DNA from: Candidatus Acidulodesulfobacterium ferriphilum
GTDB lineage: Bacteria > SZUA-79 > Acidulodesulfobacterales > Acidulodesulfobacteraceae
NCBI GenBank assembly: GCA_004195035.1
Contig: SGBD01000002.1
Coordinates: 186,001-250,000 of the forward strand
Direction: 5' to 3'
DNA: 64,000 nt
This document shows, in pieces, positions 1 to 64,000 of this stretch. Below the pieces are notes generated by a model that did no database searches, was not told the origin of the DNA, and saw only the letters and a list, made by a program, of their open reading frames with translations. The position numbers and the translations under genes are program-made. Position 1 is the stretch's first letter. Each line of letters begins with the position of its first letter.

Positions 1-54
1 ATAATTTCTCGGGCGGCATATTGCTGCTTTGCAAACTTAAATTGAAAGGTTAAA

Positions 55-320
55 TCATGAAATAAATAATGAATTTTGATTGTTTAAAAACTGTGAAATT
101 CTTTTTTCCGCAAGGTCGATATACTCCTTATTTATATCATAGCCTACATACTTTCTCCCAGACTTTAACGCCGCCAACGCCGCCGTTCCGCTTCCTCTCC
201 TTTTAGAACATATGCGTAATAACCGCTTTGTAAGTTATAAAAAAGTTGTTCTGGCGAGGCAAAGTTTTTCAAAGCCTCCTTGAAAAATTTAATTTCGGCA
301 TCATTATTCCATAGCGTCAT
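55..320 (-). pseudogene. Remnant of a DNA methyltransferase (broken)
   Basis: Two short minus-strand reading frames lie out of frame with each other. One runs from an ATG at 320 to a stop at 165-167 (51 codons, beginning MTLWNNDAEIKFF). The other covers about 195 down to a stop at 55-57 and reads GSGTAALAALKSGRKYVGYD followed by INKEYIDLAEKR. That second piece is the SAM-binding motif I and following segment of N4/N6 DNA methyltransferases, which normally follows a DPF sequence missing here. The simplest reading is a methyltransferase gene reduced by an internal deletion or frameshift. The specificity cannot be told. It borders the secretion cluster, so it may be debris of a modification island. 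Confidence 0.55.
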
Positions 321-404
321 TATATAAAACCTTTAATGCTATATTAATATAATTTTACGACATTATAACATATTTTTTAAGCAATTTTATTTGTTCTTCA
401 TTCT

Positions 405-965
405 TTAATGTTTCAATAATTTTCTGTAATAATCGTAATATTTATAAACCCGCATTATATATATTTCCGTTTGCCTGTAAGGCGGAATAATAAATTCTCT
501 GCGGTTTTTTGCATATATTATTTTAACAGAGCCTGGACCTGCATTATAGCATGCTAAAGCCGGAACCGGTTTATAGTCGAACATCGTCAGACAATAGCGC
601 AGGTATTTGGCGCCGGCAATTATATTTATCAAAGGATTAAAGGCATTTAAATTCATGGTTTTTGCCGTATTCGGCATAACCTGCATAAGTCCTACAGCCC
701 CTTCAGGGCTTACCGCGTTGATGTTAAAATTGCTTTCCGCCCTTATCACCGCAATAAGAAATAGAGCGGGTATTTTGTATTTATTCGATGCAAACATTAT
801 TGTTTTGTCAAATAACTTATAAGAAAATTTATATCCTTTTCGATGAAACCCAAACCCAAAGGAAACATAAGCCCGCGATATACAGTTTAAAAAAATAGTA
901 AACCAAAGCAATGCCGTAAATATCGATTTTTTTTCTAAAAAAAATCTAATTTTAAAATTTTCCAT
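405..965 (-). CDS. Lytic transglycosylase, VirB1-like, last gene of the T4SS operon
   Basis: The 186-residue protein has a hydrophobic N-terminal segment (about 15-30), so it is exported or anchored. It then carries a SLT/lysozyme-fold domain. The catalytic glutamate is E77 in IRAESNFN, followed by GAVGLMQVMP and the ALACYNAGPG motif typical of Slt family 1. The predicted role is to cleave peptidoglycan glycan strands so that an envelope machine can cross the wall. It starts at ATG 963-965, 18 bp after the preceding lipoprotein gene, and is the terminal gene of the type IV secretion run. This matches the VirB1 role. A free-standing housekeeping Slt is the alternative. Confidence 0.85.
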   Translation of the reverse strand: MENFKIRFFLEKKSIFTALLWFTIFLNCISRAYVSFGFGFHRKGYKFSYKLFDKTIMFASNKYKIPALFLIAVIRAESNFNINAVSPEGAVGLMQVMPNTAKTMNLNAFNPLINIIAGAKYLRYCLTMFDYKPVPALACYNAGPGSVKIIYAKNRREFIIPPYRQTEIYIMRVYKYYDYYRKLLKH

Positions 966-983
966 CGGGCGTTTAACGCAGGG

Positions 984-1673
984 TTAAAATTTATAAACTA
1001 ATTTATCAAGTTTATTATTGCTGCCGTCGTAATAATTTATGTAAGCGGCAAGCCTTATTTTCGATAAGTCCTCCCGCGCCAAAAATATCGTTTCGCAGGT
1101 AATTTTCTTTAAACCGCTCAAGGGCGTTTTATATTTCAGATTTGATTTAAAAGGCAATCCTCTGACCCCGCTTTTGGATTTTTTAAATAATTCTATCCGG
1201 CAGTTAACCGTTTTATCCGATAAATTTATTATGGAAAAATTTATTAATTCAAAAATTCCTTCTATTTGAACCGATTGAATCGTTAATTCAAATTTTCCAT
1301 TTTGACTTTTAATTATTTTACCGATGCTTATTTTGTAAATATTCAACATTTTATATTTTTTTAAAGATATGTTTGAATTTGAAATAAATGCGGGATGAAG
1401 CAAAGGTTTTAATTTTATGGAATGTTTATTTTGATTTTTTTTATTCTCCCCGCTTAATATATTTTTGATTTCATTACCCGGTATATTGTTTAATTTCAAA
1501 GAATCTCTCAAAACCTTTTTTTTCAATTTATCCGCGCCGTTGTAATGCCTTAAGCCAAAACCAGGAGGATTTTGAGCGCACCCGGACAGCAGGCAAATAA
1601 TTAATATATTACTTAATGAATATATTACTAAGTATTTATATTTATAAAGTTTATTTAATTTAATATATTTCAT
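984..1673 (-). CDS. Putative lipoprotein of the T4SS operon
   Basis: The 229-residue protein has a lipoprotein signal: a lysine-rich start, a hydrophobic stretch at about 14-30, then a lipobox LLSGC with the cysteine near residue 32. The mature part is Lys/Asn-rich and appears beta-rich in the second half. I do not recognise a family. Its position between the VirB9-like and VirB1-like genes (28 and 18 bp gaps) suggests an outer-membrane accessory role comparable to VirB7 or TrbH. It is much longer than classical VirB7 (about 50 residues), so this is inference from context only. Confidence 0.6.
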   Translation of the reverse strand: MKYIKLNKLYKYKYLVIYSLSNILIICLLSGCAQNPPGFGLRHYNGADKLKKKVLRDSLKLNNIPGNEIKNILSGENKKNQNKHSIKLKPLLHPAFISNSNISLKKYKMLNIYKISIGKIIKSQNGKFELTIQSVQIEGIFELINFSIINLSDKTVNCRIELFKKSKSGVRGLPFKSNLKYKTPLSGLKKITCETIFLAREDLSKIRLAAYINYYDGSNNKLDKLVYKF

Positions 1674-1701
1674 AGTTTATAATTTTTCCGCCCGTCAGTT
1701 T

Positions 1702-2694
1702 TTAATTATTTAATATATTATCTATCCTCAACTTAATGAGTTTTCCGTTAAGAATGGTATGGATGGATAATTTGAGATTATCTCCCGTTTTAATGTCAGG
1801 TTTTTTGAAAATAATCACATTTTTTACGATTTTATAAGGCATGTACTTAGCATTATGCGGAACATGGTTTACAATATATATCACTTTAAAAACATTTGAG
1901 TTATAACCGTTGAAAAAACTTCCGCCCTCTTCCCTGTATAGATATATATTCCTGATAAAAAACGGTTTATTGTTATCATTGGTTATCTGATATTCAAGAT
2001 AATAAATCGATTTTATATGGCTTATAGATATAACGGTCAATGTTATGCCGTCCTTTCCCGCCGTCTTGTTTATCTTTAATCTATTAACCAAAAGTATTAA
2101 ATTCATAACATCCTTCTTTTCTTTTTTCAGCTTAAGTCCTTTTTCGTTTAATATTGCAAACTTAGATTTATATTTTTGCAGTAAAGCCGTTTTTAATTTA
2201 TCGATTTTGCTTTCGATGTAATTAGAGGCAAAGACATTTTTTAATGTATTTGCGAGGTTAAGATTGTATGTAACGAGTTTAGCGTTTTTTATTCTTAAAA
2301 GTATATTTATAAGGCCGTATTTGGTAAATATTTCGAGATTGCTTGTCGTGCCGGCATCATATGTTATAGGTTTAATAAATATCTGCCTTCCCACGACCTG
2401 CTCCGAAAATGCCCCCGTATTGCCCACGGCAACATCCAACGGAATTGCAGGAAGCGTAATTACGCTGACATACCCTAAAGCCGTGTTAAGTTTATATATA
2501 ACCCCCGATTTTATCTCTAATTTATGTACTGAAGACCTGTTTTTGAAGCTGTATTTTTTAATATTCGAATAACTTGTGGCGTTTGCAATACCGATGCCGC
2601 GGGTAGAATAATTTAAAATAAACAATGGAAAAAGCGTTAACGCCGTTAAAAATAAACCTGTGATTTTAGATTTTTTATTCCTGTTTTTAACCAT
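1702..2694 (-). CDS. virB9: VirB9/TrbG-family T4SS protein
   Basis: The 330-residue protein has a signal peptide (basic N-terminus, hydrophobic about 14-38). The N-terminal domain reads LGYVSVITLPAIPLDVAVG, followed by QIFIKPITYDAGTTSNLEIF and TKYG. These are the hallmarks of the VirB9/TrbG/CagX N-terminal domain, where the chaperone-like segment docks VirB8/VirB10. The C-terminal half looks like the beta-sandwich that joins the outer-membrane core complex. The family role is to form the periplasmic and outer-membrane core ring with VirB7 and VirB10. It is unusual that it lies four genes away from virB10 rather than next to it. Confidence 0.8.
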   Translation of the reverse strand: MVKNRNKKSKITGLFLTALTLFPLFILNYSTRGIGIANATSYSNIKKYSFKNRSSVHKLEIKSGVIYKLNTALGYVSVITLPAIPLDVAVGNTGAFSEQVVGRQIFIKPITYDAGTTSNLEIFTKYGLINILLRIKNAKLVTYNLNLANTLKNVFASNYIESKIDKLKTALLQKYKSKFAILNEKGLKLKKEKKDVMNLILLVNRLKINKTAGKDGITLTVISISHIKSIYYLEYQITNDNNKPFFIRNIYLYREEGGSFFNGYNSNVFKVIYIVNHVPHNAKYMPYKIVKNVIIFKKPDIKTGDNLKLSIHTILNGKLIKLRIDNILNN

Positions 2695-2760
2695 ATTTAC
2701 CCCTTTTTACTATTTTTTCCTTCCGTGAAATCAATTTTTATTTCAAACGGGTTATTAAAA

Positions 2761-3099
2761 TTAATTCCCGTAAGCCCCGTTTCCGTCTCCATCCTTTTCT
2801 TTATATTTTTCTAATTTATTATGCATTTTAAGCTTTGAACCCGTAAGCCTTATCTCGAAAATTCGCACATATAGGCTGTGCGCTCCCGCGAAAAACATAA
2901 AAAAATTTGCGGCGTAAAGAATTACTACGACCGGATACCGCTTAAAAGAGTAACCGATAAACAGATAAAAAGAATTAACGAGATATTTAAAATCATGATC
3001 GGTAAAATAAAAAAGAACAAACAATCCGCTAAAAACAAGAAAAATTAATTCAAAAATATCGAGTTCATAACCGTATCCCGATCCATGCGTGTTTTTCAT
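2761..3099 (-). CDS. Small two-helix membrane protein in the T4SS operon, unknown
   Basis: I chose the ATG at 3097-3099 because GGTGTGGGG lies at ribosome-binding distance. An in-frame GTG at 3112-3114 would overlap that site. The product is about 112 residues with two hydrophobic segments (around residues 12-35 and 52-72) and a charged tail rich in Lys, Gly and Asp. No family is recognised. It lies 31 bp downstream of virD4 and 66 bp upstream of virB9, so it is probably co-transcribed. It may be an inner-membrane accessory of the coupling protein, which is inference only. Confidence 0.55.
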   Translation of the reverse strand: MKNTHGSGYGYELDIFELIFLVFSGLFVLFYFTDHDFKYLVNSFYLFIGYSFKRYPVVVILYAANFFMFFAGAHSLYVRIFEIRLTGSKLKMHNKLEKYKEKDGDGNGAYGN

Positions 3100-3129
3100 T
3101 TTTTTACCCCACACCTGTTAATTTTACAC

Positions 3130-4980
3130 TCATTGTTCGAAATAACTTTTTAATTTCGGTTTATAAATCGGATGAAGATAAACAATCCCGGGTCCCTTTA
3201 TCCCGCCTCCTGAATATATCCTGTAAATAGCCTGATTTAATTTTAAACCGGCAAAATCGTTCGTATCGAAAGAAGGCATTTTTTCATATGTCTTAGTCGT
3301 ACCCTGCGAAATAGTGTTATCTTCGGACAGGAGTCCGCCGACATACGGGTTGAATCTGGCTCCGTCATCCTGCTCCGTTATATTTTCCGTTATTTTTAAC
3401 TTATATTCCTTGTCGCATATCTTCGAAGCCTTTTCCCTCGAATAGTCGTCGCTTAATGAAAGCCATACGGAAGACCTTATATTGCCGAGCAGCGAATTAA
3501 GCCTTTCTTCCGACCCCAGTTTTAATTTTAAAGAACTGTAGCCCTGCGTAAGAACTATGTTTATCGCCTTCGATTGCCTGCATCTTGCAAAAAATTCCGC
3601 ATCCGATTCTATATCTCCCGATGTTACATAATTTTGATATTCGTCGCATATAAAAACTACCGGCCTTTTAATGTTAATGGCGCTATCCGCCGCCGAGTTA
3701 TAAACCCTGTTTAAAACCGTCCTGAAATAGTCAAGTTTAAGCATGATGCCGATTGCCTTTCCCGTTAAACCATATTTGGATTCGGGCATTCTTAAGATGA
3801 CTATTCTCCCGCTGTTTATCACATCCTGAAAGCCGGGAAAATTGAGTTTTTCTTCCGGCGGGCAGAATGTTTCCTTATACAGCGGTTTTATAAAATCGGA
3901 ACAAACCCTCATGGATTCGCTTTTTATTATCGCCTTTGTCCTTTCGTCGAGTCCGCGAAAATCTCCGCCCGTAAAATATGCCGCGGCAAGCCTTATTTCG
4001 TCTAAGGCGTTATAATCGTCATAATTTTCATAATAACCCCCGGCATTATCTTCGTTATCATCCTTTTCAGCCCTGCCGTTGTTTGAGCGCTTTTCTTTTG
4101 CGTTTATCAAATTGCCGGCATATTCGAGCATGTCTTTTAATTTTATTTCGTCCGCAATAATCTCATATATATCGCTCAATGTTACATAACCAAAGCACGA
4201 TCTTATTAAGCCGATAGAGTTTGCAAGCAGGTTAATAGATTTATCTTTCCAATAGCTGTCCTGTCTTCCGTCGTTTGAATTCATATTTTCTATAACCGAA
4301 TACAGCCTTTCGGCAATAACTTTAGCGTCCAGCCGCGGATAATGTACAGGATTAAAATAACAGCCGGAACCCGGCTCGATTACAATAATATCCCTTTGCC
4401 TGCCGTTCCTTTCGAGAATTCTTACCGCTTCCTTCCAAAAGTCTCCTTTTACATCGAGTATAAGCCCGCCGATTCTTTCGTCTTCCACCCATTTTTTGCA
4501 ATTTGCCAGCTGGTCGAAATACGGATATGCGCAGGCGGTTGTTTTACCCGTTCCAGTTGCCCCGAAAATAATCAGCCCGGTATAAAGACCGTTTTTATCC
4601 ATAATAAGCCAGTCGGGCTTTTCTTTTCTGCTTCCGTCTCTATTATGAATTTCCCCTATCACAAGTTTGAAATCACCTTCTTCCGGCCATGCCGGTTCAA
4701 ATTTTTTTGAAAATTTTTTAACATTTTTATTTCTATTTTCCGGCTTGAGATATAAATATTTGTTATAAAGCATATTCGAAAATGTATAAGCCGAGATAAA
4801 CCATGTTGTTACCGGCGTTAAAATAAAAAAGAGCCTGACATATTTAAAATAATCAAAATAATAAACTATGCTTTTGTCCGAAAAAAAAATTGAAATTATG
4901 AAAATATAAAACAGCTCAAATCCCCATATTAAAAGGGATACGCCAATTTTTACAATCAATCCGCTATTGTTTTTCTTCAA
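3130..4980 (-). CDS. virD4: VirD4/TraG-type coupling protein ATPase
   Basis: The 616-residue protein has two N-terminal membrane segments (about 10-30 and 48-70), then a RecA/FtsK-like ATPase domain. The Walker A motif is GATGTGKTTACAYP near residue 140. The Walker B region is VFICDEYQNYV, followed by the FFARCRQSKAINIVLTQG segment. This is the arrangement of type IV coupling proteins, which bring substrate to the secretion channel. The start is a TTG overlapping the end of the MoxR gene by 17 bp, indicating translational coupling. No relaxase lies nearby, so the substrate (DNA or protein) is unknown. Confidence 0.9.
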   Translation of the reverse strand: MKKNNSGLIVKIGVSLLIWGFELFYIFIISIFFSDKSIVYYFDYFKYVRLFFILTPVTTWFISAYTFSNMLYNKYLYLKPENRNKNVKKFSKKFEPAWPEEGDFKLVIGEIHNRDGSRKEKPDWLIMDKNGLYTGLIIFGATGTGKTTACAYPYFDQLANCKKWVEDERIGGLILDVKGDFWKEAVRILERNGRQRDIIVIEPGSGCYFNPVHYPRLDAKVIAERLYSVIENMNSNDGRQDSYWKDKSINLLANSIGLIRSCFGYVTLSDIYEIIADEIKLKDMLEYAGNLINAKEKRSNNGRAEKDDNEDNAGGYYENYDDYNALDEIRLAAAYFTGGDFRGLDERTKAIIKSESMRVCSDFIKPLYKETFCPPEEKLNFPGFQDVINSGRIVILRMPESKYGLTGKAIGIMLKLDYFRTVLNRVYNSAADSAINIKRPVVFICDEYQNYVTSGDIESDAEFFARCRQSKAINIVLTQGYSSLKLKLGSEERLNSLLGNIRSSVWLSLSDDYSREKASKICDKEYKLKITENITEQDDGARFNPYVGGLLSEDNTISQGTTKTYEKMPSFDTNDFAGLKLNQAIYRIYSGGGIKGPGIVYLHPIYKPKLKSYFEQ

Positions 4981-5890
4981 ATCGCTGCGCCGTTACCCTT
5001 TTAATAATATTTTTTACCGCCCTGATATCCGAATAATATGTCCACAAAGAAGATTCCAGAATCTTAATGTCTTCGGTCTTAACAAAATCTCTCCCGTTTA
5101 AAAAGGCATTAACCTTTATTATTCTAACCACTTCTTTCCACCGCCTGTCAGAAACGATAACCTGTTTGTTTTTTAGCTCTTCCCTTATTTCATATAAGAC
5201 ATTAAAAATTTCATCCGAAAAATAGACGCTGCAGGAGGCATGAGTTAAAAGATTTATATCGTCAAGGTTTAACTTTATATTTTGAAAATTGTAATCGCCT
5301 TGTATTTCCAGTAATTTCTTAAAATTGCCCTTTTCATTTATCGGCAGTATTTCCTTGCGAAATAAAAACCTGTCATAGAGCGGTAAAAGATTTGAATTTG
5401 ATGATTTATCGGGCTTTTCGTTCGAGGTTGCAAAAAGGCTTATTAAAGGAATTTTACGCGGTTCGGGCGCATATATTATTCTTTCGTTCATAATGGCAAG
5501 AAGCGAGTTTAGCGTGGAATGCGGCCCCTTAAAAAATTCGTCTATCAAGGCTATATCACAGTTGTCGATGCCTCTTTTATTTTTAGTATTTTTAGATAAA
5601 AGATCATTTACATCCGCCGCCGGCGTCATCTGAAAATCGAACAGCTTAAGGCCGCGCACATGTTTTGCCAGCGCTTTTAATATCGCGGTTTTGGCAAGCC
5701 CCGGCTCCCCTATCAATATCGAATGTTTTTTCGATATAATAGCCGATATAATAATATCTACCGCCTCCTTTCTTTCTAAAAACTGCGAATTAAGGCAGTT
5801 TTTAATTCCGTCAAGCTTTTTCATAATTAGTTCTATTTTCCCGTTATTATTGCCCGTCCCGTCCTGTATCAATTGCTCCGCCTCCGCCAA
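4964..5890 (-). CDS. MoxR/RavA-type AAA+ ATPase inside the T4SS operon
   Basis: The 308-residue protein carries a AAA+ module: Walker A GEPGLAKT at 61-68, Walker B ALIDEF at about 114-119, sensor 1 SLFATSNE at 151-158, an arginine-finger-like LYDRFLFR at about 171-178, and SDRRW in the lid. These features fit the MoxR group, nearest RavA. MoxR ATPases usually act as chaperones with a VWA-domain partner, but none is encoded here. The gene is 4 bp after virB10 and overlaps virD4, the place where virB11 usually lies. The TTG start at 5890 has no obvious ribosome site, and a later TTG at about 5870 behind GGCGGAG is possible. Confidence 0.85.
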   Translation of the reverse strand: MAEAEQLIQDGTGNNNGKIELIMKKLDGIKNCLNSQFLERKEAVDIIISAIISKKHSILIGEPGLAKTAILKALAKHVRGLKLFDFQMTPAADVNDLLSKNTKNKRGIDNCDIALIDEFFKGPHSTLNSLLAIMNERIIYAPEPRKIPLISLFATSNEKPDKSSNSNLLPLYDRFLFRKEILPINEKGNFKKLLEIQGDYNFQNIKLNLDDINLLTHASCSVYFSDEIFNVLYEIREELKNKQVIVSDRRWKEVVRIIKVNAFLNGRDFVKTEDIKILESSLWTYYSDIRAVKNIIKRVTAQRFEEKQ

Positions 5891-5894
5891 TTTT

Positions 5895-7109
5895 TTATTT
5901 TATATATGCAGGCTTAAGAAACATTATCTTTATCGGCGTATCTTTCGGGAGCGTTATACTGATGTTTTGATTTGAATTAGCATAGTTATTTATCCCGTTT
6001 TGAGCCTGATTCAGCTCATTTTGAGCCACGTTTTCCCTTATCTGATTTTGAAATGTATAAGGGTTTGAGGAATTTATTCCCGAACCTCCTCCTATAAAAA
6101 TAGATGCCGCAGAGGCAATACCCTGCGCCGCCGATGCAAGAATATTTCCGGCGTAACGATAATGCACATCCCCCTTTATTCCCCCTGAGCCGTCCGGCAT
6201 CATTGCAGCGGCATCTATATCGACCCTGTGTCCGCTTTTTTTAATAATTTCATTAAACAAAATATTCAGCCTGTTCAACGAATGTTTAACGCTTACCGTT
6301 CCAAAGAATTCATCCCCTTTTTCCAATGCCGCCTTCCCCTGATAATAGAAGGTGTTTGACAATATTGCTATAATCGGAACTTCCGTATTATAGGAAAATA
6401 CCTTGTATTTTATGTAGGCGCTTACGACCGTTCCCTGCGGGATAACAACGCTTTTATTACGGCTGTTATTATCACTGTTTTGTTTTGACGGCGCGGGCTT
6501 ATAATCCGCCGCTTTAACGGAATGCCCGCCTTCGTTTATTCCTCTTTCCCTCTCTAAAATGCCTTTACCGTAGCTTGCCTTAATAAAAACAATCATCTTT
6601 TTGTTTATTTGAGGCATAGTGCGAAGCGTATTTTGATATGCGCTATTTTGCCTGTAAATGCCGTTATTCTTTGAATTTTTATTGAATTTAATATTCCCGT
6701 TTAGCTTTTTCATTTCTTTATTAAATTTAGCATTAAACTTAGCCGGCTTTTCCGGCGTAGCCGTTTTACCGCCCTTTCCTCCGGCATAATTAAAAACGGA
6801 TGGAGAAAATCTTTTTTCGTCTTTTATCGTTTTATTTTTATAAAGGTTAAGAATCCGTTTCTTATCTTTGCTTATATTTTTGCCTGATTTATGAAAAAAT
6901 AAAAATTTTAGCGCTAAAATTATAGCTATCAAAAAAACTACGGCAACAAGCGGAAGTTTAAAAAATTTTAAAAAATCTTTATTTGAAAACTTATTCTTTT
7001 CCGCTATGCCTGAATTGTAAATATCCGGCGCAGCAGGGTCGGTTTGCTCCAAATCTTCTTCTCTTACGACATGGGGATTATTTTTATCTATTTTATTTAT
7101 TTTATCCAT
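5895..7109 (-). CDS. virB10: VirB10/TrbI-family T4SS scaffold protein
   Basis: The 404-residue protein has a cytoplasmic N-terminus of about 47 residues, one membrane helix (about 47-70), and a long Lys/Asn-rich linker. From about residue 215 comes the C-terminal beta domain, with VIPQGTVVSAYIKYKVFSYN, GDEFFGTVSVKHSLNRLNI and a hydrophobic, Ala/Gly-rich antenna-like segment (SAAQGIASAASIFIGGG). VirB10 spans from the inner membrane to the outer-membrane pore and senses ATPase activity. The linker is Lys/Asn-rich rather than proline-rich. It lies 6 bp after virB8 and 4 bp before the MoxR gene. Confidence 0.88.
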   Translation of the reverse strand: MDKINKIDKNNPHVVREEDLEQTDPAAPDIYNSGIAEKNKFSNKDFLKFFKLPLVAVVFLIAIILALKFLFFHKSGKNISKDKKRILNLYKNKTIKDEKRFSPSVFNYAGGKGGKTATPEKPAKFNAKFNKEMKKLNGNIKFNKNSKNNGIYRQNSAYQNTLRTMPQINKKMIVFIKASYGKGILERERGINEGGHSVKAADYKPAPSKQNSDNNSRNKSVVIPQGTVVSAYIKYKVFSYNTEVPIIAILSNTFYYQGKAALEKGDEFFGTVSVKHSLNRLNILFNEIIKKSGHRVDIDAAAMMPDGSGGIKGDVHYRYAGNILASAAQGIASAASIFIGGGSGINSSNPYTFQNQIRENVAQNELNQAQNGINNYANSNQNISITLPKDTPIKIMFLKPAYIK

Positions 7110-7115
7110 GCAGGA

Positions 7116-7778
7116 TCAGGCGCCTCCCAGTTTTAAACTGCTGAAATAAACTACTTCCAGTCCAAAAGGATATTGCACGCTTCTTTTTACCCTTTTAAGT
7201 ATTAATTTATCTTCGTATGCCGCATTGTTTTTAATATTAGAATCGTTATCGGAAATAACCGTCCTGACGATATAAAGTTTTAACTCGTCATGATTAACCG
7301 TCTGCCTTATTAGCTTTATCTTTTTAAATTTGATTACGGATGTGATGCCTGCTTTTTCCATTTTTTGAATAAAGCCGTTTTTCACAATCATTTTAAGGGT
7401 TTTTTCTCCATAGCCGGGCGACATCTTATTTAACGCTCTCGAAAGTTCGGTTTTTATCATTAATGAATTAAAACCCGTAAATTCCTTTATAAAGCTTTTG
7501 GAAAAATATACTATTTCACCCATGCCGACTCTGTTATTAAAGGGTAAATTTCTTAAAACCCTTGCATTTCCGGTGCTGTTAACCCTGATGACTATCGGAA
7601 CCCTATTTATTTTATATGTGTAAAAAGATGTAAAAAGCGCAGCTATTAAAATTAAAGACATTAGAAGTATTACAACCTTAAGCGCGGCGTTTTGAGATTC
7701 CAGATCGCCCCAAATCTCATAGAAAAGCCTGCTATTTCTCTTTTTGATATCGTCTTTTGAATTTAAAAGATTTCCCAT
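7116..7778 (-). CDS. virB8: VirB8/TrbF-like T4SS inner-membrane protein
   Basis: The 220-residue protein has a cytoplasmic N-terminus, one membrane helix (about 32-54), and a periplasmic domain of the NTF2-like size seen in VirB8. The segment before the helix (YEIWGDLESQNAALKVVILL) and the one after it (INRVPIVIRVNSTGNA) fit VirB8/TrbF/TraE relatives. The family role is a platform that nucleates assembly and contacts VirB9, VirB10 and VirB5. Sequence resemblance is modest, so the call also leans on its place between virB6 and virB10. Confidence 0.75.
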   Translation of the reverse strand: MGNLLNSKDDIKKRNSRLFYEIWGDLESQNAALKVVILLMSLILIAALFTSFYTYKINRVPIVIRVNSTGNARVLRNLPFNNRVGMGEIVYFSKSFIKEFTGFNSLMIKTELSRALNKMSPGYGEKTLKMIVKNGFIQKMEKAGITSVIKFKKIKLIRQTVNHDELKLYIVRTVISDNDSNIKNNAAYEDKLILKRVKRSVQYPFGLEVVYFSSLKLGGA

Positions 7779-7828
7779 ATCGCCCTATTTTAATAATTAT
7801 TTTAAAATTTCTAAATTATCCGGGCTTA

Positions 7829-8986
7829 TCATCTAATTCTAAAATTTCCCGTTTTAACGGCTATACTTTTAAACGGTTTTGATATTGCTTGAATTCTTTC
7901 ATGCGCGTCATTGCTTATACCCTCGAATAATTTTCCTATAAAATACGGAACGGTAACATTGATAAGAATCATTACGATAAAAATAGTTACGGCCTCGGCA
8001 AATGTAAAAACTCCGAGTATATTACCCATTCCGGTTTCGGAAGACGGAATATTAATCGATACGATTTTTCCTAATACGGTAAAAAATATAAGCTGTTCCA
8101 ATGCAACCATAACTCCCCAAAATGAAATTTCGATAAACATTTTCATCCATTTTCCAAAGATACCTCTTGTGTACGGTATGGTTTCAAACCCGAGAATAAT
8201 CGGGCATATGGAAAATAATAACCCCAGAAGTATCAGCTGAACGAATGCCATAATCAACTGTATAATTAAATAAAAAAGATTAAATAAAAACCACAATATT
8301 CCCATAAGTATAGTTCCAGTTATTGCGTGAACCGCGCCTGCAAACCACGACACCGGGTTTAAATTCCAGCCGCTCTTAGCGGAAGCGGTTCCATTCGACG
8401 ATACGGTTGGGATCGATACATTGTGAAGACTGCCCGAAATGGAAGAAACGATTTGCGAAACCGATTCGCCTATGTTATATACATTTTGTTTTAAAAGATA
8501 AATCTGGAGCCTGTCCGCAAGGGTTAAAATTATCTGGGCAAAGTTTGAAAAACCGGTCTGTTTCCATGACAAAAAGGCTGCGGCGATAAGTCCCGTTCTT
8601 AAAAACAAGCCGTAATAACTGAAAGACTTATCCGTTAACTCCGACCTGTAGCCTTCAAAAAAGGACAGCACAATCCCCAGAGCAAACAGAAAATAAAACA
8701 TGTAAGACATAAAACTGCTCATTGTAGAATTACTGTCAAGCGCCGGCGGGATAGAATCTATCGAAAGTATGTTAAAGTCCTGTCCGTTGCTCAGTTTAGA
8801 TATGGATAGGGACGATTCATTTATATCCGAACCTGCGCTTGCGGAATTTACGCTGCCCGTTGACGGTGTCGGCACGGGAGCCGGCGCGGCCATCGCAAGC
8901 CCTGCCTTGTATAAAACAAAATTAGTAACGATAATTACAGAGATTATAACCGTCAAATATGATAAAATCTTCCCCATTCTATTCAT
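7829..8986 (-). CDS. virB6: VirB6/TrbL-like polytopic T4SS protein
   Basis: The 385-residue protein begins with a signal-like helix (about 8-32). It then has several membrane spans at about 87-108, 125-145, 215-265 and 325-350, with a small-residue-rich loop after the first. The region WFLFNLFYLIIQLIMAFVQL and the following glycine-containing spans look like the TrbL/VirB6 conserved block. VirB6 forms part of the inner-membrane channel. A 324-bp gap containing a palindromic repeat separates it from the upstream virB5-like gene. It is 50 bp before virB8. Confidence 0.75.
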   Translation of the reverse strand: MNRMGKILSYLTVIISVIIVTNFVLYKAGLAMAAPAPVPTPSTGSVNSASAGSDINESSLSISKLSNGQDFNILSIDSIPPALDSNSTMSSFMSYMFYFLFALGIVLSFFEGYRSELTDKSFSYYGLFLRTGLIAAAFLSWKQTGFSNFAQIILTLADRLQIYLLKQNVYNIGESVSQIVSSISGSLHNVSIPTVSSNGTASAKSGWNLNPVSWFAGAVHAITGTILMGILWFLFNLFYLIIQLIMAFVQLILLGLLFSICPIILGFETIPYTRGIFGKWMKMFIEISFWGVMVALEQLIFFTVLGKIVSINIPSSETGMGNILGVFTFAEAVTIFIVMILINVTVPYFIGKLFEGISNDAHERIQAISKPFKSIAVKTGNFRIR

Positions 8987-9310
8987 TCTATTCTCCTGCG
9001 CATCCCGTGTTTATGTGTTTAATTGGGCATACATTAATTAAAAAAATTCCCGAAAATATCCCTCTAACCCCGCAACCATCGGAACAATATAGCATAAGAT
9101 AAGAATGGTGAGGCTAAGCCTGATATAACTCTAAATTGCCGATAGAAATTTATTTTTCTGGATTCCCGCTTTCGCGGGAATGACTTTGAGGGATTTTAAA
9201 AGTTCACCCGTTGGGTGTCATTCCCGCGAAAGCGGGAATCCAGTGTTCTTAATGCATTGCAATATGTTTAACAATCTCTATCGGCAATTTTTGGATATAA
9301 ACGGTAATAA
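8987..9310. other. Intergenic gap within the T4SS operon, holding a repeat element
   Basis: This 324-bp stretch between the virB5-like and virB6-like genes has no supported reading frame. About half of it is one palindromic element (9133-9290). The rest is AT-rich and shows no convincing promoter. The element's hairpins could affect read-through of the operon. Confidence 0.6.
9133..9290. repeat. Palindromic element copy A, end type TTGCCGATAGA
   Basis: The element has terminal inverted repeats (AAATTGCCGATAGA on the left, TCTATCGGCAATTT on the right). Inside lie two facing hairpins of the form GGATTCCCGCTTTCGCGGGA and its counterpart, separated by a spacer with CACCCGTTGGGTG. The interior nearly matches copies at 22024, 32173 and 42588, but the terminal sequence differs from all of them. 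It encodes no protein and has the size and form of a MITE or palindromic intergenic repeat. It sits between virB5 and virB6. Confidence 0.8.
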
Positions 9311-10420
9311 TCACAGCGTCGTTTTGTTATAAAAATTCATACCGGGAATATTATTGCTTTGAGGTAAAATAATTGCCCCTACATGCTCTTTTTTAATCTC
9401 GCTTGCCGATTTGGACAATTCCATCTGTTTTAACTGGCTCTCGATATATCCGAGGTTTTTTAAATTTGCGGCGTCTTCCTCCGCTATTAAGGTTAAAACT
9501 GAACTCTGATACGAGTAATAATTACTGCTGTTATTTAATGCCCCGCTTGTTATTTCATTCATGAATCCATCCCCTTCAAGCTCTGCTTTGTGAGCCCTTG
9601 CGGCAGAAACGCCCGCATTATAAAGATTTGAAGATGCCGCATCAATCACAAATCCGTTTACCGGATCAGTGCATCCAGCCGTGTAATTTCCTTTACCGTC
9701 AAAATAATAGCCGTTGTCGTAGGAAGCGCAATTTACCGCCGGATTAATGTTTCCGCTGTTTCCGTCGGCATTATAAACAGCTCCGCCTGTAAACTGCCGC
9801 GATTCGTTTTTAAGACTGCTTCTATTTAATACTCCCGTGCCGGGCATAGAAGCGCCGGAAATAAAATCCTGAGGGCTATAGGAACCGCTTTCGTTATTAA
9901 GATTTTGAAATTCCGACTCTTCTATATTAATATCGGAAACCAGATTTTGGGGCGAAGAGGCATAAACATCGCTTTGCGTTAACTCCTGCGGAATCCGGGC
10001 AAAAGCATTATTTATTTGATTGTTCAAATTATTAACATTATTTACGGCATTTTCGACCGAATTAACCAAATGCCCCAATTTATCATAATTAATTATGATA
10101 TTTTGATACTGCTCCTGCATTTTTGACACATCCGCCGTCAACTTATCTGCGGTTGCCATTGCCTCTGACAGGCCGGGCCCCGGATTAAAAAGCGGTCCGC
10201 CGGAGGCTCCGGGGGCATAACCGAGCGTTCCCGCAAGACCCTGCAAAGCCGAAAAAGCGCCGCCTGCCGAAGTCTCGACGGACTGAATCTGGGCGGAAAC
10301 AGCGCCGATGTCCGGCAGCGGAAGCCCTATTCCGTAAGCCACCCCTAAGTATAAGGTCGTAGCCGTTATGAAAGGAATTAAAACTTTTGAATAAAAAACA
10401 TATTTTTTATTTTTTTGCAT
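9311..10420 (-). CDS. VirB5/TrbJ-like T4SS protein
   Basis: The 369-residue protein has an N-terminal signal (about 12-32). A helical, coiled-coil-prone stretch rich in Asn and Gln lies around residues 85-145 (YDKLGHLVNSVENAVNNVNN). A low-complexity Ser/Asn/Gly middle follows, then a helical C-terminal part. This layout and its position after virB4 fit the TrbJ/VirB5 group of minor pilus or adhesin subunits. A signal-peptidase-type site appears after about residue 30. The gap to virB4 is 39 bp. The family call is moderate because VirB5 sequences diverge fast. Confidence 0.65.
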   Translation of the reverse strand: MQKNKKYVFYSKVLIPFITATTLYLGVAYGIGLPLPDIGAVSAQIQSVETSAGGAFSALQGLAGTLGYAPGASGGPLFNPGPGLSEAMATADKLTADVSKMQEQYQNIIINYDKLGHLVNSVENAVNNVNNLNNQINNAFARIPQELTQSDVYASSPQNLVSDINIEESEFQNLNNESGSYSPQDFISGASMPGTGVLNRSSLKNESRQFTGGAVYNADGNSGNINPAVNCASYDNGYYFDGKGNYTAGCTDPVNGFVIDAASSNLYNAGVSAARAHKAELEGDGFMNEITSGALNNSSNYYSYQSSVLTLIAEEDAANLKNLGYIESQLKQMELSKSASEIKKEHVGAIILPQSNNIPGMNFYNKTTL

Positions 10421-10459
10421 AATTTGCTTTTACTGTGTTAACCTTGTTAAATTTGTAAA

Positions 10460-13096
10460 TTATTGCCGAATTTCCGCCTTCTTAGCAGGGGACAGATTTA
10501 AATCTGTCCCCTTTGCATTTTTATCGTCAACCCTTATTCCGTAAGGGCCGTTTGGATAACTTTCTGCCAGTATATAAAGTCTTTCTTTTAGGGATTTATC
10601 GGGATATGCTGCCATGATTTGCCGTTCTATCTCTTCATCGTCGGAGGATTTACAGCACAGCCAGTATTCGAAAGGATCAGGCTTATTCCTGATTACGGCC
10701 GAATCATGCCCGAATTTTAAAAAATATTCGGCATAATGCCCCTTTACGACCTTAAGATTTTTTACAATTTCTATCTCTTTTTCATTGAGTCCGCAAAATT
10801 TTAAATCGTTCCCATCCACATCGCCGTCCAATTGGCAAAATATTTTAACGGTGGAATTTTCTATTATACTTTTACCGACATTTCCCGCTTTTAAAATGTC
10901 CCCAGGCTCCTGGGTTACGCTCCACACCATAGACCCCCATTTGGCCGATGTCTTATAAAGATGCATTATAAGCTCCGCTATTTTAGGGTCATTCATAAAT
11001 TCCCAGCATTCGTCGTAAAAGAAAAAAACCTTAGCCGATTTGTCGTACATTTTTTTAAACGAAATATTTTTTATTATCGCAAATACCACTTTTTGCAGGT
11101 CTTCATGCCCTTTTAATTTTTGCAAATCGAATATAATTATCTTTTTACCGGCATCTATTCCCCCCTTCCTGTTTAAAATTATGCTGTAGGGCGAAGATAT
11201 ATCTGTCCATTGAAATAGATTTTTCCCCATTTCCATTGCTCTTTTTTTATCCTCTATGTCTCTTCCTTCGTTGTAATCGAATAACACGTTATTAATGTCC
11301 GAAATTACCGGCATATCGCCGTCATCGTTTATTCTGTCGTATGACGCCTGAATCGCCCTTGCTATAATAGTTTTATCGTTGGGCGATAAATTTCTCTCAG
11401 GTTCGACCATTAAACCGATTATACCCGTTAAAAATATCATAATGTCCGGGTCAAAAACTTCCTCGTTATTTACAATTTTAATTATATGCCGCTTTGGCGG
11501 AAATGGATTTAAACAATATGTTCCGTCCAAATCCAGCTCGATGTATTCCCCGTTAAATATTCTGCAAAACTTGCTATATGTTCCTCCTATGTCAACCCCT
11601 ACAATATGGTAATTTTCTCCCGACATATAAAAGTTAGTTAAAAATCCATTAAGCATAAATCCCTTTCCGCTCCTTGTTTTACCAAAGACGATTCCGTGTT
11701 TTGCAGGCAGTGCGTTGTTGCATAAATCGATGCTTACGGCTTCCCCGCTTGTGTTAATTAGCGGTATTGCGCAGGTTTTTGTTCCGCCGAAACTCTTATG
11801 CAAGGGGAAAAAGGCGGAAACGGCAGGCGAAATAGATGTTTTAAACCGCCGGTTAAAGCGCGTTTGGGAGGGAAGGAACGATAAAAATAGATTATGGTGT
11901 TCCATGTCATCCGTAATTCCTTCCATTCCGTTAAAATCTTTAAATGCTTCCAAAATTTTTATAGCCCTCGAATCCAGATCGGAGGCAGTTTTAGATTTAA
12001 GCCTAACACACAAGGATATATTGACAGCCTTCTTTTGCATTTTCGAAACGGATTTAAGAAAATCGTCCAATTGCGCCGTAATGCCGCCGCCTTTATAATC
12101 TATATATCCTCCGCCGACGGCCTCGGTCAAGCTTGCTTTAATATTTCTATCGGATTGAATTTTATTAATCGTCTTTTCCTGGTCCGGTATGTTAAAGGCA
12201 ATCTGGATATCGTACGGAAAAAAGTCAAGGATACCTGAATTTTCGATATTTAACAAAGGGGTTATGCCGTAAGCATCTATTTTACTTGGTAATCTATGCA
12301 TATTTATAAACTTATAATAATAACCGTCTATATAAAAATAATCCCTTTTTATTTCACCGCAAGAATACATTAATTGGCTCCTGAATGTGAATTCGCGGGA
12401 CATATTTTCCCATTTTGGGGGACCTACGAAAATAGACCTTTCAGGATTTAATTCTTTATAGTAATAATCGGTTAATTCCTGATTATTCATTCTTTTTAGT
12501 CCGATATTCAGCCTCGAAGCCAAAAAACTTAAATTATTTTCCACATTATCCAATTTTTTACGGACGGCATCGAAATCATTTTTAGCGTTAAGCCTTGAAT
12601 TAGAATTATTAATATCTCCAATCGTTATTTTGAATAAACTTGAATTAAAATTGATAAAATTCGATAAAAACCCGTCTTTTCCCGATAACTCCAAATTTGT
12701 ATTATTTATTGTGCAAAAAAGATATATTTTAATATTTTTTATGCTTTTCGCCCTGAGAACCTTAAGTTTATTTTCTTTAATATATTCATAATCTTTTGGC
12801 GGAATAGAAGATATTTGATAATTCGATATAAATTCATCATTTCTGTCGTCTATTTTATAAATCCACTGCAAGCCGATATTTTCATCCAAAAGATTTAGAA
12901 GAAGGTCGTTAACATATGCCGTATCGTTGATTATCTCATCTTTGGAAAGAATATAATCAAACCCTTTAACTATAAAACCGACAGTAAAAGAACCGTCAAT
13001 ACCGATAATGATATTCTCATAAATCGTTAAAAGATTAAGATAATTATTAAACGATTCATTTTGATTCCTTCTTTTTAATACGGATTTGAGCATCAT
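10460..13096 (-). CDS. virB4: VirB4/TraC-type T4SS ATPase
   Basis: The 878-residue protein has a Walker A motif GIVFGKTRSGKGFMLNGF near residue 470 and a Walker B KVFFFYDECWEFM near residue 690. The motif-rich C-terminal RecA-like half follows a long N-terminal VirB4 domain. VirB4 is the universal T4SS ATPase, driving pilus biogenesis and substrate transfer at the inner membrane. It overlaps the virB3-like gene by 41 bp at its start. Near the C-terminus the reading frame runs through a 26-bp perfect palindrome (10487-10512, coding GTDLNLSP), which looks like an inserted repeat that replaced or extended the original tail. Confidence 0.92.
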   Translation of the reverse strand: MMLKSVLKRRNQNESFNNYLNLLTIYENIIIGIDGSFTVGFIVKGFDYILSKDEIINDTAYVNDLLLNLLDENIGLQWIYKIDDRNDEFISNYQISSIPPKDYEYIKENKLKVLRAKSIKNIKIYLFCTINNTNLELSGKDGFLSNFINFNSSLFKITIGDINNSNSRLNAKNDFDAVRKKLDNVENNLSFLASRLNIGLKRMNNQELTDYYYKELNPERSIFVGPPKWENMSREFTFRSQLMYSCGEIKRDYFYIDGYYYKFINMHRLPSKIDAYGITPLLNIENSGILDFFPYDIQIAFNIPDQEKTINKIQSDRNIKASLTEAVGGGYIDYKGGGITAQLDDFLKSVSKMQKKAVNISLCVRLKSKTASDLDSRAIKILEAFKDFNGMEGITDDMEHHNLFLSFLPSQTRFNRRFKTSISPAVSAFFPLHKSFGGTKTCAIPLINTSGEAVSIDLCNNALPAKHGIVFGKTRSGKGFMLNGFLTNFYMSGENYHIVGVDIGGTYSKFCRIFNGEYIELDLDGTYCLNPFPPKRHIIKIVNNEEVFDPDIMIFLTGIIGLMVEPERNLSPNDKTIIARAIQASYDRINDDGDMPVISDINNVLFDYNEGRDIEDKKRAMEMGKNLFQWTDISSPYSIILNRKGGIDAGKKIIIFDLQKLKGHEDLQKVVFAIIKNISFKKMYDKSAKVFFFYDECWEFMNDPKIAELIMHLYKTSAKWGSMVWSVTQEPGDILKAGNVGKSIIENSTVKIFCQLDGDVDGNDLKFCGLNEKEIEIVKNLKVVKGHYAEYFLKFGHDSAVIRNKPDPFEYWLCCKSSDDEEIERQIMAAYPDKSLKERLYILAESYPNGPYGIRVDDKNAKGTDLNLSPAKKAEIRQ
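10487..10512. repeat. Perfect 26-bp palindrome of GGGGACAGATTT type inside the virB4 3' end
   Basis: AGGGGACAGATTT is followed directly by its exact reverse complement, inside coding sequence and in frame. A degenerate relative occurs at 49165-49188. Sequences of this GGGGACAG/CTGTCCCC form are recurrent intergenic repeats in several delta-proteobacterial genomes, so this is likely a repeat insertion. Confidence 0.75.
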
Positions 13097-13427
13097 TTTT
13101 ATCTTTATAAATTAAATAAATTAAATTTAAAAAAGGGGCATCTAATTTATCGCTCCCCGGTTCCAAAATAAATAGCTCCTTTTTAATTAATATAAACGAC
13201 AAAAGCGAACTTGTATAAAAATCTGGTTTGCCGTTTTTATACTTTCTTAAAAAAATTAAGATAAGCATATCGATTAATATTGCAAGAATAATAAACTCTT
13301 TAAATGCAAGAATCAGTATCATCGTAATAAAAATAAATAGTCCCCAATCGTATATTTCCAAGCCAAACCTTGTAACCCTGTCGTGAATTCCCCTGTGAAT
13401 TTTAAATCTTGTATAACCTGTTTTCAT
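13056..13427 (-). CDS. virB3: VirB3/TrbD-like T4SS protein
   Basis: The 123-residue protein has a basic N-terminus with the sequence RFKIHRGIHDRVTRFGLEIY. A long hydrophobic region that could form two membrane helices follows (about 28-62), then a short soluble tail. This size, topology and the placement directly before and overlapping virB4 are those of VirB3, an inner-membrane partner of VirB4. Sequence recognition is moderate, but context is strong. Confidence 0.75.
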   Translation of the reverse strand: MKTGYTRFKIHRGIHDRVTRFGLEIYDWGLFIFITMILILAFKEFIILAILIDMLILIFLRKYKNGKPDFYTSSLLSFILIKKELFILEPGSDKLDAPFLNLIYLIYKDKNDAQIRIKKKESK

Positions 13428-13467
13428 ATACCCCTCGCGGCAACATTACTTAAGCGCCTGTCATGAA

Positions 13468-13995
13468 TCATGGCTGGCCTACCGTAGTCGAGCCGTTTCC
13501 GCTGCCCATATTGATGCCGTTTGCCGAACCTCCAGCGCTTTGAACGATACCTAATATTGCGCCCGTTATGGTCGGCGCAAGCATCACCCCCGTTCCTGCC
13601 GCCGCCGTTATAAACGCCTTCCTTGCCGCATCCGGCTTATGCTGTTTTATATCGTAAAATCCCTTTACAAGGCCGATGGTAAGGGTTGCAGGAGCAAGCC
13701 TGTAGCATATCCATGTTGTCGCCTCGTTTAAAATGCCCGATGCCCCGATCCCAAGCGAACCCTGATTTAAATTAATCATTGCTAACGCCCTCGAACTTAA
13801 GGATAAAATCGACCCAAAAACAAAAGAAGACAAAAACAAAATACTCTTTGATCTGCCCCTGCCCCATTTCATCCCTAATTTTAGCCTGCCCTTCGTGAAT
13901 TTTTCTTCATAAATTTCCGATTGGAGACGAGCCATTATCATAATGGAATAATCATTGAAACAATTAATGTAATTAATGACATTTTTAAACCTCAT
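13468..13995 (-). CDS. virB2: VirB2/TrbC-like pilin
   Basis: The 175-residue product has a long N-terminal leader ending in a hydrophobic segment (about 52-70, FLSSFVFGSILSLSSRALA) that looks like a signal sequence with an ALA cleavage site. A compact mature part of about 105 residues with two hydrophobic helices (about 90-105 and 130-150) follows, ending in a Gly/Ser-rich tail. That is the plan of VirB2/TrbC pilins. It is the first gene of the T4SS operon, has a GGAGGG ribosome site, and lies 40 bp before virB3. The leader is longer than usual, so the true start may be internal. Confidence 0.7.
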   Translation of the reverse strand: MRFKNVINYINCFNDYSIMIMARLQSEIYEEKFTKGRLKLGMKWGRGRSKSILFLSSFVFGSILSLSSRALAMINLNQGSLGIGASGILNEATTWICYRLAPATLTIGLVKGFYDIKQHKPDAARKAFITAAAGTGVMLAPTITGAILGIVQSAGGSANGINMGSGNGSTTVGQP

Positions 13996-14373
13996 TTTTT
14001 TCCCTCCTTTAGTTTAATAATTTAAATTTTGTTTACCGTAAAAATATTTATATCATTTTAATATTTCAGGATTATGAAACATTTGTTAAAAATACATTAA
14101 TTTAATATTACATTTTGATTACAAAATGCCTTAAAAGTTATAATTTATTTGGATTTAAAATAAAATGGGGTTATTTATTGTTTTTTTAATTTTTTTATTT
14201 TTAAAAAAATTTCATCAAATTGAAACAAAATTGTCATAAAACTGTAATATAAATATGATATAAATAAAAACTCGCACTTTTAAAATCGATATTTAAATTG
14301 CAAATATGCCCCTAAACATCGGCTAATCGTTCTGTTTAATATATTAAATAATTAATTAAAGGGGAGTCTCATT
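13996..14373. other. Divergent AT-rich control region of the T4SS operon
   Basis: This 378-bp, very AT-rich stretch separates virB2 (minus strand) from the two small plus-strand genes. No reading frame is supported. It must carry promoters for both directions. I can see a good plus-strand promoter (14231-14259) but only weak minus-strand candidates. Confidence 0.6.
14231..14259 (+). promoter_or_regulatory. Sigma70-type promoter for the divergent small genes
   Basis: TTGTCA at 14231-14236 and TATGAT at 14254-14259 are separated by exactly 17 bp, close to the consensus. The predicted start is about 105 bp upstream of the first ATG at 14374. This is read by eye from an AT-rich region, so chance matches are possible. 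Confidence 0.55.
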
Positions 14374-14625
14374 ATGGACGGAAAAAAACGGTCAAAAACA
14401 AAAGAAAAAAGGTTAAGAAATCGCGTAAAACACAAAAGCTATCAAGAGTTTATCGATGAAATCGCCGAGAGATTAAAAGAAAAAAAAGAGATTGAAGAGT
14501 TGTTTAAACGTGTTATAATATTAAAAGCGGATGATGTATTAAAGGAAATGGAGATAAAGGAAAAAAATAATGAAATTTTAACGGGACTGCATAATGAAAG
14601 AAAAGAGGACAAATTTGACGGGTAG
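14374..14625 (+). CDS. Small highly charged protein, divergent from the T4SS operon
   Basis: The 83-residue protein is very basic at the N-terminus (KKRSKTKEKRLRNRVKHKSY) and has a predicted helix after it (QEFIDEIAERLKEKKEIEEL). An AAAGGGGAG ribosome site lies 8-10 bp before the ATG. No known family is recognised. A basic N-terminus plus coiled-coil helix and divergent placement would suit a DNA-binding or regulatory protein of the secretion operon, but that is inference. Its 3' end overlaps the next gene by 32 bp. Confidence 0.6.
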   Translation: MDGKKRSKTKEKRLRNRVKHKSYQEFIDEIAERLKEKKEIEELFKRVIILKADDVLKEMEIKEKNNEILTGLHNERKEDKFDG

Positions 14626-14989
14626 CCATAGCCGCCAAAATATACAAAATATAGAAGATATTTTTAATAACCTGAAAGATTACATAGATAAAATAAAAGA
14701 TAACGCAATTGCTTCAGGCAAAAAAGAAGACGCTTCAAGTTCATTATCGTTTACCGGCATGATATTTGACGAAATATCCAATTCGTTAAAAAAGGGCGGT
14801 TTAACCGATATAAACGAGTTAACGGAGGATCTCGACAACAACATTAAAATAATGCTTAACGGCCTTAATTCGTTTAAATCCGAAAAAATAGTCGCGGAAA
14901 GGCTTGACGGCCTCGCCGCGTACTGCGATAAAGTGTTTATGGAATTAATGGCGGGTATTTCCTGTGCTATACCCGCAAAAAATAATTAA
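14594..14989 (+). CDS. Small helical protein, partner of the preceding gene
   Basis: The 131-residue protein is predicted to be mostly helical and soluble, with no signal peptide or membrane segment. It has alternating charged helices (NIEDIFNNLKDYIDKIKDNA, ELTEDLDNNIKIML). Cysteines appear only near the end. It overlaps the preceding gene by 32 bp, so the two are probably translated together. No family is recognised. Possibilities are a secretion substrate, a chaperone or a regulatory partner; the sequence does not decide. Confidence 0.55.
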   Translation: MKEKRTNLTGSHSRQNIQNIEDIFNNLKDYIDKIKDNAIASGKKEDASSSLSFTGMIFDEISNSLKKGGLTDINELTEDLDNNIKIMLNGLNSFKSEKIVAERLDGLAAYCDKVFMELMAGISCAIPAKNN

Positions 14990-15030
14990 ACTATCTGCCG
15001 CCGCCGCCGCCCGCCTCGGCAATAGTTTTT
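14988..15030 (+). terminator. Possible intrinsic terminator after the small plus-strand genes
   Basis: AACTAT...GCCG pairs with CGGC.AATAGTT across a GC-rich loop and is followed by TTTTTATTTTATT on the plus strand. It lies between the convergent ends of the 131-residue gene and pyk. The stem is interrupted, so the call is modest. Confidence 0.4.
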
Positions 15031-15042
15031 ATTTTATTGCGC

Positions 15043-16605
15043 TTATAGCTTTATAATCCTTACAAAATCCGTAGAACCCGGTTCCCCTAACGGTATGCCG
15101 CCGCTCAAAACGGCATATTTAAAATTCTCTTTAAAATATTTCATCTTTTCGCTTTTATTTATAAAATCTATGACATTTTTAATATCGACATTTTCTTTAA
15201 TAATATCCCGCATAACAAAACTAACTACCCCGAAGTTGAGAGAAAGCCGCCTTTTTACCCCTTCGTCAGGTACGATGGATATAATAGGAACAACGGGGCG
15301 CAATGACGATATAATGCCGGCGGTATAACCTGACCTTGTAACCGCCGCTATAAAAGACCCGTCCACGGAATAGGAAGCAAGAACGGCCATTTCTGCAACT
15401 ATGTTAGAAATATTATATTCATTGGAAATATCATATCTCTCGTCTCCCTCATCCGGATTTATCCTGTAACTGCCCGCATAACCACGGCCGCCTCCGCCTT
15501 TGCCGTTAGCCCTTCTTATACCTATATTTCTATAATTGCTTTCAATAAAAATATTGCTGTTTTCCGTCGTTTTTATTATTTTGTTCATATATATAACGGA
15601 TTCGACAGGGTTATTTCCTATGGCGGTCTCTTCGGAAAGCATTACGGCATCCGTTCCGTCTAATATAGCGTTAGCAATATCGGTAACCTCCGCTCTGGTG
15701 GGAGATTCGTTTATGACCATGGACTCTAGCATCTGTGTTGCTGTAATAACCGGCCTTTTATAGATATTTGCAACAGAAATTATCTTTTTTTGCTTCAGGG
15801 CAATACTTTCTATCGGAGTTTCAACGCCGAGGTCGCCGCGCGCAACCATAATGCCGTCGGAAACCATTACAATCGCCTCAATATTTTCGACTGCTTCGGA
15901 TTTTTCTATCTTTGCTATAATGAAAAAATGCTTTTCCGGATAATTCTTTTTTAAAAAATTCCTGACGGTTATAATATCTTCAGGATGTCTCACAAAAGAA
16001 ATCGCAAACATATCTGCGTTATGTTCCGCCCCAAATTTTAAATACTTAAAATCATTCTTTGTAACGGATGGAACGCTAAGTTTGATATTTGGAAAATTCA
16101 CCCCTTTTTCTGCCCTCAAAATACCGTCCCGCAATATTTTGCATGAAAGCCCGTTCTTATCACAGGCAATATCGGCAACTTGCAGCTGTATTTTACCGTC
16201 ATCTATAAAAATTAAGTCATTCCTTTTTACATCTTGAGTTAAAAACCTGTAGTCAATCGATATATTTTTATTATCGGAAGGCTTTTTTCTATTAACGACA
16301 TTTATATATCTGCCTTTTTTTAAGATAATCCCGGCTTCTTTCTGCTTGCCTGTCCTAATTTTTGGCCCCGGCAGGTCAATAAGTATAGCGGTATCGTTTG
16401 AAAGTTCTCTAATAAGCCCGATAAGGCCGTCAAAAAAAATCTCGTTTCCGTGCGAGAAATTCAGCCTGGCGACATCCATGCCTGAATCTATCAGTTTTTT
16501 TATAACGGCTTTGCCGGAGCTTGAAGGTCCAAGCGTGCAAACAATCTTTGTCTTTTTATATTTGTTTTTATAATAATCGTCTTCATTTTGTCTTTCGCCG
16601 TTCAT
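15043..16605 (-). CDS. pyk: Pyruvate kinase
   Basis: The 520-residue enzyme makes pyruvate and ATP from phosphoenolpyruvate in glycolysis. It shows KIVCTLGPSS at the start, ARLNFSHG, DLPGPKIRTG, the catalytic MVARGDLGVE and TQMLESM, all pyruvate-kinase signatures, and a C-terminal domain with AAVTRSGYTAG. The length exceeds the usual 470-480. An insertion of about 35 residues rich in Gly, Arg and Asp (near residues 360-395) lies between the barrel and the C-terminal regulatory domain. It converges with the small plus-strand genes and faces no obvious operon partner. Confidence 0.95.
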   Translation of the reverse strand: MNGERQNEDDYYKNKYKKTKIVCTLGPSSSGKAVIKKLIDSGMDVARLNFSHGNEIFFDGLIGLIRELSNDTAILIDLPGPKIRTGKQKEAGIILKKGRYINVVNRKKPSDNKNISIDYRFLTQDVKRNDLIFIDDGKIQLQVADIACDKNGLSCKILRDGILRAEKGVNFPNIKLSVPSVTKNDFKYLKFGAEHNADMFAISFVRHPEDIITVRNFLKKNYPEKHFFIIAKIEKSEAVENIEAIVMVSDGIMVARGDLGVETPIESIALKQKKIISVANIYKRPVITATQMLESMVINESPTRAEVTDIANAILDGTDAVMLSEETAIGNNPVESVIYMNKIIKTTENSNIFIESNYRNIGIRRANGKGGGGRGYAGSYRINPDEGDERYDISNEYNISNIVAEMAVLASYSVDGSFIAAVTRSGYTAGIISSLRPVVPIISIVPDEGVKRRLSLNFGVVSFVMRDIIKENVDIKNVIDFINKSEKMKYFKENFKYAVLSGGIPLGEPGSTDFVRIIKL

Positions 16606-16626
16606 ATAATAATTATATCGTAATAT

Positions 16627-16655
16627 ATATTATATATATAAAAAAATTGTAACAA
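16627..16655 (-). promoter_or_regulatory. Possible sigma70 promoter of pyk
   Basis: On the minus strand, TTGTTA (16650-16655) and TAATAT (16627-16632) are 17 bp apart, with the start codon about 20 bp after the -10. The region is almost pure AT, so a chance match is a real possibility. Confidence 0.4.
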
Positions 16656-16756
16656 ATATATTATGTATCGTAAGGGTTATTAGGATTAATTTTGGTTAAT
16701 TTTCAAATAAAAATACTGCAAAATTAATTTAAGGCGGAACTTCATTATTTGGTCCA

Positions 16757-17215
16757 TCAACGAAAGATGAAATAAAAAAGCGGAAGTGTCAGGAGCTGGT
16801 TTAATACGAAAAGTTTTACCGACCATTTGTGGAGCGAGTTAAACATAACCCTGTTTCTATCTTCTTTGGGGGTATCGTCTATATTTCCCATATTGTCTTT
16901 TAATTTTTTCATTCTGGAGCTTACCGCATTATTAGATATAAAATTTATAACGATTATAAACACGGGCAACATGATAACCGCTGCGGGGTAATTAAAATAA
17001 AAAAACAGCCCCGCCCCGCTTGCGATTAATATAATTTGCGTTACGTATGTAAGCAAGGTAAATTTTTCAAGCAAAAGCCCGACTAAATTCCCCGCTTCGT
17101 TTCTAGTTTTTAATGTTTTAAAAATAACAGGCGCGGCAATAAACCCCGTAAATACACTTGAACCGAAATATACCGCAAGGACGATGTCGTAAATATAAAA
17201 AAGTAGAGTCTCCAT
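16757..17215 (-). CDS. DUF4149/TMEM205-like membrane protein
   Basis: The 152-residue protein has four hydrophobic segments (about 3-30, 50-70, 73-93 and 130-150). The pattern GSSVFTGFIAAPVIFKTL, then AGNLVGLLLEKFTLLTYV, resembles DUF4149 family proteins, which are common small membrane proteins of unknown role. It stands alone between pyk and rfaE2, with gaps of 151 and 187 bp. The family call is moderate. Confidence 0.6.
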   Translation of the reverse strand: METLLFYIYDIVLAVYFGSSVFTGFIAAPVIFKTLKTRNEAGNLVGLLLEKFTLLTYVTQIILIASGAGLFFYFNYPAAVIMLPVFIIVINFISNNAVSSRMKKLKDNMGNIDDTPKEDRNRVMFNSLHKWSVKLFVLNQLLTLPLFYFIFR

Positions 17216-17402
17216 AACAAAACCTATTTTATATCATCTTTGGTATAAAAATCAAACAACAACTCAAATTTGCCAAAATTTAGTTTTTGGTTTTTTATTT
17301 TATAATACAAATTTCATATAGTTTTTACTGTTGGCCAATGAAGACTTTGCATTCGGATAAGCATCAATAAACGCTTTATTTTTTGGGGTACGGTATTTAT
17401 TA

Positions 17403-17888
17403 TTACCCTTCTTTTATCTTTTTGATTATACCGCTTGTGGATTTTCCTTTGACGAAATCTATTAAAACCACTTTTCCGCCCGAGGTTTCGACAATATCTT
17501 TGCCTACGATATCCTTTCCGTCATAATCGCCCCCTTTTACCAGAAAATCGGGGCTTACCTCTTTTATAAGATTATACGGGGTGTCTTCATTAAAAATTAC
17601 CACATAATCAACCGGTTTTATATTCGCTAAAATATATGCCCTGTCTGTTTCGCCTATTATCGGCCTGTCCTGACCTTTAAGCCGCTTAACCGATTCATCG
17701 CTATTTATGCCGACAATCAGCACATCGCCGAGGCTTTTTGCCTCGTTTAAGTAGCTCACATGACCCGCGTGTATAATATCGAAGCATCCGTTGGTAAAAA
17801 CAATTTTTTTAAAATCCTTCTTAAGTCTCGATATTTCTTTTTTTATATTGTTAAATTCGATTATTTTTCCCATGGTATAGGCGGCCAT
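17403..17888 (-). CDS. rfaE2: D-glycero-beta-D-manno-heptose 1-phosphate adenylyltransferase
   Basis: The 161-residue enzyme is a nucleotidyltransferase of the cytidylyltransferase fold, with [17 protein letters not shown] carrying the HxGH signature and [12 protein letters not shown] near the end. It activates heptose 1-phosphate to ADP-heptose for lipopolysaccharide inner-core synthesis, so the organism is Gram-negative. It is a stand-alone RfaE2 rather than the fused HldE. The first ATG at 17888 has a weak ribosome site, and an in-frame ATG at 17873 is possible. A terminator-like hairpin lies 37 bp upstream. Confidence 0.92.
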
Positions 17889-17925
17889 ATTCTTGATTTT
17901 AGATGATTTTAGGGGTTAAATTAAA

Positions 17926-17957
17926 AACCCCCAATATATTCGGCATATATTGGGGGA
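17926..17957 (-). terminator. Terminator-like hairpin upstream of rfaE2
   Basis: CCCCCAATATA and TATATTGGGGG form an 11-bp stem with a short loop. On the minus strand it is followed by TTTTTAATTT, the form of an intrinsic terminator. It lies 37 bp before the rfaE2 start, so it could stop upstream transcription or act as an attenuator in the rfaE2 leader. Confidence 0.6.
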
Positions 17958-18081
17958 AAATGGAGAAAAGAATTACAAGTATTATTGTACATAAATTTAT
18001 ATTTTTTTGTCAATAAAAAAAATGAGCCTCGCCATTTAGTTCCGAAAAAATTAGATAAAAATAAAATAGTCGATTTAAAAA

Positions 18082-18186
18082 CCCAAATCCCGATTTAGAA
18101 AATATTTATATATTCCAATGCTAAGTAAATCTGGATTACCGCTTTCGCGATAATCCAAAAAATAAATTTCTAAATCGGGATTTGGG
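18082..18186. repeat. Palindromic element copy B, half-length
   Basis: The ends CCCAAATCCCGATTTAGAAA and its reverse complement flank a single hairpin GGATTACCGCTTTCGCGATAATCC. The other copies carry two facing hairpins, so this copy has lost the middle. At 105 bp it is a short variant of the same family. Confidence 0.8.
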
Positions 18187-18306
18187 TAAAAAATAACCTT
18201 TGAATATATTTTAAATAAGTGTTAATCTATATAATAATATATTATTAGTTTTATCGGTTTGCACTAGGTCGTAAAAAGTATTTAATTTTACTTAATTATT
18301 AAGTAA

Positions 18307-18396
18307 GGAGAGATGTCCGAGAGGCCGAAGGAGCATGACTGGAAATCATGTATAGATGTAAGTCTATCGAGGGTTCGACTCCCTCTCTCTCCGCCA
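18307..18396 (+). tRNA. serT: tRNA-Ser (anticodon GGA)
   Basis: The acceptor stem GGAGAGA pairs with TCTCTCC. The anticodon arm CATGA-CTGGAAA-TCATG gives anticodon GGA (serine, codons UCC/UCU). A long variable arm (TATAGATGTAAGTCTATC) marks a class II tRNA. The T arm is GAGGGTTCGACTCCCTC. The discriminator G is followed by an encoded CCA at 18394-18396. Confidence 0.95.
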
Positions 18397-18448
18397 GTTA
18401 TAGAATAAAAGACGGTTATAATAATAATTTTAATTATGGCAGTATAGA

Positions 18449-18530
18449 GAAGGAGTCGAAGCGCGAAGCGAAAGCGAGGCACGCAAGAGGAAAGTTCGTA
18501 CGATTTAAAACTTTTCAAAGAAAAGTTCCT
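18449..18530. repeat. GCGAAGCG / TTTCAAAGAAA hairpin repeat, copy 1
   Basis: This copy has GAAGCGCGAAGCGAAAGCGAGG and then a hairpin AACTTTTC-AAA-GAAAAGTT (about 18509-18527). Relatives occur at 52697-52771 and 60480-60572 with the same AAA loop flanked by a complementary stem. It lies between the tRNA and a duplicate of the tRNA 3' end. Confidence 0.5.
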
Positions 18531-18531
18531 C

Positions 18532-18550
18532 ACTCCCTCTCCGCCAGTTA
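18532..18550 (+). repeat. Duplicate of the tRNA-Ser 3' end
   Basis: ACTCCCTCTCCGCCAGTTA repeats the tRNA-Ser T-arm, acceptor, CCA and following bases (18379-18400), lacking one TCTC unit. Direct repeats of a tRNA 3' end are typical of integration att sites. Here only about 150 bp lie between the copies, so any element is gone or is a small repeat. Confidence 0.6.
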
Positions 18551-18604
18551 AAAGAAGATAGGAAAGATAGTTTGTAAATAAAAAGACGACAGGAGGTGAA
18601 TAAA

Positions 18605-18868
18605 ATGTTTGGATTCAGTCCAATTGCCATAGTAATTATACTCGTAATTGTATTTTTAATCTTTGGGGCAGGCAAATTGCCCGATATAGGAAGCGGCGTC
18701 GGTAAAGCTTTAAAAAATTTCAAAAATAGTCTTTCAGGAAAGGATGAAATAGATGTTACGCCGGAAGAAGAACCTGCGCAAAAAAAAAGGCAGATAAGCG
18801 GCTCAAAAACTGCGGCAGCTTCAAAAGGGAAAAAGCCCGCTAAGTCAAAAACGGCCAAAAGAGCTTAA
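18605..18868 (+). CDS. tatA: Twin-arginine translocase subunit TatA
   Basis: The product is 87 residues from the ATG at 18605-18607, chosen because AGGAGG ends 8 bp upstream. An in-frame GTG at 18596 would sit within that site. It has an N-terminal membrane helix, the FGAGKLPDIGSGVGKALKNF hinge and amphipathic helix, and a basic Lys/Ala tail. TatA forms the pore that exports folded proteins across the inner membrane. No tatB or tatC lies beside it. It follows the tRNA-Ser and its repeat on the same strand. Confidence 0.95.
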   Translation: MFGFSPIAIVIILVIVFLIFGAGKLPDIGSGVGKALKNFKNSLSGKDEIDVTPEEEPAQKKRQISGSKTAAASKGKKPAKSKTAKRA

Positions 18869-18877
18869 GCGGCTCGT

Positions 18878-19576
18878 TTATTTTTTTATCCTGTAAAAAT
18901 GGCTGATTCTTATAGAGTAATTTTTTGAATTTGAAGCTATATCAAAAAATACAACCATAAATTTAATAGGGTGATCCGGCAGGATTTCCACATTTGACAA
19001 ATTATCCCCTAATTTATTATTAAGTTTCATATCAATCGCAACATTCGTCATATTTTTAAGTCTTTTTATATCGATAAAATTTCCCGCATACACATGTTTT
19101 GTCACAAGAGTAATATTTTTGGCGCTGTAAAGTCTGCAGGCAAGCTTTACATAGCTTATCGGGAAACTATTTTTATTAAGCAAATAACCTGTAACCACAA
19201 GGTTATTCTCTGGAAGCACTTTTGATCTAAAAACTTTCGTTTCTAAACCAAAAAGTTTTACATTCAGATTGTCGCCCGGAAAGAATGTTTTAAAAATATA
19301 ATATGCAGAGATTACGGCGGCTATCCCCAATATTACATAAAATACCTTTTTAAAACTATTTCTTTTATAGAATGACCTGCCGGTATTAGTTCCATCCCTT
19401 TTAGGCTTATCGCCTTTCACTTTATTTTTTTTATAAAATGAAAGATCTAAATCCTCTTTAAAATCCTCTTTATCACCGTCCTCATTCTCATTTGATTTTC
19501 CAATTGTAAAATCTTTTTCGTTATCGTTATAATTATCATTATAAATGTTGTCGTCGCCTAATTTCCAATTATCCAT
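18878..19576 (-). CDS. DUF3426-like single-pass membrane protein
   Basis: The 232-residue protein has a very acidic, Asn/Asp-rich cytoplasmic N-terminus (about 1-75). One membrane helix follows (about 85-105), then an extracytoplasmic beta-rich domain with NNLVVTGYLLNKNSFPISYV and LPDHPIKFMVVF. That domain resembles DUF3426 proteins, which often carry an N-terminal zinc ribbon; I see no cysteine ribbon here. Its role is unknown. It converges with tatA across 9 bp. Confidence 0.6.
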   Translation of the reverse strand: MDNWKLGDDNIYNDNYNDNEKDFTIGKSNENEDGDKEDFKEDLDLSFYKKNKVKGDKPKRDGTNTGRSFYKRNSFKKVFYVILGIAAVISAYYIFKTFFPGDNLNVKLFGLETKVFRSKVLPENNLVVTGYLLNKNSFPISYVKLACRLYSAKNITLVTKHVYAGNFIDIKRLKNMTNVAIDMKLNNKLGDNLSNVEILPDHPIKFMVVFFDIASNSKNYSIRISHFYRIKK

Positions 19577-19731
19577 ATCAGATATTTACCGCTTCGCCTA
19601 TTATACTTTATTTATACTTCTATACTTTTCGAATCATTAAACATCAGCGTTTATCTTTTTATAAAATTATACCACATAAATCTTTGCCTGAAAACATAAA
19701 ACTAAAGATATTAAAGGAATAATTAGAGGAC

Positions 19732-19760
19732 TTGAATAATAAGTAAAGATGTATTATAAT
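19732..19760 (+). promoter_or_regulatory. Near-consensus sigma70 promoter of tRNA-Sec
   Basis: TTGAAT (19732-19737) and a perfect TATAAT (19755-19760) are 17 bp apart. The predicted start is about 19 bp before the mature 5' end of tRNA-Sec at 19786. The position and the perfect -10 make this convincing. Confidence 0.75.
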
Positions 19761-19785
19761 TCAGCTACTATATGTGTGAAGTTAA

Positions 19786-19881
19786 GGAAGCGGAAGGAGG
19801 GCTGGTGCCCCTCTTTGACTTCAAATCAACAGGCGCAAAGGCAATTTGCGCGGTGGGTTCGATTCCCATACGCTTCCGCCA
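19786..19881 (+). tRNA. selC: Selenocysteine tRNA (anticodon UCA)
   Basis: The acceptor GGAAGCG(G) pairs with CGCTTCC. There is an extended D stem (GAGGG/CCCTC), an anticodon arm TTGA-CTTCAAA-TCAA with anticodon TCA, and a long variable arm (GCGCAAA/TTTGCGC). The T arm is GTGGG-TTCGATT-CCCAT, then discriminator G and an encoded CCA. The 96-nt length and very long variable arm are diagnostic of bacterial tRNA-Sec. The eighth acceptor pair is a G-A mismatch by my reading. The gene implies selA, selB, selD and selenoproteins elsewhere. Confidence 0.92.
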
Positions 19882-19980
19882 TAATATCCCGCCGAAAACC
19901 TTAATATCCCGATAAATAAACCGAACCTTAAAACCTTGTATAATAGCATTAAAAAAGAATACATAAAGAATATAGGATGG

Positions 19981-21888
19981 TCAAGCTTGATACACCTCAA
20001 CCCTGTTTCTGCCGTCTATCTTTCCCTTATACATTGCCTGGTCCGCGTTGCGGACAAAATCGTCTAAGCCGATTCCCTGCCTGTATTCCGTGGCTCCAAG
20101 CGTTAAAGTAACGCGATCCGGCAGGTTGAAGGCATGGGCTTCCGCGGAAGACCTTATTTTTTCGGCAATGTTTTTTGCGGCTGAAACATCGGTTTCTGTG
20201 CATATTATCATAAATTCCTCTCCGCCGACCCTTGCAAATGTATCGGAATTTCTAAGAATAGGCTTAACGAGATTGCAAACATCTTTGAGGACTTCGTCCC
20301 CCGCCTGATGCCCGTATGTGTCGTTAATTTTCTTAAAATGGTCAATATCGAACATGATAAGGGATAATGGCCTTTCGTACCTTTGAGCCACTTTCATGTA
20401 ATCCGATAAAGAACTTTCGAACCTTCTTCTGTTGAAAATTCCTGTTAGCGGGTCAATTTCGGAGAGTTCTTTAAACTTGTTTTTTTCATGCTCGAGCTCT
20501 TCTTCGAGCTTTTTAATTTCGGTTACATCTATGAAACTGGCAAGGCCGACGGGCTTACCCTTATATATAACGGTCGTCGAATGAATCGATAGCAGCAACC
20601 GTCTTTTATCTTTTGGAATGGCTTCCAGCGTATATGAGCCGTCAAATTTATCTCCGTTCAGACGCCTTAATACGGACTGTTTCACCATCTCTTTTGAATC
20701 TTCGGAAAACAGGTCCCATATATAAATACCGTATAATTCTTCTCTAGAATAGCCGAGCATGTCAAATACGCACCAGTTTGCGTAAATAATCTTTTCATTA
20801 TATAAAACAAGGCCTGATAACGATTCTTCCGCAACCGTACTGAAAAGCTCTTCGCTTTCTTCGAGCCTGTCTTCCAGCATCTTTTTATCGGTAATATCAT
20901 TGATAATTCCCACGATGTGGCTTCTGCCCTTGATCGTAATGGGGGTAAGGAAAAATTCGACATCTTTTATTTCGCCGTTTTTAAGCCTGTGCTTAAATAA
21001 AACATATTTTATTTCTCCCTTTATTATCCTCCGTCTGACTTCTTTTTGCTCTTCGGACGGCATAACGGTATTTAATTTTTCGACATTCGCGCCGACAAGC
21101 TCGTTATAAGCATATCCGTAAAAGGCTAAAGCGCTTTTACTTACCTCTTTTATTACGCCTGTTTCGGCATCGACTAAAAGAATAGGCGCTGAATTTTCCT
21201 TGAACATGCTTCCGTATCTTTCGGCATCGTCTTTTAATATATATTCCCTTGTCAGTATTAAGAATAAAACTCCGGCTAATCCCCCAAAGCCGATAACGGA
21301 GCCGATAATATATGCGGCATCATACCTGCGGTAAAGGGAATCCAGAGCGTCAATCTGTTTTTTCTTTTCTTTTATAGCCGAAGGCGAATAATAACCTTTT
21401 TCCAATTGTTCCATTTGTTTGACAAGAGGCGTTATTAATATCTTTCCGGCCACTATATTATGATATTCGGTCAGTCTTAGCAAAATAGGCTGTAATATAT
21501 GAATCCAGTGGAAATACAGCTCTTTTTGCCGCGAATAGATATTTTTTGCCTGCGCGGGATGATTTTCGACAATATCGTTAAGGATTTTATATCTTTTATC
21601 CAAAACTGGAATAAGCGCGTTTAATTTCTTTAATGAACCGTCAAACTGCCTTTTGGAACCCATCCGGTGGAACATAACTATATCCCGCGTTTCCGTTATT
21701 ATAAGACTCATAGTGTTTGAAATCTGTATCGTTCTGAGTTGAACGGCGTTTTCGAATTCGATATTCCTTTCCCTCTTTACCAAAACAAAATGAAATATTA
21801 AAACTGAAGCCGAAACAAAACCCACAAGAATTAAGATTAATAAGAAAGGAAGAAAACGTTTTAAGGTAATTAAATTAGACAGTTTCAT
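19981..21888 (-). CDS. Membrane PAS-GGDEF diguanylate cyclase
   Basis: The 635-residue protein has a membrane helix (about 13-37), a helical periplasmic sensor (about 38-195), a second helix (about 196-216), two PAS domains (about 222-340 and 345-460), a short coiled coil, then a GGDEF domain. The active-site RVGGEEF is intact, and the RNSD inhibitory I-site sits five residues upstream. It should make cyclic-di-GMP in response to an external or internal cue and be feedback-inhibited. It stands alone as a transcription unit. Confidence 0.92.
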   Translation of the reverse strand: MKLSNLITLKRFLPFLLILILVGFVSASVLIFHFVLVKRERNIEFENAVQLRTIQISNTMSLIITETRDIVMFHRMGSKRQFDGSLKKLNALIPVLDKRYKILNDIVENHPAQAKNIYSRQKELYFHWIHILQPILLRLTEYHNIVAGKILITPLVKQMEQLEKGYYSPSAIKEKKKQIDALDSLYRRYDAAYIIGSVIGFGGLAGVLFLILTREYILKDDAERYGSMFKENSAPILLVDAETGVIKEVSKSALAFYGYAYNELVGANVEKLNTVMPSEEQKEVRRRIIKGEIKYVLFKHRLKNGEIKDVEFFLTPITIKGRSHIVGIINDITDKKMLEDRLEESEELFSTVAEESLSGLVLYNEKIIYANWCVFDMLGYSREELYGIYIWDLFSEDSKEMVKQSVLRRLNGDKFDGSYTLEAIPKDKRRLLLSIHSTTVIYKGKPVGLASFIDVTEIKKLEEELEHEKNKFKELSEIDPLTGIFNRRRFESSLSDYMKVAQRYERPLSLIMFDIDHFKKINDTYGHQAGDEVLKDVCNLVKPILRNSDTFARVGGEEFMIICTETDVSAAKNIAEKIRSSAEAHAFNLPDRVTLTLGATEYRQGIGLDDFVRNADQAMYKGKIDGRNRVEVYQA

Positions 21889-21985
21889 AATATCGCGAAA
21901 TGTCCCGATTTTAAATAATATTTATATAATAAATTACATTTTTTATTACTATTTTTATTTTTTTTATTATTACATCTTAATTATA

Positions 21986-21998
21986 CCCCCCCCCCCCC
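21986..21998. repeat. C13 homopolymer tract
   Basis: Thirteen consecutive C bases lie in an otherwise AT-rich intergenic stretch. It is not inside a gene, and it is about 100 bp upstream of the GGDEF start codon, so length change could affect expression. It could also be an assembly or sequencing artefact. Confidence 0.7.
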
Positions 21999-22023
21999 GC
22001 CGAATTCAAGAGCAATCTTGCCC

Positions 22024-22184
22024 CCAAATCCCGATTTAGAAATTTATTTTCTGGATTCCCGCCTACGCGGGAATGACTATGTAAAGATTTAACTTTTAAC
22101 CCAAAATGTGTCATTCCTGCGAAAGCAGGAATCCAGTGTTATTTAGCATTAAAACTTATAAATATTTTCTAAATCGGGATTTGG
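22024..22184. repeat. Palindromic element copy C, end type AAATCCCGATTTAGAAA
   Basis: This 161-bp element has terminal inverted repeats CCAAATCCCGATTTAGAAA and its complement. Inside are two facing hairpins (GGATTCCCGCCTACGCGGGA, and CATTCCTGCGAAAGCAGGAA on the other side). It shares an interior with copies A, D and E. Compensated differences within each hairpin (CCCGC/GCGGG versus CCTGC/GCAGG) suggest that the stems matter. Confidence 0.85.
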
Positions 22185-22210
22185 CCTGCAAAAAAGTATT
22201 GCAAAAAGAG

Positions 22211-22239
22211 TTTAAAAATTACTAAAAATACGATATACT
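22211..22239 (+). promoter_or_regulatory. Possible sigma70 promoter of fba
   Basis: TTTAAA (22211-22216) and TATACT (22234-22239) are 17 bp apart, about 30 bp before the fba ATG. The -35 is poor and the -10 is good. Confidence 0.5.
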
Positions 22240-22269
22240 AAAAGAAATTAAATAATACGGGAGGGCAAA

Positions 22270-23196
22270 ATGTCTTTAATATCCGCAAAAGAAATACTTG
22301 ACGATGCCGATAAAAACGGGTATGCCGTCGGCGCCTTTAATGTAAATAATATGGAATTTTTGCAGTCGGTATTTTTAGCGGCCGAATCGGAAAAATCTCC
22401 CGTAATTATTGCCGCAAGCGAAGGAGCGATAAAATATGCCGGCCCTGATATGCTTTTTTCGATGACTAAAACATTATCGGACGCCTATCCAAACATTCCA
22501 GTCGCCCTTCATCTCGACCACGGTTCAAACTTAAATGCCGTTATGATTGCCATAAAGGCTGGGTTTACCTCCGTTATGATCGACGCGTCCCATTTTCCCT
22601 TTGAAGAAAACCTTAAAATTACGAAACAGGTCGTAAGCATCTGTCATCCGCTCGGAATATCCGTAGAGGCGGAACTTGGAAGGCTTAAGGGCGTAGAAGA
22701 CAATGTTTCCGTCGCCGAAAGGGATGCCGTTTTGGTAAATCCGAAAGAAGCAAACGATTTTGTCGCGTCCTCCGGCATCGACTTTTTAGCGCCCGCTATA
22801 GGCACTTCCCACGGCGCTTTCAAGTTTAAAGGGGAAGCCAAATTAGACTTTGAGCGGTTAAAGAAAGTAAAGGAACTGACTGGTATTCCTCTTGTCCTTC
22901 ACGGCGCCTCATCCGTTCCCGAAGCAGCATCAAAAAAATTCGAGGAGTTCGGCGGAGATTTGAAAGGCGCAAAGGGCGTCCCGTTCGATGTCTTAAAAGA
23001 GGCTATAAAGTTCGGAATAAATAAGGTAAATACCGATACCGACCTCCGCATTTCGTTTCTGGCAAAGGTCAGGGAAAGCATTGCAAACGATAAATCTCAA
23101 ATCGACCCGAGGAAAATTTTCGGTCCGGCAAAAGATTATGTTGTCGAAGTTATTAAAGAAAGAATGAGAATTTTAGGTTCGTCAAACAGGATATAA
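22270..23196 (+). CDS. fba: Class II fructose-bisphosphate aldolase
   Basis: The 308-residue enzyme cleaves or forms fructose 1,6-bisphosphate. It shows the zinc-binding LHLDHGSN and MIDASHFPFEENL, then GTSHGAFKFKG and VLHGASSVP, and NKVNTDTDLR with the Schiff-type loop Asp, all class II family signatures. A good ribosome site GGGAGGG precedes the ATG. It is one of few plus-strand genes, transcribed alone. It may serve glycolysis or gluconeogenesis together with pyk in this window. Confidence 0.95.
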   Translation: MSLISAKEILDDADKNGYAVGAFNVNNMEFLQSVFLAAESEKSPVIIAASEGAIKYAGPDMLFSMTKTLSDAYPNIPVALHLDHGSNLNAVMIAIKAGFTSVMIDASHFPFEENLKITKQVVSICHPLGISVEAELGRLKGVEDNVSVAERDAVLVNPKEANDFVASSGIDFLAPAIGTSHGAFKFKGEAKLDFERLKKVKELTGIPLVLHGASSVPEAASKKFEEFGGDLKGAKGVPFDVLKEAIKFGINKVNTDTDLRISFLAKVRESIANDKSQIDPRKIFGPAKDYVVEVIKERMRILGSSNRI

Positions 23197-23253
23197 CCGG
23201 CAACCGGCGTTTTGCCGGCGGATATTAATAACCAACCGTTTTCTTCGTCTTTT

Positions 23254-23892
23254 TCACCTTGCGATAATAAGTTTTATTAAAAATGTTACCAATATAAGCG
23301 AGGCAAAGATAAACGGCAATAATACCGCCAAAATAGACCTCGGCGTTGACAATTCGTTAGTTTCTTTAATTCCTATTACCATTAAAGCCGAAAGCCACGT
23401 GGCGGATATATTATATCCGAAAATCGGAAATATCGAGAAAAATCCGACGCCGGCGGTATAACAAATTATCCTGAATGTATTTTTTATACCTTTCTTTCCC
23501 CCCATAACCATAATGAATCCATGAATTACAATGGTCAACAATATTAATAATACCGTAAATAAAATTCCTAAAACCAGCAAAAGAAAAATAATCCCGATTA
23601 CGATAAAAAAATAGATTGTGTTTTTATCGGTAAAAAAAAGGGGTATTTTCGGTAAAATTGCATAATTTTTGTAAAAGCCTATTTTAAAAAAGAATATATC
23701 CCAAAAAAAGGAAAATACTAAATTAATATATGTAAATATTATCGCGTAAAAATACGGATGCAAAATTCCGTTATTATTTTCAGTATTATTTAGTTCTTTA
23801 AAAAAGGCTTCGGGAGTAAAAAGAGACTTTTTCCATGTCAAAATCAATGCTTTAAAAAAACCGGTTTCTTTTATTCTGTCAAAATCGACCAT
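23254..23892 (-). CDS. YIP1-family membrane protein
   Basis: The 212-residue protein has about five hydrophobic segments. The start (FKALILTWKKSLFTPEAFFK) and HGFIMVMGGKKGIKNTFRII in the middle are typical of bacterial YIP1-family proteins, whose function is unsettled. It ends a long minus-strand run, 27 bp after cimA. Confidence 0.75.
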   Translation of the reverse strand: MVDFDRIKETGFFKALILTWKKSLFTPEAFFKELNNTENNNGILHPYFYAIIFTYINLVFSFFWDIFFFKIGFYKNYAILPKIPLFFTDKNTIYFFIVIGIIFLLLVLGILFTVLLILLTIVIHGFIMVMGGKKGIKNTFRIICYTAGVGFFSIFPIFGYNISATWLSALMVIGIKETNELSTPRSILAVLLPFIFASLILVTFLIKLIIAR

Positions 23893-23919
23893 TATTCATC
23901 CCCCTTCCCCTTTTTTATT

Positions 23920-25590
23920 TTATATTCCTTCTTTAGCGAGTTTATAGGTTATGCTGTCCGCCAAAGCCTGATAAGAAGCCTCGATTATATTTTCGGATAC
24001 CCCAAGAGTAGTCCATTTATCCTCCTTGTCCGACGATTCTATTAATACCCTGACATAAGATGCCGTTCCAGACTTAGTTTTATTGCTGATAACCCTGACC
24101 TTAAAATCGGCTAACTTCATTTCGCTTAATATCGGATAAAATTTCAAAAGGGCTTTTCTTAAAGCATTGTCAAGCGCGTTAACGGGTCCGTCTCCAAGCG
24201 CAACCGTATGCTCCCTCTTTCCCTGAACTTCTATTATAACTACGGCTTCGCTAAAAATATTATTTTCTAAAGATAAAGGCGTCGAACCAGCGTTATTAAT
24301 ATTAGAAAGATTTGCGGAATTAAACAGATTTTTTTCCGTATTTACCCTGAACGCAATCAGCTTAAAGTAATTTTTTGCCTTTTTCGATAAATATTTATCC
24401 ATAAGTATTTTAAATGAACCGTCGGCGCTTTCAAAGTCAAAACCGCCCCATTCAAGCTCTTTTATTTTATTAAGCAGCTCGGCTTCTTCCGAAATCGTAA
24501 GTTTGCTTAAATCTATCCCCAGCTCTTTAGCTTTTGCCTCGATATTGCTTTTGCCCGATAAATCGGATATTAAAAATCTTCTGTTGTTGCCGATAGCCGC
24601 CGGGTCGATATGCTCATATGACGAAGGATTTTTAAGCACCGCATTGGCATGCATTCCGGCCTTGTGGGCAAATGCGCTCTCCCCCACGTACGGCATATTC
24701 TTAACGGGCATATTATTGGATATTTCATCGACTAAACGGCTCACCTTGACGAGACCTTTAAGCTTTTCTTTTCCTATAACATTAAATCCCAATTTTAATT
24801 CTAAATTTGGGATTATAGATGAAAGATTGGCGTTTCCCGTTCTTTCCCCGTACCCGTTTATAGTTCCCTGAACATGCTTTATGCCGGACATGACGGCGGC
24901 AATAGTGTTTGCAACGGCGCAATCGGTATCGTTATGGGTATGTATTCCCAGTTTGGACAAATCCATTTTATAATAAGATTTGAGCCTTTCGATTGCTTTC
25001 GATATTTTATGGGGCAAAAAACCGCCGTTCGTATCGCACAAAATCACCTTATCCGCTCCTGCCTCCAGAGCAATTTTTATCGATTTTACGGCATATTCCT
25101 CGTTATGCTCGAAACCGTCAAAAAAATGTTCCGCGTCAAAAAATGTCGTTTTCCCTGATGTTTTCAGGAAATTAACGGAATCCGCTATAATATCTAAGTT
25201 CTCGTTTAACGATATTTTTAAAACGCTTTCGACATGTAAGTCCCACGATTTGCCGAAAATAGCGGCGTAATCGACCGGTATATCGCTTAATGTCCGCAGG
25301 TTGACATCGTCTTTTGCCGCCGTATTTTTTCTTTTTGTGCTGCCGAACGCCACTAATTTGGAATTTTTAAATCCTTTTTTTGCCGCAAGTTCAAAAAATT
25401 TTCTGTCTTTTGGATTTGAAGACGGGAACCCCCCCTCTATAAAGTGCATCCCTAAATCATCCAGTATATCGGCAATCATTAATTTGTCGTCTATCGATAA
25501 AGAAAATCCCTCTCCCTGGGTTCCATCCCTTAATGTCGTATCGTAAACCTCGATATGTTCCTTTTTTTTATAATCGTTATTATGTCTCAT
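23920..25590 (-). CDS. cimA: (R)-citramalate synthase
   Basis: The 556-residue enzyme belongs to the DRE-TIM/HMGL family: YDTTLRDGTQGEGFSLS near the start, GIHTHNDTDCAVANTIAAV, and a C-terminal LeuA-dimer regulatory domain (about 425-550). The sequence NGYGERTGNANL and the length fit the CimA/AksA long subgroup. CimA condenses pyruvate and acetyl-CoA for threonine-independent isoleucine synthesis. 2-Isopropylmalate synthase is the main alternative, but the EGFSLS motif favours CimA. It lies 15 bp after lysC. Confidence 0.88.
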   Translation of the reverse strand: MRHNNDYKKKEHIEVYDTTLRDGTQGEGFSLSIDDKLMIADILDDLGMHFIEGGFPSSNPKDRKFFELAAKKGFKNSKLVAFGSTKRKNTAAKDDVNLRTLSDIPVDYAAIFGKSWDLHVESVLKISLNENLDIIADSVNFLKTSGKTTFFDAEHFFDGFEHNEEYAVKSIKIALEAGADKVILCDTNGGFLPHKISKAIERLKSYYKMDLSKLGIHTHNDTDCAVANTIAAVMSGIKHVQGTINGYGERTGNANLSSIIPNLELKLGFNVIGKEKLKGLVKVSRLVDEISNNMPVKNMPYVGESAFAHKAGMHANAVLKNPSSYEHIDPAAIGNNRRFLISDLSGKSNIEAKAKELGIDLSKLTISEEAELLNKIKELEWGGFDFESADGSFKILMDKYLSKKAKNYFKLIAFRVNTEKNLFNSANLSNINNAGSTPLSLENNIFSEAVVIIEVQGKREHTVALGDGPVNALDNALRKALLKFYPILSEMKLADFKVRVISNKTKSGTASYVRVLIESSDKEDKWTTLGVSENIIEASYQALADSITYKLAKEGI

Positions 25591-25605
25591 ATAATAAATA
25601 TTTAT

Positions 25606-26859
25606 TTACTTATTCTTTTCCAGTTTCCCATTATCGGTACTTTTTCCGAGATTAAACGCCTCATGCAATATTCTCGTGGCAAGCTCGGCATATTTTGCAT
25701 CGATAATACACGATATTTTAATTTCCGATGTTGAAATCATCATTATATTAATATTTTCCTTAGATAAAACCGAAAACATCGTTGAAGCCGTCCCGTAATG
25801 GTTTTTCATGCCGACCCCTATAACCGATATTTTGGCAATTTTGTCATCGCTGATAACTTCCTCTGCGTTAAGCTCTTTTGCAACCCTGTTTGTTATATCT
25901 ATTGCATTTTTTAAATCCTTCTTTGAAACAGTAAATGTTAAATCCGTCAGTCCGTGAACGGATATATTTTGAATAATCATATCGACCACTATATTTGCGT
26001 CCGATATTTTCGAAAAAATCTTTGCGGCAATACCGGGCTTATCGGGAATACCCCTTATAGATATTTTTGCTTCATCTTTGTCGCACGCGACGCTCGACAC
26101 CTGCAATTCTTCCATATTTTCCTCGTCTCCCAAAAATTTGATTTGCGTTCCGGGCCCCTCCGCAAATGTTGATTTTACGAATAGATTTACTTTATATTTC
26201 ATTGCAAATTCGACGGACCTGATCTGCAATACTTTTGCCCCCAGACTTGACATTTCTATCATTTCATCGAAATAAACCACATCTAATCTTCTGGCATCCG
26301 GAACAACCTGCGGATCGGCAGTATAAACGCCGTCAACATCGGTATATATATCGCATCTGTCGGCTTTAATTGCGGCGGCCACGGCAACGGCCGTGGTATC
26401 CGAACCGCCCCTTCCTAAAGTAGTAATAAATCCGTTCGAATCTATTCCCTGAAAGCCTGCAATAACGACAATTTTACCGCTTTTAAGTCCCGTCCGTATA
26501 TTATGGTCGTCGATAGCGGATATTCTTGCCTTTCCGTGAGATTCATCAGTCGTTATCCTTACCTGATGGCCAAGAAGAGGAACGGCGTCATAACCCTCGT
26601 TCCTCAAGGCGATAGAAAGCAGCCCCGAACTCACCTGTTCCCCGCTCGATATAATCATGTCCGTTTCTATATCATCGTATTTTCCGCCCATTTTCATTGC
26701 TAAATCCAAAAGTCTGTTGGTTTCGCCGCTCATAGCGCTGACCACGACAACCACATCGTTGTTATTTTGTTTTTCCTTTATCACCCGCCCGGCAACCTGT
26801 TTTATCCTGTCTATGCTGCCCATCGATGTCCCGCCGAATTTTTGAACGATTAAAGCCAT
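25606..26859 (-). CDS. lysC: Aspartate kinase
   Basis: The 417-residue enzyme has VQKFGGTSMG at the start, the kinase domain with TLGRGGSDTTAVAVA and CDIYTDVDGVYTADP, then two ACT domains (about 265-400) that bind lysine or threonine. It phosphorylates aspartate for Lys, Thr, Met and Ile synthesis, which suits its place just upstream of cimA. It lies 4 bp after lpdA. Confidence 0.95.
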   Translation of the reverse strand: MALIVQKFGGTSMGSIDRIKQVAGRVIKEKQNNNDVVVVVSAMSGETNRLLDLAMKMGGKYDDIETDMIISSGEQVSSGLLSIALRNEGYDAVPLLGHQVRITTDESHGKARISAIDDHNIRTGLKSGKIVVIAGFQGIDSNGFITTLGRGGSDTTAVAVAAAIKADRCDIYTDVDGVYTADPQVVPDARRLDVVYFDEMIEMSSLGAKVLQIRSVEFAMKYKVNLFVKSTFAEGPGTQIKFLGDEENMEELQVSSVACDKDEAKISIRGIPDKPGIAAKIFSKISDANIVVDMIIQNISVHGLTDLTFTVSKKDLKNAIDITNRVAKELNAEEVISDDKIAKISVIGVGMKNHYGTASTMFSVLSKENINIMMISTSEIKISCIIDAKYAELATRILHEAFNLGKSTDNGKLEKNK

Positions 26860-26863
26860 AAAT

Positions 26864-28303
26864 TTATAACTCCCTGCTTTTCTTTGCCGTTCTCGGATTA
26901 ACCTTATGTATCGCCTCGCCTATGGAATCCAACGCGGACTCCGGAACAATTTCTGAAAGCGTCGGATGAGAGTGAATAGTTGATTCTATGTCAAAAACCG
27001 TTCCGCCAAAATGCATATATGACGCAATTTCCGCGATCAGCTCCGGAATATCCGCTCCGCTTCCCGTCGCGCCTAAAATCCTTTTGGATTTCTCTTCCAC
27101 TATAACCTTTAAAAAACCTTCGCTTTCTTCCATAGCCAGCGCCATCCCGTTTGCCGCGTACGAAAAACGGCCGACATTATAATCTATACCTTCCAGCCCC
27201 TTATCTCCTTCTTTTAGTCCAACCGTCCCGATAGGCGGATTTGTATATATCGACCACGGCAGTACCGAATAGTTTTTTTCTTTAACGATACCCGCGATAT
27301 TATCCGCCGCTATAATCCCGTCATAAGAGGCTTTATGGGCCAGCATCGGCCCGTCTATTATATCGCCGCAGGCGTAAATCCCCTTTACGGCGGTTTCGTT
27401 ATGGCTGTCAACCTCTATTTTCCCTCTTTTATCCATTTTGACGGCTAACTTTTCCAGCCCCAATCCATCGGTATTTAGTTTTCTTCCGATAGAGACTAAA
27501 ACTTTATCCGCCGTAAATTTCTCTCCGCTTTTCAAATAAACCGCCGCCCCTTTGTTTTCCTCGATAGGTTCGATACTTCCAACCTCCACGGATGTCATAA
27601 TATCAATATTGCGGGATTTAAAGTTTTTTTGAACAAATTTAGAAATATCTTTGTCTTCGGTAGACAAGATGGACGGTAAAAGTTCTATCATTTTAATACC
27701 TGCGCCGAACTCGCTAAAAATATTGGCAAATTCGCAGCCGATAACCCCCGCCCCGATTATAATCAAAGACTCCGGTATCTCCCTAATCGCGAGAATCTCG
27801 TCCGATGTCATTATATTTTTATGGTCTATATTAAAAGACGGAATCATAAGCGGAGACGAACCTGTAGATATAATAACATTATTTGCGTATATTTCGGTTT
27901 TTAATCCGTCTTCGGATGTTGAAGTTAATACAAAACCTGAATTATCGTTATTTTTACCGGTAATTTTTCCCGTACCGTTAAAAACCCTGACATTTCTTGC
28001 CTTTAAAAGTTTTTCGACTCCTCCGACTAAGGTTGAAACAACCTTTTCTTTATAATCTATTATATCATTATAATTAACGCTAAATCCATCCACCGAAAAT
28101 CCGTATTCGGGGTTTTTTAACTTGCTTAAATACTTTGCTTTCGAATATATCGCCTTTGTAGGAATGCATCCCCTGTTAAGACATGTACCGCCAAATTTTT
28201 CCTTTTCTATAATGGCGGCAGACAGCCCGTTAATGGCGCATTTTAAAGCGCTTACATATCCGGCCGGCCCTCCGCCGACGATACAGACATCAAAATTATC
28301 CAA
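26864..28303 (-). CDS. lpdA: Dihydrolipoamide dehydrogenase
   Basis: The 479-residue flavoprotein has an N-terminal FAD site (CIVGGGPAGYVSALKCA), the redox-active disulfide GGTCLNRGCIPTK, a NAD site (IIGAGVIGCEFANIFSEFGA), the second FAD motif GIYACGDIIDG, and the C-terminal HSHPTLSE interface with catalytic His. It starts at TTG 28303, behind GGAGGAG. It reoxidises dihydrolipoyl groups. No 2-oxoacid dehydrogenase is nearby, so it could also serve the lipoate-binding proteins at 45-46 kb, which is inference. Confidence 0.95.
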   Translation of the reverse strand: MDNFDVCIVGGGPAGYVSALKCAINGLSAAIIEKEKFGGTCLNRGCIPTKAIYSKAKYLSKLKNPEYGFSVDGFSVNYNDIIDYKEKVVSTLVGGVEKLLKARNVRVFNGTGKITGKNNDNSGFVLTSTSEDGLKTEIYANNVIISTGSSPLMIPSFNIDHKNIMTSDEILAIREIPESLIIIGAGVIGCEFANIFSEFGAGIKMIELLPSILSTEDKDISKFVQKNFKSRNIDIMTSVEVGSIEPIEENKGAAVYLKSGEKFTADKVLVSIGRKLNTDGLGLEKLAVKMDKRGKIEVDSHNETAVKGIYACGDIIDGPMLAHKASYDGIIAADNIAGIVKEKNYSVLPWSIYTNPPIGTVGLKEGDKGLEGIDYNVGRFSYAANGMALAMEESEGFLKVIVEEKSKRILGATGSGADIPELIAEIASYMHFGGTVFDIESTIHSHPTLSEIVPESALDSIGEAIHKVNPRTAKKSREL

Positions 28304-28363
28304 CCGATACTCCTCCGATATAAAATGCTCTTTAATTATATTTATATTTTTTTATTATATTTT

Positions 28364-28822
28364 TTATAAAATTTTTTCTATTTTTATACGCCTTTTGTTT
28401 TTTCCTTCCCCTTCTTTTTCTGCCGCGATATTTACCTCATAATAATTGCCTTCTATATATTTTTTATAGTCTATATGGATATTATTCGCCCATTCGGCTA
28501 TAGTTATTATCCCGCTCGCCAGAGAATCAAAAAAACCGCAATCTTCCAATTCATCCTGCCGTTTTAGGCGGTAAAAATCAAAATGATTGACGGTAACATT
28601 ACAGTTATAACTATTCATAATAGTATATGTGGGGCTTAAAATATGACCTCCGCCCCTTTTTTTATCCGTACAAAAAAAATCCACTATACCGGATGTAAAT
28701 TTTGTTTTTCCGGCGCCAAGAGGTCCTATTAACGATACAAAATCAAACGGTTTTAAATTCCCGGCAAATTCTTTAGCTATCATTTTAGTTTTTTGCGGTG
28801 AATTTGATTTAAATTCCTGCAC
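28364..28822 (-). CDS. tsaE: tRNA threonylcarbamoyladenosine biosynthesis protein TsaE
   Basis: The 152-residue ATPase has Walker A LIGPLGAGKTKF, SPTYTIMNSY, HFDFYRLKRQDELEDCGF and IITIAEWANN, all TsaE markers. It works with TsaD and TsaB to make t6A37 in ANN-decoding tRNAs. It starts at a GTG only 2 bp after the CBS gene, so translation is probably coupled. Confidence 0.93.
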   Translation of the reverse strand: MQEFKSNSPQKTKMIAKEFAGNLKPFDFVSLIGPLGAGKTKFTSGIVDFFCTDKKRGGGHILSPTYTIMNSYNCNVTVNHFDFYRLKRQDELEDCGFFDSLASGIITIAEWANNIHIDYKKYIEGNYYEVNIAAEKEGEGKNKRRIKIEKIL

Positions 28823-28824
28823 TT

Positions 28825-29292
28825 TTATTGTTTCTCTTTTTTGGAAGACATCGATTTAATAATATCATACCTTGAGACAATGCCTGTAATCTCCATGCCG
28901 TTATTTACCACTGGAATGGAATAAAACTTTTTATCGGCCATTACCGTTGCAATATTAAATATATCTTCATCTTCTTTTACGAAAAATACATTTTTATTCA
29001 TTATATCCTTTATCTTTGTTGCGGTTATTTTCTGCACATCATCTTTGAAATGTTTTGAACTTCCCAAATAAAAAATGCTGTCGAAAATTGTAAAAACCGT
29101 GGGTATGTGAAGATTAGTATCCTGATATACAAGATCGGTTTCCGATACTATTCCCGTCAATTTTTTATTCTCGTTAACCACGGGAATCGCGTTTATTTTA
29201 TATTCTAAAAATATATCGGCCGCCTTTTTTATTTCGTCTTCTTCGCCCACAACAACAACATTTTTCGTCATTATGTCTTTTGCCTTAAGCAT
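28825..29292 (-). CDS. Tandem CBS-domain protein
   Basis: The 155-residue protein consists of two CBS domains (about 5-75 and 85-150), each with the DIMxKNV start and a GIVSxxD end. Such proteins bind adenine nucleotides and usually regulate other proteins. The partner is unknown. It sits in the run nnr-CBS-tsaE. Confidence 0.9.
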   Translation of the reverse strand: MLKAKDIMTKNVVVVGEEDEIKKAADIFLEYKINAIPVVNENKKLTGIVSETDLVYQDTNLHIPTVFTIFDSIFYLGSSKHFKDDVQKITATKIKDIMNKNVFFVKEDEDIFNIATVMADKKFYSIPVVNNGMEITGIVSRYDIIKSMSSKKEKQ

Positions 29293-29331
29293 GGTTACTC
29301 CCCTTATTAATTTTTTTAATTATTATTAAAA

Positions 29332-30927
29332 TCAAAGACTCCTTAATTTTTTCACCGCATAAGGAATATTACCGGCAATTTCTGCGGCTCCAACCCCGAA
29401 ATCGCCGTATCTTAAGCTTAAATCTCTCGCTGAATAGACAATCAAATAAGAGGCGGCTCTCATCGCATTATATAAAGGTATTCCCTGACAGGCGAAAGAA
29501 CCTGCAAGACCGCTTAAAACATCGCCGCTTCCGCCGCTCGCCATAACTGAAGAATGTTTAACCTGCACGCTCGCATCTATGCCGTTTTTATCGAAAATAT
29601 ACATGCTCGAACCCTTAAGAATTAAATATACCCCGAACTCCTTTGCGAAATCTAATCCAACTTTCAGTGGATTCTTTGCTATAATTTCCCGGCTTATTCC
29701 CGTCAGCCTTTCCATTTCTTTAAAATGCGGGGTCAGTACGATATCGTTTTTACCCTTAATATCCTTTAAAAGTCCTAAATCTTCCGATAAAATGTTTAGA
29801 GCATCCGCGTCAAGAAGCGCAGGAACCTTTATAGCGGTTAAAAGCCTGTGTAAAAACAGTTTTGTTTCCGCGTTTAAACCGATACCTGGACCGATTACGA
29901 CTGCTGTTTTACCTTTTAACGCATTGTCTATTATATCTTCGGCGCTCTTTTCGGTAAAAAATCCTTCGCCGCCGTCAAAAGCCGGATATGTCATAATCTC
30001 CGTAGTTTTTATTTCCATAATGTCGTTTAATGCAGACGGAATCGCCGCCGTTACAAGACCTGCTCCCCCCTTAAACCCCGATAAAGACGCCATATATGCC
30101 GCCCCACTTTTTCCGTAACTTCCCGCAACGACAAGCAAATGACCATAGTTAAATTTTGTAGCGGCAGGATTTCTCTCGGGCAGATAAGATAAAATATCCT
30201 TCCCCGATAATATTTCAAACCCGGAACAATATTCTTCGAGCAGTCTTTGGGGCTGGTTTATATCTATTAAAGTTATCTTTTCATCTAATAAAAGCTTTTC
30301 CCCTTCGTTGATATAAAAGCCGACCTTTAAGCCTCCAAAAGTAAAAACCTTTTTTATGTTGTTTTTTATAGCGGCGCCCATAAATTCTCCGCTGTCCGAG
30401 TTTAAGCCGCTAGGCACATCGATGCATATAATATCCGCGCCGCCTGCCGCACTTTTTTTATCTATTAAATCTATAATATCCTTAAAAAAGCCGTTTATTT
30501 CCCTGTTTAATCCAATGCCGAATATTGCGTCAACGACGATTTCCGCATCTCCAATAATACCGGATAATTTCGATAACTGCCTATTTTCCGAAATTTCTAT
30601 AATTTCGGCGCCCAAATTCGTTAAAATATCTAAGTTTGTTCCTGCTATCCCTTTATATAAATCTTTCTTTGCAAGAATTACAGTTTTTACATTAAACCCG
30701 CCGTTAAAAAAATAACGGGATAGAACCAATCCGTCCCCGCCGTTATTACCCTTGCCGCAAATAACGATTATCTTTGCCTTTTTTAAAAAATTTTCGCCGT
30801 ATAATTTTAATAGCTCCCTATAGCATCCGCTTCCAGCGTTTTCCATTAATATGTTTTCGGAATATCCAAAAGTTTCGCGGGCGCCTTCGTCTATTTTTTT
30901 TAAATTATCGGAAAAATACAGTTTCAT
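29332..30927 (-). CDS. nnr: Bifunctional NAD(P)HX epimerase/dehydratase
   Basis: The 531-residue protein has an N-terminal YjeF_N epimerase domain (about 1-215, with VICGKGNNGGDGLVLSRY). A C-terminal ADP-dependent kinase-fold dehydratase domain follows (about 240-530, with VVIGPGIGLN and ASGGSGDVLSGL). It repairs damaged, hydrated NADH and NADPH. The order glmM-pdxJ-acpS-nnr-tsaE is common in proteobacteria. Confidence 0.94.
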   Translation of the reverse strand: MKLYFSDNLKKIDEGARETFGYSENILMENAGSGCYRELLKLYGENFLKKAKIIVICGKGNNGGDGLVLSRYFFNGGFNVKTVILAKKDLYKGIAGTNLDILTNLGAEIIEISENRQLSKLSGIIGDAEIVVDAIFGIGLNREINGFFKDIIDLIDKKSAAGGADIICIDVPSGLNSDSGEFMGAAIKNNIKKVFTFGGLKVGFYINEGEKLLLDEKITLIDINQPQRLLEEYCSGFEILSGKDILSYLPERNPAATKFNYGHLLVVAGSYGKSGAAYMASLSGFKGGAGLVTAAIPSALNDIMEIKTTEIMTYPAFDGGEGFFTEKSAEDIIDNALKGKTAVVIGPGIGLNAETKLFLHRLLTAIKVPALLDADALNILSEDLGLLKDIKGKNDIVLTPHFKEMERLTGISREIIAKNPLKVGLDFAKEFGVYLILKGSSMYIFDKNGIDASVQVKHSSVMASGGSGDVLSGLAGSFACQGIPLYNAMRAASYLIVYSARDLSLRYGDFGVGAAEIAGNIPYAVKKLRSL

Positions 30928-30946
30928 TTTATGGCCTTTGACCTTT

Positions 30947-31348
30947 TTATAACATTTCTATTATCACAAAAGCGCAGGCAAACCCGTTTTCATGGGTTAT
31001 GCTTAAGTTTACGGCATCTAATCTTTTTTTAAACTTTCTATAAATTAAATCTCTAAGATTTTCGTCAACTTTAATATACGGCTTTCCGGTTTTCTCATTT
31101 AAAACCGATATTTTATTAAACGGTATAGAAAAAAGTCCGGCGCCGACCGCCTTTAAAAAAGCCTCCTTTGCCGCAAAAAACCCAGCCGCTTTTCTAATGC
31201 TTCTTCCTTCGTTTTTATTTTTTATTTCTCCTAATACTATAAGCTCTTCCTGAGAAAGCATCCTTTTAAAAAATCTTTCTTCCCGAAGGCAAAGTATTTT
31301 CTTTAATTTTTCTATCGAAACCAGATCGACCCCTATCCCTTCTATCAA
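30947..31348 (-). CDS. acpS: Holo-[acyl-carrier-protein] synthase
   Basis: The 133-residue enzyme transfers phosphopantetheine to acyl carrier protein. It shows GIGVDLVSIEKL at the start, FAAKEAFLKAVGAG and LSITHENGFACAFVI, the AcpS motifs including the metal-binding Asp and Glu. It starts at TTG 31348, 3 bp after the pdxJ stop. Confidence 0.94.
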   Translation of the reverse strand: MIEGIGVDLVSIEKLKKILCLREERFFKRMLSQEELIVLGEIKNKNEGRSIRKAAGFFAAKEAFLKAVGAGLFSIPFNKISVLNEKTGKPYIKVDENLRDLIYRKFKKRLDAVNLSITHENGFACAFVIIEML

Positions 31349-31351
31349 TTT

Positions 31352-32113
31352 TTAATCTCCATAGGTATTTTTTGATGCGGCGTCTTTTAATTTTGAAAAT
31401 TCGGCAGATTTTATTATTTTTAACATTTCTTTTACGGCGTCGCCGAGTCCGACAAACAATGAATGAGAAATAATGGAAAAACCGATATTGAATTCGAAAA
31501 TACCGTCAAGAAGGGCAACGCTATATATATTTTTATAATCCAGTCCGTGTCCCGCATTTACTTTTAGTTCAATTTTTGAAGCAAAATCTATAGCCGTTTT
31601 TATCCTCTCAAGCTCGGCCGATTTCTCTTTTAGCCTGATTTTATCCGCATAGCTTCCCGTGTGAATCTCGATAAAGTCGAATCCCCCTTTTTTGGAGGCC
31701 TCGACCTGCTTTAAATCGGGCTCTATAAAAGCCGATACCGTAATATTTTTAGACTTAAATTCTTTATTTATTTCCTCATATCTTTTTATATCGTTTAAAA
31801 CATTAAGACCGCCTTCGGTTGTAAGTTCCTGCCTTCTTTCAGGAACGAAGGTAACGCTTCCCGGCATAATTTCCAGAGCTATTTTTATTATATCGTCTTC
31901 CGCCGCCATTTCTAAATTAAGCTTTTTTGTTAATGAAGATATTAACCTTACATCCTCATCCTTTATATGCCTTCTATCCTCTCTCAAATGACAGGTTATA
32001 TTAAACGCGCCTGCTTCCAGCGCTACAAAAGCCGCATGTACGGGGGAGGGGAAAATCCCGCCCCGGGCATTTCTCAGTGTGGCTACATGATCGATATTAA
32101 CGCCAAGTTCCAT
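31352..32113 (-). CDS. pdxJ: Pyridoxine 5'-phosphate synthase
   Basis: The 253-residue TIM-barrel enzyme begins LGVNIDHVATLRNARGG and shows ITCHLREDRRHI, TFVPERRQELTTEGGL and NAGHGLDYKN. It performs the last ring-closing step of the DXP-dependent vitamin B6 route. A palindromic element (copy D) separates it from glmM upstream. Confidence 0.95.
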   Translation of the reverse strand: MELGVNIDHVATLRNARGGIFPSPVHAAFVALEAGAFNITCHLREDRRHIKDEDVRLISSLTKKLNLEMAAEDDIIKIALEIMPGSVTFVPERRQELTTEGGLNVLNDIKRYEEINKEFKSKNITVSAFIEPDLKQVEASKKGGFDFIEIHTGSYADKIRLKEKSAELERIKTAIDFASKIELKVNAGHGLDYKNIYSVALLDGIFEFNIGFSIISHSLFVGLGDAVKEMLKIIKSAEFSKLKDAASKNTYGD

Positions 32114-32172
32114 TAGTTAAATCCCGTTCTTTCCGTAATAAAAATTTTCCCCGGAGGTTTTGGGTTATACCA

Positions 32173-32330
32173 AAATCCCGATTTAGAAAAATATTTATAT
32201 ATTCCAATGCTAAGTAAATCTGGATTCCCGCTTTCGCGGGAATGACTTTGAGAGTATTTATCGTTTCACCCGTCGGGTGTCATTCCCGCGAAAGCGGGAA
32301 TCCAGAAAATAAATTTCTAAATCGGGATTT
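32173..32330. repeat. Palindromic element copy D, end type AAATCCCGATTTAGAAA
   Basis: The ends AAATCCCGATTTAGAAA and TTTCTAAATCGGGATTT flank a left arm of the copy B type (ATATTCCAATGCTAAGTAAA) and the two facing hairpins GGATTCCCGCTTTCGCGGGA and its partner. The right end stops 3 bp from the glmM stop codon (32334-32336). Confidence 0.85.
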
Positions 32331-32333
32331 GGG

Positions 32334-33704
32334 TTATATGCTATTATTGTTTTTAAAATACTTTTCTATTTCTTCCTTAATCTCAAGTCCGATTTTATTT
32401 ATCTCGTCATAATCTTCGCCCTCGACAAGAACCCTTAAATAGTTTTGAGTCCCTGAATATCTCACGAAAATTCTTCCTCTGTCTTTTAATATTTCCGTAA
32501 AATAAGCAATTTTTTCACTTACTTTTGGCAGTTCCGCTATGTCTTTTTTATACGGCACATCGATATTGAACAGGGTCTGGGGGTAAGGAACAAAAATCTT
32601 TCTTAATTGCGAAAGGGGCAATCCCGACTTTACCATAACGGCCAGAAGTTTTAAAGCGGATATTATGCCGTCTCCCGTGTTAATATCGTCTAAAAATATA
32701 ATATGTCCCGACTGCTCCCCGCCTAAATTATACCCGTTTTTAAGCATTTTTTCCATAATATACCTGTCTCCGACATCCGCATAAATGGTTTTAATCCCGT
32801 TCTTTTTTAACAACAGTTCAAGGGCTATGTTAGACATCGGGGTCGTGACAATCCCGTTGCTTTTCAATAAACCCTCTTCCTTCATATATAACGAACATAT
32901 AGCGAGAAATTCGTCTCCTAAAAGAATATCGCCGTTCTCGTCGCTAAAAATTACCCTGTCGCCGTCTCCGTCAAAAGCTATCCCTATATCCGCGCCGTTT
33001 TTTTTGACCAATGAGCTTAAATTTTGCGGATGCATAGAACCGCAATTTTCATTGATATTTAAACCGTCGGGATTAACGCTGTCCAATATTACCGATGCCC
33101 CCAGTTCCCCAAAAACCTCCGGCGCAGCCTTGTAGGTCGCTCCGTTAGCGCAATCTATAACCATTTTAAGTCCGCCTAAGGTTAAATTTTTTGGAAAGGA
33201 TAATTTGGCAAAAATGACATATCTGCCAATCGCATCATCTATTCTATGAGCTTTCCCTATATTTATTCCCGTGGGTCCAGCTTCCTCTAAGCCCTTCATG
33301 GATGAAAAAAACAACTCCTCTATTCTCTGCTCTATTTCATCGTCAAATTTACATCCGTTACTGTCAAAAAACTTAATGCCGTTATCATAAAATGGATTAT
33401 GAGATGCGGAAATAACTACGCCGGCATCGGCTCTCATACTTGAAGTTATAAAAGCAACCCCGGGGGTCGGCATCGGACCCACTAAATAAACATCTGACCC
33501 CATGGCGCAGATACCCGACGAAAGAGCGGTTTCCAGCATATAACCTGAAATTCTGGTATCTTTTCCTATAACTATTTTTAGTTTTTTTCCACGGGACTTT
33601 AAAACGCTGACTAAAGCCATTCCGAGCTTTAAAGCAACCTCGGATGTTAAAGGATGCCTGTTTGCCTGTCCGCGGACGCCGTCGGTACCAAATAATTTTC
33701 TCAT
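32334..33704 (-). CDS. glmM: Phosphoglucosamine mutase
   Basis: The product is 456 residues from the ATG at 33702-33704, chosen because AGGGA lies just upstream and the family starts MRKLFGTDGVRG. An ATG six codons earlier (33722) lacks a site. The phosphoserine loop VVISASHNPFYDNGIK, the metal loop AFDGDGDRVIF, GGEQSGHII and the phosphate loop RYSGTQN are present. It makes glucosamine 1-phosphate for cell-wall and LPS precursors. It follows cdaA and ybbR, the conserved c-di-AMP gene set. Confidence 0.95.
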   Translation of the reverse strand: MRKLFGTDGVRGQANRHPLTSEVALKLGMALVSVLKSRGKKLKIVIGKDTRISGYMLETALSSGICAMGSDVYLVGPMPTPGVAFITSSMRADAGVVISASHNPFYDNGIKFFDSNGCKFDDEIEQRIEELFFSSMKGLEEAGPTGINIGKAHRIDDAIGRYVIFAKLSFPKNLTLGGLKMVIDCANGATYKAAPEVFGELGASVILDSVNPDGLNINENCGSMHPQNLSSLVKKNGADIGIAFDGDGDRVIFSDENGDILLGDEFLAICSLYMKEEGLLKSNGIVTTPMSNIALELLLKKNGIKTIYADVGDRYIMEKMLKNGYNLGGEQSGHIIFLDDINTGDGIISALKLLAVMVKSGLPLSQLRKIFVPYPQTLFNIDVPYKKDIAELPKVSEKIAYFTEILKDRGRIFVRYSGTQNYLRVLVEGEDYDEINKIGLEIKEEIEKYFKNNNSI

Positions 33705-33746
33705 ACTTCCCTGCACCTTCATTTTCTTTACTATTATTTTATCAAT

Positions 33747-34403
33747 CTATTTTGACCTGACAATTGCAAGGCTGACATTGACCTTTTTATTATACAAAAT
33801 TTTTACCAATTTTGTAGGTTTTCTTAAGGAGACCATTAGCAATTCACCTTTTTTATAATGACTCAAATCTATACTCTTTGTGGTGATAACCGAAAGATGT
33901 CCGACTATATCTTTAGGACCTTTAACCTTAACATATTGAGGAAATACATTGATATTTTGTAAATAATAACCGGTTTGAAGCTTTCCCGTAGTTATCGGCA
34001 ATACCTTTACATACCTTATAACAACCCTGCTGATCATGACGGGTATTATCTTTGGATGTATGCTTATTACCCTTATACCTGAAGGAAGGTCTAAATAAGA
34101 CCCGCTTAACACAATGGTATTCTTTTTACTGAGAAGCGAGCTTCCATCAATTTTAAAAGCAATTTCTTTATTTAGTTTTCCCAGAGCAATTTTTGAACCG
34201 CGCAATTTAACATGAATATCGTTCGGCAATATATTGCTTATGGCGTAGCCCTTTGGAAGAGGATGAATAACTAATCCCGCGGTATAAATAACATCGTGTT
34301 TTTTGCCGCCGATTACATAAGCCCAGATAATAATGGCAATACATAAAGAAAGCAGCTTTAGCCAAAAATTTTTCTTAAATAAATTTTCTATATTTTTATT
34401 CAT
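33747..34403 (-). CDS. cdaR: YbbR-domain protein (CdaR-like)
   Basis: The 218-residue protein has one N-terminal membrane helix (about 14-30) and then YbbR-type repeats, with LRGSKIALGKLNKEIAFKID and PQYVKVKGPKDIVGHL. YbbR proteins sit beside the diadenylate cyclase and modulate it. It lies 23 bp after cdaA and is followed by glmM. Confidence 0.85.
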   Translation of the reverse strand: MNKNIENLFKKNFWLKLLSLCIAIIIWAYVIGGKKHDVIYTAGLVIHPLPKGYAISNILPNDIHVKLRGSKIALGKLNKEIAFKIDGSSLLSKKNTIVLSGSYLDLPSGIRVISIHPKIIPVMISRVVIRYVKVLPITTGKLQTGYYLQNINVFPQYVKVKGPKDIVGHLSVITTKSIDLSHYKKGELLMVSLRKPTKLVKILYNKKVNVSLAIVRSK

Positions 34404-34426
34404 TTTTTATTCATTGCCTGAAACTA

Positions 34427-35248
34427 TTATTTTTCGTCGGTCTTTCCGAATAAAAGTTCATAGATTGTTTTTATCAAAGGTTGTTTGCGCTCATGCTGAT
34501 AATTTAGATTTTTCAGAAGCAGATTTCTTAAATCATCGCTGTTTTTAATTTTTTCAACCTTTTTGGGCTGTATAACCACAATGTTCCCCGTTTCTTCCGA
34601 AATTACGATTGAAAGGGCATCGGTGAGTTCGGAAAGTCCAATTGCGGCCCTGTGTCTTGTGCCAAATTTTTTATTGATATCCTCATCGGTCGATAAAGGC
34701 AAATAACAGGAGGCTGCCGCTATTTTTCCTTTTTGAATAATAACTGCGCCGTCATGAAGCGGTGACGGAGGTGTAAAAATGCTTATTAAAAGCTCTTTTG
34801 AAACAATAGAATCAAGTTTAGTTCCTATTTTCAAATAGTCGCCCAGAAAAACATTTCTTTCGAAAACTATAATTGCACCGATTCTTTTTGAGGCTAATTC
34901 GAAAACGGCTTTTGAAGTTTCCTCTATAAGACCGACCCTTTCTAATTTATTTTGCGCAACGGCAAACGGGTTTTTCCCGACCTCGATTAGACCCCTTCTT
35001 ATCTCGTTTCTAAAAAGGACGATAATTACTATAATAATCGAACTTAAAAAATTCCCGAATATGTACTCGGTAGTATAAAGTTTAAGACCTACGGCAATCA
35101 AAAATACCGCAAAAATTATTATAAGCCCTACTAGTACATGGAACGCGCCCGTCCCTTTAATAAGTATTATTGCCCTATAAATAATAAAGGCGACGATTAT
35201 TATATCTAAAACATCTCGCCATCCAAAGCTTTGTAAAAGGGAAATCAT
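34427..35248 (-). CDS. cdaA: Diadenylate cyclase CdaA
   Basis: The 273-residue protein has three N-terminal membrane helices (about 12-75) and a DisA_N/DAC domain with the catalytic LHDGAVIIQKGKI and FGTRHRAAIGLSE motifs. It converts two ATP to cyclic-di-AMP. The cdaA-ybbR-glmM order is classic. Together with the GGDEF gene it shows two cyclic-dinucleotide systems in this window. Confidence 0.93.
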   Translation of the reverse strand: MISLLQSFGWRDVLDIIIVAFIIYRAIILIKGTGAFHVLVGLIIIFAVFLIAVGLKLYTTEYIFGNFLSSIIIVIIVLFRNEIRRGLIEVGKNPFAVAQNKLERVGLIEETSKAVFELASKRIGAIIVFERNVFLGDYLKIGTKLDSIVSKELLISIFTPPSPLHDGAVIIQKGKIAAASCYLPLSTDEDINKKFGTRHRAAIGLSELTDALSIVISEETGNIVVIQPKKVEKIKNSDDLRNLLLKNLNYQHERKQPLIKTIYELLFGKTDEK

Positions 35249-35266
35249 TTTTTATTTTTTTATTTT

Positions 35267-36478
35267 TTAACTTAATTCGGTTATTTTATCCAGCGCGGCA
35301 AAAGCCTGCGCCGTTTGTTTAACATCGTGAACCCTTACCATATCCACCTTTTTTAGGTTCATATAGGATGCAATGGCGATATTGCCGCTTAAAACATCAT
35401 TTTTATTCTTTCCTGTTACGGCATTAATGAACGATTTCCTTGAAACGCCGCACAAAAGCGGTAATCCTAAGGATTTAAACGATGTAATGCCCGATAAAAT
35501 ATTATAGTTGTCAACCATTGATTTTGCAAAACCAAAACCGGGATCGATAATTATATTGTCCCTGCTATAGCCCCTTTCTTCCAAATATTCTATTTTTTCA
35601 TTAAAATATGTTAAAATATCATAGAAAATATCGTCATAAGCTCTTAAATCTCTTTGCATGTCTTCAGGCAATTTTCCCCGAGAATGCATAAGAATATAAG
35701 GGGCGCCAGTTGCGGCTAAAACACCTGCCATACCCTCTTTATCATAACTGAGGCCGGACACATCGTTGATAATAGATGCGCCTGTTTTTAAAGCCTCCCC
35801 TGCAACACCGGGTTTTCTTGTGTCTATAGAAATCGGCAGATTAATGGTTTTTGACAATTTTTCTATAACGGGACATACCCTGTCTATTTCTACCTGTTCA
35901 CCGACATTAATCGCTCCCGGCCTTGTGGATTCTCCGCCTATGTCTATTATATCGGCGCCTTCCCGTTCCAAATCCAAACCCCTTTTAACTGCGGCATCTT
36001 TATTAAAATAGTCGCCTCCGTCGGAAAAGGAATCCGGTGTTACATTAAGTATCCCCATAATATATGTTTTTCCGTTAAAAATAATATCGCCTTTGCCTGT
36101 TTTTAAGATTTTAGCGTCTTTATTGTCTGCCGCGGCTAAAATATTTTCCAGATCTTTGGATAGCTCTTTTAACCCAAATTCCTGTGTCTTTATCTTCTTG
36201 ATAATGATTCTTAATTGGACAGGCGTCCCAAACAAAATACTGTCGGATTTATCAATTTTTCCTGTAATTACATCCTTATGATTGGCAAGCTCTGCACCTA
36301 TGCTTAACGCTTCTTGTTTAAGTATATTTAATGCAGTCGAATTTATATTTTTGAGTTTAATGACGATAAATTTGAGCTTATCCCCCATAATAATTCTGCC
36401 TGAATTGGACACGCCGATATTTATCAGCTCCTGCGCGGCGTTTGTGCTGTCAAAAATATCTATAAGATATGCTTGCAT
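35267..36478 (-). CDS. folP: Dihydropteroate synthase with N-terminal extension
   Basis: Of the 403 residues, about 140-400 form the TIM-barrel synthase, with GILNVTPDSFSDGG, DIIDIGGESTRPGA, IINDVSGL and IIDPGFGFAKS. The first 130 residues form an extra domain (LNILKQEALSIGAELANHKD) also known from other long bacterial and archaeal FolP proteins. It joins the pterin and p-aminobenzoate in folate synthesis. It lies 18 bp upstream of cdaA and 108 bp after ftsH. Confidence 0.92.
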   Translation of the reverse strand: MQAYLIDIFDSTNAAQELINIGVSNSGRIIMGDKLKFIVIKLKNINSTALNILKQEALSIGAELANHKDVITGKIDKSDSILFGTPVQLRIIIKKIKTQEFGLKELSKDLENILAAADNKDAKILKTGKGDIIFNGKTYIMGILNVTPDSFSDGGDYFNKDAAVKRGLDLEREGADIIDIGGESTRPGAINVGEQVEIDRVCPVIEKLSKTINLPISIDTRKPGVAGEALKTGASIINDVSGLSYDKEGMAGVLAATGAPYILMHSRGKLPEDMQRDLRAYDDIFYDILTYFNEKIEYLEERGYSRDNIIIDPGFGFAKSMVDNYNILSGITSFKSLGLPLLCGVSRKSFINAVTGKNKNDVLSGNIAIASYMNLKKVDMVRVHDVKQTAQAFAALDKITELS

Positions 36479-36586
36479 ATTATACTTATTCGGGGTCAGG
36501 CCTCAACATCCAAAATTTGTGTTATTTGCGGTTTGCAGGTAATGCGTGAGACTTAACCCCAGTCTCACGCATATTAAAAGCTAAAA

Positions 36587-38458
36587 TTAATCCTCTATAT
36601 CCAATCCCTCGCCGCCGCCCTCAATCGGGTCAACTTTGCTGCCGCTTTCATCGGGTTTATAATCGGGCTTATGGGTAGTAATAATCTCGTCTATTTCTTT
36701 GCCGTTTAAAGATTCTTTTTCGATAAGCTTGCCGGCAAGGTCGTTAAGTATATCGATATTTTGAGTAAGAATCTCCCTGGCCTTTTCATGATTTTTATAA
36801 ATAATATCCATAACTTCTTCGTCTATAGAGATAGCCGTGGATTCGGAGTAGTCTTTGTGCTGGGCAAATTCTCTGCCCAGAAATATCTGTTCCTCCTTTT
36901 TTCCAAAGGTGATGGGTCCCAGTTTTTCACTCATGCCCCACTCGCATATCATTTTTCTTGCAATATCCGTAGCCCTTTCAATATCGTTGGAAGCGCCGGT
37001 GGTCATCTGATTAAAAATAATTTCCTCCGCAGTTCTTCCGCCCAATAAAATTGCCACCTCATTTAGCAGATACTCCTTGTCGTAGTTATGTTTTTCGTCG
37101 ATAGGAAGCTGCTGGGTAAGCCCCATAGCCATACCTCTCGGAATTATAGTAACCTTATGAATAGGGTCGCTTCCGGGAAGCATTTTAGCAACAAGCGTGT
37201 GTCCCGCTTCATGATAAGCGGTTACCTTTTTTTCTTTTTCGCTTATAACCATGCTTCTTCTTTCCGTACCCATCATAACCTTATCTTTAGCCTCTTCCAG
37301 GTCGTTCATCGTAACGGCCGATTCATTTTTTCTTGCTGCAAGAAGGGCAGCTTCGTTCACCATATTGGCTAAATCGGCTCCGGAAAAACCCGGCGTGCCT
37401 CTGGCTATCACCTTCAAATCGGCATCTTTATCTAACGGGACATCCTTGACATGAACCTTTAATATCTCTTCTCTTCCCTTAATGTCAGGTTTTGGAACGA
37501 CTACCTGCCTGTCGAACCTCCCCGGCCTTAAAAGCGCGGGATCAAGAACATCAGGCCTGTTTGTTGCCGCAATTAAAATAACGCCCTCGTTAGGTTCAAA
37601 TCCGTCCATTTCTACAAGAAGCTGGTTTAAAGTCTGTTCCCGCTCGTCATGGCCGCCTCCGAGACCTGCGCCTCTGTGTCTTCCGACCGCATCGATTTCG
37701 TCGATAAATATTATACACGGCGCGTTTTTCTTTCCCTGAGCAAAAAGGTCTCTTACCCTCGAAGCGCCGACGCCGACAAACATCTCCACAAAATCGGAAC
37801 CGCTTATGCTAAAAAACGGAACACCCGCTTCACCCGCAATTGCTTTTGCAAGGAGCGTCTTACCTGTCCCTGGAGGACCCACAAGCAATACGCCGTGCGG
37901 TATCCTGCCTCCCAATTTAGTGTATTTTTTGGGATCTTTTAAGAAATCTACTATTTCCGAAAGCTCCTGTTTCGATTCTTCTATGCCAGCGACATCTTTA
38001 AAGGTTATTTTATTAGTGGTGTCGGTCATAAGCTTTGCCTTAGACCTTCCGAAAGACATAGCCTTTCCTGCTCCGCCCTGCATCTGCCTCCAGAAAAAAT
38101 ACCAGAAAGCAAAAAGAATAATTATCATCGGCAGCCAGTCTATTAAAAAGCTTAAATACCATGGAGAACCGGGTTTCGGTTTGGCGTCTATCGCTACATT
38201 ATGTTTTTCGAGAAGGCTTATAAGTCCGGGATAGCTTGGAGCATATGTCTCAAATTTCTTGCCGTCTTTATAGACTCCGATTATATTATGGGATTCTATG
38301 GTAACACTTTTAACCTTGTCTGATTTTATATCTTGCAATAAAGACGAGAATATAACTTTTTGGGTTTTCGGCGGATGATGATTTAACATCGTAAAGATAA
38401 AAATCATCAAAAAAATTATAAAAACCCACAATAAAAGGTTTTTTAGTCTTGAATTCAA
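36587..38458 (-). CDS. ftsH: ATP-dependent membrane protease FtsH
   Basis: The 623-residue protein has two N-terminal helices flanking a periplasmic domain (about 7-28 and 105-125). The AAA+ domain follows, with [19 protein letters not shown], the pore [11 protein letters not shown] and the second region of homology RPGRFDRQV. The zinc-protease motif HEAGH then appears. It starts at TTG 38458, behind AGGAGG, with no nearby ATG. It lies 158 bp downstream of tilS, as in many bacteria. The 36.5 kb gap holds no gene. Confidence 0.96.
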
Positions 38459-38536
38459 ATTGGTTTAACCTCCTTAAACTTTCTGCTATTATAACTATGG
38501 CATATTTATATAAATTTTTCAATAATTATTTGTGTC

Positions 38537-38553
38537 CTAAATCGGGATTTGGG
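38537..38553. repeat. Solo end of the palindromic element family
   Basis: CTAAATCGGGATTTGGG matches the right end of copies B, C and D but has no left partner nearby. It lies in the ftsH upstream region. Confidence 0.6.
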
Positions 38554-38616
38554 TGTATCCTGCGCAATTGAATTTTAAAGCAGGAATCCGTTTTTCGGAT
38601 AAATTTAAATGAGCGC

Positions 38617-40179
38617 TTACTTAATAAACATAATGCCCGCATATTTGGTAGATTCGGTTATTTTTATAGTTTCGCTGATCGAATTAAAACTAACCCATGC
38701 TATTTCATCTTTAAACAGGATAATCGGGAGAGTTTTCCTCACTTTCATAGGAACTTTTTTATCGATAAAATAACTTTTTACCTTTTTATGCCCGCCGGCG
38801 CCCAAAGGTACAAAACTGTCCCCTTCCTTAAATGCCCTTATCGTTACGGGAAATTTAAGCTTTTCAAAATCGAAATAGGCGACATTGGGGGGGACAGAAG
38901 TATTTTTTTTAAATTTTAAAATGCCGGCTTTTATTCTGTAAGTTTCCTTCTCTTTTAACTTTTTTATAAAAAAAGACCTGCCTAATTCTTTTATTTCTAT
39001 ATCGGAAACATCCTTATATTTCGTTTTATCTAATTCGTTTAATATGCATTTATATTTAATTTCTTTTCCATTCGTCCCCGTAAAATTAAAATTAAACGAC
39101 TTAAATGTCAGTTTATTATTTAATAAAATATGTTCGATAAAAATATTATCATATTCTCTTCTAACGGATATTAAGTGTTTTATATTAAAATATGCGTTCG
39201 GTTTTTTACTTTTAACTAATTCAACGAATGCTTCAAAATTTGAATAGGAAACTATCGGTTTTTTTGAGAAAATATTTTTATCTACAATGTCTTGAGGCTG
39301 CCATAAGGACAAAATAGAAATTTTTAGCAATCTGTACAATAAAGCGCGATGACTGCCTATTAAATCCTTGCGGTTAAAAACAATTTGCGATAATAAAAGC
39401 CTGTTGCCCTCCGTTTTAGAGAAAAATAATTTTGAGATATTATCGAATAAATCTTTTGCGGCGGCATTTATAAACTCGTCGTCGCTCCTTAAAACCCCGG
39501 ATGTATTATAAACCGTTTTTAAAAAAGATTTATTATGTTTTTTAAGCTGCGGAATTATATTTAATCTTACGAAATTTCTAAAAATTTTTTTGTCATAATT
39601 CGTATAATCCTCTCTAAACCTAATCGAATTGTCTCCCGCGAAATTTATAATTTCCTGCTTAGTATGCCTTATAAGCGGCCTTATTATAATATTATTTTTT
39701 ACGGGAATTCCCGCTATGGCGCTACCTCCGCCGCCGACAGTCAGCCTCATGATAAAATTTTCGGCAAAATCGTCCAGATGATGAGCGGCGGCCATTTTTT
39801 GGGCGCCGAAATCGATGGCCGATTCCATTAAAAAGTTATATCTTAAAATTCTTGCGGACTCTTCAAGATTTAATTTTAATCTTTTTGCATAATCTTTAGC
39901 ATCGGCCTGCCCCGTATAAAAAGGAAGAGAAAATTTTTTGCATAAGCCGCCCACAAATAAAATATCCTCATGGGACGACGGTCTTATCTTGTGGTCAAAA
40001 GAAGCGCATGCCAGAGTTATTCCAAAATAATGCCTTAACTCATATAAGGAATAAAGCAGGACGGTAGAGTCAACGCCGCCGCTGACGGCAACAAGCACCC
40101 TGTCCCCCCATGCCAAAAGGCCTGAATCTTTTACCGTTTTAATTAACTTGCTTAAAAAAAAGGAACTGAATTTATCCAC
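38617..40179 (-). CDS. tilS: tRNA(Ile)-lysidine synthase
   Basis: The 520-residue protein has the PP-loop ATPase signature LVAVSGGVDSTVLLYSL near residue 28, SFDHKIRPSSHEDI and AHHLDDFAENFIMRL. It has TilS-type substrate and C-terminal domains (about 215-520). It modifies the wobble C of tRNA-Ile to lysidine so that AUA is read. It starts at GTG 40179 with a weak ribosome site. It is somewhat longer than the E. coli enzyme (432). Confidence 0.92.
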   Translation of the reverse strand: MDKFSSFFLSKLIKTVKDSGLLAWGDRVLVAVSGGVDSTVLLYSLYELRHYFGITLACASFDHKIRPSSHEDILFVGGLCKKFSLPFYTGQADAKDYAKRLKLNLEESARILRYNFLMESAIDFGAQKMAAAHHLDDFAENFIMRLTVGGGGSAIAGIPVKNNIIIRPLIRHTKQEIINFAGDNSIRFREDYTNYDKKIFRNFVRLNIIPQLKKHNKSFLKTVYNTSGVLRSDDEFINAAAKDLFDNISKLFFSKTEGNRLLLSQIVFNRKDLIGSHRALLYRLLKISILSLWQPQDIVDKNIFSKKPIVSYSNFEAFVELVKSKKPNAYFNIKHLISVRREYDNIFIEHILLNNKLTFKSFNFNFTGTNGKEIKYKCILNELDKTKYKDVSDIEIKELGRSFFIKKLKEKETYRIKAGILKFKKNTSVPPNVAYFDFEKLKFPVTIRAFKEGDSFVPLGAGGHKKVKSYFIDKKVPMKVRKTLPIILFKDEIAWVSFNSISETIKITESTKYAGIMFIK

Positions 40180-40219
40180 TAAAGATATTATACCCCATAC
40201 CGCCCTAAAAAAATATTCC

Positions 40220-40840
40220 TTAATCCCCTTTTCTAGAAACTAAAGTAAAGGATGCAGAATATAGCGGAAGTGATTTGATATCCTTAAAATTAGCTTTTTT
40301 AAGTATGTCAACCGCCTCTTCGGTGGAAACTCTTTCCCCCGCTGGAGGCCCCATAACCGGGTTTAAATCCTCTTTTTTCCAATCTACGAGGAAGAAAGTC
40401 CCTTCATTCTTTAAAACCCTTTTTATCTCTTGAAGATAATTAGATTTGTCTTCTATTTCATGAAAAACATTTGCCAGCAAAAGAATATTTACAGAATTGT
40501 CGGCAAGGGGCAGAAAAGACTCCTCGCACTTAAAAGATTTGACCTTGGAAAAATTTTTCCCGCCGACTTCGTTCCTGAGATTATTATTAAATATGCCGAG
40601 CATTTCATCGCTCACATCCAAAGCAAACAGAAGGATGTTTTTATCCTGAAATCTTTTCATTATAGATAATGAAAAAAAGCCGCTTCCGCAGCCGACATCC
40701 GCAATAGTCACAGCCTCGCCGCTTTTTAGATTTGCCTCTGCCGTCTTTTCTATTTCATCTATCAGTAGTTCCGGCGGCATTATCCTGTACCGCTCTTCCG
40801 AATTTAATCTTTTATGATTTGCCGGATCAAATTTATGCAT
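40220..40840 (-). CDS. Class I SAM-dependent methyltransferase
   Basis: The 206-residue protein has motif I VTIADVGCGSGFFSLSIMKR, an acidic LFALDVSDEMLGI and NVFHEIEDKSNYLQEIKRVL, which are standard class I methyltransferase features. The substrate is unknown. It sits between an OsmC-like gene and tilS, 40 bp from tilS. Confidence 0.88.
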   Translation of the reverse strand: MHKFDPANHKRLNSEERYRIMPPELLIDEIEKTAEANLKSGEAVTIADVGCGSGFFSLSIMKRFQDKNILLFALDVSDEMLGIFNNNLRNEVGGKNFSKVKSFKCEESFLPLADNSVNILLLANVFHEIEDKSNYLQEIKRVLKNEGTFFLVDWKKEDLNPVMGPPAGERVSTEEAVDILKKANFKDIKSLPLYSASFTLVSRKGD

Positions 40841-40865
40841 TCTATTCCTCTATTAAGTTATTTAT

Positions 40866-40883
40866 CCCAAATCGGGATTTGGG
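40866..40883. repeat. Fused solo ends of the palindromic element
   Basis: CCCAAATCGGGATTTGGG is a near-palindrome made of the outer bases of the element family, as if the interior had been deleted. It sits in the short gap between the OsmC-like and methyltransferase genes. Confidence 0.6.
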
Positions 40884-40891
40884 TTTATATT

Positions 40892-41359
40892 TTATGATTT
40901 GGCGTTAAGACTGTGGTCGAATGAAACCTCGAAATAGGACCGCTTTTCAATCATATTGTGAACGGGACACCTTTTTGAAACCCTTCGCAGTTCTTCGAGC
41001 TGGTCATCATCGAGATTGCCTATGAATTTTATATTTTTTTCTATCTTATGAACATAACCTCTTTCGTTATCAATTTCTATGCCTGCTTCTTTAAGCTCTT
41101 CCACCCTGACTCTTTTGTGAATTAAATTTATTTCGACATTCCTTAAGTCGTATTTCATTCTTTTTGCAAACATCATTAAAACGGAGATTGTACATGCGCC
41201 CTCTGCGCCTAATAAAAGCTCCACCGGATTGGCGGCCAATTCATCTCCGCCGGATTCTTCGGGTTCATCGGTTATAACGGTATGATTTTTGGTTATAATC
41301 TGATTTTGCAAATTACCAAGGTGTTTTACCTTTACTACTATGGTTTCAGCTTCGGACAA
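40892..41359 (-). CDS. OsmC/Ohr-family protein
   Basis: The 155-residue protein has the OsmC fold pattern: LLLGAEGACTISVLMMFAKR with a first cysteine near 56, and KRCPVHNMIEK with a second cysteine near 131, matching the paired redox cysteines of the family. Members reduce organic hydroperoxides or persulfides and use dihydrolipoyl partners in Ohr systems, which fits this lipoate-rich neighbourhood, though that link is inference. It starts at TTG 41359, seven bases after GGAGG. Confidence 0.85.
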   Translation of the reverse strand: MSEAETIVVKVKHLGNLQNQIITKNHTVITDEPEESGGDELAANPVELLLGAEGACTISVLMMFAKRMKYDLRNVEINLIHKRVRVEELKEAGIEIDNERGYVHKIEKNIKFIGNLDDDQLEELRRVSKRCPVHNMIEKRSYFEVSFDHSLNAKS

Positions 41360-41414
41360 TATATATCCTCCTTAATATATCCACACCCGCATCCGCGGTA
41401 ATCAAGTTTTTCCG

Positions 41415-42524
41415 TTAATCGTATTCCAAAAGTTCTCTTCTCACCCTTGCCGCATCAAGAGCATTTAATTCGAAGGGAAAACTCCTGATATTTCTTGGCG
41501 AGGAATCGCCAAACGGACGATTGCAGGACGATATTTCGGTTTTCCCCGGACAACCCGTGGTTTGAAAAGCAGTTCCTCCCTCGATTATTTCAGCCACATT
41601 TTTAAAAGGAATGCCAAAATCCACAACCTTGCCGCCTTCTTTAAATGTCATTTCTTCCGCTCTTCCCATATCGTAGTCTATTATATGCCTTGCAACCTGA
41701 ACGCGCCTGAATTGACCCGCGGGGCATTGGGGATGATTTTCTAATTTTGAACCCTTTTCCTGATAAAAAGAAAAAAGGTGGGATCTTCCGCCCCTATCGC
41801 GAACGGATTGAATTCTGTATATCATTTCTTTTTCGGTTTCGCCCAATCCGACAACCAAATGGCATCCCACGCGATTCTTGCCAAAAACGGAAACCGAATA
41901 ATCTAAAATATCATTATACTTTTCCCACCTGTGAGGACCGCCTACGCCTCTTCCCCTGTACTCGTCAAAAAGTTCCGGCGTTGCGGCATCTAAGGCAACG
42001 GTTAACATGTCCGCCCCATATTCTTTAAACTTATCGATATCGTCATGCTTTAATATCGTCGGGGTCATTAATATCGAAACCGGACAGTGAAGCCCGCCCG
42101 AAAATCTCTTTAATATGTTAAAAGTATCCACTTTCGCCCTCTCGTGGGTTATCATCGATATGCAAATCCTATGTATTATCTCTTTTTTCTTAAGGGTAAA
42201 ATCGATAATATCGTCCGTCTTAAAAACCGGCCAATCCACCCTGATAAAACTCTTCTCGTTATATTCGCCTTCCCTCGACTTTTGAAGTCCGCAATATGCG
42301 CAATTTGCTCTGCATCCGTCATCATAAGTAAGAAGCACATTTACGCAATGAAGACAGGCATTGCGATAAAACATTCCTGGAACAAAACCAAGGGTCATTG
42401 CAGCCGCAAGGCTAACTTTTAAATAATCGGGGGAATTTTCACAAGAAGCCGGAGTCCTGCCCTCACCCCTGTCCGCGTAATCAACCGTATCCGCCGCTAA
42501 AGGATTTTTGTTCATAAGACCCAT
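41415..42524 (-). CDS. lipS2: Radical SAM enzyme, LipS2-like (lipoyl sulfur insertion)
   Basis: The 369-residue protein has CRANCAYCGL (CX3CX2C), the SAM-radical [4Fe-4S] site, near residue 76. It has SPASM-like extra cysteines near the end (FQTTGCPGKTEISSCNRPFG) that could hold an auxiliary cluster. Radical SAM proteins named LipS1 and LipS2 act with the sHdr-linked lipoate ligase to insert sulfur into octanoyl groups, replacing LipA. The assignment rests on the neighbours (ligase, lipoate-binding proteins). The numbering S1 versus S2 is uncertain; a biotin-synthase-like enzyme is the alternative. AGGAGG lies 10 bp upstream. Confidence 0.7.
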   Translation of the reverse strand: MGLMNKNPLAADTVDYADRGEGRTPASCENSPDYLKVSLAAAMTLGFVPGMFYRNACLHCVNVLLTYDDGCRANCAYCGLQKSREGEYNEKSFIRVDWPVFKTDDIIDFTLKKKEIIHRICISMITHERAKVDTFNILKRFSGGLHCPVSILMTPTILKHDDIDKFKEYGADMLTVALDAATPELFDEYRGRGVGGPHRWEKYNDILDYSVSVFGKNRVGCHLVVGLGETEKEMIYRIQSVRDRGGRSHLFSFYQEKGSKLENHPQCPAGQFRRVQVARHIIDYDMGRAEEMTFKEGGKVVDFGIPFKNVAEIIEGGTAFQTTGCPGKTEISSCNRPFGDSSPRNIRSFPFELNALDAARVRRELLEYD

Positions 42525-42587
42525 AAAACATTGTCCTCCTTTAAATTTGTGATGGAAAACATTTTTTCCATATTATTTATATTTCTT

Positions 42588-42748
42588 TAACCCACCGTTA
42601 GAAATTTATTTTCTGGATTCCCGCTTTCGCGGGAATGACTTTGAGAGGATTTATTGTTACACCCATTGAATGTCATTCCTGCGAAAGCAGGAATCCAGTA
42701 TTTATAACTTGTTGAATCATTTTTATAGTTTCTAACGGTGAGTTTAAG
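42588..42748. repeat. Palindromic element copy E, end type CACCGTTAGAAA
   Basis: The ends CCACCGTTAGAAA and TTTCTAACGGTGAG are inverted, and the interior (TTTATTTTCTGGATTCCCGC and the facing CATTCCTGCGAAAGCAGGAA) matches copies A, C and D. The terminal sequence differs from the other copies while staying palindromic. It separates lplA from lipS2. Confidence 0.85.
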
Positions 42749-42753
42749 GTATT

Positions 42754-44292
42754 TTATTTATATATTTTTAAACTTTCCAGAATATTAACGCCGAGTTTAG
42801 TTTCTTCTTGAAAGATTCCGTTATATGCGTCATCTTCCTTGTTATAATGATAACATAACGGCGAAGATATGTCTATTAACAATGCCTTTATCCCGCTTTC
42901 AATAAAGGCTTTATTTCTTTTTATATAAAACTCTTTGCAGCAAAAACCGATATATGATTCGACATTCTTATCTTTAAGCTCGTTTAGTGTTTCGACCAAA
43001 TTTTCATAATTTATTATTGTCTTTGGATTGATATTGTATTTTTTGGCAAATTTATAGGCTATGCCCGTTTCGCATTCGCCGCAGGAAGCGCAATTATCCA
43101 CATTTCTATAAACGCAGCCGGCTTTCTTTGCGCAATAAGGCAAAAGAATAAATTTAGCGCCCTTTATATCTTCGGGCTTCATTCCGTTTATAAAAATACA
43201 TCTCGACAGTTCCGCTTCGTTAATACCCGCATTTTTCGAGAAATTAACCTTGTTTATTATTTGAGCCGCAATATTAAAAAAATCCTCTTTTTTAATATTT
43301 TGAAATTCGGGTTTAAATTTTTCGAGGTAATCGTCTATTTTAAATATAATTTCATCAAACGGCGTATCCTTTAAACAGCCTTCCAAATCGGATATTGCCC
43401 TTGCCGGAGAAACAAAATAATCGCCGGTAAAATAAATATATTTTAATAAGCTCCTTTTTTGGTCAATCTTGGCATATGTTTTAAAAATTCCGCCTTTACA
43501 CTTATAAATCTCGGAAACCATTTTCGTTTCCACAGGGTCAAACTCATTTAAATATACCCAGTCTCTCGAGGCATAATATGCGCGGTTTTCTTCCAAAAAC
43601 TTATGTTCTTCTTCGGATATGCCGCTTCCGTAAAAATCTATATTTAAACTTTCCTCAAACCCTGAAATAATGGCGGATTTAATTGAGTCTAACTCTGGTA
43701 TATAACCCAGCAGACTTTTAACGGAGGTTACCCTTGAAAGTATAGAATCGAAATTTTTTGAGGTCAGCTTCTCGAGTGGAATTTTTAAAGATTTAACCAT
43801 ATTTTCGGGATTAAAATCCAGAAGCAGCGTTCCCTGAAAAAAATAAACTGATGACTCATAAGTTCCGCCTGTTCCCGAAATCTTCCTGCCATCCACCTCT
43901 ATATCGTTTCTCGGCCTGAATTTTGCATTTATGCCGAGTCTGTTAATTCCTTTAGTAAAAGCATTGCAAATGGTTTCGGTCAGTTTTTCGAGGTTATTTA
44001 TCTTTATGCTTTTTGAAGAAAAAACAAGTTCCCAGCCAAGCTGCGTTTCGTCAAAGTATATAGCCCCCCCGCCGGTAATTCGCCTGCCGATTGCAATGCC
44101 GTTATCTTTGCAGTAATCATCCCTTATCTCGCTGAACACAGATTGATGATATCCTACAAGAGCGCAGGGCTTAAAACTCAAAAAACGAAAAGTGTCCGGA
44201 ATCAGCCCTTTTTTCCTTAATTCCACAAGGGCTTTATCCATACATATATTAAACGAAAAATCGTTTACACCAGTATCTATTACCCTGAACAT
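42754..44292 (-). CDS. lplA: Lipoate-protein ligase fused to a DUF116 domain
   Basis: The product is 512 residues from the ATG at 44290-44292 (FRVIDTG start). A TTG six codons earlier is possible. Residues about 1-240 are a ligase domain with RRITGGGAIYFDETQLGWEL and EVDGRKISGTGGTYESSVYF, whose Lys is the activating residue. Residues 240-330 look like the LplB accessory domain (YKCKGGIFKTYAKID). From about 370, LPYCAKKAGCVYR and CASCGECETGIAYKFAKK, with FCCKEFY and SPLCYHY, form a cysteine-rich DUF116 domain. The ligase should load octanoate or lipoate on LbpA, and DUF116 may add an Fe-S or sulfur function. Confidence 0.85.
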   Translation of the reverse strand: MFRVIDTGVNDFSFNICMDKALVELRKKGLIPDTFRFLSFKPCALVGYHQSVFSEIRDDYCKDNGIAIGRRITGGGAIYFDETQLGWELVFSSKSIKINNLEKLTETICNAFTKGINRLGINAKFRPRNDIEVDGRKISGTGGTYESSVYFFQGTLLLDFNPENMVKSLKIPLEKLTSKNFDSILSRVTSVKSLLGYIPELDSIKSAIISGFEESLNIDFYGSGISEEEHKFLEENRAYYASRDWVYLNEFDPVETKMVSEIYKCKGGIFKTYAKIDQKRSLLKYIYFTGDYFVSPARAISDLEGCLKDTPFDEIIFKIDDYLEKFKPEFQNIKKEDFFNIAAQIINKVNFSKNAGINEAELSRCIFINGMKPEDIKGAKFILLPYCAKKAGCVYRNVDNCASCGECETGIAYKFAKKYNINPKTIINYENLVETLNELKDKNVESYIGFCCKEFYIKRNKAFIESGIKALLIDISSPLCYHYNKEDDAYNGIFQEETKLGVNILESLKIYK

Positions 44293-44355
44293 TTTAATTA
44301 TTCGTCCCAACCCGCTACGGCAGAAATCTAATCTTTTTAAGATTATATTTATAGA

Positions 44356-45357
44356 TTAATTTCCCAACTCTATAGCCTGCAAAGCCATTTCGGAAAAAAT
44401 TAAAGAACAGCAAACCTCGGATAATTTAGGCTTTAATCCTAATTTCACGCTAAAAGGTATAATGCCTTCGGAAGGATATGCGATGCCGTTTAATCCCGAT
44501 TTTACGGCTAACTCCTCGATTTTAAATTTATTTAAACCGTAAGGCCTTTCGCATCCCAAAAGGACGGGGATGCTAAGAAATTTTTTGCGGGCATACAGAA
44601 AAATATCTCCGATTTCTTCAGGCTCCGGCGGTGCAATATTTTCCATCTTTGTATTATGCATAGGCATAAAACCAACCAGCACAAGGGAAGAAATATTATA
44701 GCGCGATATAATATCTATCGCGTTATACTCTCCCGCAATTTTTCCATGTTTTAGCCCTATTACGACATGGGGGGAGGATGGAATATTCCTTTCCGACAAG
44801 AATTTCAGAGAATTTTCATAATCTGAAACGGTTGCGTTGAGATGATAGACCTTGCGGATAGTATCCTCGTCGCCGATAATATCCAGCATAGCGGAATCTA
44901 CGCCGGCGCTATAAAGCCCGTCCGCTATCTCTTCCGTAATTAACCCGCAATGCACTATAACCTTGAGATTAAAATCTGATTTTATCCTTTTTATAGCGCC
45001 TATATAAGGAAGAATATCTACTATCCCCCTGCTGTTAGAACCGCCGCTTAATAAAAACCCGCTGCCGTTTGACTTATAAATAGAATATGCCCTTTCGTAA
45101 AGACTGTCCTCTGTTACGACCGGAGCCATAGATTTTAAAATTTCGGCATTGCAATGCTCGCATTTTAAAGAACATGCCTCGCCCGTAATAGAAAAAGGGG
45201 GGAAGGAATCCGACTTGTTATTTTTAAAATCCTCGGTCTCGTAAGCCTTTATGCTTGGGGCATAAAAGTGCATCTCCGAATTAAAATTTGCCTTTCTTAT
45301 TTTGAATCCTTCTAAGTAGTCCCGGCTAAAATCTTCGTTAAATTCATAAAAACTCAT
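44356..45357 (-). CDS. lipS1: Radical SAM enzyme, LipS1-like (lipoyl sulfur insertion)
   Basis: The 333-residue protein has a CSLKCEHC radical-SAM cysteine motif near residue 63 and a short C-terminal segment SEVCCSLIF with two cysteines. It sits 10 bp after the second lipoate-binding gene and 64 bp before the ligase, so it belongs to one operon with them. The inferred role is a partner of the other radical SAM protein in making the lipoyl group on LbpA. The sequence has no clear resemblance to LipA. Which of the two is S1 is unsure. Confidence 0.7.
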   Translation of the reverse strand: MSFYEFNEDFSRDYLEGFKIRKANFNSEMHFYAPSIKAYETEDFKNNKSDSFPPFSITGEACSLKCEHCNAEILKSMAPVVTEDSLYERAYSIYKSNGSGFLLSGGSNSRGIVDILPYIGAIKRIKSDFNLKVIVHCGLITEEIADGLYSAGVDSAMLDIIGDEDTIRKVYHLNATVSDYENSLKFLSERNIPSSPHVVIGLKHGKIAGEYNAIDIISRYNISSLVLVGFMPMHNTKMENIAPPEPEEIGDIFLYARKKFLSIPVLLGCERPYGLNKFKIEELAVKSGLNGIAYPSEGIIPFSVKLGLKPKLSEVCCSLIFSEMALQAIELGN

Positions 45358-45366
45358 ATTTATTTA

Positions 45367-45813
45367 TTATCTCTTTTTACAAATTATATCTTCGTCTTCC
45401 AATTTTTTTATATACGATTTAACCGCCTCTTCTCCCGTGGGCAGAGAATTTATATCCGACAATGATTCGGGAAGCGGCTTTAATTTTACTATCCATCCCT
45501 TTCCATAAGGATCAATGTTGATGATATGGGAATCTTTTTCCAATTCATGGTTAATATCGACTATTTCTCCTGAAAAAGGCATCGGAAAAGGTCCGACATA
45601 TTTTCCGCTTTCTATAGTGGCTGCGCTTTTGCCCTTTTTTATAATCTTTCCGACAGCCTTTACATCGGCATAAAGAATCTTGCCTGCTAAAGATTGAGCC
45701 GGGTCGGTCATACCAAATGTAAAAGTCCCGTCATCATTTTTTCTGCCCCATACCTGGTTTTCGATATCATAGTATAAATCCTCAGGGATATTGCATTCAT
45801 TAAAAAGTGCCAT
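45367..45813 (-). CDS. lbpA: Lipoate-binding protein, GcvH-like (LbpA), second copy
   Basis: The 148-residue protein has a GcvH/lipoyl fold: LAGKILYADVKAVGKIIKKG, the lipoyl lysine in ATIESGKYVGP, and FPMPFSGEIVDINHEL. In the sHdr system such proteins carry the sulfur-oxidation lipoyl cofactor and are not part of glycine cleavage; no gcvT or gcvP is near. It starts at an ATG behind AGGAGGACATATCA and lies 28 bp after the first copy. Confidence 0.88.
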   Translation of the reverse strand: MALFNECNIPEDLYYDIENQVWGRKNDDGTFTFGMTDPAQSLAGKILYADVKAVGKIIKKGKSAATIESGKYVGPFPMPFSGEIVDINHELEKDSHIINIDPYGKGWIVKLKPLPESLSDINSLPTGEEAVKSYIKKLEDEDIICKKR

Positions 45814-45841
45814 TGATATGTCCTCCTACGACTGATATAGA

Positions 45842-46279
45842 TTATTCGCATTTAATTCCGTCGGCTTCTATCTTTTTCTTATATGCATCCACGGCTTCTT
45901 TTCCGGTAAGGAGATTTTTTTTATCCGCTTCGGCGTCGGCAGGCTTTATTTTGCAAACCCACCCTTTTCCGTAAGGATCGGTATTAATGGCGGACACATC
46001 TTTAACTAAGTCCTCGTTGATGGCAACTATTTCGCCCGAGAATGGAGCGGGAACAGGACCGACATACTTACCGCTTTCGACTGTCGCAACAGACTTTAAT
46101 TGAGCGATTTTTTGCCCGACCTTTTTTGGAGTAATGTACAGAAGTTTGCCTGCTAAGCTTTGGGCTACGCTTGTCATTCCGATTGTAACCGTGCCGTCAG
46201 ATTCGATTTTTCCCCATACATGTTTTTCGACGCTGTAATACAAATGCTCGGGAATATCACATCCGTTAAGTTTTGACAT
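45842..46279 (-). CDS. lbpA: Lipoate-binding protein, GcvH-like (LbpA), first copy
   Basis: The 145-residue protein has LAGKLLYITPKKVGQKIAQL, the lipoyl lysine in SVATVESGKYVGP, and PAPFSGEIVAINEDL, matching its neighbour along most of its length, a tandem duplication. It is the first gene after a terminator and has its own promoter (46325-46353). Two LbpAs may serve different partners or shuttle steps. Confidence 0.88.
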   Translation of the reverse strand: MSKLNGCDIPEHLYYSVEKHVWGKIESDGTVTIGMTSVAQSLAGKLLYITPKKVGQKIAQLKSVATVESGKYVGPVPAPFSGEIVAINEDLVKDVSAINTDPYGKGWVCKIKPADAEADKKNLLTGKEAVDAYKKKIEADGIKCE

Positions 46280-46324
46280 AATAAATTTTCCTCCTTATAT
46301 TTTTAATTTTATAAAATTTAATCT

Positions 46325-46353
46325 ATAATACTATAATTTTTTCTTATTCTCAA
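46325..46353 (-). promoter_or_regulatory. Sigma70-type promoter of the lbpA-lipS1-lplA unit
   Basis: On the minus strand TTGAGA (46348-46353) and TATTAT (46325-46330) are separated by exactly 17 bp. The predicted start is about 40 bp before the first lbpA start codon. It lies directly after a terminator, which supports an independent transcription unit. Confidence 0.65.
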
Positions 46354-46365
46354 GCATATTATATA

Positions 46366-46406
46366 TAAAAAAAACTGCCTGCTTTATTAAATAAAACAGG
46401 CAGTTT
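46366..46406 (-). terminator. Strong intrinsic terminator of the sHdr operon
   Basis: AAACTGCCTG pairs with CAGGCAGTTT, and inner bases (CTTTATT/AATAAAA) extend the stem. On the minus strand it is followed by TTTTTTTT, the classical form. It lies 41 bp after the hdrB2 stop codon and before the lbpA promoter, separating two transcription units. Confidence 0.88.
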
Positions 46407-46446
46407 AATATTTTTTATAAACCGGTGATGCGTAATTTAATTTTTA

Positions 46447-47352
46447 CTAAACAAGCCCCTTAGCTTTCAAAACTTCCATTGGATTAGATATAGGATCGGT
46501 TAATTTAAGCTCTTTTGGCGATTTACCCATGCTTAACCCTATCAGCTGCGTGAAATATACGACGGGAAGTTTTGCCTTTTCCCCATGCGCTTTTATAATT
46601 TCAGGCTGTTTAATATCCAGCGCCGCCCCACATAAAGGGCACGGCAATGCTAAAACATCGGCGCCCGCCTCTTTGGCGGCAGATAAAATAGCGGCCGATA
46701 AAGTTGCCGATAAGGACTCATCCTGCAATGCGTGCGCCCCGCCGCAACATGAAGCGGCAGCCTGAAACTCTACTATTTCAGCCCCTGTGGCTTTCAATAA
46801 ATCGTCTTGGAAGTGAGGGTTTTCGGAATCGTCTCTTTTGCTTTTATAGCCTGTTTTTGTAATAGTTTTTGGTCTTTCATACAGGCATCCGTAATAAGAA
46901 GCGACTTTAAGCCCTTTTAAAGATTTTTTAACGGAGGCTTTAATCTTTTCCGGACCCACTTCGTTATAAAATAATTCAAGAAAATGTCTTACATCTATAT
47001 CTCCTTCGTAAGTCCCATATCCCACATCTTTAAGGAATTTTATTACGCTGCCCTTTGCATCCGCATTTTCATTCATAGCGGCATTGGTTCTTAGAAGACT
47101 GTGATAGCAGCCGTTGCATGGCGTAACTACGGCATCCACATGAAATCTGCCTTTTGCGGAATCCATAACTCTCGCGGGAAGCATATAAGATAATTTTTCG
47201 TTCGAACCTTTCGCTTCAAGAGCCCCGCAACAGTTAAAATCGTCCACTTCCAATAAGTCTATGCCAAAGCCTTCCGCAACAATTTTTGTCGATTCATCAT
47301 ATGCCCTTGCCATTCCTTTTAAAGAACAGCCGGGAAAATATCCAATTTTCAT
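46447..47352 (-). CDS. shdrB2: HdrB2-like heterodisulfide-reductase subunit (sHdr)
   Basis: The 301-residue protein has two complete CCG domains: YFPGCSL, FNCCGALE and TPCNGC, then YYGCLYERP, SCCGGAHA and LPCPLCGAAL. These cysteine sets carry the unusual Fe-S clusters of HdrB and form the presumed disulfide-active centre. It overlaps the hdrC2 stop by four bases (ATGA), so translation is coupled. In the sHdr system it works with HdrC2 and the Hdr core to handle sulfur-bound substrate. Confidence 0.88.
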   Translation of the reverse strand: MKIGYFPGCSLKGMARAYDESTKIVAEGFGIDLLEVDDFNCCGALEAKGSNEKLSYMLPARVMDSAKGRFHVDAVVTPCNGCYHSLLRTNAAMNENADAKGSVIKFLKDVGYGTYEGDIDVRHFLELFYNEVGPEKIKASVKKSLKGLKVASYYGCLYERPKTITKTGYKSKRDDSENPHFQDDLLKATGAEIVEFQAAASCCGGAHALQDESLSATLSAAILSAAKEAGADVLALPCPLCGAALDIKQPEIIKAHGEKAKLPVVYFTQLIGLSMGKSPKELKLTDPISNPMEVLKAKGLV

Positions 47353-47993
47353 TGTAATTCCTCCTTTAACCTTTGGGAAACTTTCTTCCAGTCTTTAATC
47401 TTCCCGCCGAATAACTTAATTCTTCCGCTTGTAAGCATCTTAAACCCTAAAGAAAGCTGGTCCGCGCTCATCATATCCTTAAGCCTTCCGGTTTTGGAAT
47501 AGAAATCCTTTACTATTTTAACTTCATCGATTCTTCCATCCTCGATAACTTCTCCCATAAAGACTTCATCGAAAGCCTCATCGTTTGTAAGTTTTCCAAA
47601 TACCTTTCTATCCTCGAGGAATTTGGCGATAGCCCTGACGACTTCCTGTGTATTAACGCCTCTCGGACACCTATGCGTGCATCTTTGGCATGAAACGCAT
47701 TTCCAGACTAAATCTTTATTTTCATTCACTAATATATCGTAATGCCCTCTTCTGACTAAATCGATAAATCTCCTTGGATTAAATTTATCGACAAAATCGG
47801 GAAGGGTGCATCCCCCGGTACATGTTCCGCATTGGTAGCATTTAACTATCGTAGAACCTCCGGGCAGCTTCTTAACCTCGTCAAGAAATTCCGTAGTAAC
47901 ATCCTCATATAATATTCTTGACGGCAGAAACTCTTTCCATATACCTGTGAGTTCAACACCATCTATAACCATTTTATCAGTATTTTCTGCCAT
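47349..47993 (-). CDS. shdrC2: HdrC2-like iron-sulfur subunit (sHdr)
   Basis: The 214-residue protein has two 4Fe-4S motifs: CYQCGTCTGGC near residue 55 and CVSCQRCTHRCPRGVN near 105. It passes electrons between the Hdr core and HdrB2. It ends with a TGA overlapping the hdrB2 ATG. The hdrA stop is 69 bp upstream, with no gene between. Confidence 0.88.
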   Translation of the reverse strand: MAENTDKMVIDGVELTGIWKEFLPSRILYEDVTTEFLDEVKKLPGGSTIVKCYQCGTCTGGCTLPDFVDKFNPRRFIDLVRRGHYDILVNENKDLVWKCVSCQRCTHRCPRGVNTQEVVRAIAKFLEDRKVFGKLTNDEAFDEVFMGEVIEDGRIDEVKIVKDFYSKTGRLKDMMSADQLSLGFKMLTSGRIKLFGGKIKDWKKVSQRLKEELQ

Positions 47994-48062
47994 TATAGAC
48001 TCCTTATAAATCTTATTTTATTAACATCATCAATCATCAATCATTAATATTAATTCTAAGCA

Positions 48063-49112
48063 TTAATTTTTTAAATTGCTTGCCACTTTTGCCGCAACTG
48101 CCGCGCCTTCGACTATACAATTTTCGATGTCCAACGGTCCCTTATCGGCACCCGCAATATATATGCCTGCCTTAGATGATTCGTTGGGACTTAAAAAATC
48201 ATCCTTCGGAGCAAGAAACCCGTAATCGTTTTGCTTAATGCCCAAAACTTTTGCGGCCTCTATCGTTCCGTCTCCCGCCGCAATTCCTGCCGCAAGAATA
48301 ATCATATCGACCGAATGTTGTATCGGCCTGTCCATGATGGTTTCTTCCGCCCTTAATGAAAGCTGCTGATTCTTAAGCGTAACTTCCGCGCCTCTGCCTC
48401 TGGTGAATATCACTTCGTAATCTTCCATGGCTTTACCGTAAAGTTCCTCCCAGCCCCTTCCGAACATTCTCATATCCATATAATAAACATAAACCTCGGA
48501 ATCGGGATATTTTTCCTTTATTTCTATTGCCTGCTTTGTGGAAACGACACAGCCTACCCTGCAACAATAAGGGTTGCCTACCTGTTTATCGCGGGAACCG
48601 ACACACTGAAAGATTGCAATCTTTTTTGGAACCTTGCCGTCTGACGGTCTTTTTAATTCCCCCTTTGTCGGGCCGTTAGGATTAAGCATCTCTTCGACCT
48701 CGGAATTTGTGACGACATCCTTAAATCTTCCATAGCCGTATTCCTGCTTTACGATAGGGTCAAAGTGTTCGAATCCTGTAGCCACAACAATCGCCCCAAA
48801 AGTCTCCTCGCTTTCGCCCTTAGAATTTTTTATCTTTGCTTTAAATTCAGGAGCGCTGCCTGAAACTGATACTACGCGCGAATGCTTATGCACTTTAATA
48901 TTCGAATTGCTTTCCACGGCTTTAATAACGGGGTCTATTACATCTCCCGCAGGTCTTAAATCCGGTGCAAGCTTATAATACTTATGCTTTACCACCTGTC
49001 CGCCCAAATAATCTTCCTTTTCAACCAAAGAAACATTATAACCCATTCCTGCAAGTTCCGATGCAGCTTTAAGTCCAGTAACTCCTCCGCCGATTACCAA
49101 AACAGTTTTCAC
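48063..49112 (-). CDS. shdrA: HdrA-like flavoprotein (sHdr)
   Basis: The 349-residue flavoprotein has an FAD-binding LVIGGGVTGLKAASELAGMG at the start and FQCVGSRDKQVGNPYCCRVGC in the middle, whose cysteines are the HdrA Fe-S ligands. The C-terminal GIYIAGADKGPLDIENCIVE is FAD-binding. It is short compared with methanogen HdrA (about 650), as expected for the sulfur-linked type. It starts at GTG 49112, 9 bp after AGGAGG. It would exchange electrons with an unidentified carrier. Confidence 0.88.
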   Translation of the reverse strand: MKTVLVIGGGVTGLKAASELAGMGYNVSLVEKEDYLGGQVVKHKYYKLAPDLRPAGDVIDPVIKAVESNSNIKVHKHSRVVSVSGSAPEFKAKIKNSKGESEETFGAIVVATGFEHFDPIVKQEYGYGRFKDVVTNSEVEEMLNPNGPTKGELKRPSDGKVPKKIAIFQCVGSRDKQVGNPYCCRVGCVVSTKQAIEIKEKYPDSEVYVYYMDMRMFGRGWEELYGKAMEDYEVIFTRGRGAEVTLKNQQLSLRAEETIMDRPIQHSVDMIILAAGIAAGDGTIEAAKVLGIKQNDYGFLAPKDDFLSPNESSKAGIYIAGADKGPLDIENCIVEGAAVAAKVASNLKN

Positions 49113-49164
49113 CTTAAAATACCTCCTTTAATGAATATAATTTTACTTTTTTAAATGTTGTTTT

Positions 49165-49188
49165 GGGGACGGACTTAAGCCTGTCCCC
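49165..49188. repeat. Imperfect palindrome of the GGGGACAG type
   Basis: GGGGACGGACTTAAGCCTGTCCCC is a near-palindrome related to the perfect one inside virB4 (10487-10512). It lies in the 101-bp gap between hdrA and hdrB1. Confidence 0.65.
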
Positions 49189-49213
49189 TTATTCAATAAT
49201 TTAATATTTATAT

Positions 49214-50305
49214 TTAATTATATGCTATACCCATCTTATCTAAAAGCGGTTCGACGGGCGTTACATGAAAGTTTAAACCTGCTTCTTTAAACGGATGAGC
49301 GCCTAAAGCAAGCGCCGCAAGCTGGGAATAGAATACAACCGGGTAATGATAATCTTCTCCGACGGCCTTCTGTATCCATTGCGTTTTATCAAAAGTCGTT
49401 CCGCAGCCTGTGCAGTTAACTAATATCATATCGGGATCTACTTCTTGTTTAATGGCTTTCAGCTTAATATTTTGCGCAGACCGTGTAAATTCCCTATTGA
49501 CAAGAATATGCCTGAAGCCGAAGCCGCAGCACATAAACCATTTTGAATACTCTTCCATTTGAACGCCCAGCGTGGAAGCAAGACCTCCGACAACTATCGG
49601 CCTTTTTCCGCCGATAATATCGTCCGATACCTGCTTAAAGAAATGGCATCCGTAATGTTCGACAGCCCTTAATCCTTTAATCCCTTCAAGTCTTTTTGGA
49701 TCGGCGCTCGCCAGTATCTTATCCCTCAGGGCATATGCAATTTCACTGTCATGAATAATTTCTTCAGGGATAACAAGTTCTCTGCCGAGTTTTGCAAGAA
49801 CCTTCTTTACGGAATCCCTGAGTTCTTTATTGCCGACAAGAAGATGCCTCATCTCAAGATAGTTGCCGAAACTTGTAACACAGTGTATCGTGAAATTATA
49901 GCCTTCTTCATAAGCCCTGTGCCAGTTTCTGGCGGCAACGGACGCTAACTGAACAAGATTACCGAGTCCTGATGCATGATAATTCCAGGCGGTGCAGGAA
50001 GTCTGCTGCATATCGTTGTAGTATTTAATTCCAAGCTTATCCCTGTAATAAAAATTCGACCTTGGAACCCCCGGAAGATTGGCGCACTGTCCGCAGCTTT
50101 TATGCTGATAATGCATATCTAAAGGAACCCTCTTTTTTATTCCGTACATAACCTCTTCTTCTTTATAAGGACCGATTAGATGGGCAATCTTAATCTCGCC
50201 CTCTTCTTCCAATTTTTTCATCTCCGCCCTTATATCATGGACATGGTAATTCATACCTTTCCCATGGTTTATTCCCGTTTTGACATCATTTATTTCATAA
50301 GACAT
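49214..50305 (-). CDS. shdrB1: HdrB1-like subunit (sHdr) with a degenerate first CCG domain
   Basis: The product is 363 residues from the ATG at 50303-50305, behind GGAGGGC. A TTG four codons earlier is less likely. The second CCG domain is complete (HYGCHFFKQ, MCCGFGFRH, NCTGCGTTF). The first is altered (SCGQCANLPGVPR, QTSCTAWNY, HCVTSFGN) and cannot hold the same cluster. HdrB1 of the sHdr type shows this pattern, so it probably has a structural or electron-transfer role. It is 99 bp after the hdrC1 stop. Confidence 0.85.
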   Translation of the reverse strand: MSYEINDVKTGINHGKGMNYHVHDIRAEMKKLEEEGEIKIAHLIGPYKEEEVMYGIKKRVPLDMHYQHKSCGQCANLPGVPRSNFYYRDKLGIKYYNDMQQTSCTAWNYHASGLGNLVQLASVAARNWHRAYEEGYNFTIHCVTSFGNYLEMRHLLVGNKELRDSVKKVLAKLGRELVIPEEIIHDSEIAYALRDKILASADPKRLEGIKGLRAVEHYGCHFFKQVSDDIIGGKRPIVVGGLASTLGVQMEEYSKWFMCCGFGFRHILVNREFTRSAQNIKLKAIKQEVDPDMILVNCTGCGTTFDKTQWIQKAVGEDYHYPVVFYSQLAALALGAHPFKEAGLNFHVTPVEPLLDKMGIAYN

Positions 50306-50404
50306 AATGCCCTCCAAAATTAACTTAAATTTATTAACTTATCGATTGTCATTCCCGCAAAAGCCGGGATATTTATTTAATTTAATTCAACCTTTATGTT
50401 TATT

Positions 50405-51139
50405 TTATTTTTTGGATGCCTCAAGTTTAGCTTTCTTTTCTTCTATTTTAGCTTCCATTTCTTCCGCCTTGTCCTCCATATCCTCTTGAACGATATCGAC
50501 TAAAAAGGGGAACACCGTTCCAACCTTCTCGAGCGCTCCGCTTTCTTCCCATATCTTTTGCATTTCGTATATAGTATAATCTTCGGCTGCCCATGCTCTA
50601 TCTACGACATTCATGCCCGGAAACCCTTCAAAAAGTTCCTCTCTCATCTCCATTTTTTTGGATGACAACTCTATCATTCTGGGACCCCAATCTGGAAATG
50701 CATCGGGAGAAAGCATATCGGGAGCTAACTGGTTTCCCCTTGTAAGAACCAATTTTGCAATTCTTGTATAACCTGCAAGCGCTTCCGCCGCAAGACCTTC
50801 TCTAACGGCAATCTCTCTCATAGCCATAACGATATCCGCTGCGGAGTTTTCTTTCGGACACCTGTATTTGCAACTGTAGCACTGGGCGCAATTCCAAATT
50901 TTGCCCTTCATATACTCTTCTATCGTCTCTTCGTCGCCCTCGATCATCATCTGACAGACTTCACGCGGGGAATAATCATAAAAAGCTGCGGCGGGACAAT
51001 TAGCCACGCAGGTTCCGCAATTCAAACAACCGTGAAGGGACTCTTTAATACGGAAATCTTTCATAATTTCCTTATAAAAATGCCCCCCCTTGGTGCTTTC
51101 AATCTTTTCTGTGATAGGATTTTTGGTTTCTTCACTCAT
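50405..51139 (-). CDS. shdrC1: HdrC1-like iron-sulfur subunit (sHdr)
   Basis: The 244-residue protein has CLNCGTCVANCPAA (about residue 37) and CAQCYSCKYRCPKEN (about 83), two complete 4Fe-4S motifs. The C-terminal 35 residues are a charged, coiled-coil-like helix (EDKAEEMEAKIEEKKAKLEA) not seen in HdrC2. It is the first gene of the hdr operon, with AGGAGG upstream, and follows the ArsR regulator gene after 253 bp. Confidence 0.87.
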   Translation of the reverse strand: MSEETKNPITEKIESTKGGHFYKEIMKDFRIKESLHGCLNCGTCVANCPAAAFYDYSPREVCQMMIEGDEETIEEYMKGKIWNCAQCYSCKYRCPKENSAADIVMAMREIAVREGLAAEALAGYTRIAKLVLTRGNQLAPDMLSPDAFPDWGPRMIELSSKKMEMREELFEGFPGMNVVDRAWAAEDYTIYEMQKIWEESGALEKVGTVFPFLVDIVQEDMEDKAEEMEAKIEEKKAKLEASKK

Positions 51140-51392
51140 TTAAAATACCTCCTCATATTTATATATTTTAATCAAGTCGCCTCGCAACTTTTAGGGTAAA
51201 CATATTCTTCTGCTAAAAAGCAGTGCTTTTTAATATCTGCAGAAGAATATATGTCGATCTTTTTGATATTTTATTGATTAATTTTTGACATAATTCCAAC
51301 ATGGTTATTTTTTGCAGAAGCAAAAAATAACCTTCTAAAAATAAAAAACACTACGCGGAAATTTGAATTTTAAACTATGGAAGCGGTACTGC
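51140..51392. promoter_or_regulatory. Leader region between the ArsR gene and hdrC1 with two strong hairpins
   Basis: The region holds an inverted repeat CATATTCTTCTGC / GCAGAAGAATATATG (51201-51253) whose loop contains a second hairpin, and a perfect 13-bp hairpin GGTTATTTTTTGC-AGAA-GCAAAAAATAACC (51303-51332). No reading frame and no clear promoter are seen. It would form a structured leader of hdr messenger read from the ArsR promoter. Confidence 0.55.
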
Positions 51393-51779
51393 TCACGGAC
51401 CCGTGCTGCCATCTGTTTCAGGAAAGATATCGTCAGATATTCTTATATCCTTAAAATCCTTTGCGTCTTTGATCTCTTTTATGTCTTTTATTAATTGTCT
51501 TATTTTAGAATTTTTTAAATAATACAAAAGCTTATTGTCTTCTCTTTTGTAATCGACCATTGCGGTATTTCTTAAAACGGCTAAATGTTGGGAAATATTA
51601 GATTGGGATTTTCCGAGGGCGGAAGATATATCGTTTACGCTGACTTCTTCACCTTCAACAATGCAGAGAATTCCAAGTCTCGTTGGATTGGAAAGCAGCT
51701 TAAAAATATAAGCCAATTCCTTGCATTTTCTGTTCAGATTTGTATCGTCGACACAGAATTCTTTTTCCATTTTTCCCAT
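51393..51779 (-). CDS. ArsR-family regulator of the sHdr operon
   Basis: The 128-residue protein is a winged helix-turn-helix of the ArsR type: LSNPTRLGILCIVEGEEVSV, then SALGKSQSNISQHLAVLR as recognition helix. Cysteines at C9, C19 and C39; C39 occupies the alpha-2 site used by persulfide-sensing SqrR/BigR/sHdrR. The second alpha-5 cysteine of those sensors is absent here, since the C-terminal part has none. It is placed divergently with nothing, but directly upstream of hdrC1 on the same strand, and has operator-like palindromes (51794-51840) at its own start, so it is likely an autoregulated sulfur-responsive repressor. Confidence 0.82.
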   Translation of the reverse strand: MGKMEKEFCVDDTNLNRKCKELAYIFKLLSNPTRLGILCIVEGEEVSVNDISSALGKSQSNISQHLAVLRNTAMVDYKREDNKLLYYLKNSKIRQLIKDIKEIKDAKDFKDIRISDDIFPETDGSTGP

Positions 51780-51793
51780 TTTTTAATTACTTA

Positions 51794-51810
51794 GTGATAT
51801 AACATATCAC
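51794..51810. promoter_or_regulatory. Palindrome upstream of the ArsR gene
   Basis: GTGATAT-AAC-ATATCAC is a perfect 7-bp inverted repeat, 15 bp before the start codon. It could be a second repressor site or an mRNA hairpin over the ribosome site. Confidence 0.5.
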
Positions 51811-51820
51811 AATTATGCGT

Positions 51821-51857
51821 ATATTCTAAATATAGAATATTCTAAAATTCTTGTCAA
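51821..51857 (-). promoter_or_regulatory. Promoter and operator of the ArsR gene
   Basis: On the minus strand TTGACA (51852-51857) and TATATT (51829-51834) are 17 bp apart, a near-consensus promoter. The palindrome ATATTCTAAATATAGAATAT (51821-51840) covers the -10 and the downstream side, in the style of ArsR-family operators. A repressor bound there would block polymerase, which suggests autorepression and probably control of the hdr genes downstream. Confidence 0.78.
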
Positions 51858-51891
51858 GCAAAAAAATAAAAAAATGTTCTAATATCAAAAA

Positions 51892-52653
51892 TTATAAGGT
51901 TTTATTTTCTGAACCGGCGAGCAGCTTTTTCCAGTCCTTTCCGCTTTTAAGCAGTTCCGAAAAAATATCGTCCACGGGAAATTGGTTATTTTTAATATAA
52001 TTTTTCCATAAATCTATAAAAAATCTTTTTTTAAGCCTTAAAGAATCGATCGATAACTCTTTAAACTTGTTTAAAAAATCATCGACCCTTGTATCGATTT
52101 CATCCGCGTCAAAAATATTCGTCAAAAAATTAAAATTATACAAATCCCTGCCAGAATAATCTTTGCCGCTCAATATAATTTCCTTTGCCCTTTGGACGCC
52201 GATTAAAAAACTTAATCTAAGCGCAATAGATGAAGGCGACAACAAGCCGTATTTTGACGAAACATCCGCAAAAACCGTATCTTTAAGGGCGAATCTAAAA
52301 TCGGCGGACGATACGATATCAAAACCTATTCCGCTTACCGCCCCTTTAACGACGCAGATAACCGGAACGGGGGATTCCTGAATATGTTTTGTCATCCTAT
52401 TTAAAATAGTTATATAATATCTCGCTCCGTCTTTATCGAGATTTTTGATCTCTTTTACCGCGGGTCCAGTTGCATAAAAATCCGCATTGGAGCTTTTTAT
52501 CAAAATAGCCTTTAAATCAAGCTCTTTTTCTATATGTTCTTCGAATATTTTAATTAATTCGTTCATCTCCGATATATTAAAGGTGTTTTTATTTCCCAGA
52601 TCTATATCTATGAGAGCTACACAGCTATTTTTACATTCGAATCTTATCGGCAT
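51892..52653 (-). CDS. Enoyl-CoA hydratase/isomerase-family protein
   Basis: The 253-residue protein has the crotonase fold: a start with CVALIDIDLGNKNTFNISEM, VICVVKGAVSGIGFDIVSSA for the oxyanion-hole loop, and FADVSSKYGLLSPSSIALRL. The catalytic acids of true hydratases are not evident at the usual positions, so the reaction cannot be stated. It stands apart from the hdr genes, upstream of the ArsR gene by 112 bp. Confidence 0.78.
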   Translation of the reverse strand: MPIRFECKNSCVALIDIDLGNKNTFNISEMNELIKIFEEHIEKELDLKAILIKSSNADFYATGPAVKEIKNLDKDGARYYITILNRMTKHIQESPVPVICVVKGAVSGIGFDIVSSADFRFALKDTVFADVSSKYGLLSPSSIALRLSFLIGVQRAKEIILSGKDYSGRDLYNFNFLTNIFDADEIDTRVDDFLNKFKELSIDSLRLKKRFFIDLWKNYIKNNQFPVDDIFSELLKSGKDWKKLLAGSENKTL

Positions 52654-52696
52654 AATCGACTCCTTTGTAATATTTGTATTAATTTACGCTTTTGTC

Positions 52697-52771
52697 ACTT
52701 CCGCGCAGACGGAAAAGTTTCAAAGAAACTTCACGAGTGTCGTCAGACACGAGAGCGAAGCGGTAATCCAG
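52697..52771. repeat. GCGAAGCG / TTTCAAAGAAA hairpin repeat, copy 2
   Basis: It has AAGTTTCAAAGAAACTT (about 52715-52731), CACGAGTGTCGTCAGACACGAG and GAGCGAAGCGGTAATCCAG. The last part matches the right half of copy 3. It sits between the crotonase gene and the RND pump gene. Confidence 0.6.
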
Positions 52772-52783
52772 TCCTTTTTAATT

Positions 52784-55700
52784 TTATAAATTATCGTGAA
52801 TTTCCTCTTTGTGCCATCTTCTTCCCTCAATCATATAATAAAGAATAGGAATGACGACAAGCGTCAAAGCGGTAGATGCCAGCATTCCGAAAATAAGCGC
52901 CCAGGCAAGCCCATTCCAGACAGGGTCGGTTACCAATATTACCGAGCCGAATATAACCGCAAGAGCGGTGATAATAATTGGCCTCGCTCTCATTGCGCCC
53001 GCTTCGACCAGCGCATCTTCAATATTATATCCTTCTTTTTTCCTATCGTTAATAAATTCTATCAGCAAAAGTGAGTTTCTTATGACAATCCCCGATAAAG
53101 CAATTGCTCCTATCATAGATGTAGCGGTAAAGTATGTCCCTATAACGGCAAAACCGGGCATTATTCCAATCATTTCAAGCGGTATTGCGCCCATAAGTAT
53201 AACGGGGAGCAAAAATGAACCCGTGTAGCCGACTAAAAGTATGTAAATAAGCAAAATGGCTATCCCCATAGCCGCGCCCAATTGCGCAAAAACCTTAAGC
53301 GTAAGATGCCACTCCCCGCCCCATCTTATACTATAACCAGCCGGCAAGGGATGCTTTAAAAAGTGCAGAAATAAATCCAAATTTGCATACATCGGGCTTC
53401 TTTTTATAACCTTGCCGTAAACATATACGACAGGTTTTAAGTCCCTTTCATAAATCATGTTGCGCAAATAGCCGTGTTTTATTTTAACCACGGAATTTAA
53501 AGGCACTAATCTGTTGGCGTAAGGGGCATAAATCCAGATGCTTGAAAGCGAATTTATATCTGTTTTAAAAGAATCGGGCATCCTTAAATAAATATCTTCC
53601 TGATGCAAATGCCCTTTTCTGTGAATTGTTCCAACCGTCATGCCGTTATTCAAAAGATAAACAGACCTTGCAACCTCTTCGGAACTTATGCCGAGCAACG
53701 AGGCTTTTCTTCTGCGTATAATTAACATTACCTTTCTTATAGGCTTTTTATAAGAAGAATTTACATCGGTTACGCCCCTTGTCTTTTTCATCGTTGACTC
53801 TACAGTCTTGGAAAGCCTTTCCTGTTCCTTATAATTTGATCCGTAAATTTCCGCCACTATTGTTGCTTTTACCGGCGGCCCAGGCGGGCTTTCAAGAACT
53901 TTTATAGTTGCGCCGTATTTTTTGCCGATAAGGTGAACCACGGGCAAAATATTTAAAGCAAGCTGATGCGATGATACCGTCCTTTTATCTTTGCTTATTA
54001 AATTTACCCTGATTTCCGAAAACCAGCTTGCATTTCTGAAATTAGAACCGCGAAGCAGTCCCGAAAAATCTATTACGGAAGGCGTTCCGACGGTGGCGAC
54101 ATAATTTTTAACCTGTTTTATTCTTTTTAAATAATTTATCACATTAAGCGTAACAAGATTAGTTTTTTCGAAGGAAGAACCGGGCTTGGTATTTATAGTT
54201 ATCAAAAAGGTATTTGCATTGGCGACGGGAAGCATTTTAAATTTTACTATTTTTAAAACCGGCAGCGCCATTGCGGCAATAAAAAGAAAAATAATTGCCG
54301 AAATAAAAATTAACCTTTTCTTCCTGTTCAAAAGCAATGGAGTCAATATTTTACCGTATAAACCCTTTTTAATATCTTTGTTTTCTTTCTTTTTCTCCTT
54401 TTTATGAAGAAGCGCCATGCCTTTTTCGTTTGCCATGAGCTTTAAGTAAAACCACGGAACAATCGTAAGAGCGACAAATAACGACACTATCATGGCTATC
54501 GGAACATTAAAGGGAATCGGCCTCATGTAAGGGCCCATCATGCCGGTAACAAACAGCATAGGTATAAAAGATGCTATAACCGCTAAAGTTGCGAAGAAAT
54601 TAGGATTTCCTATCTCATTAACGGCGTCCACGGCATAAGCGGGCAGTATATTCCTCTGCCTTGAAAAAACCCTTTCTATATTATCGATAACGACAATCGC
54701 ATTATCGACCAAAAGTCCCAGCGAAAGTATCAATGCGAAGAGCGTTATTCTATTAAGCGTTTGATGGAAAATAAAGGCAATTCCGAGAGTTAGAAACAAC
54801 ATTAAAGGAATGGTAAACGCGACTATGAACGCCTCCCGCCAACCCAATATTATCAAAAGGAGGGCTATAACAATCGCTATGCTTATTATTAAATGAAACA
54901 ATAGCTTATTGACGGCATTGTTTGCCTTTTTTCCGTCATTTCTCGTTATAGTATAATGAACGCCGTTCGGCATGTCGTTTTTAACTATCGAATGAAAATC
55001 CCGCAGCACATTATCAACAACGGTAACCGCATTCTTTCCCCTTCTTTTTGCGATTGCGATAGTCACGGCAGGATATATACCTTTGGCGCCGGCTATTATC
55101 TTGTCTTTAAAATTAATTTCTCCGTAATACTTGCCAAAACCGATTTCGGATAAAGAATTTAATGGTCTGTAGGAATATTTAACGGCAGCCACATCTTTTA
55201 AGTAAACAGGCCTGCCGTTAAAAACGGAAATAATAAAATTTTTAACCGAACTGACACGGTGAAAATATCCCCCCGCCGTCAAAAATGTTTTTTTGTCGTT
55301 ATTTTGGAGGAAGCCGGCAGGCAAATCGATATTAGTTCCTTTAAGTTCCTGTGCAATCATTAAAGGAGAAACATTATAAGCGGCCATTTCAACCGGGTTA
55401 AGATAAACATTTAACTGCTTATATCTTGCCCCGTTTAAAAATGTAACGCCGGTTCCGTGAACGGCATCCAATCTGTCTAATATTCTGCCCGCAACGGCGG
55501 TTAAATACCCGCCGCCGTACTTTTTGCTCCACAGGGTAATGTTGAGTATAGGCACATGATTTACATCTATCGGCTTTATAAGGGGTCTCATCGCCCCCTT
55601 TGGAATTTCGTTCAGGTTGGAAAAAACCTTATTGTACAAATCGACAAGGCTTTTATCCCTGCTTGCGTTAACGTGAAACTCTACGGTAACGATGGATTGG

Positions 55701-55975
55701 GAATTCATTGAAATGGAATAGACATGCTTTACGCCGGGAATCTGCCACATTTTCCTTTCGAGCGGCTTAGTGACAAGGTTTTTAACCTGATCGGCGCTGG
55801 CTCCCGGAAACCTGACGATAACATTTGCGGCAGGAACTATAATCTGGGGGTTATACTGCCTCGGCGTAAAAAGTATCGCAATAATACCGAATCCGATACT
55901 GAATAAAATCAATAAAACCGTTATCTTGTTTTCTATAAAAAATTCGGTAATTTTAGCGCTAAAGTTTTTGTTCAT
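52784..55975 (-). CDS. RND-family efflux transporter
   Basis: The 1063-residue protein has the RND plan: an N-terminal helix (about 16-35), a large periplasmic part, a membrane block (about 360-530), a second periplasmic part and a second block (about 880-1040). LSLGLLVDNAIVVIDNIERV contains the TM4 aspartate of the proton relay. GASADQVKNLVTKPLE is typical of the porter domain. It forms an inner-membrane pump. The substrate is not evident, and neither the HAE nor the heavy-metal signature is clear. Its adaptor is the next gene upstream (55 bp); no TolC partner is in the window. Confidence 0.9.
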   Translation of the reverse strand: MNKNFSAKITEFFIENKITVLLILFSIGFGIIAILFTPRQYNPQIIVPAANVIVRFPGASADQVKNLVTKPLERKMWQIPGVKHVYSISMNSQSIVTVEFHVNASRDKSLVDLYNKVFSNLNEIPKGAMRPLIKPIDVNHVPILNITLWSKKYGGGYLTAVAGRILDRLDAVHGTGVTFLNGARYKQLNVYLNPVEMAAYNVSPLMIAQELKGTNIDLPAGFLQNNDKKTFLTAGGYFHRVSSVKNFIISVFNGRPVYLKDVAAVKYSYRPLNSLSEIGFGKYYGEINFKDKIIAGAKGIYPAVTIAIAKRRGKNAVTVVDNVLRDFHSIVKNDMPNGVHYTITRNDGKKANNAVNKLLFHLIISIAIVIALLLIILGWREAFIVAFTIPLMLFLTLGIAFIFHQTLNRITLFALILSLGLLVDNAIVVIDNIERVFSRQRNILPAYAVDAVNEIGNPNFFATLAVIASFIPMLFVTGMMGPYMRPIPFNVPIAMIVSLFVALTIVPWFYLKLMANEKGMALLHKKEKKKENKDIKKGLYGKILTPLLLNRKKRLIFISAIIFLFIAAMALPVLKIVKFKMLPVANANTFLITINTKPGSSFEKTNLVTLNVINYLKRIKQVKNYVATVGTPSVIDFSGLLRGSNFRNASWFSEIRVNLISKDKRTVSSHQLALNILPVVHLIGKKYGATIKVLESPPGPPVKATIVAEIYGSNYKEQERLSKTVESTMKKTRGVTDVNSSYKKPIRKVMLIIRRRKASLLGISSEEVARSVYLLNNGMTVGTIHRKGHLHQEDIYLRMPDSFKTDINSLSSIWIYAPYANRLVPLNSVVKIKHGYLRNMIYERDLKPVVYVYGKVIKRSPMYANLDLFLHFLKHPLPAGYSIRWGGEWHLTLKVFAQLGAAMGIAILLIYILLVGYTGSFLLPVILMGAIPLEMIGIMPGFAVIGTYFTATSMIGAIALSGIVIRNSLLLIEFINDRKKEGYNIEDALVEAGAMRARPIIITALAVIFGSVILVTDPVWNGLAWALIFGMLASTALTLVVIPILYYMIEGRRWHKEEIHDNL

Positions 55976-56029
55976 CTTGATTATTATAGCTCCTTGCGTA
56001 AATTGTGTTTTCTATCGGCAAATTAAAAT

Positions 56030-57142
56030 CTATCGATGCGTTGAATATTCGGGGTTAACATAGCCGAAGGCGGAGATTTTGCTTAAACCCGATGTAATTA
56101 CGGTTAAATCAGGACTTAGCCCGTTTAAAGCTATAATATAATTTTTTTTATAAATCGGACCCTTTTTAATAGGCTGAAACATAACTTCCCCCTCGTTATT
56201 TGCAATATATACGCCCCAAATCCCGAGCCTTTTCAACACGGCCGCTTTCGGAATAATCATGGCTTTTCTTTTGCCTATCTTAAATCTTGCGACGCCGTAC
56301 ATGCCGGGAAGCATGTCATGCTTTTCCGGCCGGTTAATCTTAATCCTTACCGTAACGGAATGAGAATAAGGATTGGCGGATTTGACGACGGATATTACCG
56401 TCCCGCTGGCTGTTTTATTAACAGAATTAATGTCTAATTTAACCCTTTCGTTTGCCTTGATAATACGGTAATATTTAACATCGACATCCGTTTTGAATTC
56501 TAATCTATTTACGGCTTGTATCATCAAGAGTATCTGCCCCGGAGAGGCAAGGTCTCCCAAAAAAACCTTTTTTTGAGTTATAACCCCGTTTATCGGGGAG
56601 TAAATGTTTTTATAATTTAAGTAGCTTAAGGCGGCGTTTAAATCGGCCTTTGCAACCTTATATTGCATAAATGCGTTATCATATGCCTGCCTCGAAACGG
56701 AATTTTCTTTATAAAGCCTTTTCATTCTGCCGTAAGTCTTTTGAGCGTTTAAAAATCCCGCTTTAGCGGCATAATACTTCGACCTGATCTCGGGAGCGCT
56801 CAACTTTAAAAGTAGCTGTCCCCTTTCCACGCTTTGTCCTAAATGTATATTTTCATATACGACATATCCCATTATATGGGCGGAGATAACGGTATTATTT
56901 AAAGAAACTACATTTCCGGGGGATTTTAAATATTTGCCTATTATTTTATAAGAGGTTTTAACGGCATGGACATTCACTCTTTGAGGCATCTTTTGAATAA
57001 ACGAGGGTTTCTTTGCGCATCCGGATATTAATAACGGAATGGATAATAAAATTAAAAGATAAAAAACAAGCCTGAACCTTTTTTTAAGGGCAATAAAATT
57101 CAAATTGAAAAAACCTTCCGAATTTTTAATCTTAATTGTCAT
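56030..57142 (-). CDS. RND efflux periplasmic adaptor (lipoprotein)
   Basis: The product is 370 residues from the ATG at 57140-57142, behind GGAG. A GTG three codons earlier overlaps it. There is an N-terminal signal with lipobox LISGC (cysteine near 42). The adaptor domains follow: a lipoyl-like half (VVYENIHLGQSVERGQLLL), a helical hairpin, YSPINGVITQKKVFLGDL, and a beta barrel. It links the RND pump to an outer-membrane channel. Confidence 0.9.
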   Translation of the reverse strand: MTIKIKNSEGFFNLNFIALKKRFRLVFYLLILLSIPLLISGCAKKPSFIQKMPQRVNVHAVKTSYKIIGKYLKSPGNVVSLNNTVISAHIMGYVVYENIHLGQSVERGQLLLKLSAPEIRSKYYAAKAGFLNAQKTYGRMKRLYKENSVSRQAYDNAFMQYKVAKADLNAALSYLNYKNIYSPINGVITQKKVFLGDLASPGQILLMIQAVNRLEFKTDVDVKYYRIIKANERVKLDINSVNKTASGTVISVVKSANPYSHSVTVRIKINRPEKHDMLPGMYGVARFKIGKRKAMIIPKAAVLKRLGIWGVYIANNEGEVMFQPIKKGPIYKKNYIIALNGLSPDLTVITSGLSKISAFGYVNPEYSTHR

Positions 57143-57474
57143 CGTAAACACTCCGGTAAACGCAAATAATGTTATAATTTATTCCGAATTAATAACTGTC
57201 GTATTCTGCTTATGCAATACAAATCATTATAACTCTTCTAATTATATCCGAAAATATGCAATAAAAATATATATGATTATCAATATATTATCATTTCAAT
57301 ATATTTTAAGTCAACAATTTTTAAATTACTTTCACGAAAATATTTACTTTACTTTTTCAAATTAATAATATATTTATTATTTATATCGAATAACATTTTC
57401 TTTTAATTTAGTATGGCCGTTAGACCGCGAAACTCATTTTACAATAAACAAATGGAACAAGGAGAATTAATTTT
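57143..57474. other. Divergent AT-rich intergenic region between the adaptor and MCP genes
   Basis: This stretch of about 330 bp between two diverging genes has no gene. Promoters for both are presumably here, but none is convincing by eye. Confidence 0.55.
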
Positions 57475-59163
57475 ATGTTTAAAACATTAAAATCCAAGCT
57501 CTATTTTCTCATGATAGCAGGGTTCATTTTTATTTTATCGATAAATGTATTTTTGATTTACTACGCAGGCGCTTTGAAGCGGGATACCTTAAATATGAAT
57601 GCCGTTTCCCAGACCGAAGGAGCAATTAAAGACCTCAAGGGAAATCTTTTGCAGATAATATTTCTATCCCGTGAAAAAATGCTCAAAATAAACACGGCTA
57701 AATCTAAAAAGGCTAAATCTAAAATCAAAAAATTTTACAATGCAAAAATATTAAAAATAGCAAATGTTTCCAAAAATGAATTTACGAATTTAGGATTTGC
57801 TTTAAAAGGTTATACCTCCGGATTTAAAAATGTTAAAGCTAATTCTATTTTTGGAATTAAAAAGACCAATTTACATATGTTTGTCTCTAAAAATACCAGG
57901 CTTAACCTTTTAAGCCTGTCCCAAAAATATCATATTTTTCATCCGATAGCCGAAAGGGTTTTAAAATACCCGTTATTGCTCGGCGCCGCAATGAGCCCTG
58001 CATATTTTGAAAGCCAGCTTAATCCGATGATAAGCCAAATAGGCAATATACACCGCGCGGCAATGTCGTCGTATTACGGCAAAGTAAAATTTTTAAATAT
58101 CCTTTTTACCGTCTTTCCCATCCTGTTTTTAATAATACTATTATTTGTGGCAATTTATTTTAAAAAAACCGTAGTGGATACATTAAATATCGCCGTTAAT
58201 AAAATAAAGCATATCGCCGAAGGCGATTTGACTTCCAAAATAAAGCTGAATGTCCATAGGGAAAGCGAAATCGGCATTCTTGCGGAAAATATAAACAGCT
58301 TAGTTGATTCTCTATCCAATAATGTAAAAGGCATTATGAATACATCCGGCCGCCTCGGCTCTCAGTCGGAAGAACTTTCCGCATCTTCAAAAGAATTCGA
58401 AAAAACGATACAACAAATGAGAGAAAAGGCATCCATGATTATAGAATCCATTAAACAGATGTCCATAGCCATCGTAGAGGTTGCCAAAAATTCCAACTCT
58501 TCCGCCAACAAAGCCTCAGAAACCGAAAAGGTGGTTGAATACGGAACAAAATCCGTTCAGGATGTGGCGACGGAGATGAAAAATATAGAGCGTACCGTAG
58601 GAATAGTCTCTAATACCATTACGGAGCTGGGAACTTCGTCAGAAAAGATAGGGGAAATAATCGGTGTAATAAACGACATAGCCGACCAGACTAATCTGCT
58701 TGCGCTAAATGCCGCAATCGAAGCCGCTCGCGCTGGAGAACAGGGAAGAGGCTTTGCCGTTGTTGCGGACGAGGTCAGAAAGCTTGCCGAAAGGACGACA
58801 AAGGCAACAAAAGAAATTGAATCGATGATATTAAGCATACAGAAAAACACGCACGAGGCTGTTACCTCGATGCAAAAGGGCAGGGAGGAAGTGTCAAAAG
58901 GAGCCGAAATTGCTCAAAAATCCGCGGAAGCTATATCCCGTATAAATAATTTAATGAGCAAGCTTAAAGAAATGATTACGCAAATTGCAGCCGCATCGGA
59001 AGAGCAGTCTCAGGTCAGCGAAGAAATATCATTATCGTCAGGGGAAATCATTAATTCCCAGGATAGCGCATCAAGCGCTTCTAAACAGGTCATTGCGTCA
59101 TCCGAAGAGCTTGCCCGCATGGCTACTAATTTATCGGATATGGTAAGCGTTTTTAAGGTTTAG
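57475..59163 (+). CDS. Methyl-accepting chemotaxis protein
   Basis: The 562-residue protein has a membrane helix (about 10-30), a helical periplasmic sensor (about 31-205), a second helix (about 206-228), a HAMP domain (about 229-285), and a long coiled-coil signalling domain. The hairpin tip is present ([38 protein letters not shown]). It should feed CheA/CheW and control motility or a pilus-based system. An AAGGAG ribosome site precedes the ATG. Nothing shows the ligand. Confidence 0.94.
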
Positions 59164-59206
59164 AGCAGTTTCCAGTTTGGGCTTAGGCGAAAATCAGCCG
59201 GCAAGA

Positions 59207-60421
59207 TTACCCCTGCTTTGCAAAGTTTATAACATCTATTATAGGTAAGTAAATTGCTAACGCAAGGAAAAGGACCATGCCGAAAATTATGGTTAAAAGA
59301 ACAGGTTCTATGCTTGCCTGAAGCATACTGAGCTGATGGTCTAAATCTTCGTCGAAGTAATCGGAAACCTTCGCAAGCATTTCGTCTATATGCCCTGTTT
59401 CCTCCCCGACGCTCACCATTTGAATTACGATGCTCGAAAATATTTTGGAGTTTTTAAAACTGTTGGAGATGGATTCCCCCTTCGTAACATCTAATTGTAT
59501 TTCATCTATTTTTTTGGTAAAAAATTTATTGTTTACGGCATTTCTAATGAGTTCGAACGACCTGTTCACCGGCAGCCCGCTCTGAAACAACAGCCCAAAA
59601 ATCCTTGTAAACTGGCTCATCATAGATTTGTAAAATATACTCCCGAAAATAGGTATTTTCAGCTTGTATTCATCCCACCAAAGCCTTCCGCCTTTAGAGT
59701 TTATAAATAACTTTACGGCAATAACCGATGATGCGACCGCCCCGAAAATTATGTACCAGTAATTTACGAAAAAATTCGATATTGCAACCAAAATCCTTGT
59801 CTCCAAGGGAAGCGGAACATTAAAACTCTTGTAAAGCATAGCAAATTTCGGTATTACAAATCCGACAAGGATAACTACGGCAATAACAATGGCAGATAAT
59901 ACTATTTTCGGATAGAATGTGGCGCTTCTCACTTTTGATTTAACTGCCATATCCTTTTCCATTAAGAGCGCAAGCCTTACGAGTATGTCATACAAAAGCC
60001 CGCTTGTTTCCCCGACCCCTACCATATTGACATAAATTTCCGAAAAAACATTCGGATGCCTTGCCAGACTTTGAGAAAGGGTTTGACCGCTTTCGACATC
60101 CTGTTTAACCCCGTTTAAAATAGCTTTAAATTTCCTGTTTCTGGTAAATTCTATTAAGGAATCTAAACTTTTTGTAAGCGGAACTCCTGATTGGTAAAGC
60201 GTAGCTAATTGTCTTGAAAAAATAACTACATCCTTTTTGGATACCGTCTGAAGGATTGGGAATATGTCCCCCCAGGAAAAACTCGTTGCCTCTTCCACCT
60301 GTATCGGGATAAGCCGTAAATCCTCTATTTGTTTTTCGGCAGAAATAGGCGATGCGGCTTCCAGCCTTCCGACTATGAGTTTTCCCGATTTATCCCTTGC
60401 CCTGTAACTGTAAATAGTCAT
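59207..60421 (-). CDS. pilC: PilC/GspF-type inner-membrane protein
   Basis: The product is 405 residues from the ATG at 60419-60421. A longer frame (to 60544) runs into a hairpin repeat and is probably not real. There are two GspF domains with SRQLATLYQSGVPLTKSLDS and MVSVGEETGHIDEMLAKVSDY, and three membrane segments. It is the platform protein of a type IV pilus or type II secretion system. The ATPase gene lies 191 bp upstream on the same strand. Confidence 0.9.
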   Translation of the reverse strand: MTIYSYRARDKSGKLIVGRLEAASPISAEKQIEDLRLIPIQVEEATSFSWGDIFPILQTVSKKDVVIFSRQLATLYQSGVPLTKSLDSLIEFTRNRKFKAILNGVKQDVESGQTLSQSLARHPNVFSEIYVNMVGVGETSGLLYDILVRLALLMEKDMAVKSKVRSATFYPKIVLSAIVIAVVILVGFVIPKFAMLYKSFNVPLPLETRILVAISNFFVNYWYIIFGAVASSVIAVKLFINSKGGRLWWDEYKLKIPIFGSIFYKSMMSQFTRIFGLLFQSGLPVNRSFELIRNAVNNKFFTKKIDEIQLDVTKGESISNSFKNSKIFSSIVIQMVSVGEETGHIDEMLAKVSDYFDEDLDHQLSMLQASIEPVLLTIIFGMVLFLALAIYLPIIDVINFAKQG

Positions 60422-60479
60422 AATTAATTCCTTAATCCTGTGTGAGAAATTATTCAAATACTTCAATATTAAACAATAC

Positions 60480-60572
60480 CTGATTCCCGCTTCGCTCTCG
60501 TGCTTTACGGCACTCGTGAAGTTCCAAAGGAACTTCACGAGCACGAAGGAAGGGAGCGAAGCGATAATCCAG
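60480..60572. repeat. GCGAAGCG / TTCCAAAGGAA hairpin repeat, copy 3
   Basis: Outer bases CTGATTCCCGCTTCGCTC pair with GAGCGAAGCGATAATCCAG. An inner hairpin (CGTGAAGTTCC-AAA-GGAACTTCACG) forms the centre. It is the most complete of three copies and lies in front of pilC, where it creates a false 5' extension of that reading frame. Confidence 0.7.
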
Positions 60573-60611
60573 AAAATAACATTTCTAATGCAGGACTAAG
60601 GTAATTTTATT

Positions 60612-62339
60612 TTATATATCCTGCGTGGCTTGAAGAACCTCTTCAAGCGTGGTACTGCCGTCTATAACCTTTTTTAATCCCGCTGTCCGCAACGGAACGA
60701 ATCCTTCCCCGACAGCCTCGCTTCTAATTTGCGCCGAATCTGCCCTTTCGATTATTAACTTTTGAATATTTCTAGTTGGCATTAAAAGTTCCATAATACT
60801 AATCCTCCCGTAAAAGCCTGTATCCCTGCACAAATCGCATCCCGCTTCTTTATAAAATGTATAGGCGGCATCGGAAGACAGCCCCAACTCTTTAATAACC
60901 GCCGGTTCAGGCGTATAAGGCTTTTTGCATTTATCGCACAACTTTTTAACCAACCTTTGCCCGACTGCCCCTGCAAGCGACGATGAAATTAAAAACGGCT
61001 CTATCCTCATATCCAAGAGCCTTGAAATAGCATTAGACGCATCCTGGGTATGAAGCGTAGAAACGACAAAGTGGCCTGTCAGCGCTGCCTGAATCGAAAT
61101 TCGAGCCGTCTCGTCGTCTCTTATTTCGCCCACTAATATAATATCCGGGTCCTGCCTTAAAACTGCCCTTAAAGCCCCTGTAAAGCTCACGCCGCCTCTA
61201 AGATTAGCTTCAATCTGGTTGACATGCCTTATCTTGTATTCAACGGGGTCTTCCACCGTTACTATATTCTTATTTAAGCTGTTAAGTTCCGTAATTACGG
61301 AATATGCCGTCGTCGTTTTACCGGAGCCGGTAGGACCGGTTATAAGAAACAGTCCGTATTTTTTATATATTATTTTTAAAATTTTATCCTTTATATTTTT
61401 ATCTAAAGGCAAATCCGAAACCTTAGAAATGCTCAAAGACTTATCCAATAATCTAAGAACGGCCTTTTCTCCGTTTATCATCGGAACGATGGAAACCCTG
61501 ACATCAAGATTTTTACCGCCCGCATTTATTTCGAATCTCGAATCCTGAGGATTCCTTTTTTCGGCGATATCCATATTAGCCATTATTTTTATTCTTGCAA
61601 TAACGGGGTTTAAAAACTGGAGCGGAATCCTGTTTACATCTATAAGCTCCCCGTCAACCCGCTCTCTGACGATAATTTCATCGGTCAAAGGCTCTATATG
61701 AATATCCGAAGCCCTGTTTTTGGAGGCAGAAAATATAATGTTATCTACGAGCTTTATGATATTTATGTCCTCAGACTCCAGAACCTCTTTAACCGTTGCA
61801 GACGCCGCCCGCGGGATAGAAAAGCCTGCCGCCGCCCCGGGAGTATTCGTAGCAATATTTTGGCCGAAAGAAGCCTTTGATATATCTTTAGCCGTATAAA
61901 CAAAGTCTATCGCTCTTATTATTTCATGTTCTTTTGCCAGAACTATTTCTATATTGTAATGGACATGCCTTCTTAACGCATCGGTTGCAAAGACATTCAA
62001 AGGGTCCGATAAGGCAACGGTAAAAATACCGTCTGAGAGACTTATCCCTACCATTTTAAATTGTCTTGAAAGCCCCTCGGGTATAATTTTTCCGACTGCC
62101 GGGTCTATAATAATTTTCGATAAATCGATCTTTTTTACATTGAGCTGTGACGACAAGGCATCTATCATATTGTCTTCCGACAAAATTCCGAGATTTGTTA
62201 ACGCCGCGCCTAATCTTAAATTTCTTTTTTTTGCCTCGATAAGAGCGGTTTCAAGCTGTGTCTGATTTAAAAGCTTTGCATCGATTAAAATCTCGCCGAG
62301 CTTTTTTGTCTTAGATAAGTTATTAATCAATAAGCCCAT
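60612..62339 (-). CDS. pilB: PilB/GspE-type assembly ATPase
   Basis: The 575-residue protein has an N-terminal GspE-N domain (about 1-165). The ATPase domain follows, with Walker A TGPTGSGKTTTAYSVI, the Asp-box EDPVEYKI, Walker B DPDIILVGEIRDDETA and the zinc site CDKCKKPYTPEP plus CDLCRDTGF. It powers pilus extension or type II secretion. It is followed by pilC. No pilT, pilin or secretin genes lie in the window. Confidence 0.93.
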   Translation of the reverse strand: MGLLINNLSKTKKLGEILIDAKLLNQTQLETALIEAKKRNLRLGAALTNLGILSEDNMIDALSSQLNVKKIDLSKIIIDPAVGKIIPEGLSRQFKMVGISLSDGIFTVALSDPLNVFATDALRRHVHYNIEIVLAKEHEIIRAIDFVYTAKDISKASFGQNIATNTPGAAAGFSIPRAASATVKEVLESEDINIIKLVDNIIFSASKNRASDIHIEPLTDEIIVRERVDGELIDVNRIPLQFLNPVIARIKIMANMDIAEKRNPQDSRFEINAGGKNLDVRVSIVPMINGEKAVLRLLDKSLSISKVSDLPLDKNIKDKILKIIYKKYGLFLITGPTGSGKTTTAYSVITELNSLNKNIVTVEDPVEYKIRHVNQIEANLRGGVSFTGALRAVLRQDPDIILVGEIRDDETARISIQAALTGHFVVSTLHTQDASNAISRLLDMRIEPFLISSSLAGAVGQRLVKKLCDKCKKPYTPEPAVIKELGLSSDAAYTFYKEAGCDLCRDTGFYGRISIMELLMPTRNIQKLIIERADSAQIRSEAVGEGFVPLRTAGLKKVIDGSTTLEEVLQATQDI

Positions 62340-62462
62340 AATAGTATTACCATAATTTTATCACCCTTATGCGTTGCGCGTCACGCTACCTGCTCCTCTG
62401 TTTGTTCTTCGGGGCATCCCTTACTCAGAGATGGGAGCATCCCGTTATTCTTCCCGTATGCG

Positions 62463-63203
62463 TTAAAATTTGTATGCACCCGATACCTTTAAATACTCGC
62501 TTCTAAATTCATCGACCCCAATCTGCCCGGGAGCCGTTATTCCTGATGGGGAAGAGCAGTACGCAAGCGACGAACCGTAAAGCAAAGATAAAACCCTTGT
62601 TATTTTCCCTTTTTCACCCATGCTAAAGACGGTAAAATCTGGAAAAGTTGACGAACCTTCCGTTTTAATCCTGGCGAGTTTTTGGTTTTTCTCAAGCGTA
62701 TTTAAGGCGTCTTCGCTTGAATTTGCCGTATCGGCAATTTTAAAAAAATCGGCGCCGAAAAAACTTGAATCGATATAATATTGAATCGTATCCCGTAAAT
62801 TTATGGGCTTGCTATTATCATGAACGGACAGAATAACCTTTGAGTTTTTAGAGCGGGCAAAAAGAATAAATTCTTTTATTAAATATCTTTCTAAAATATC
62901 AAGCTCGATATCGACAAAATGTATCCCAACTTCTACAAGCGATTTTAAGAATCTAAACCTGTCGGAATTTTCCGTACCTCTTTTTGTGCCGATTATATTT
63001 ATACCGTTATCATTTGAATAAGAAATTAATTTAGAAATCTTTTTGACAATTAGATGGTCGTTTAGCAGGGGCAAGGCGGCGGTCTCTTTAATTAAATCGA
63101 ATCTAATTTCTAAAAATTCAACGCCTTTAGCCTTAGCATAATCTATATCTGGAAATATATTATCCAATGTCGTGTTTCCGACGGACAAGCACAGTCTCGG
63201 CAT
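62463..63203 (-). CDS. aroD: Type I 3-dehydroquinate dehydratase
   Basis: The 246-residue protein has the class I fold: FLEIRFDLI, IGTKRGTEN, VILSVHDN with the catalytic histidine, FFKIADTANS with the Schiff-base lysine, and SGITAPGQIGV near the end. It performs the third shikimate step. A 123-bp gap separates it from pilB. It is likely co-transcribed with the tautomerase gene upstream. Confidence 0.9.
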   Translation of the reverse strand: MPRLCLSVGNTTLDNIFPDIDYAKAKGVEFLEIRFDLIKETAALPLLNDHLIVKKISKLISYSNDNGINIIGTKRGTENSDRFRFLKSLVEVGIHFVDIELDILERYLIKEFILFARSKNSKVILSVHDNSKPINLRDTIQYYIDSSFFGADFFKIADTANSSEDALNTLEKNQKLARIKTEGSSTFPDFTVFSMGEKGKITRVLSLLYGSSLAYCSSPSGITAPGQIGVDEFRSEYLKVSGAYKF

Positions 63204-63239
63204 AGCCAGTAAATCCTTCGATAATTTAATTAATTATGT

Positions 63240-63437
63240 TTATTTAGTTTTAATCTTTTCCGATGCCAGTTCCCCGCCCAATCCCCACTCATCCTTCGGA
63301 AAGTCTTCCACGACAACCCATACGGCTTTTTCGTCTATATTTAAACTTTCTGCCACACTTTTAGTAACAGATTCGATAAGATTTTTCTTTTGTTCCTTTG
63401 TTCTTCCTTCAAGCATTTTAATGGACACAAACGGCAT
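63240..63437 (-). CDS. 4-Oxalocrotonate tautomerase-family protein
   Basis: The 65-residue protein starts MPFVSIKMLEGR, with the catalytic N-terminal proline after Met removal. KEQKKNLIESVTKSV and VWVVVEDFPKDEWG complete the family pattern. It tautomerises 2-hydroxydienoates or related acids; the physiological substrate is unknown. Confidence 0.9.
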   Translation of the reverse strand: MPFVSIKMLEGRTKEQKKNLIESVTKSVAESLNIDEKAVWVVVEDFPKDEWGLGGELASEKIKTK

Positions 63438-63542
63438 TTTATTCCTCCGAAGGTATAAAATAATTTAATGATTATTAAGTTAAAGCGAGCTTGAAACTTT
63501 TAATTTTAATAAAACTTACTATAACAATTTTTTATAAATTAT

Positions 63543-64000
63543 TCAATTATCCTTTTTCCTTTTTATAACGAACGATAAGACTAAATCCCTTACGGGGTCT
63601 TCATAAATCTGGGGAGTGTAAACTTCTACGGCCACAAAATAACTGGTCAGGGAAACATCGGCAACCCTGATTAACGGGGACGGGTCTTTTTCGATTAAGT
63701 TATTAACCCCGCCGTTACTATTATTGTTACTATTTATATCATCTGCGCCTGCGCCTGTTAAGTAATTAAATAATTCCGTTTTAAAACTTTCGAAATCTAC
63801 TTTTTTATCCAGCTCGAACCTCACTCTGACTATCCTTCTGCGCGTATTAGAGTAATTCGTTATCAAAGCCTGCATTAAAATATTATTCGGCGCTCTCATA
63901 GTAAAGCCGCTATCTTCGACAATTGTCGTAAAAAGTATATTAATGTCTTTTATGACCCCCGTATATCCGGGCTTGACAGCCTCATGCTGATAAGTTGACA
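63543..64000 (-). CDS. MscS-type mechanosensitive channel, C-terminal part (cut by window edge)
   Basis: The frame stays open up to base 64000, beyond the first internal ATG at 63899. Translated from the edge it reads KPGYTGVIKDINILFTTIVE, then DSGFTMRAPNNILMQALIT, the beta domain of MscS family proteins, and then the alpha/beta cytoplasmic domain. An unusual run of Asn, Ser and Gly (about 45 codons before the end) lies within the last domain. The pore helices are outside the window. Confidence 0.88.
   Translation of the reverse strand, partial: STYQHEAVKPGYTGVIKDINILFTTIVEDSGFTMRAPNNILMQALITNYSNTRRRIVRVRFELDKKVDFESFKTELFNYLTGAGADDINSNNNSNGGVNNLIEKDPSPLIRVADVSLTSYFVAVEVYTPQIYEDPVRDLVLSFVIKRKKDN

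Follow-up and report, generated by a model that had tools for sequence, protein, structure and literature searches.

The energetics of type IV secretion systems (T4SSs) are described with three ATPases, VirB4, VirB11 and VirD4. The stretch of DNA analysed here, called the window, comprises 64,000 nucleotides of the genome of Candidatus Acidulodesulfobacterium ferriphilum (1.87 Mb in 7 contigs) and carries a T4SS operon in which a gene for a MoxR-type AAA+ ATPase, moxR, lies between virB10 and virD4. A reading made from the DNA alone (hereafter the sequence-only reading) had this ATPase occupy the slot of a missing VirB11 and replace it. Does MoxR stand in for VirB11, serve the coupling protein, sit in the operon by happenstance, or belong to the machine in a capacity of its own? 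The organism is a member of the Acidulodesulfobacterales, an uncultured order of acid, sulfur-rich settings that include acid mines. The words secretion, type IV and pili are absent from the paper describing the order (PMC6776010), the titles and abstracts found on MoxR with T4SS, VirB4 or conjugative contain no report of a T4SS-linked MoxR, and a 2025 review of T4SS nomenclature does not contain the word MoxR.

According to the ORF list and family searches, thirteen tightly packed ORFs on the minus strand (405–13995) form a chromosomal T4SS operon. Family searches name VirB4 (10460–13096), a VirB6/TrbL-like protein (7829–8986), VirB10 (5895–7109; TrbI, Pfam 1e-14) and the VirD4 coupling ATPase (3130–4980; T4SS-DNA_transf 1e-6, CD1115 family 5e-17), all of which pass or reach their Pfam cut-offs, as well as a VirB1-like lytic transglycosylase (405–965); since a single operon encodes homologues of VirB4, VirB10, VirB6 and VirD4, the locus qualifies as a T4SS. 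The sequence-only reading had also counted VirB2, VirB3, VirB8 and VirB9 as recognisable, but these assignments are weak or based on position. The VirB3-like protein (13056–13427) falls below the Pfam cut-off (E=0.02), and VirB2, B5, B7, B8 and B9 are assigned from position, with no informative Pfam match for the proteins taken as VirB2, VirB5, VirB8 and VirB9. They are a VirB2-like putative pilin (13468–13995) with no family match, a protein in the VirB5 position (9311–10420), a lipoprotein in the VirB7 position (984–1673) with a lipobox-like LLSGC, a VirB8-like protein (7116–7778) with faint added support from weak fold matches to VirB8, obtained with a low-confidence model (pLDDT 41) that is uninformative alone, and a VirB9-like protein (1702–2694) whose profile matches TrwF (E=0.0012). 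A small membrane protein (2761–3114) is kept beside virD4 in loci of this arrangement, referred to below as type i.

The moxR ORF (4964–5890, minus strand) is open over 308 codons from a TTG start, with a gap of 4 bp to virB10 and an overlap of 17 bp with virD4; both values hinge on predicted TTG starts, whereas the adjacency does not. Pfam matches (bpMoxR 6e-23, AAA_lid_8 3e-20, AAA_5 3e-13) and a MoxR-type AAA+ core with Walker A and B, sensors and lid place the product in the MoxR/RavA family. The closest solved structure is E. coli RavA (PDB 3nbx), which has the same AAA+ core, AAA_lid_8 and all the catalytic residues and is the best PDB match both by sequence (1.4e-48, with MoxR as profile) and by fold (2e-13, from a predicted model with pLDDT 73). 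MoxR is however not a RavA proper: it scores 115.9 bits (2.6e-33) against an NCBIfam RavA equivalog cut-off of 681 and, being AAA+ core and lid only, lacks the RavA C-terminal region. The T4SS-linked MoxRs further differ from E. coli RavA in their length (about 300 residues versus 498), in lying in a T4SS operon without a VWA/ViaA partner, and in having a Phe after Walker B. This residue (Phe119) follows the Walker B DE in 34 of 34 T4SS-linked MoxRs, while the position is Ile or Val in 57 of 57 others. Invariant in the same 34 proteins are G61 and K67 (Walker A), D117 and E118 (Walker B), the sensor-1 residue N157, R174/R178 and R249/R250. Family, profile and residue data thus bear out what the sequence-only reading had said of the gene itself, namely a RavA-like MoxR with intact Walker A, Walker B and sensor motifs between virB10 and virD4 of a 13-gene T4SS operon. 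The gene is under purifying selection, with a dN/dS of 0.13–0.16, close to that of its neighbours, in a codon comparison with two relatives. No other MoxR is encoded elsewhere in the genome. In two relatives (G023 and G028), MoxR has large insertions that bring it to 361–367 aa, the frame staying open (L058:7075-8178, L059:7057-8142).

The absence of VirB11, claimed for the operon, extends to the genome (97% complete), in which a T2SSE-family search found none. Of the T2SSE-family ATPases, four give strong matches (two are PilB, two PilT), and two weaker matches, to ORFs of 930 and 779 aa, lie below the cut-off. A VirB11 hidden elsewhere in the genome, for which ComB11 of H. pylori provides the comparison case (PMC13395361), was rejected since all four strong ATPases are PilB or PilT. 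MoxR is not itself a member of the VirB11 family: no T2SSE (PF00437) match is among those listed for it at E up to 1, and it does not have the T2SSE/VirB11 fold and motifs. It shares with VirB11/TrbB the class of cytoplasmic ring ATPase and a gene near virB10, but the two are not homologous at family level. VirB11/TrbB-like proteins were found in 6 of 30 genomes of the family (G003, G010, G013, G015, G024 and G029). Their genes are on other contigs, in loci without MoxR, and those that were read are Trb-like; the G003 locus has TrbB and TrbE matches, and a relaxase match shares the contig of VirB11/TrbB in G010, G013 and G029. As counter-evidence to the association of MoxR with a VirB11-less machine they were therefore rejected. 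A co-encoded VWA-domain partner, usual but not universal in the MoxR/RavA family, is also lacking as had been claimed, the genome having no VWA_CoxE or VWA_2 protein and none of the 30 genomes a VWA_CoxE above the cut-off.

How far the arrangement is conserved was read from relatives that are all metagenome-assembled genomes or public records. The order virB10-moxR-virD4 is found in 23 of 23 readable type i loci, window included, over 6 genera, and no readable operon of this kind lacks moxR. Both refuting conditions set by the sequence-only reading, a co-occurring VirB11 gene elsewhere in the genome and a related operon without moxR, were thus checked and did not refute it. The Acidulodesulfobacterales as an order conserve this arrangement, and since it is kept over 6 genera and dN/dS is low, the position of moxR is not due to chance. 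In several genera, the type i operon occupies a conserved chromosomal site, flanked on one side by thiS/thiG/thiH-like genes and a gene for a DUF4852 protein and on the opposite side by two small ORFs; in the window the latter are the divergent ORFs of 83 and 131 aa at 14374–14989 (plus strand), a pair that accompanies the operon in several genera. Because the site is conserved and chromosomal and the genome has no match to the relaxase family searched (PF03432), the type i machine is perhaps not a conjugation system. The DUF4852 protein, apparently secreted, is a neighbour of the type i operon across many genomes (L187:19101-19859) and may belong to the system.

Two further arrangements carry moxR. 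In type ii loci (L057, L060-L063), the order is virB10-moxR-virB9 in 5 of 5 and virD4 is not in the fetched stretch of the operon. Type iii loci (L064-L069) are elements with ParA/ParB and integrase-like genes, in which the order is virB6-transglycosylase-moxR and the coupling-protein gene lies away from moxR. In a further difference from RavA, about 11 residues ahead of Walker B are missing from the MoxRs of types i and ii. Among the 30 family genomes, 27 have a VirB4 of the kind that goes with T4SS-linked MoxR and 26 match the MoxR profile; the presence of the two agrees in 29 genomes, three of which (G001, G027 and G029) have neither, and in the one genome with VirB4 only (G024) the contig stops just past virB6. 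The order also has F-type systems, recognised by TraC/TraB/TraH/TraG matches; they are distinct from the MoxR-bearing ones, have no MoxR and occupy a different branch of the VirB4 tree. In L060 and G022, the type ii T4SS genes are continued without a break by pilus-type genes, among them those for a secretin and a PilB-like ATPase (L060:13339-18426, L188), which hints at a joint T4SS-pilus locus.

Phylogenies of the two ATPases agree. In the VirB4 tree, types i, ii and iii form one clade (SH-aLRT 99) with the order ((i,ii),iii), and the MoxR tree has the same order, the T4SS-linked MoxRs forming one clade with support (82/94) that is moderate, in a tree where long branches meet. Judged from these trees, MoxR has been co-inherited with VirB4 through the three T4SS types. 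The best match of the window VirB4 is to TraC of F-type (MPF_F) systems (TIGR02746, 6.5e-59), at 199.6 bits against an equivalog cut-off of 567, and VirB11 is absent as in the F system (PMC12857230). The window operon differs from F-type systems in its minimal, VirB-like gene set: TraU, TraW, TraN, TraF and TraH were not among the NCBIfam matches of 10 operon proteins, although divergent forms are possible. No MoxR is encoded in the stretches read around the nearest outside VirB4 relatives, two Myxococcus plasmids and G061 among them. In a VirB4 search of 386 genomes, which may miss rare T4SS-MoxR loci in other phyla, the 12 outside stretches fetched are all without MoxR, and 7 of the 9 outside genomes or records tested have no VirB11 at E 1e-20; G061 and G233 have VirB11-family matches on contigs other than that of VirB4. 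Since the nearest outside relatives have no MoxR near VirB4 and most lack VirB11, the absence of VirB11 most likely predates MoxR, which would have been added later in the Acidulodesulfobacterales. On the Myxococcus plasmids, a Ser/Thr protein kinase gene follows the T4SS genes (L193:20086-22527, L194:20837-23212). T4SS-linked MoxRs were also sought on plasmids, and the six regions examined turned out to hold ordinary MoxR/RavA proteins with VWA, DUF6744 or unrelated neighbours. A contig titled as a Klebsiella pneumoniae MAG (L138) bears a Binatota-like MoxR, the record being probably mis-binned.

These results bear on the idea of replacement. VirB11 has been located beneath VirB4, with which it is described as driving the extraction of pilin (PMC12624023), and a MoxR hexamer could likewise dock under the central VirB4 hexamer and power pilin extraction or the switch between pilus and transfer. 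The two ATPases would be on the same subcellular side and belong to the same hexameric class, VirB11 is absent from the genome, the catalytic residues of MoxR are invariant, and moxR follows virB10 as virB11 often does; moreover, the type ii operon holds MoxR without virD4, which argues that MoxR goes with VirB4 and the core. The fold class is however different (RavA-type AAA+ versus PilT/VirB11-like), and F-type systems work without any VirB11 (PMC12857230, PMC12624023). Since such systems do not need VirB11, and VirB11-less sister systems do without MoxR, there is no vacancy for MoxR to fill. With a TraC/F-like VirB4 and outside relatives that mostly lack both proteins, replacement is not supported; a VirB11-like role of MoxR I consider unlikely, though it is the most serious of the alternatives. 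The occupied virB11 slot is a positional resemblance: it holds in type i, where moxR follows virB10, and fails in type iii, where moxR comes after virB6 and the transglycosylase. If MoxR had taken over the job of VirB11, two unrelated ATPase families would serve one station of the machine.

A partnership of MoxR with VirD4, in which MoxR would unfold or release the substrate, would account for the overlap or close adjacency of moxR and virD4 in many type i loci, but is improbable in view of type ii, where MoxR occurs but the stretch fetched contains no virD4, and of type iii, where it accompanies virB6 and virB1-like genes with the coupling-protein gene elsewhere. A general MoxR chaperone gene carried along by happenstance is strongly disfavoured: many bacteria have MoxR genes and the link to the machine is one of sequence, but moxR recurs in three T4SS types of different gene order, one of them mobile, is missing where the corresponding VirB4 is missing, has no VWA partner and encodes the clade-wide Phe119.

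The reading I favour is that MoxR probably serves a TraC/F-like T4SS family devoid of VirB11, as a dedicated subunit or as an assembly factor, and was added to the machine instead of being exchanged for one of its parts. MoxR proteins act like chaperones in the maturation of large complexes, in most cases together with a VWA cofactor, and GvpN, CbbQ and NorQ are MoxR ATPases tied to the assembly or activation of large complexes other than T4SSs (PMC3893208); the MoxR/GvpN proteins of archaeal type IV pili, also not T4SSs, are paired with a VWA gene (PMC4858521). A precedent for an added factor is a type II secretion (T2SS) operon of Dadabacteria, which keeps its own GspE motor and has as its last gene a MoxR of the same superfamily. 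In the T4SS, MoxR would form a cytoplasmic ring acting at the base of the inner-membrane complex, on VirB4 with the cytoplasmic tails of VirB10 and VirB8, and would use ATP to remodel this complex during assembly, activation or pilin loading. By analogy with the way in which MoxR proteins work with large membrane complexes, the T4SS itself may provide the partner, a part played in other systems by VWA proteins. MoxR would thus have joined a machine already without VirB11. Conserved operon order is not proof of a physical association of MoxR with the T4SS.

With a fourth family of ATPase fixed and co-inherited in a lineage that lacks VirB11, the gene set of the machine is shown to be open to a further ring ATPase. 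The order provides natural with/without sets, namely systems with MoxR, Trb-like systems with VirB11 and F-type systems with neither, which allow testing what the extra ATPase does and bear on how F-like machines manage without VirB11. The range of probable MoxR clients also widens to secretion machines, and T2SS operons are worth the same check. In Dadabacteria and relatives, a gene for a 383-aa MoxR directly follows the T2SS pseudopilin genes, with no VWA gene beside it; in L130 (L130:1187-11176) the operon has its own GspE and GspF, and the MoxR gene is likewise placed in L122, L126, L127, L129, L132, L134-L136, L139, L140, L143 and L148.
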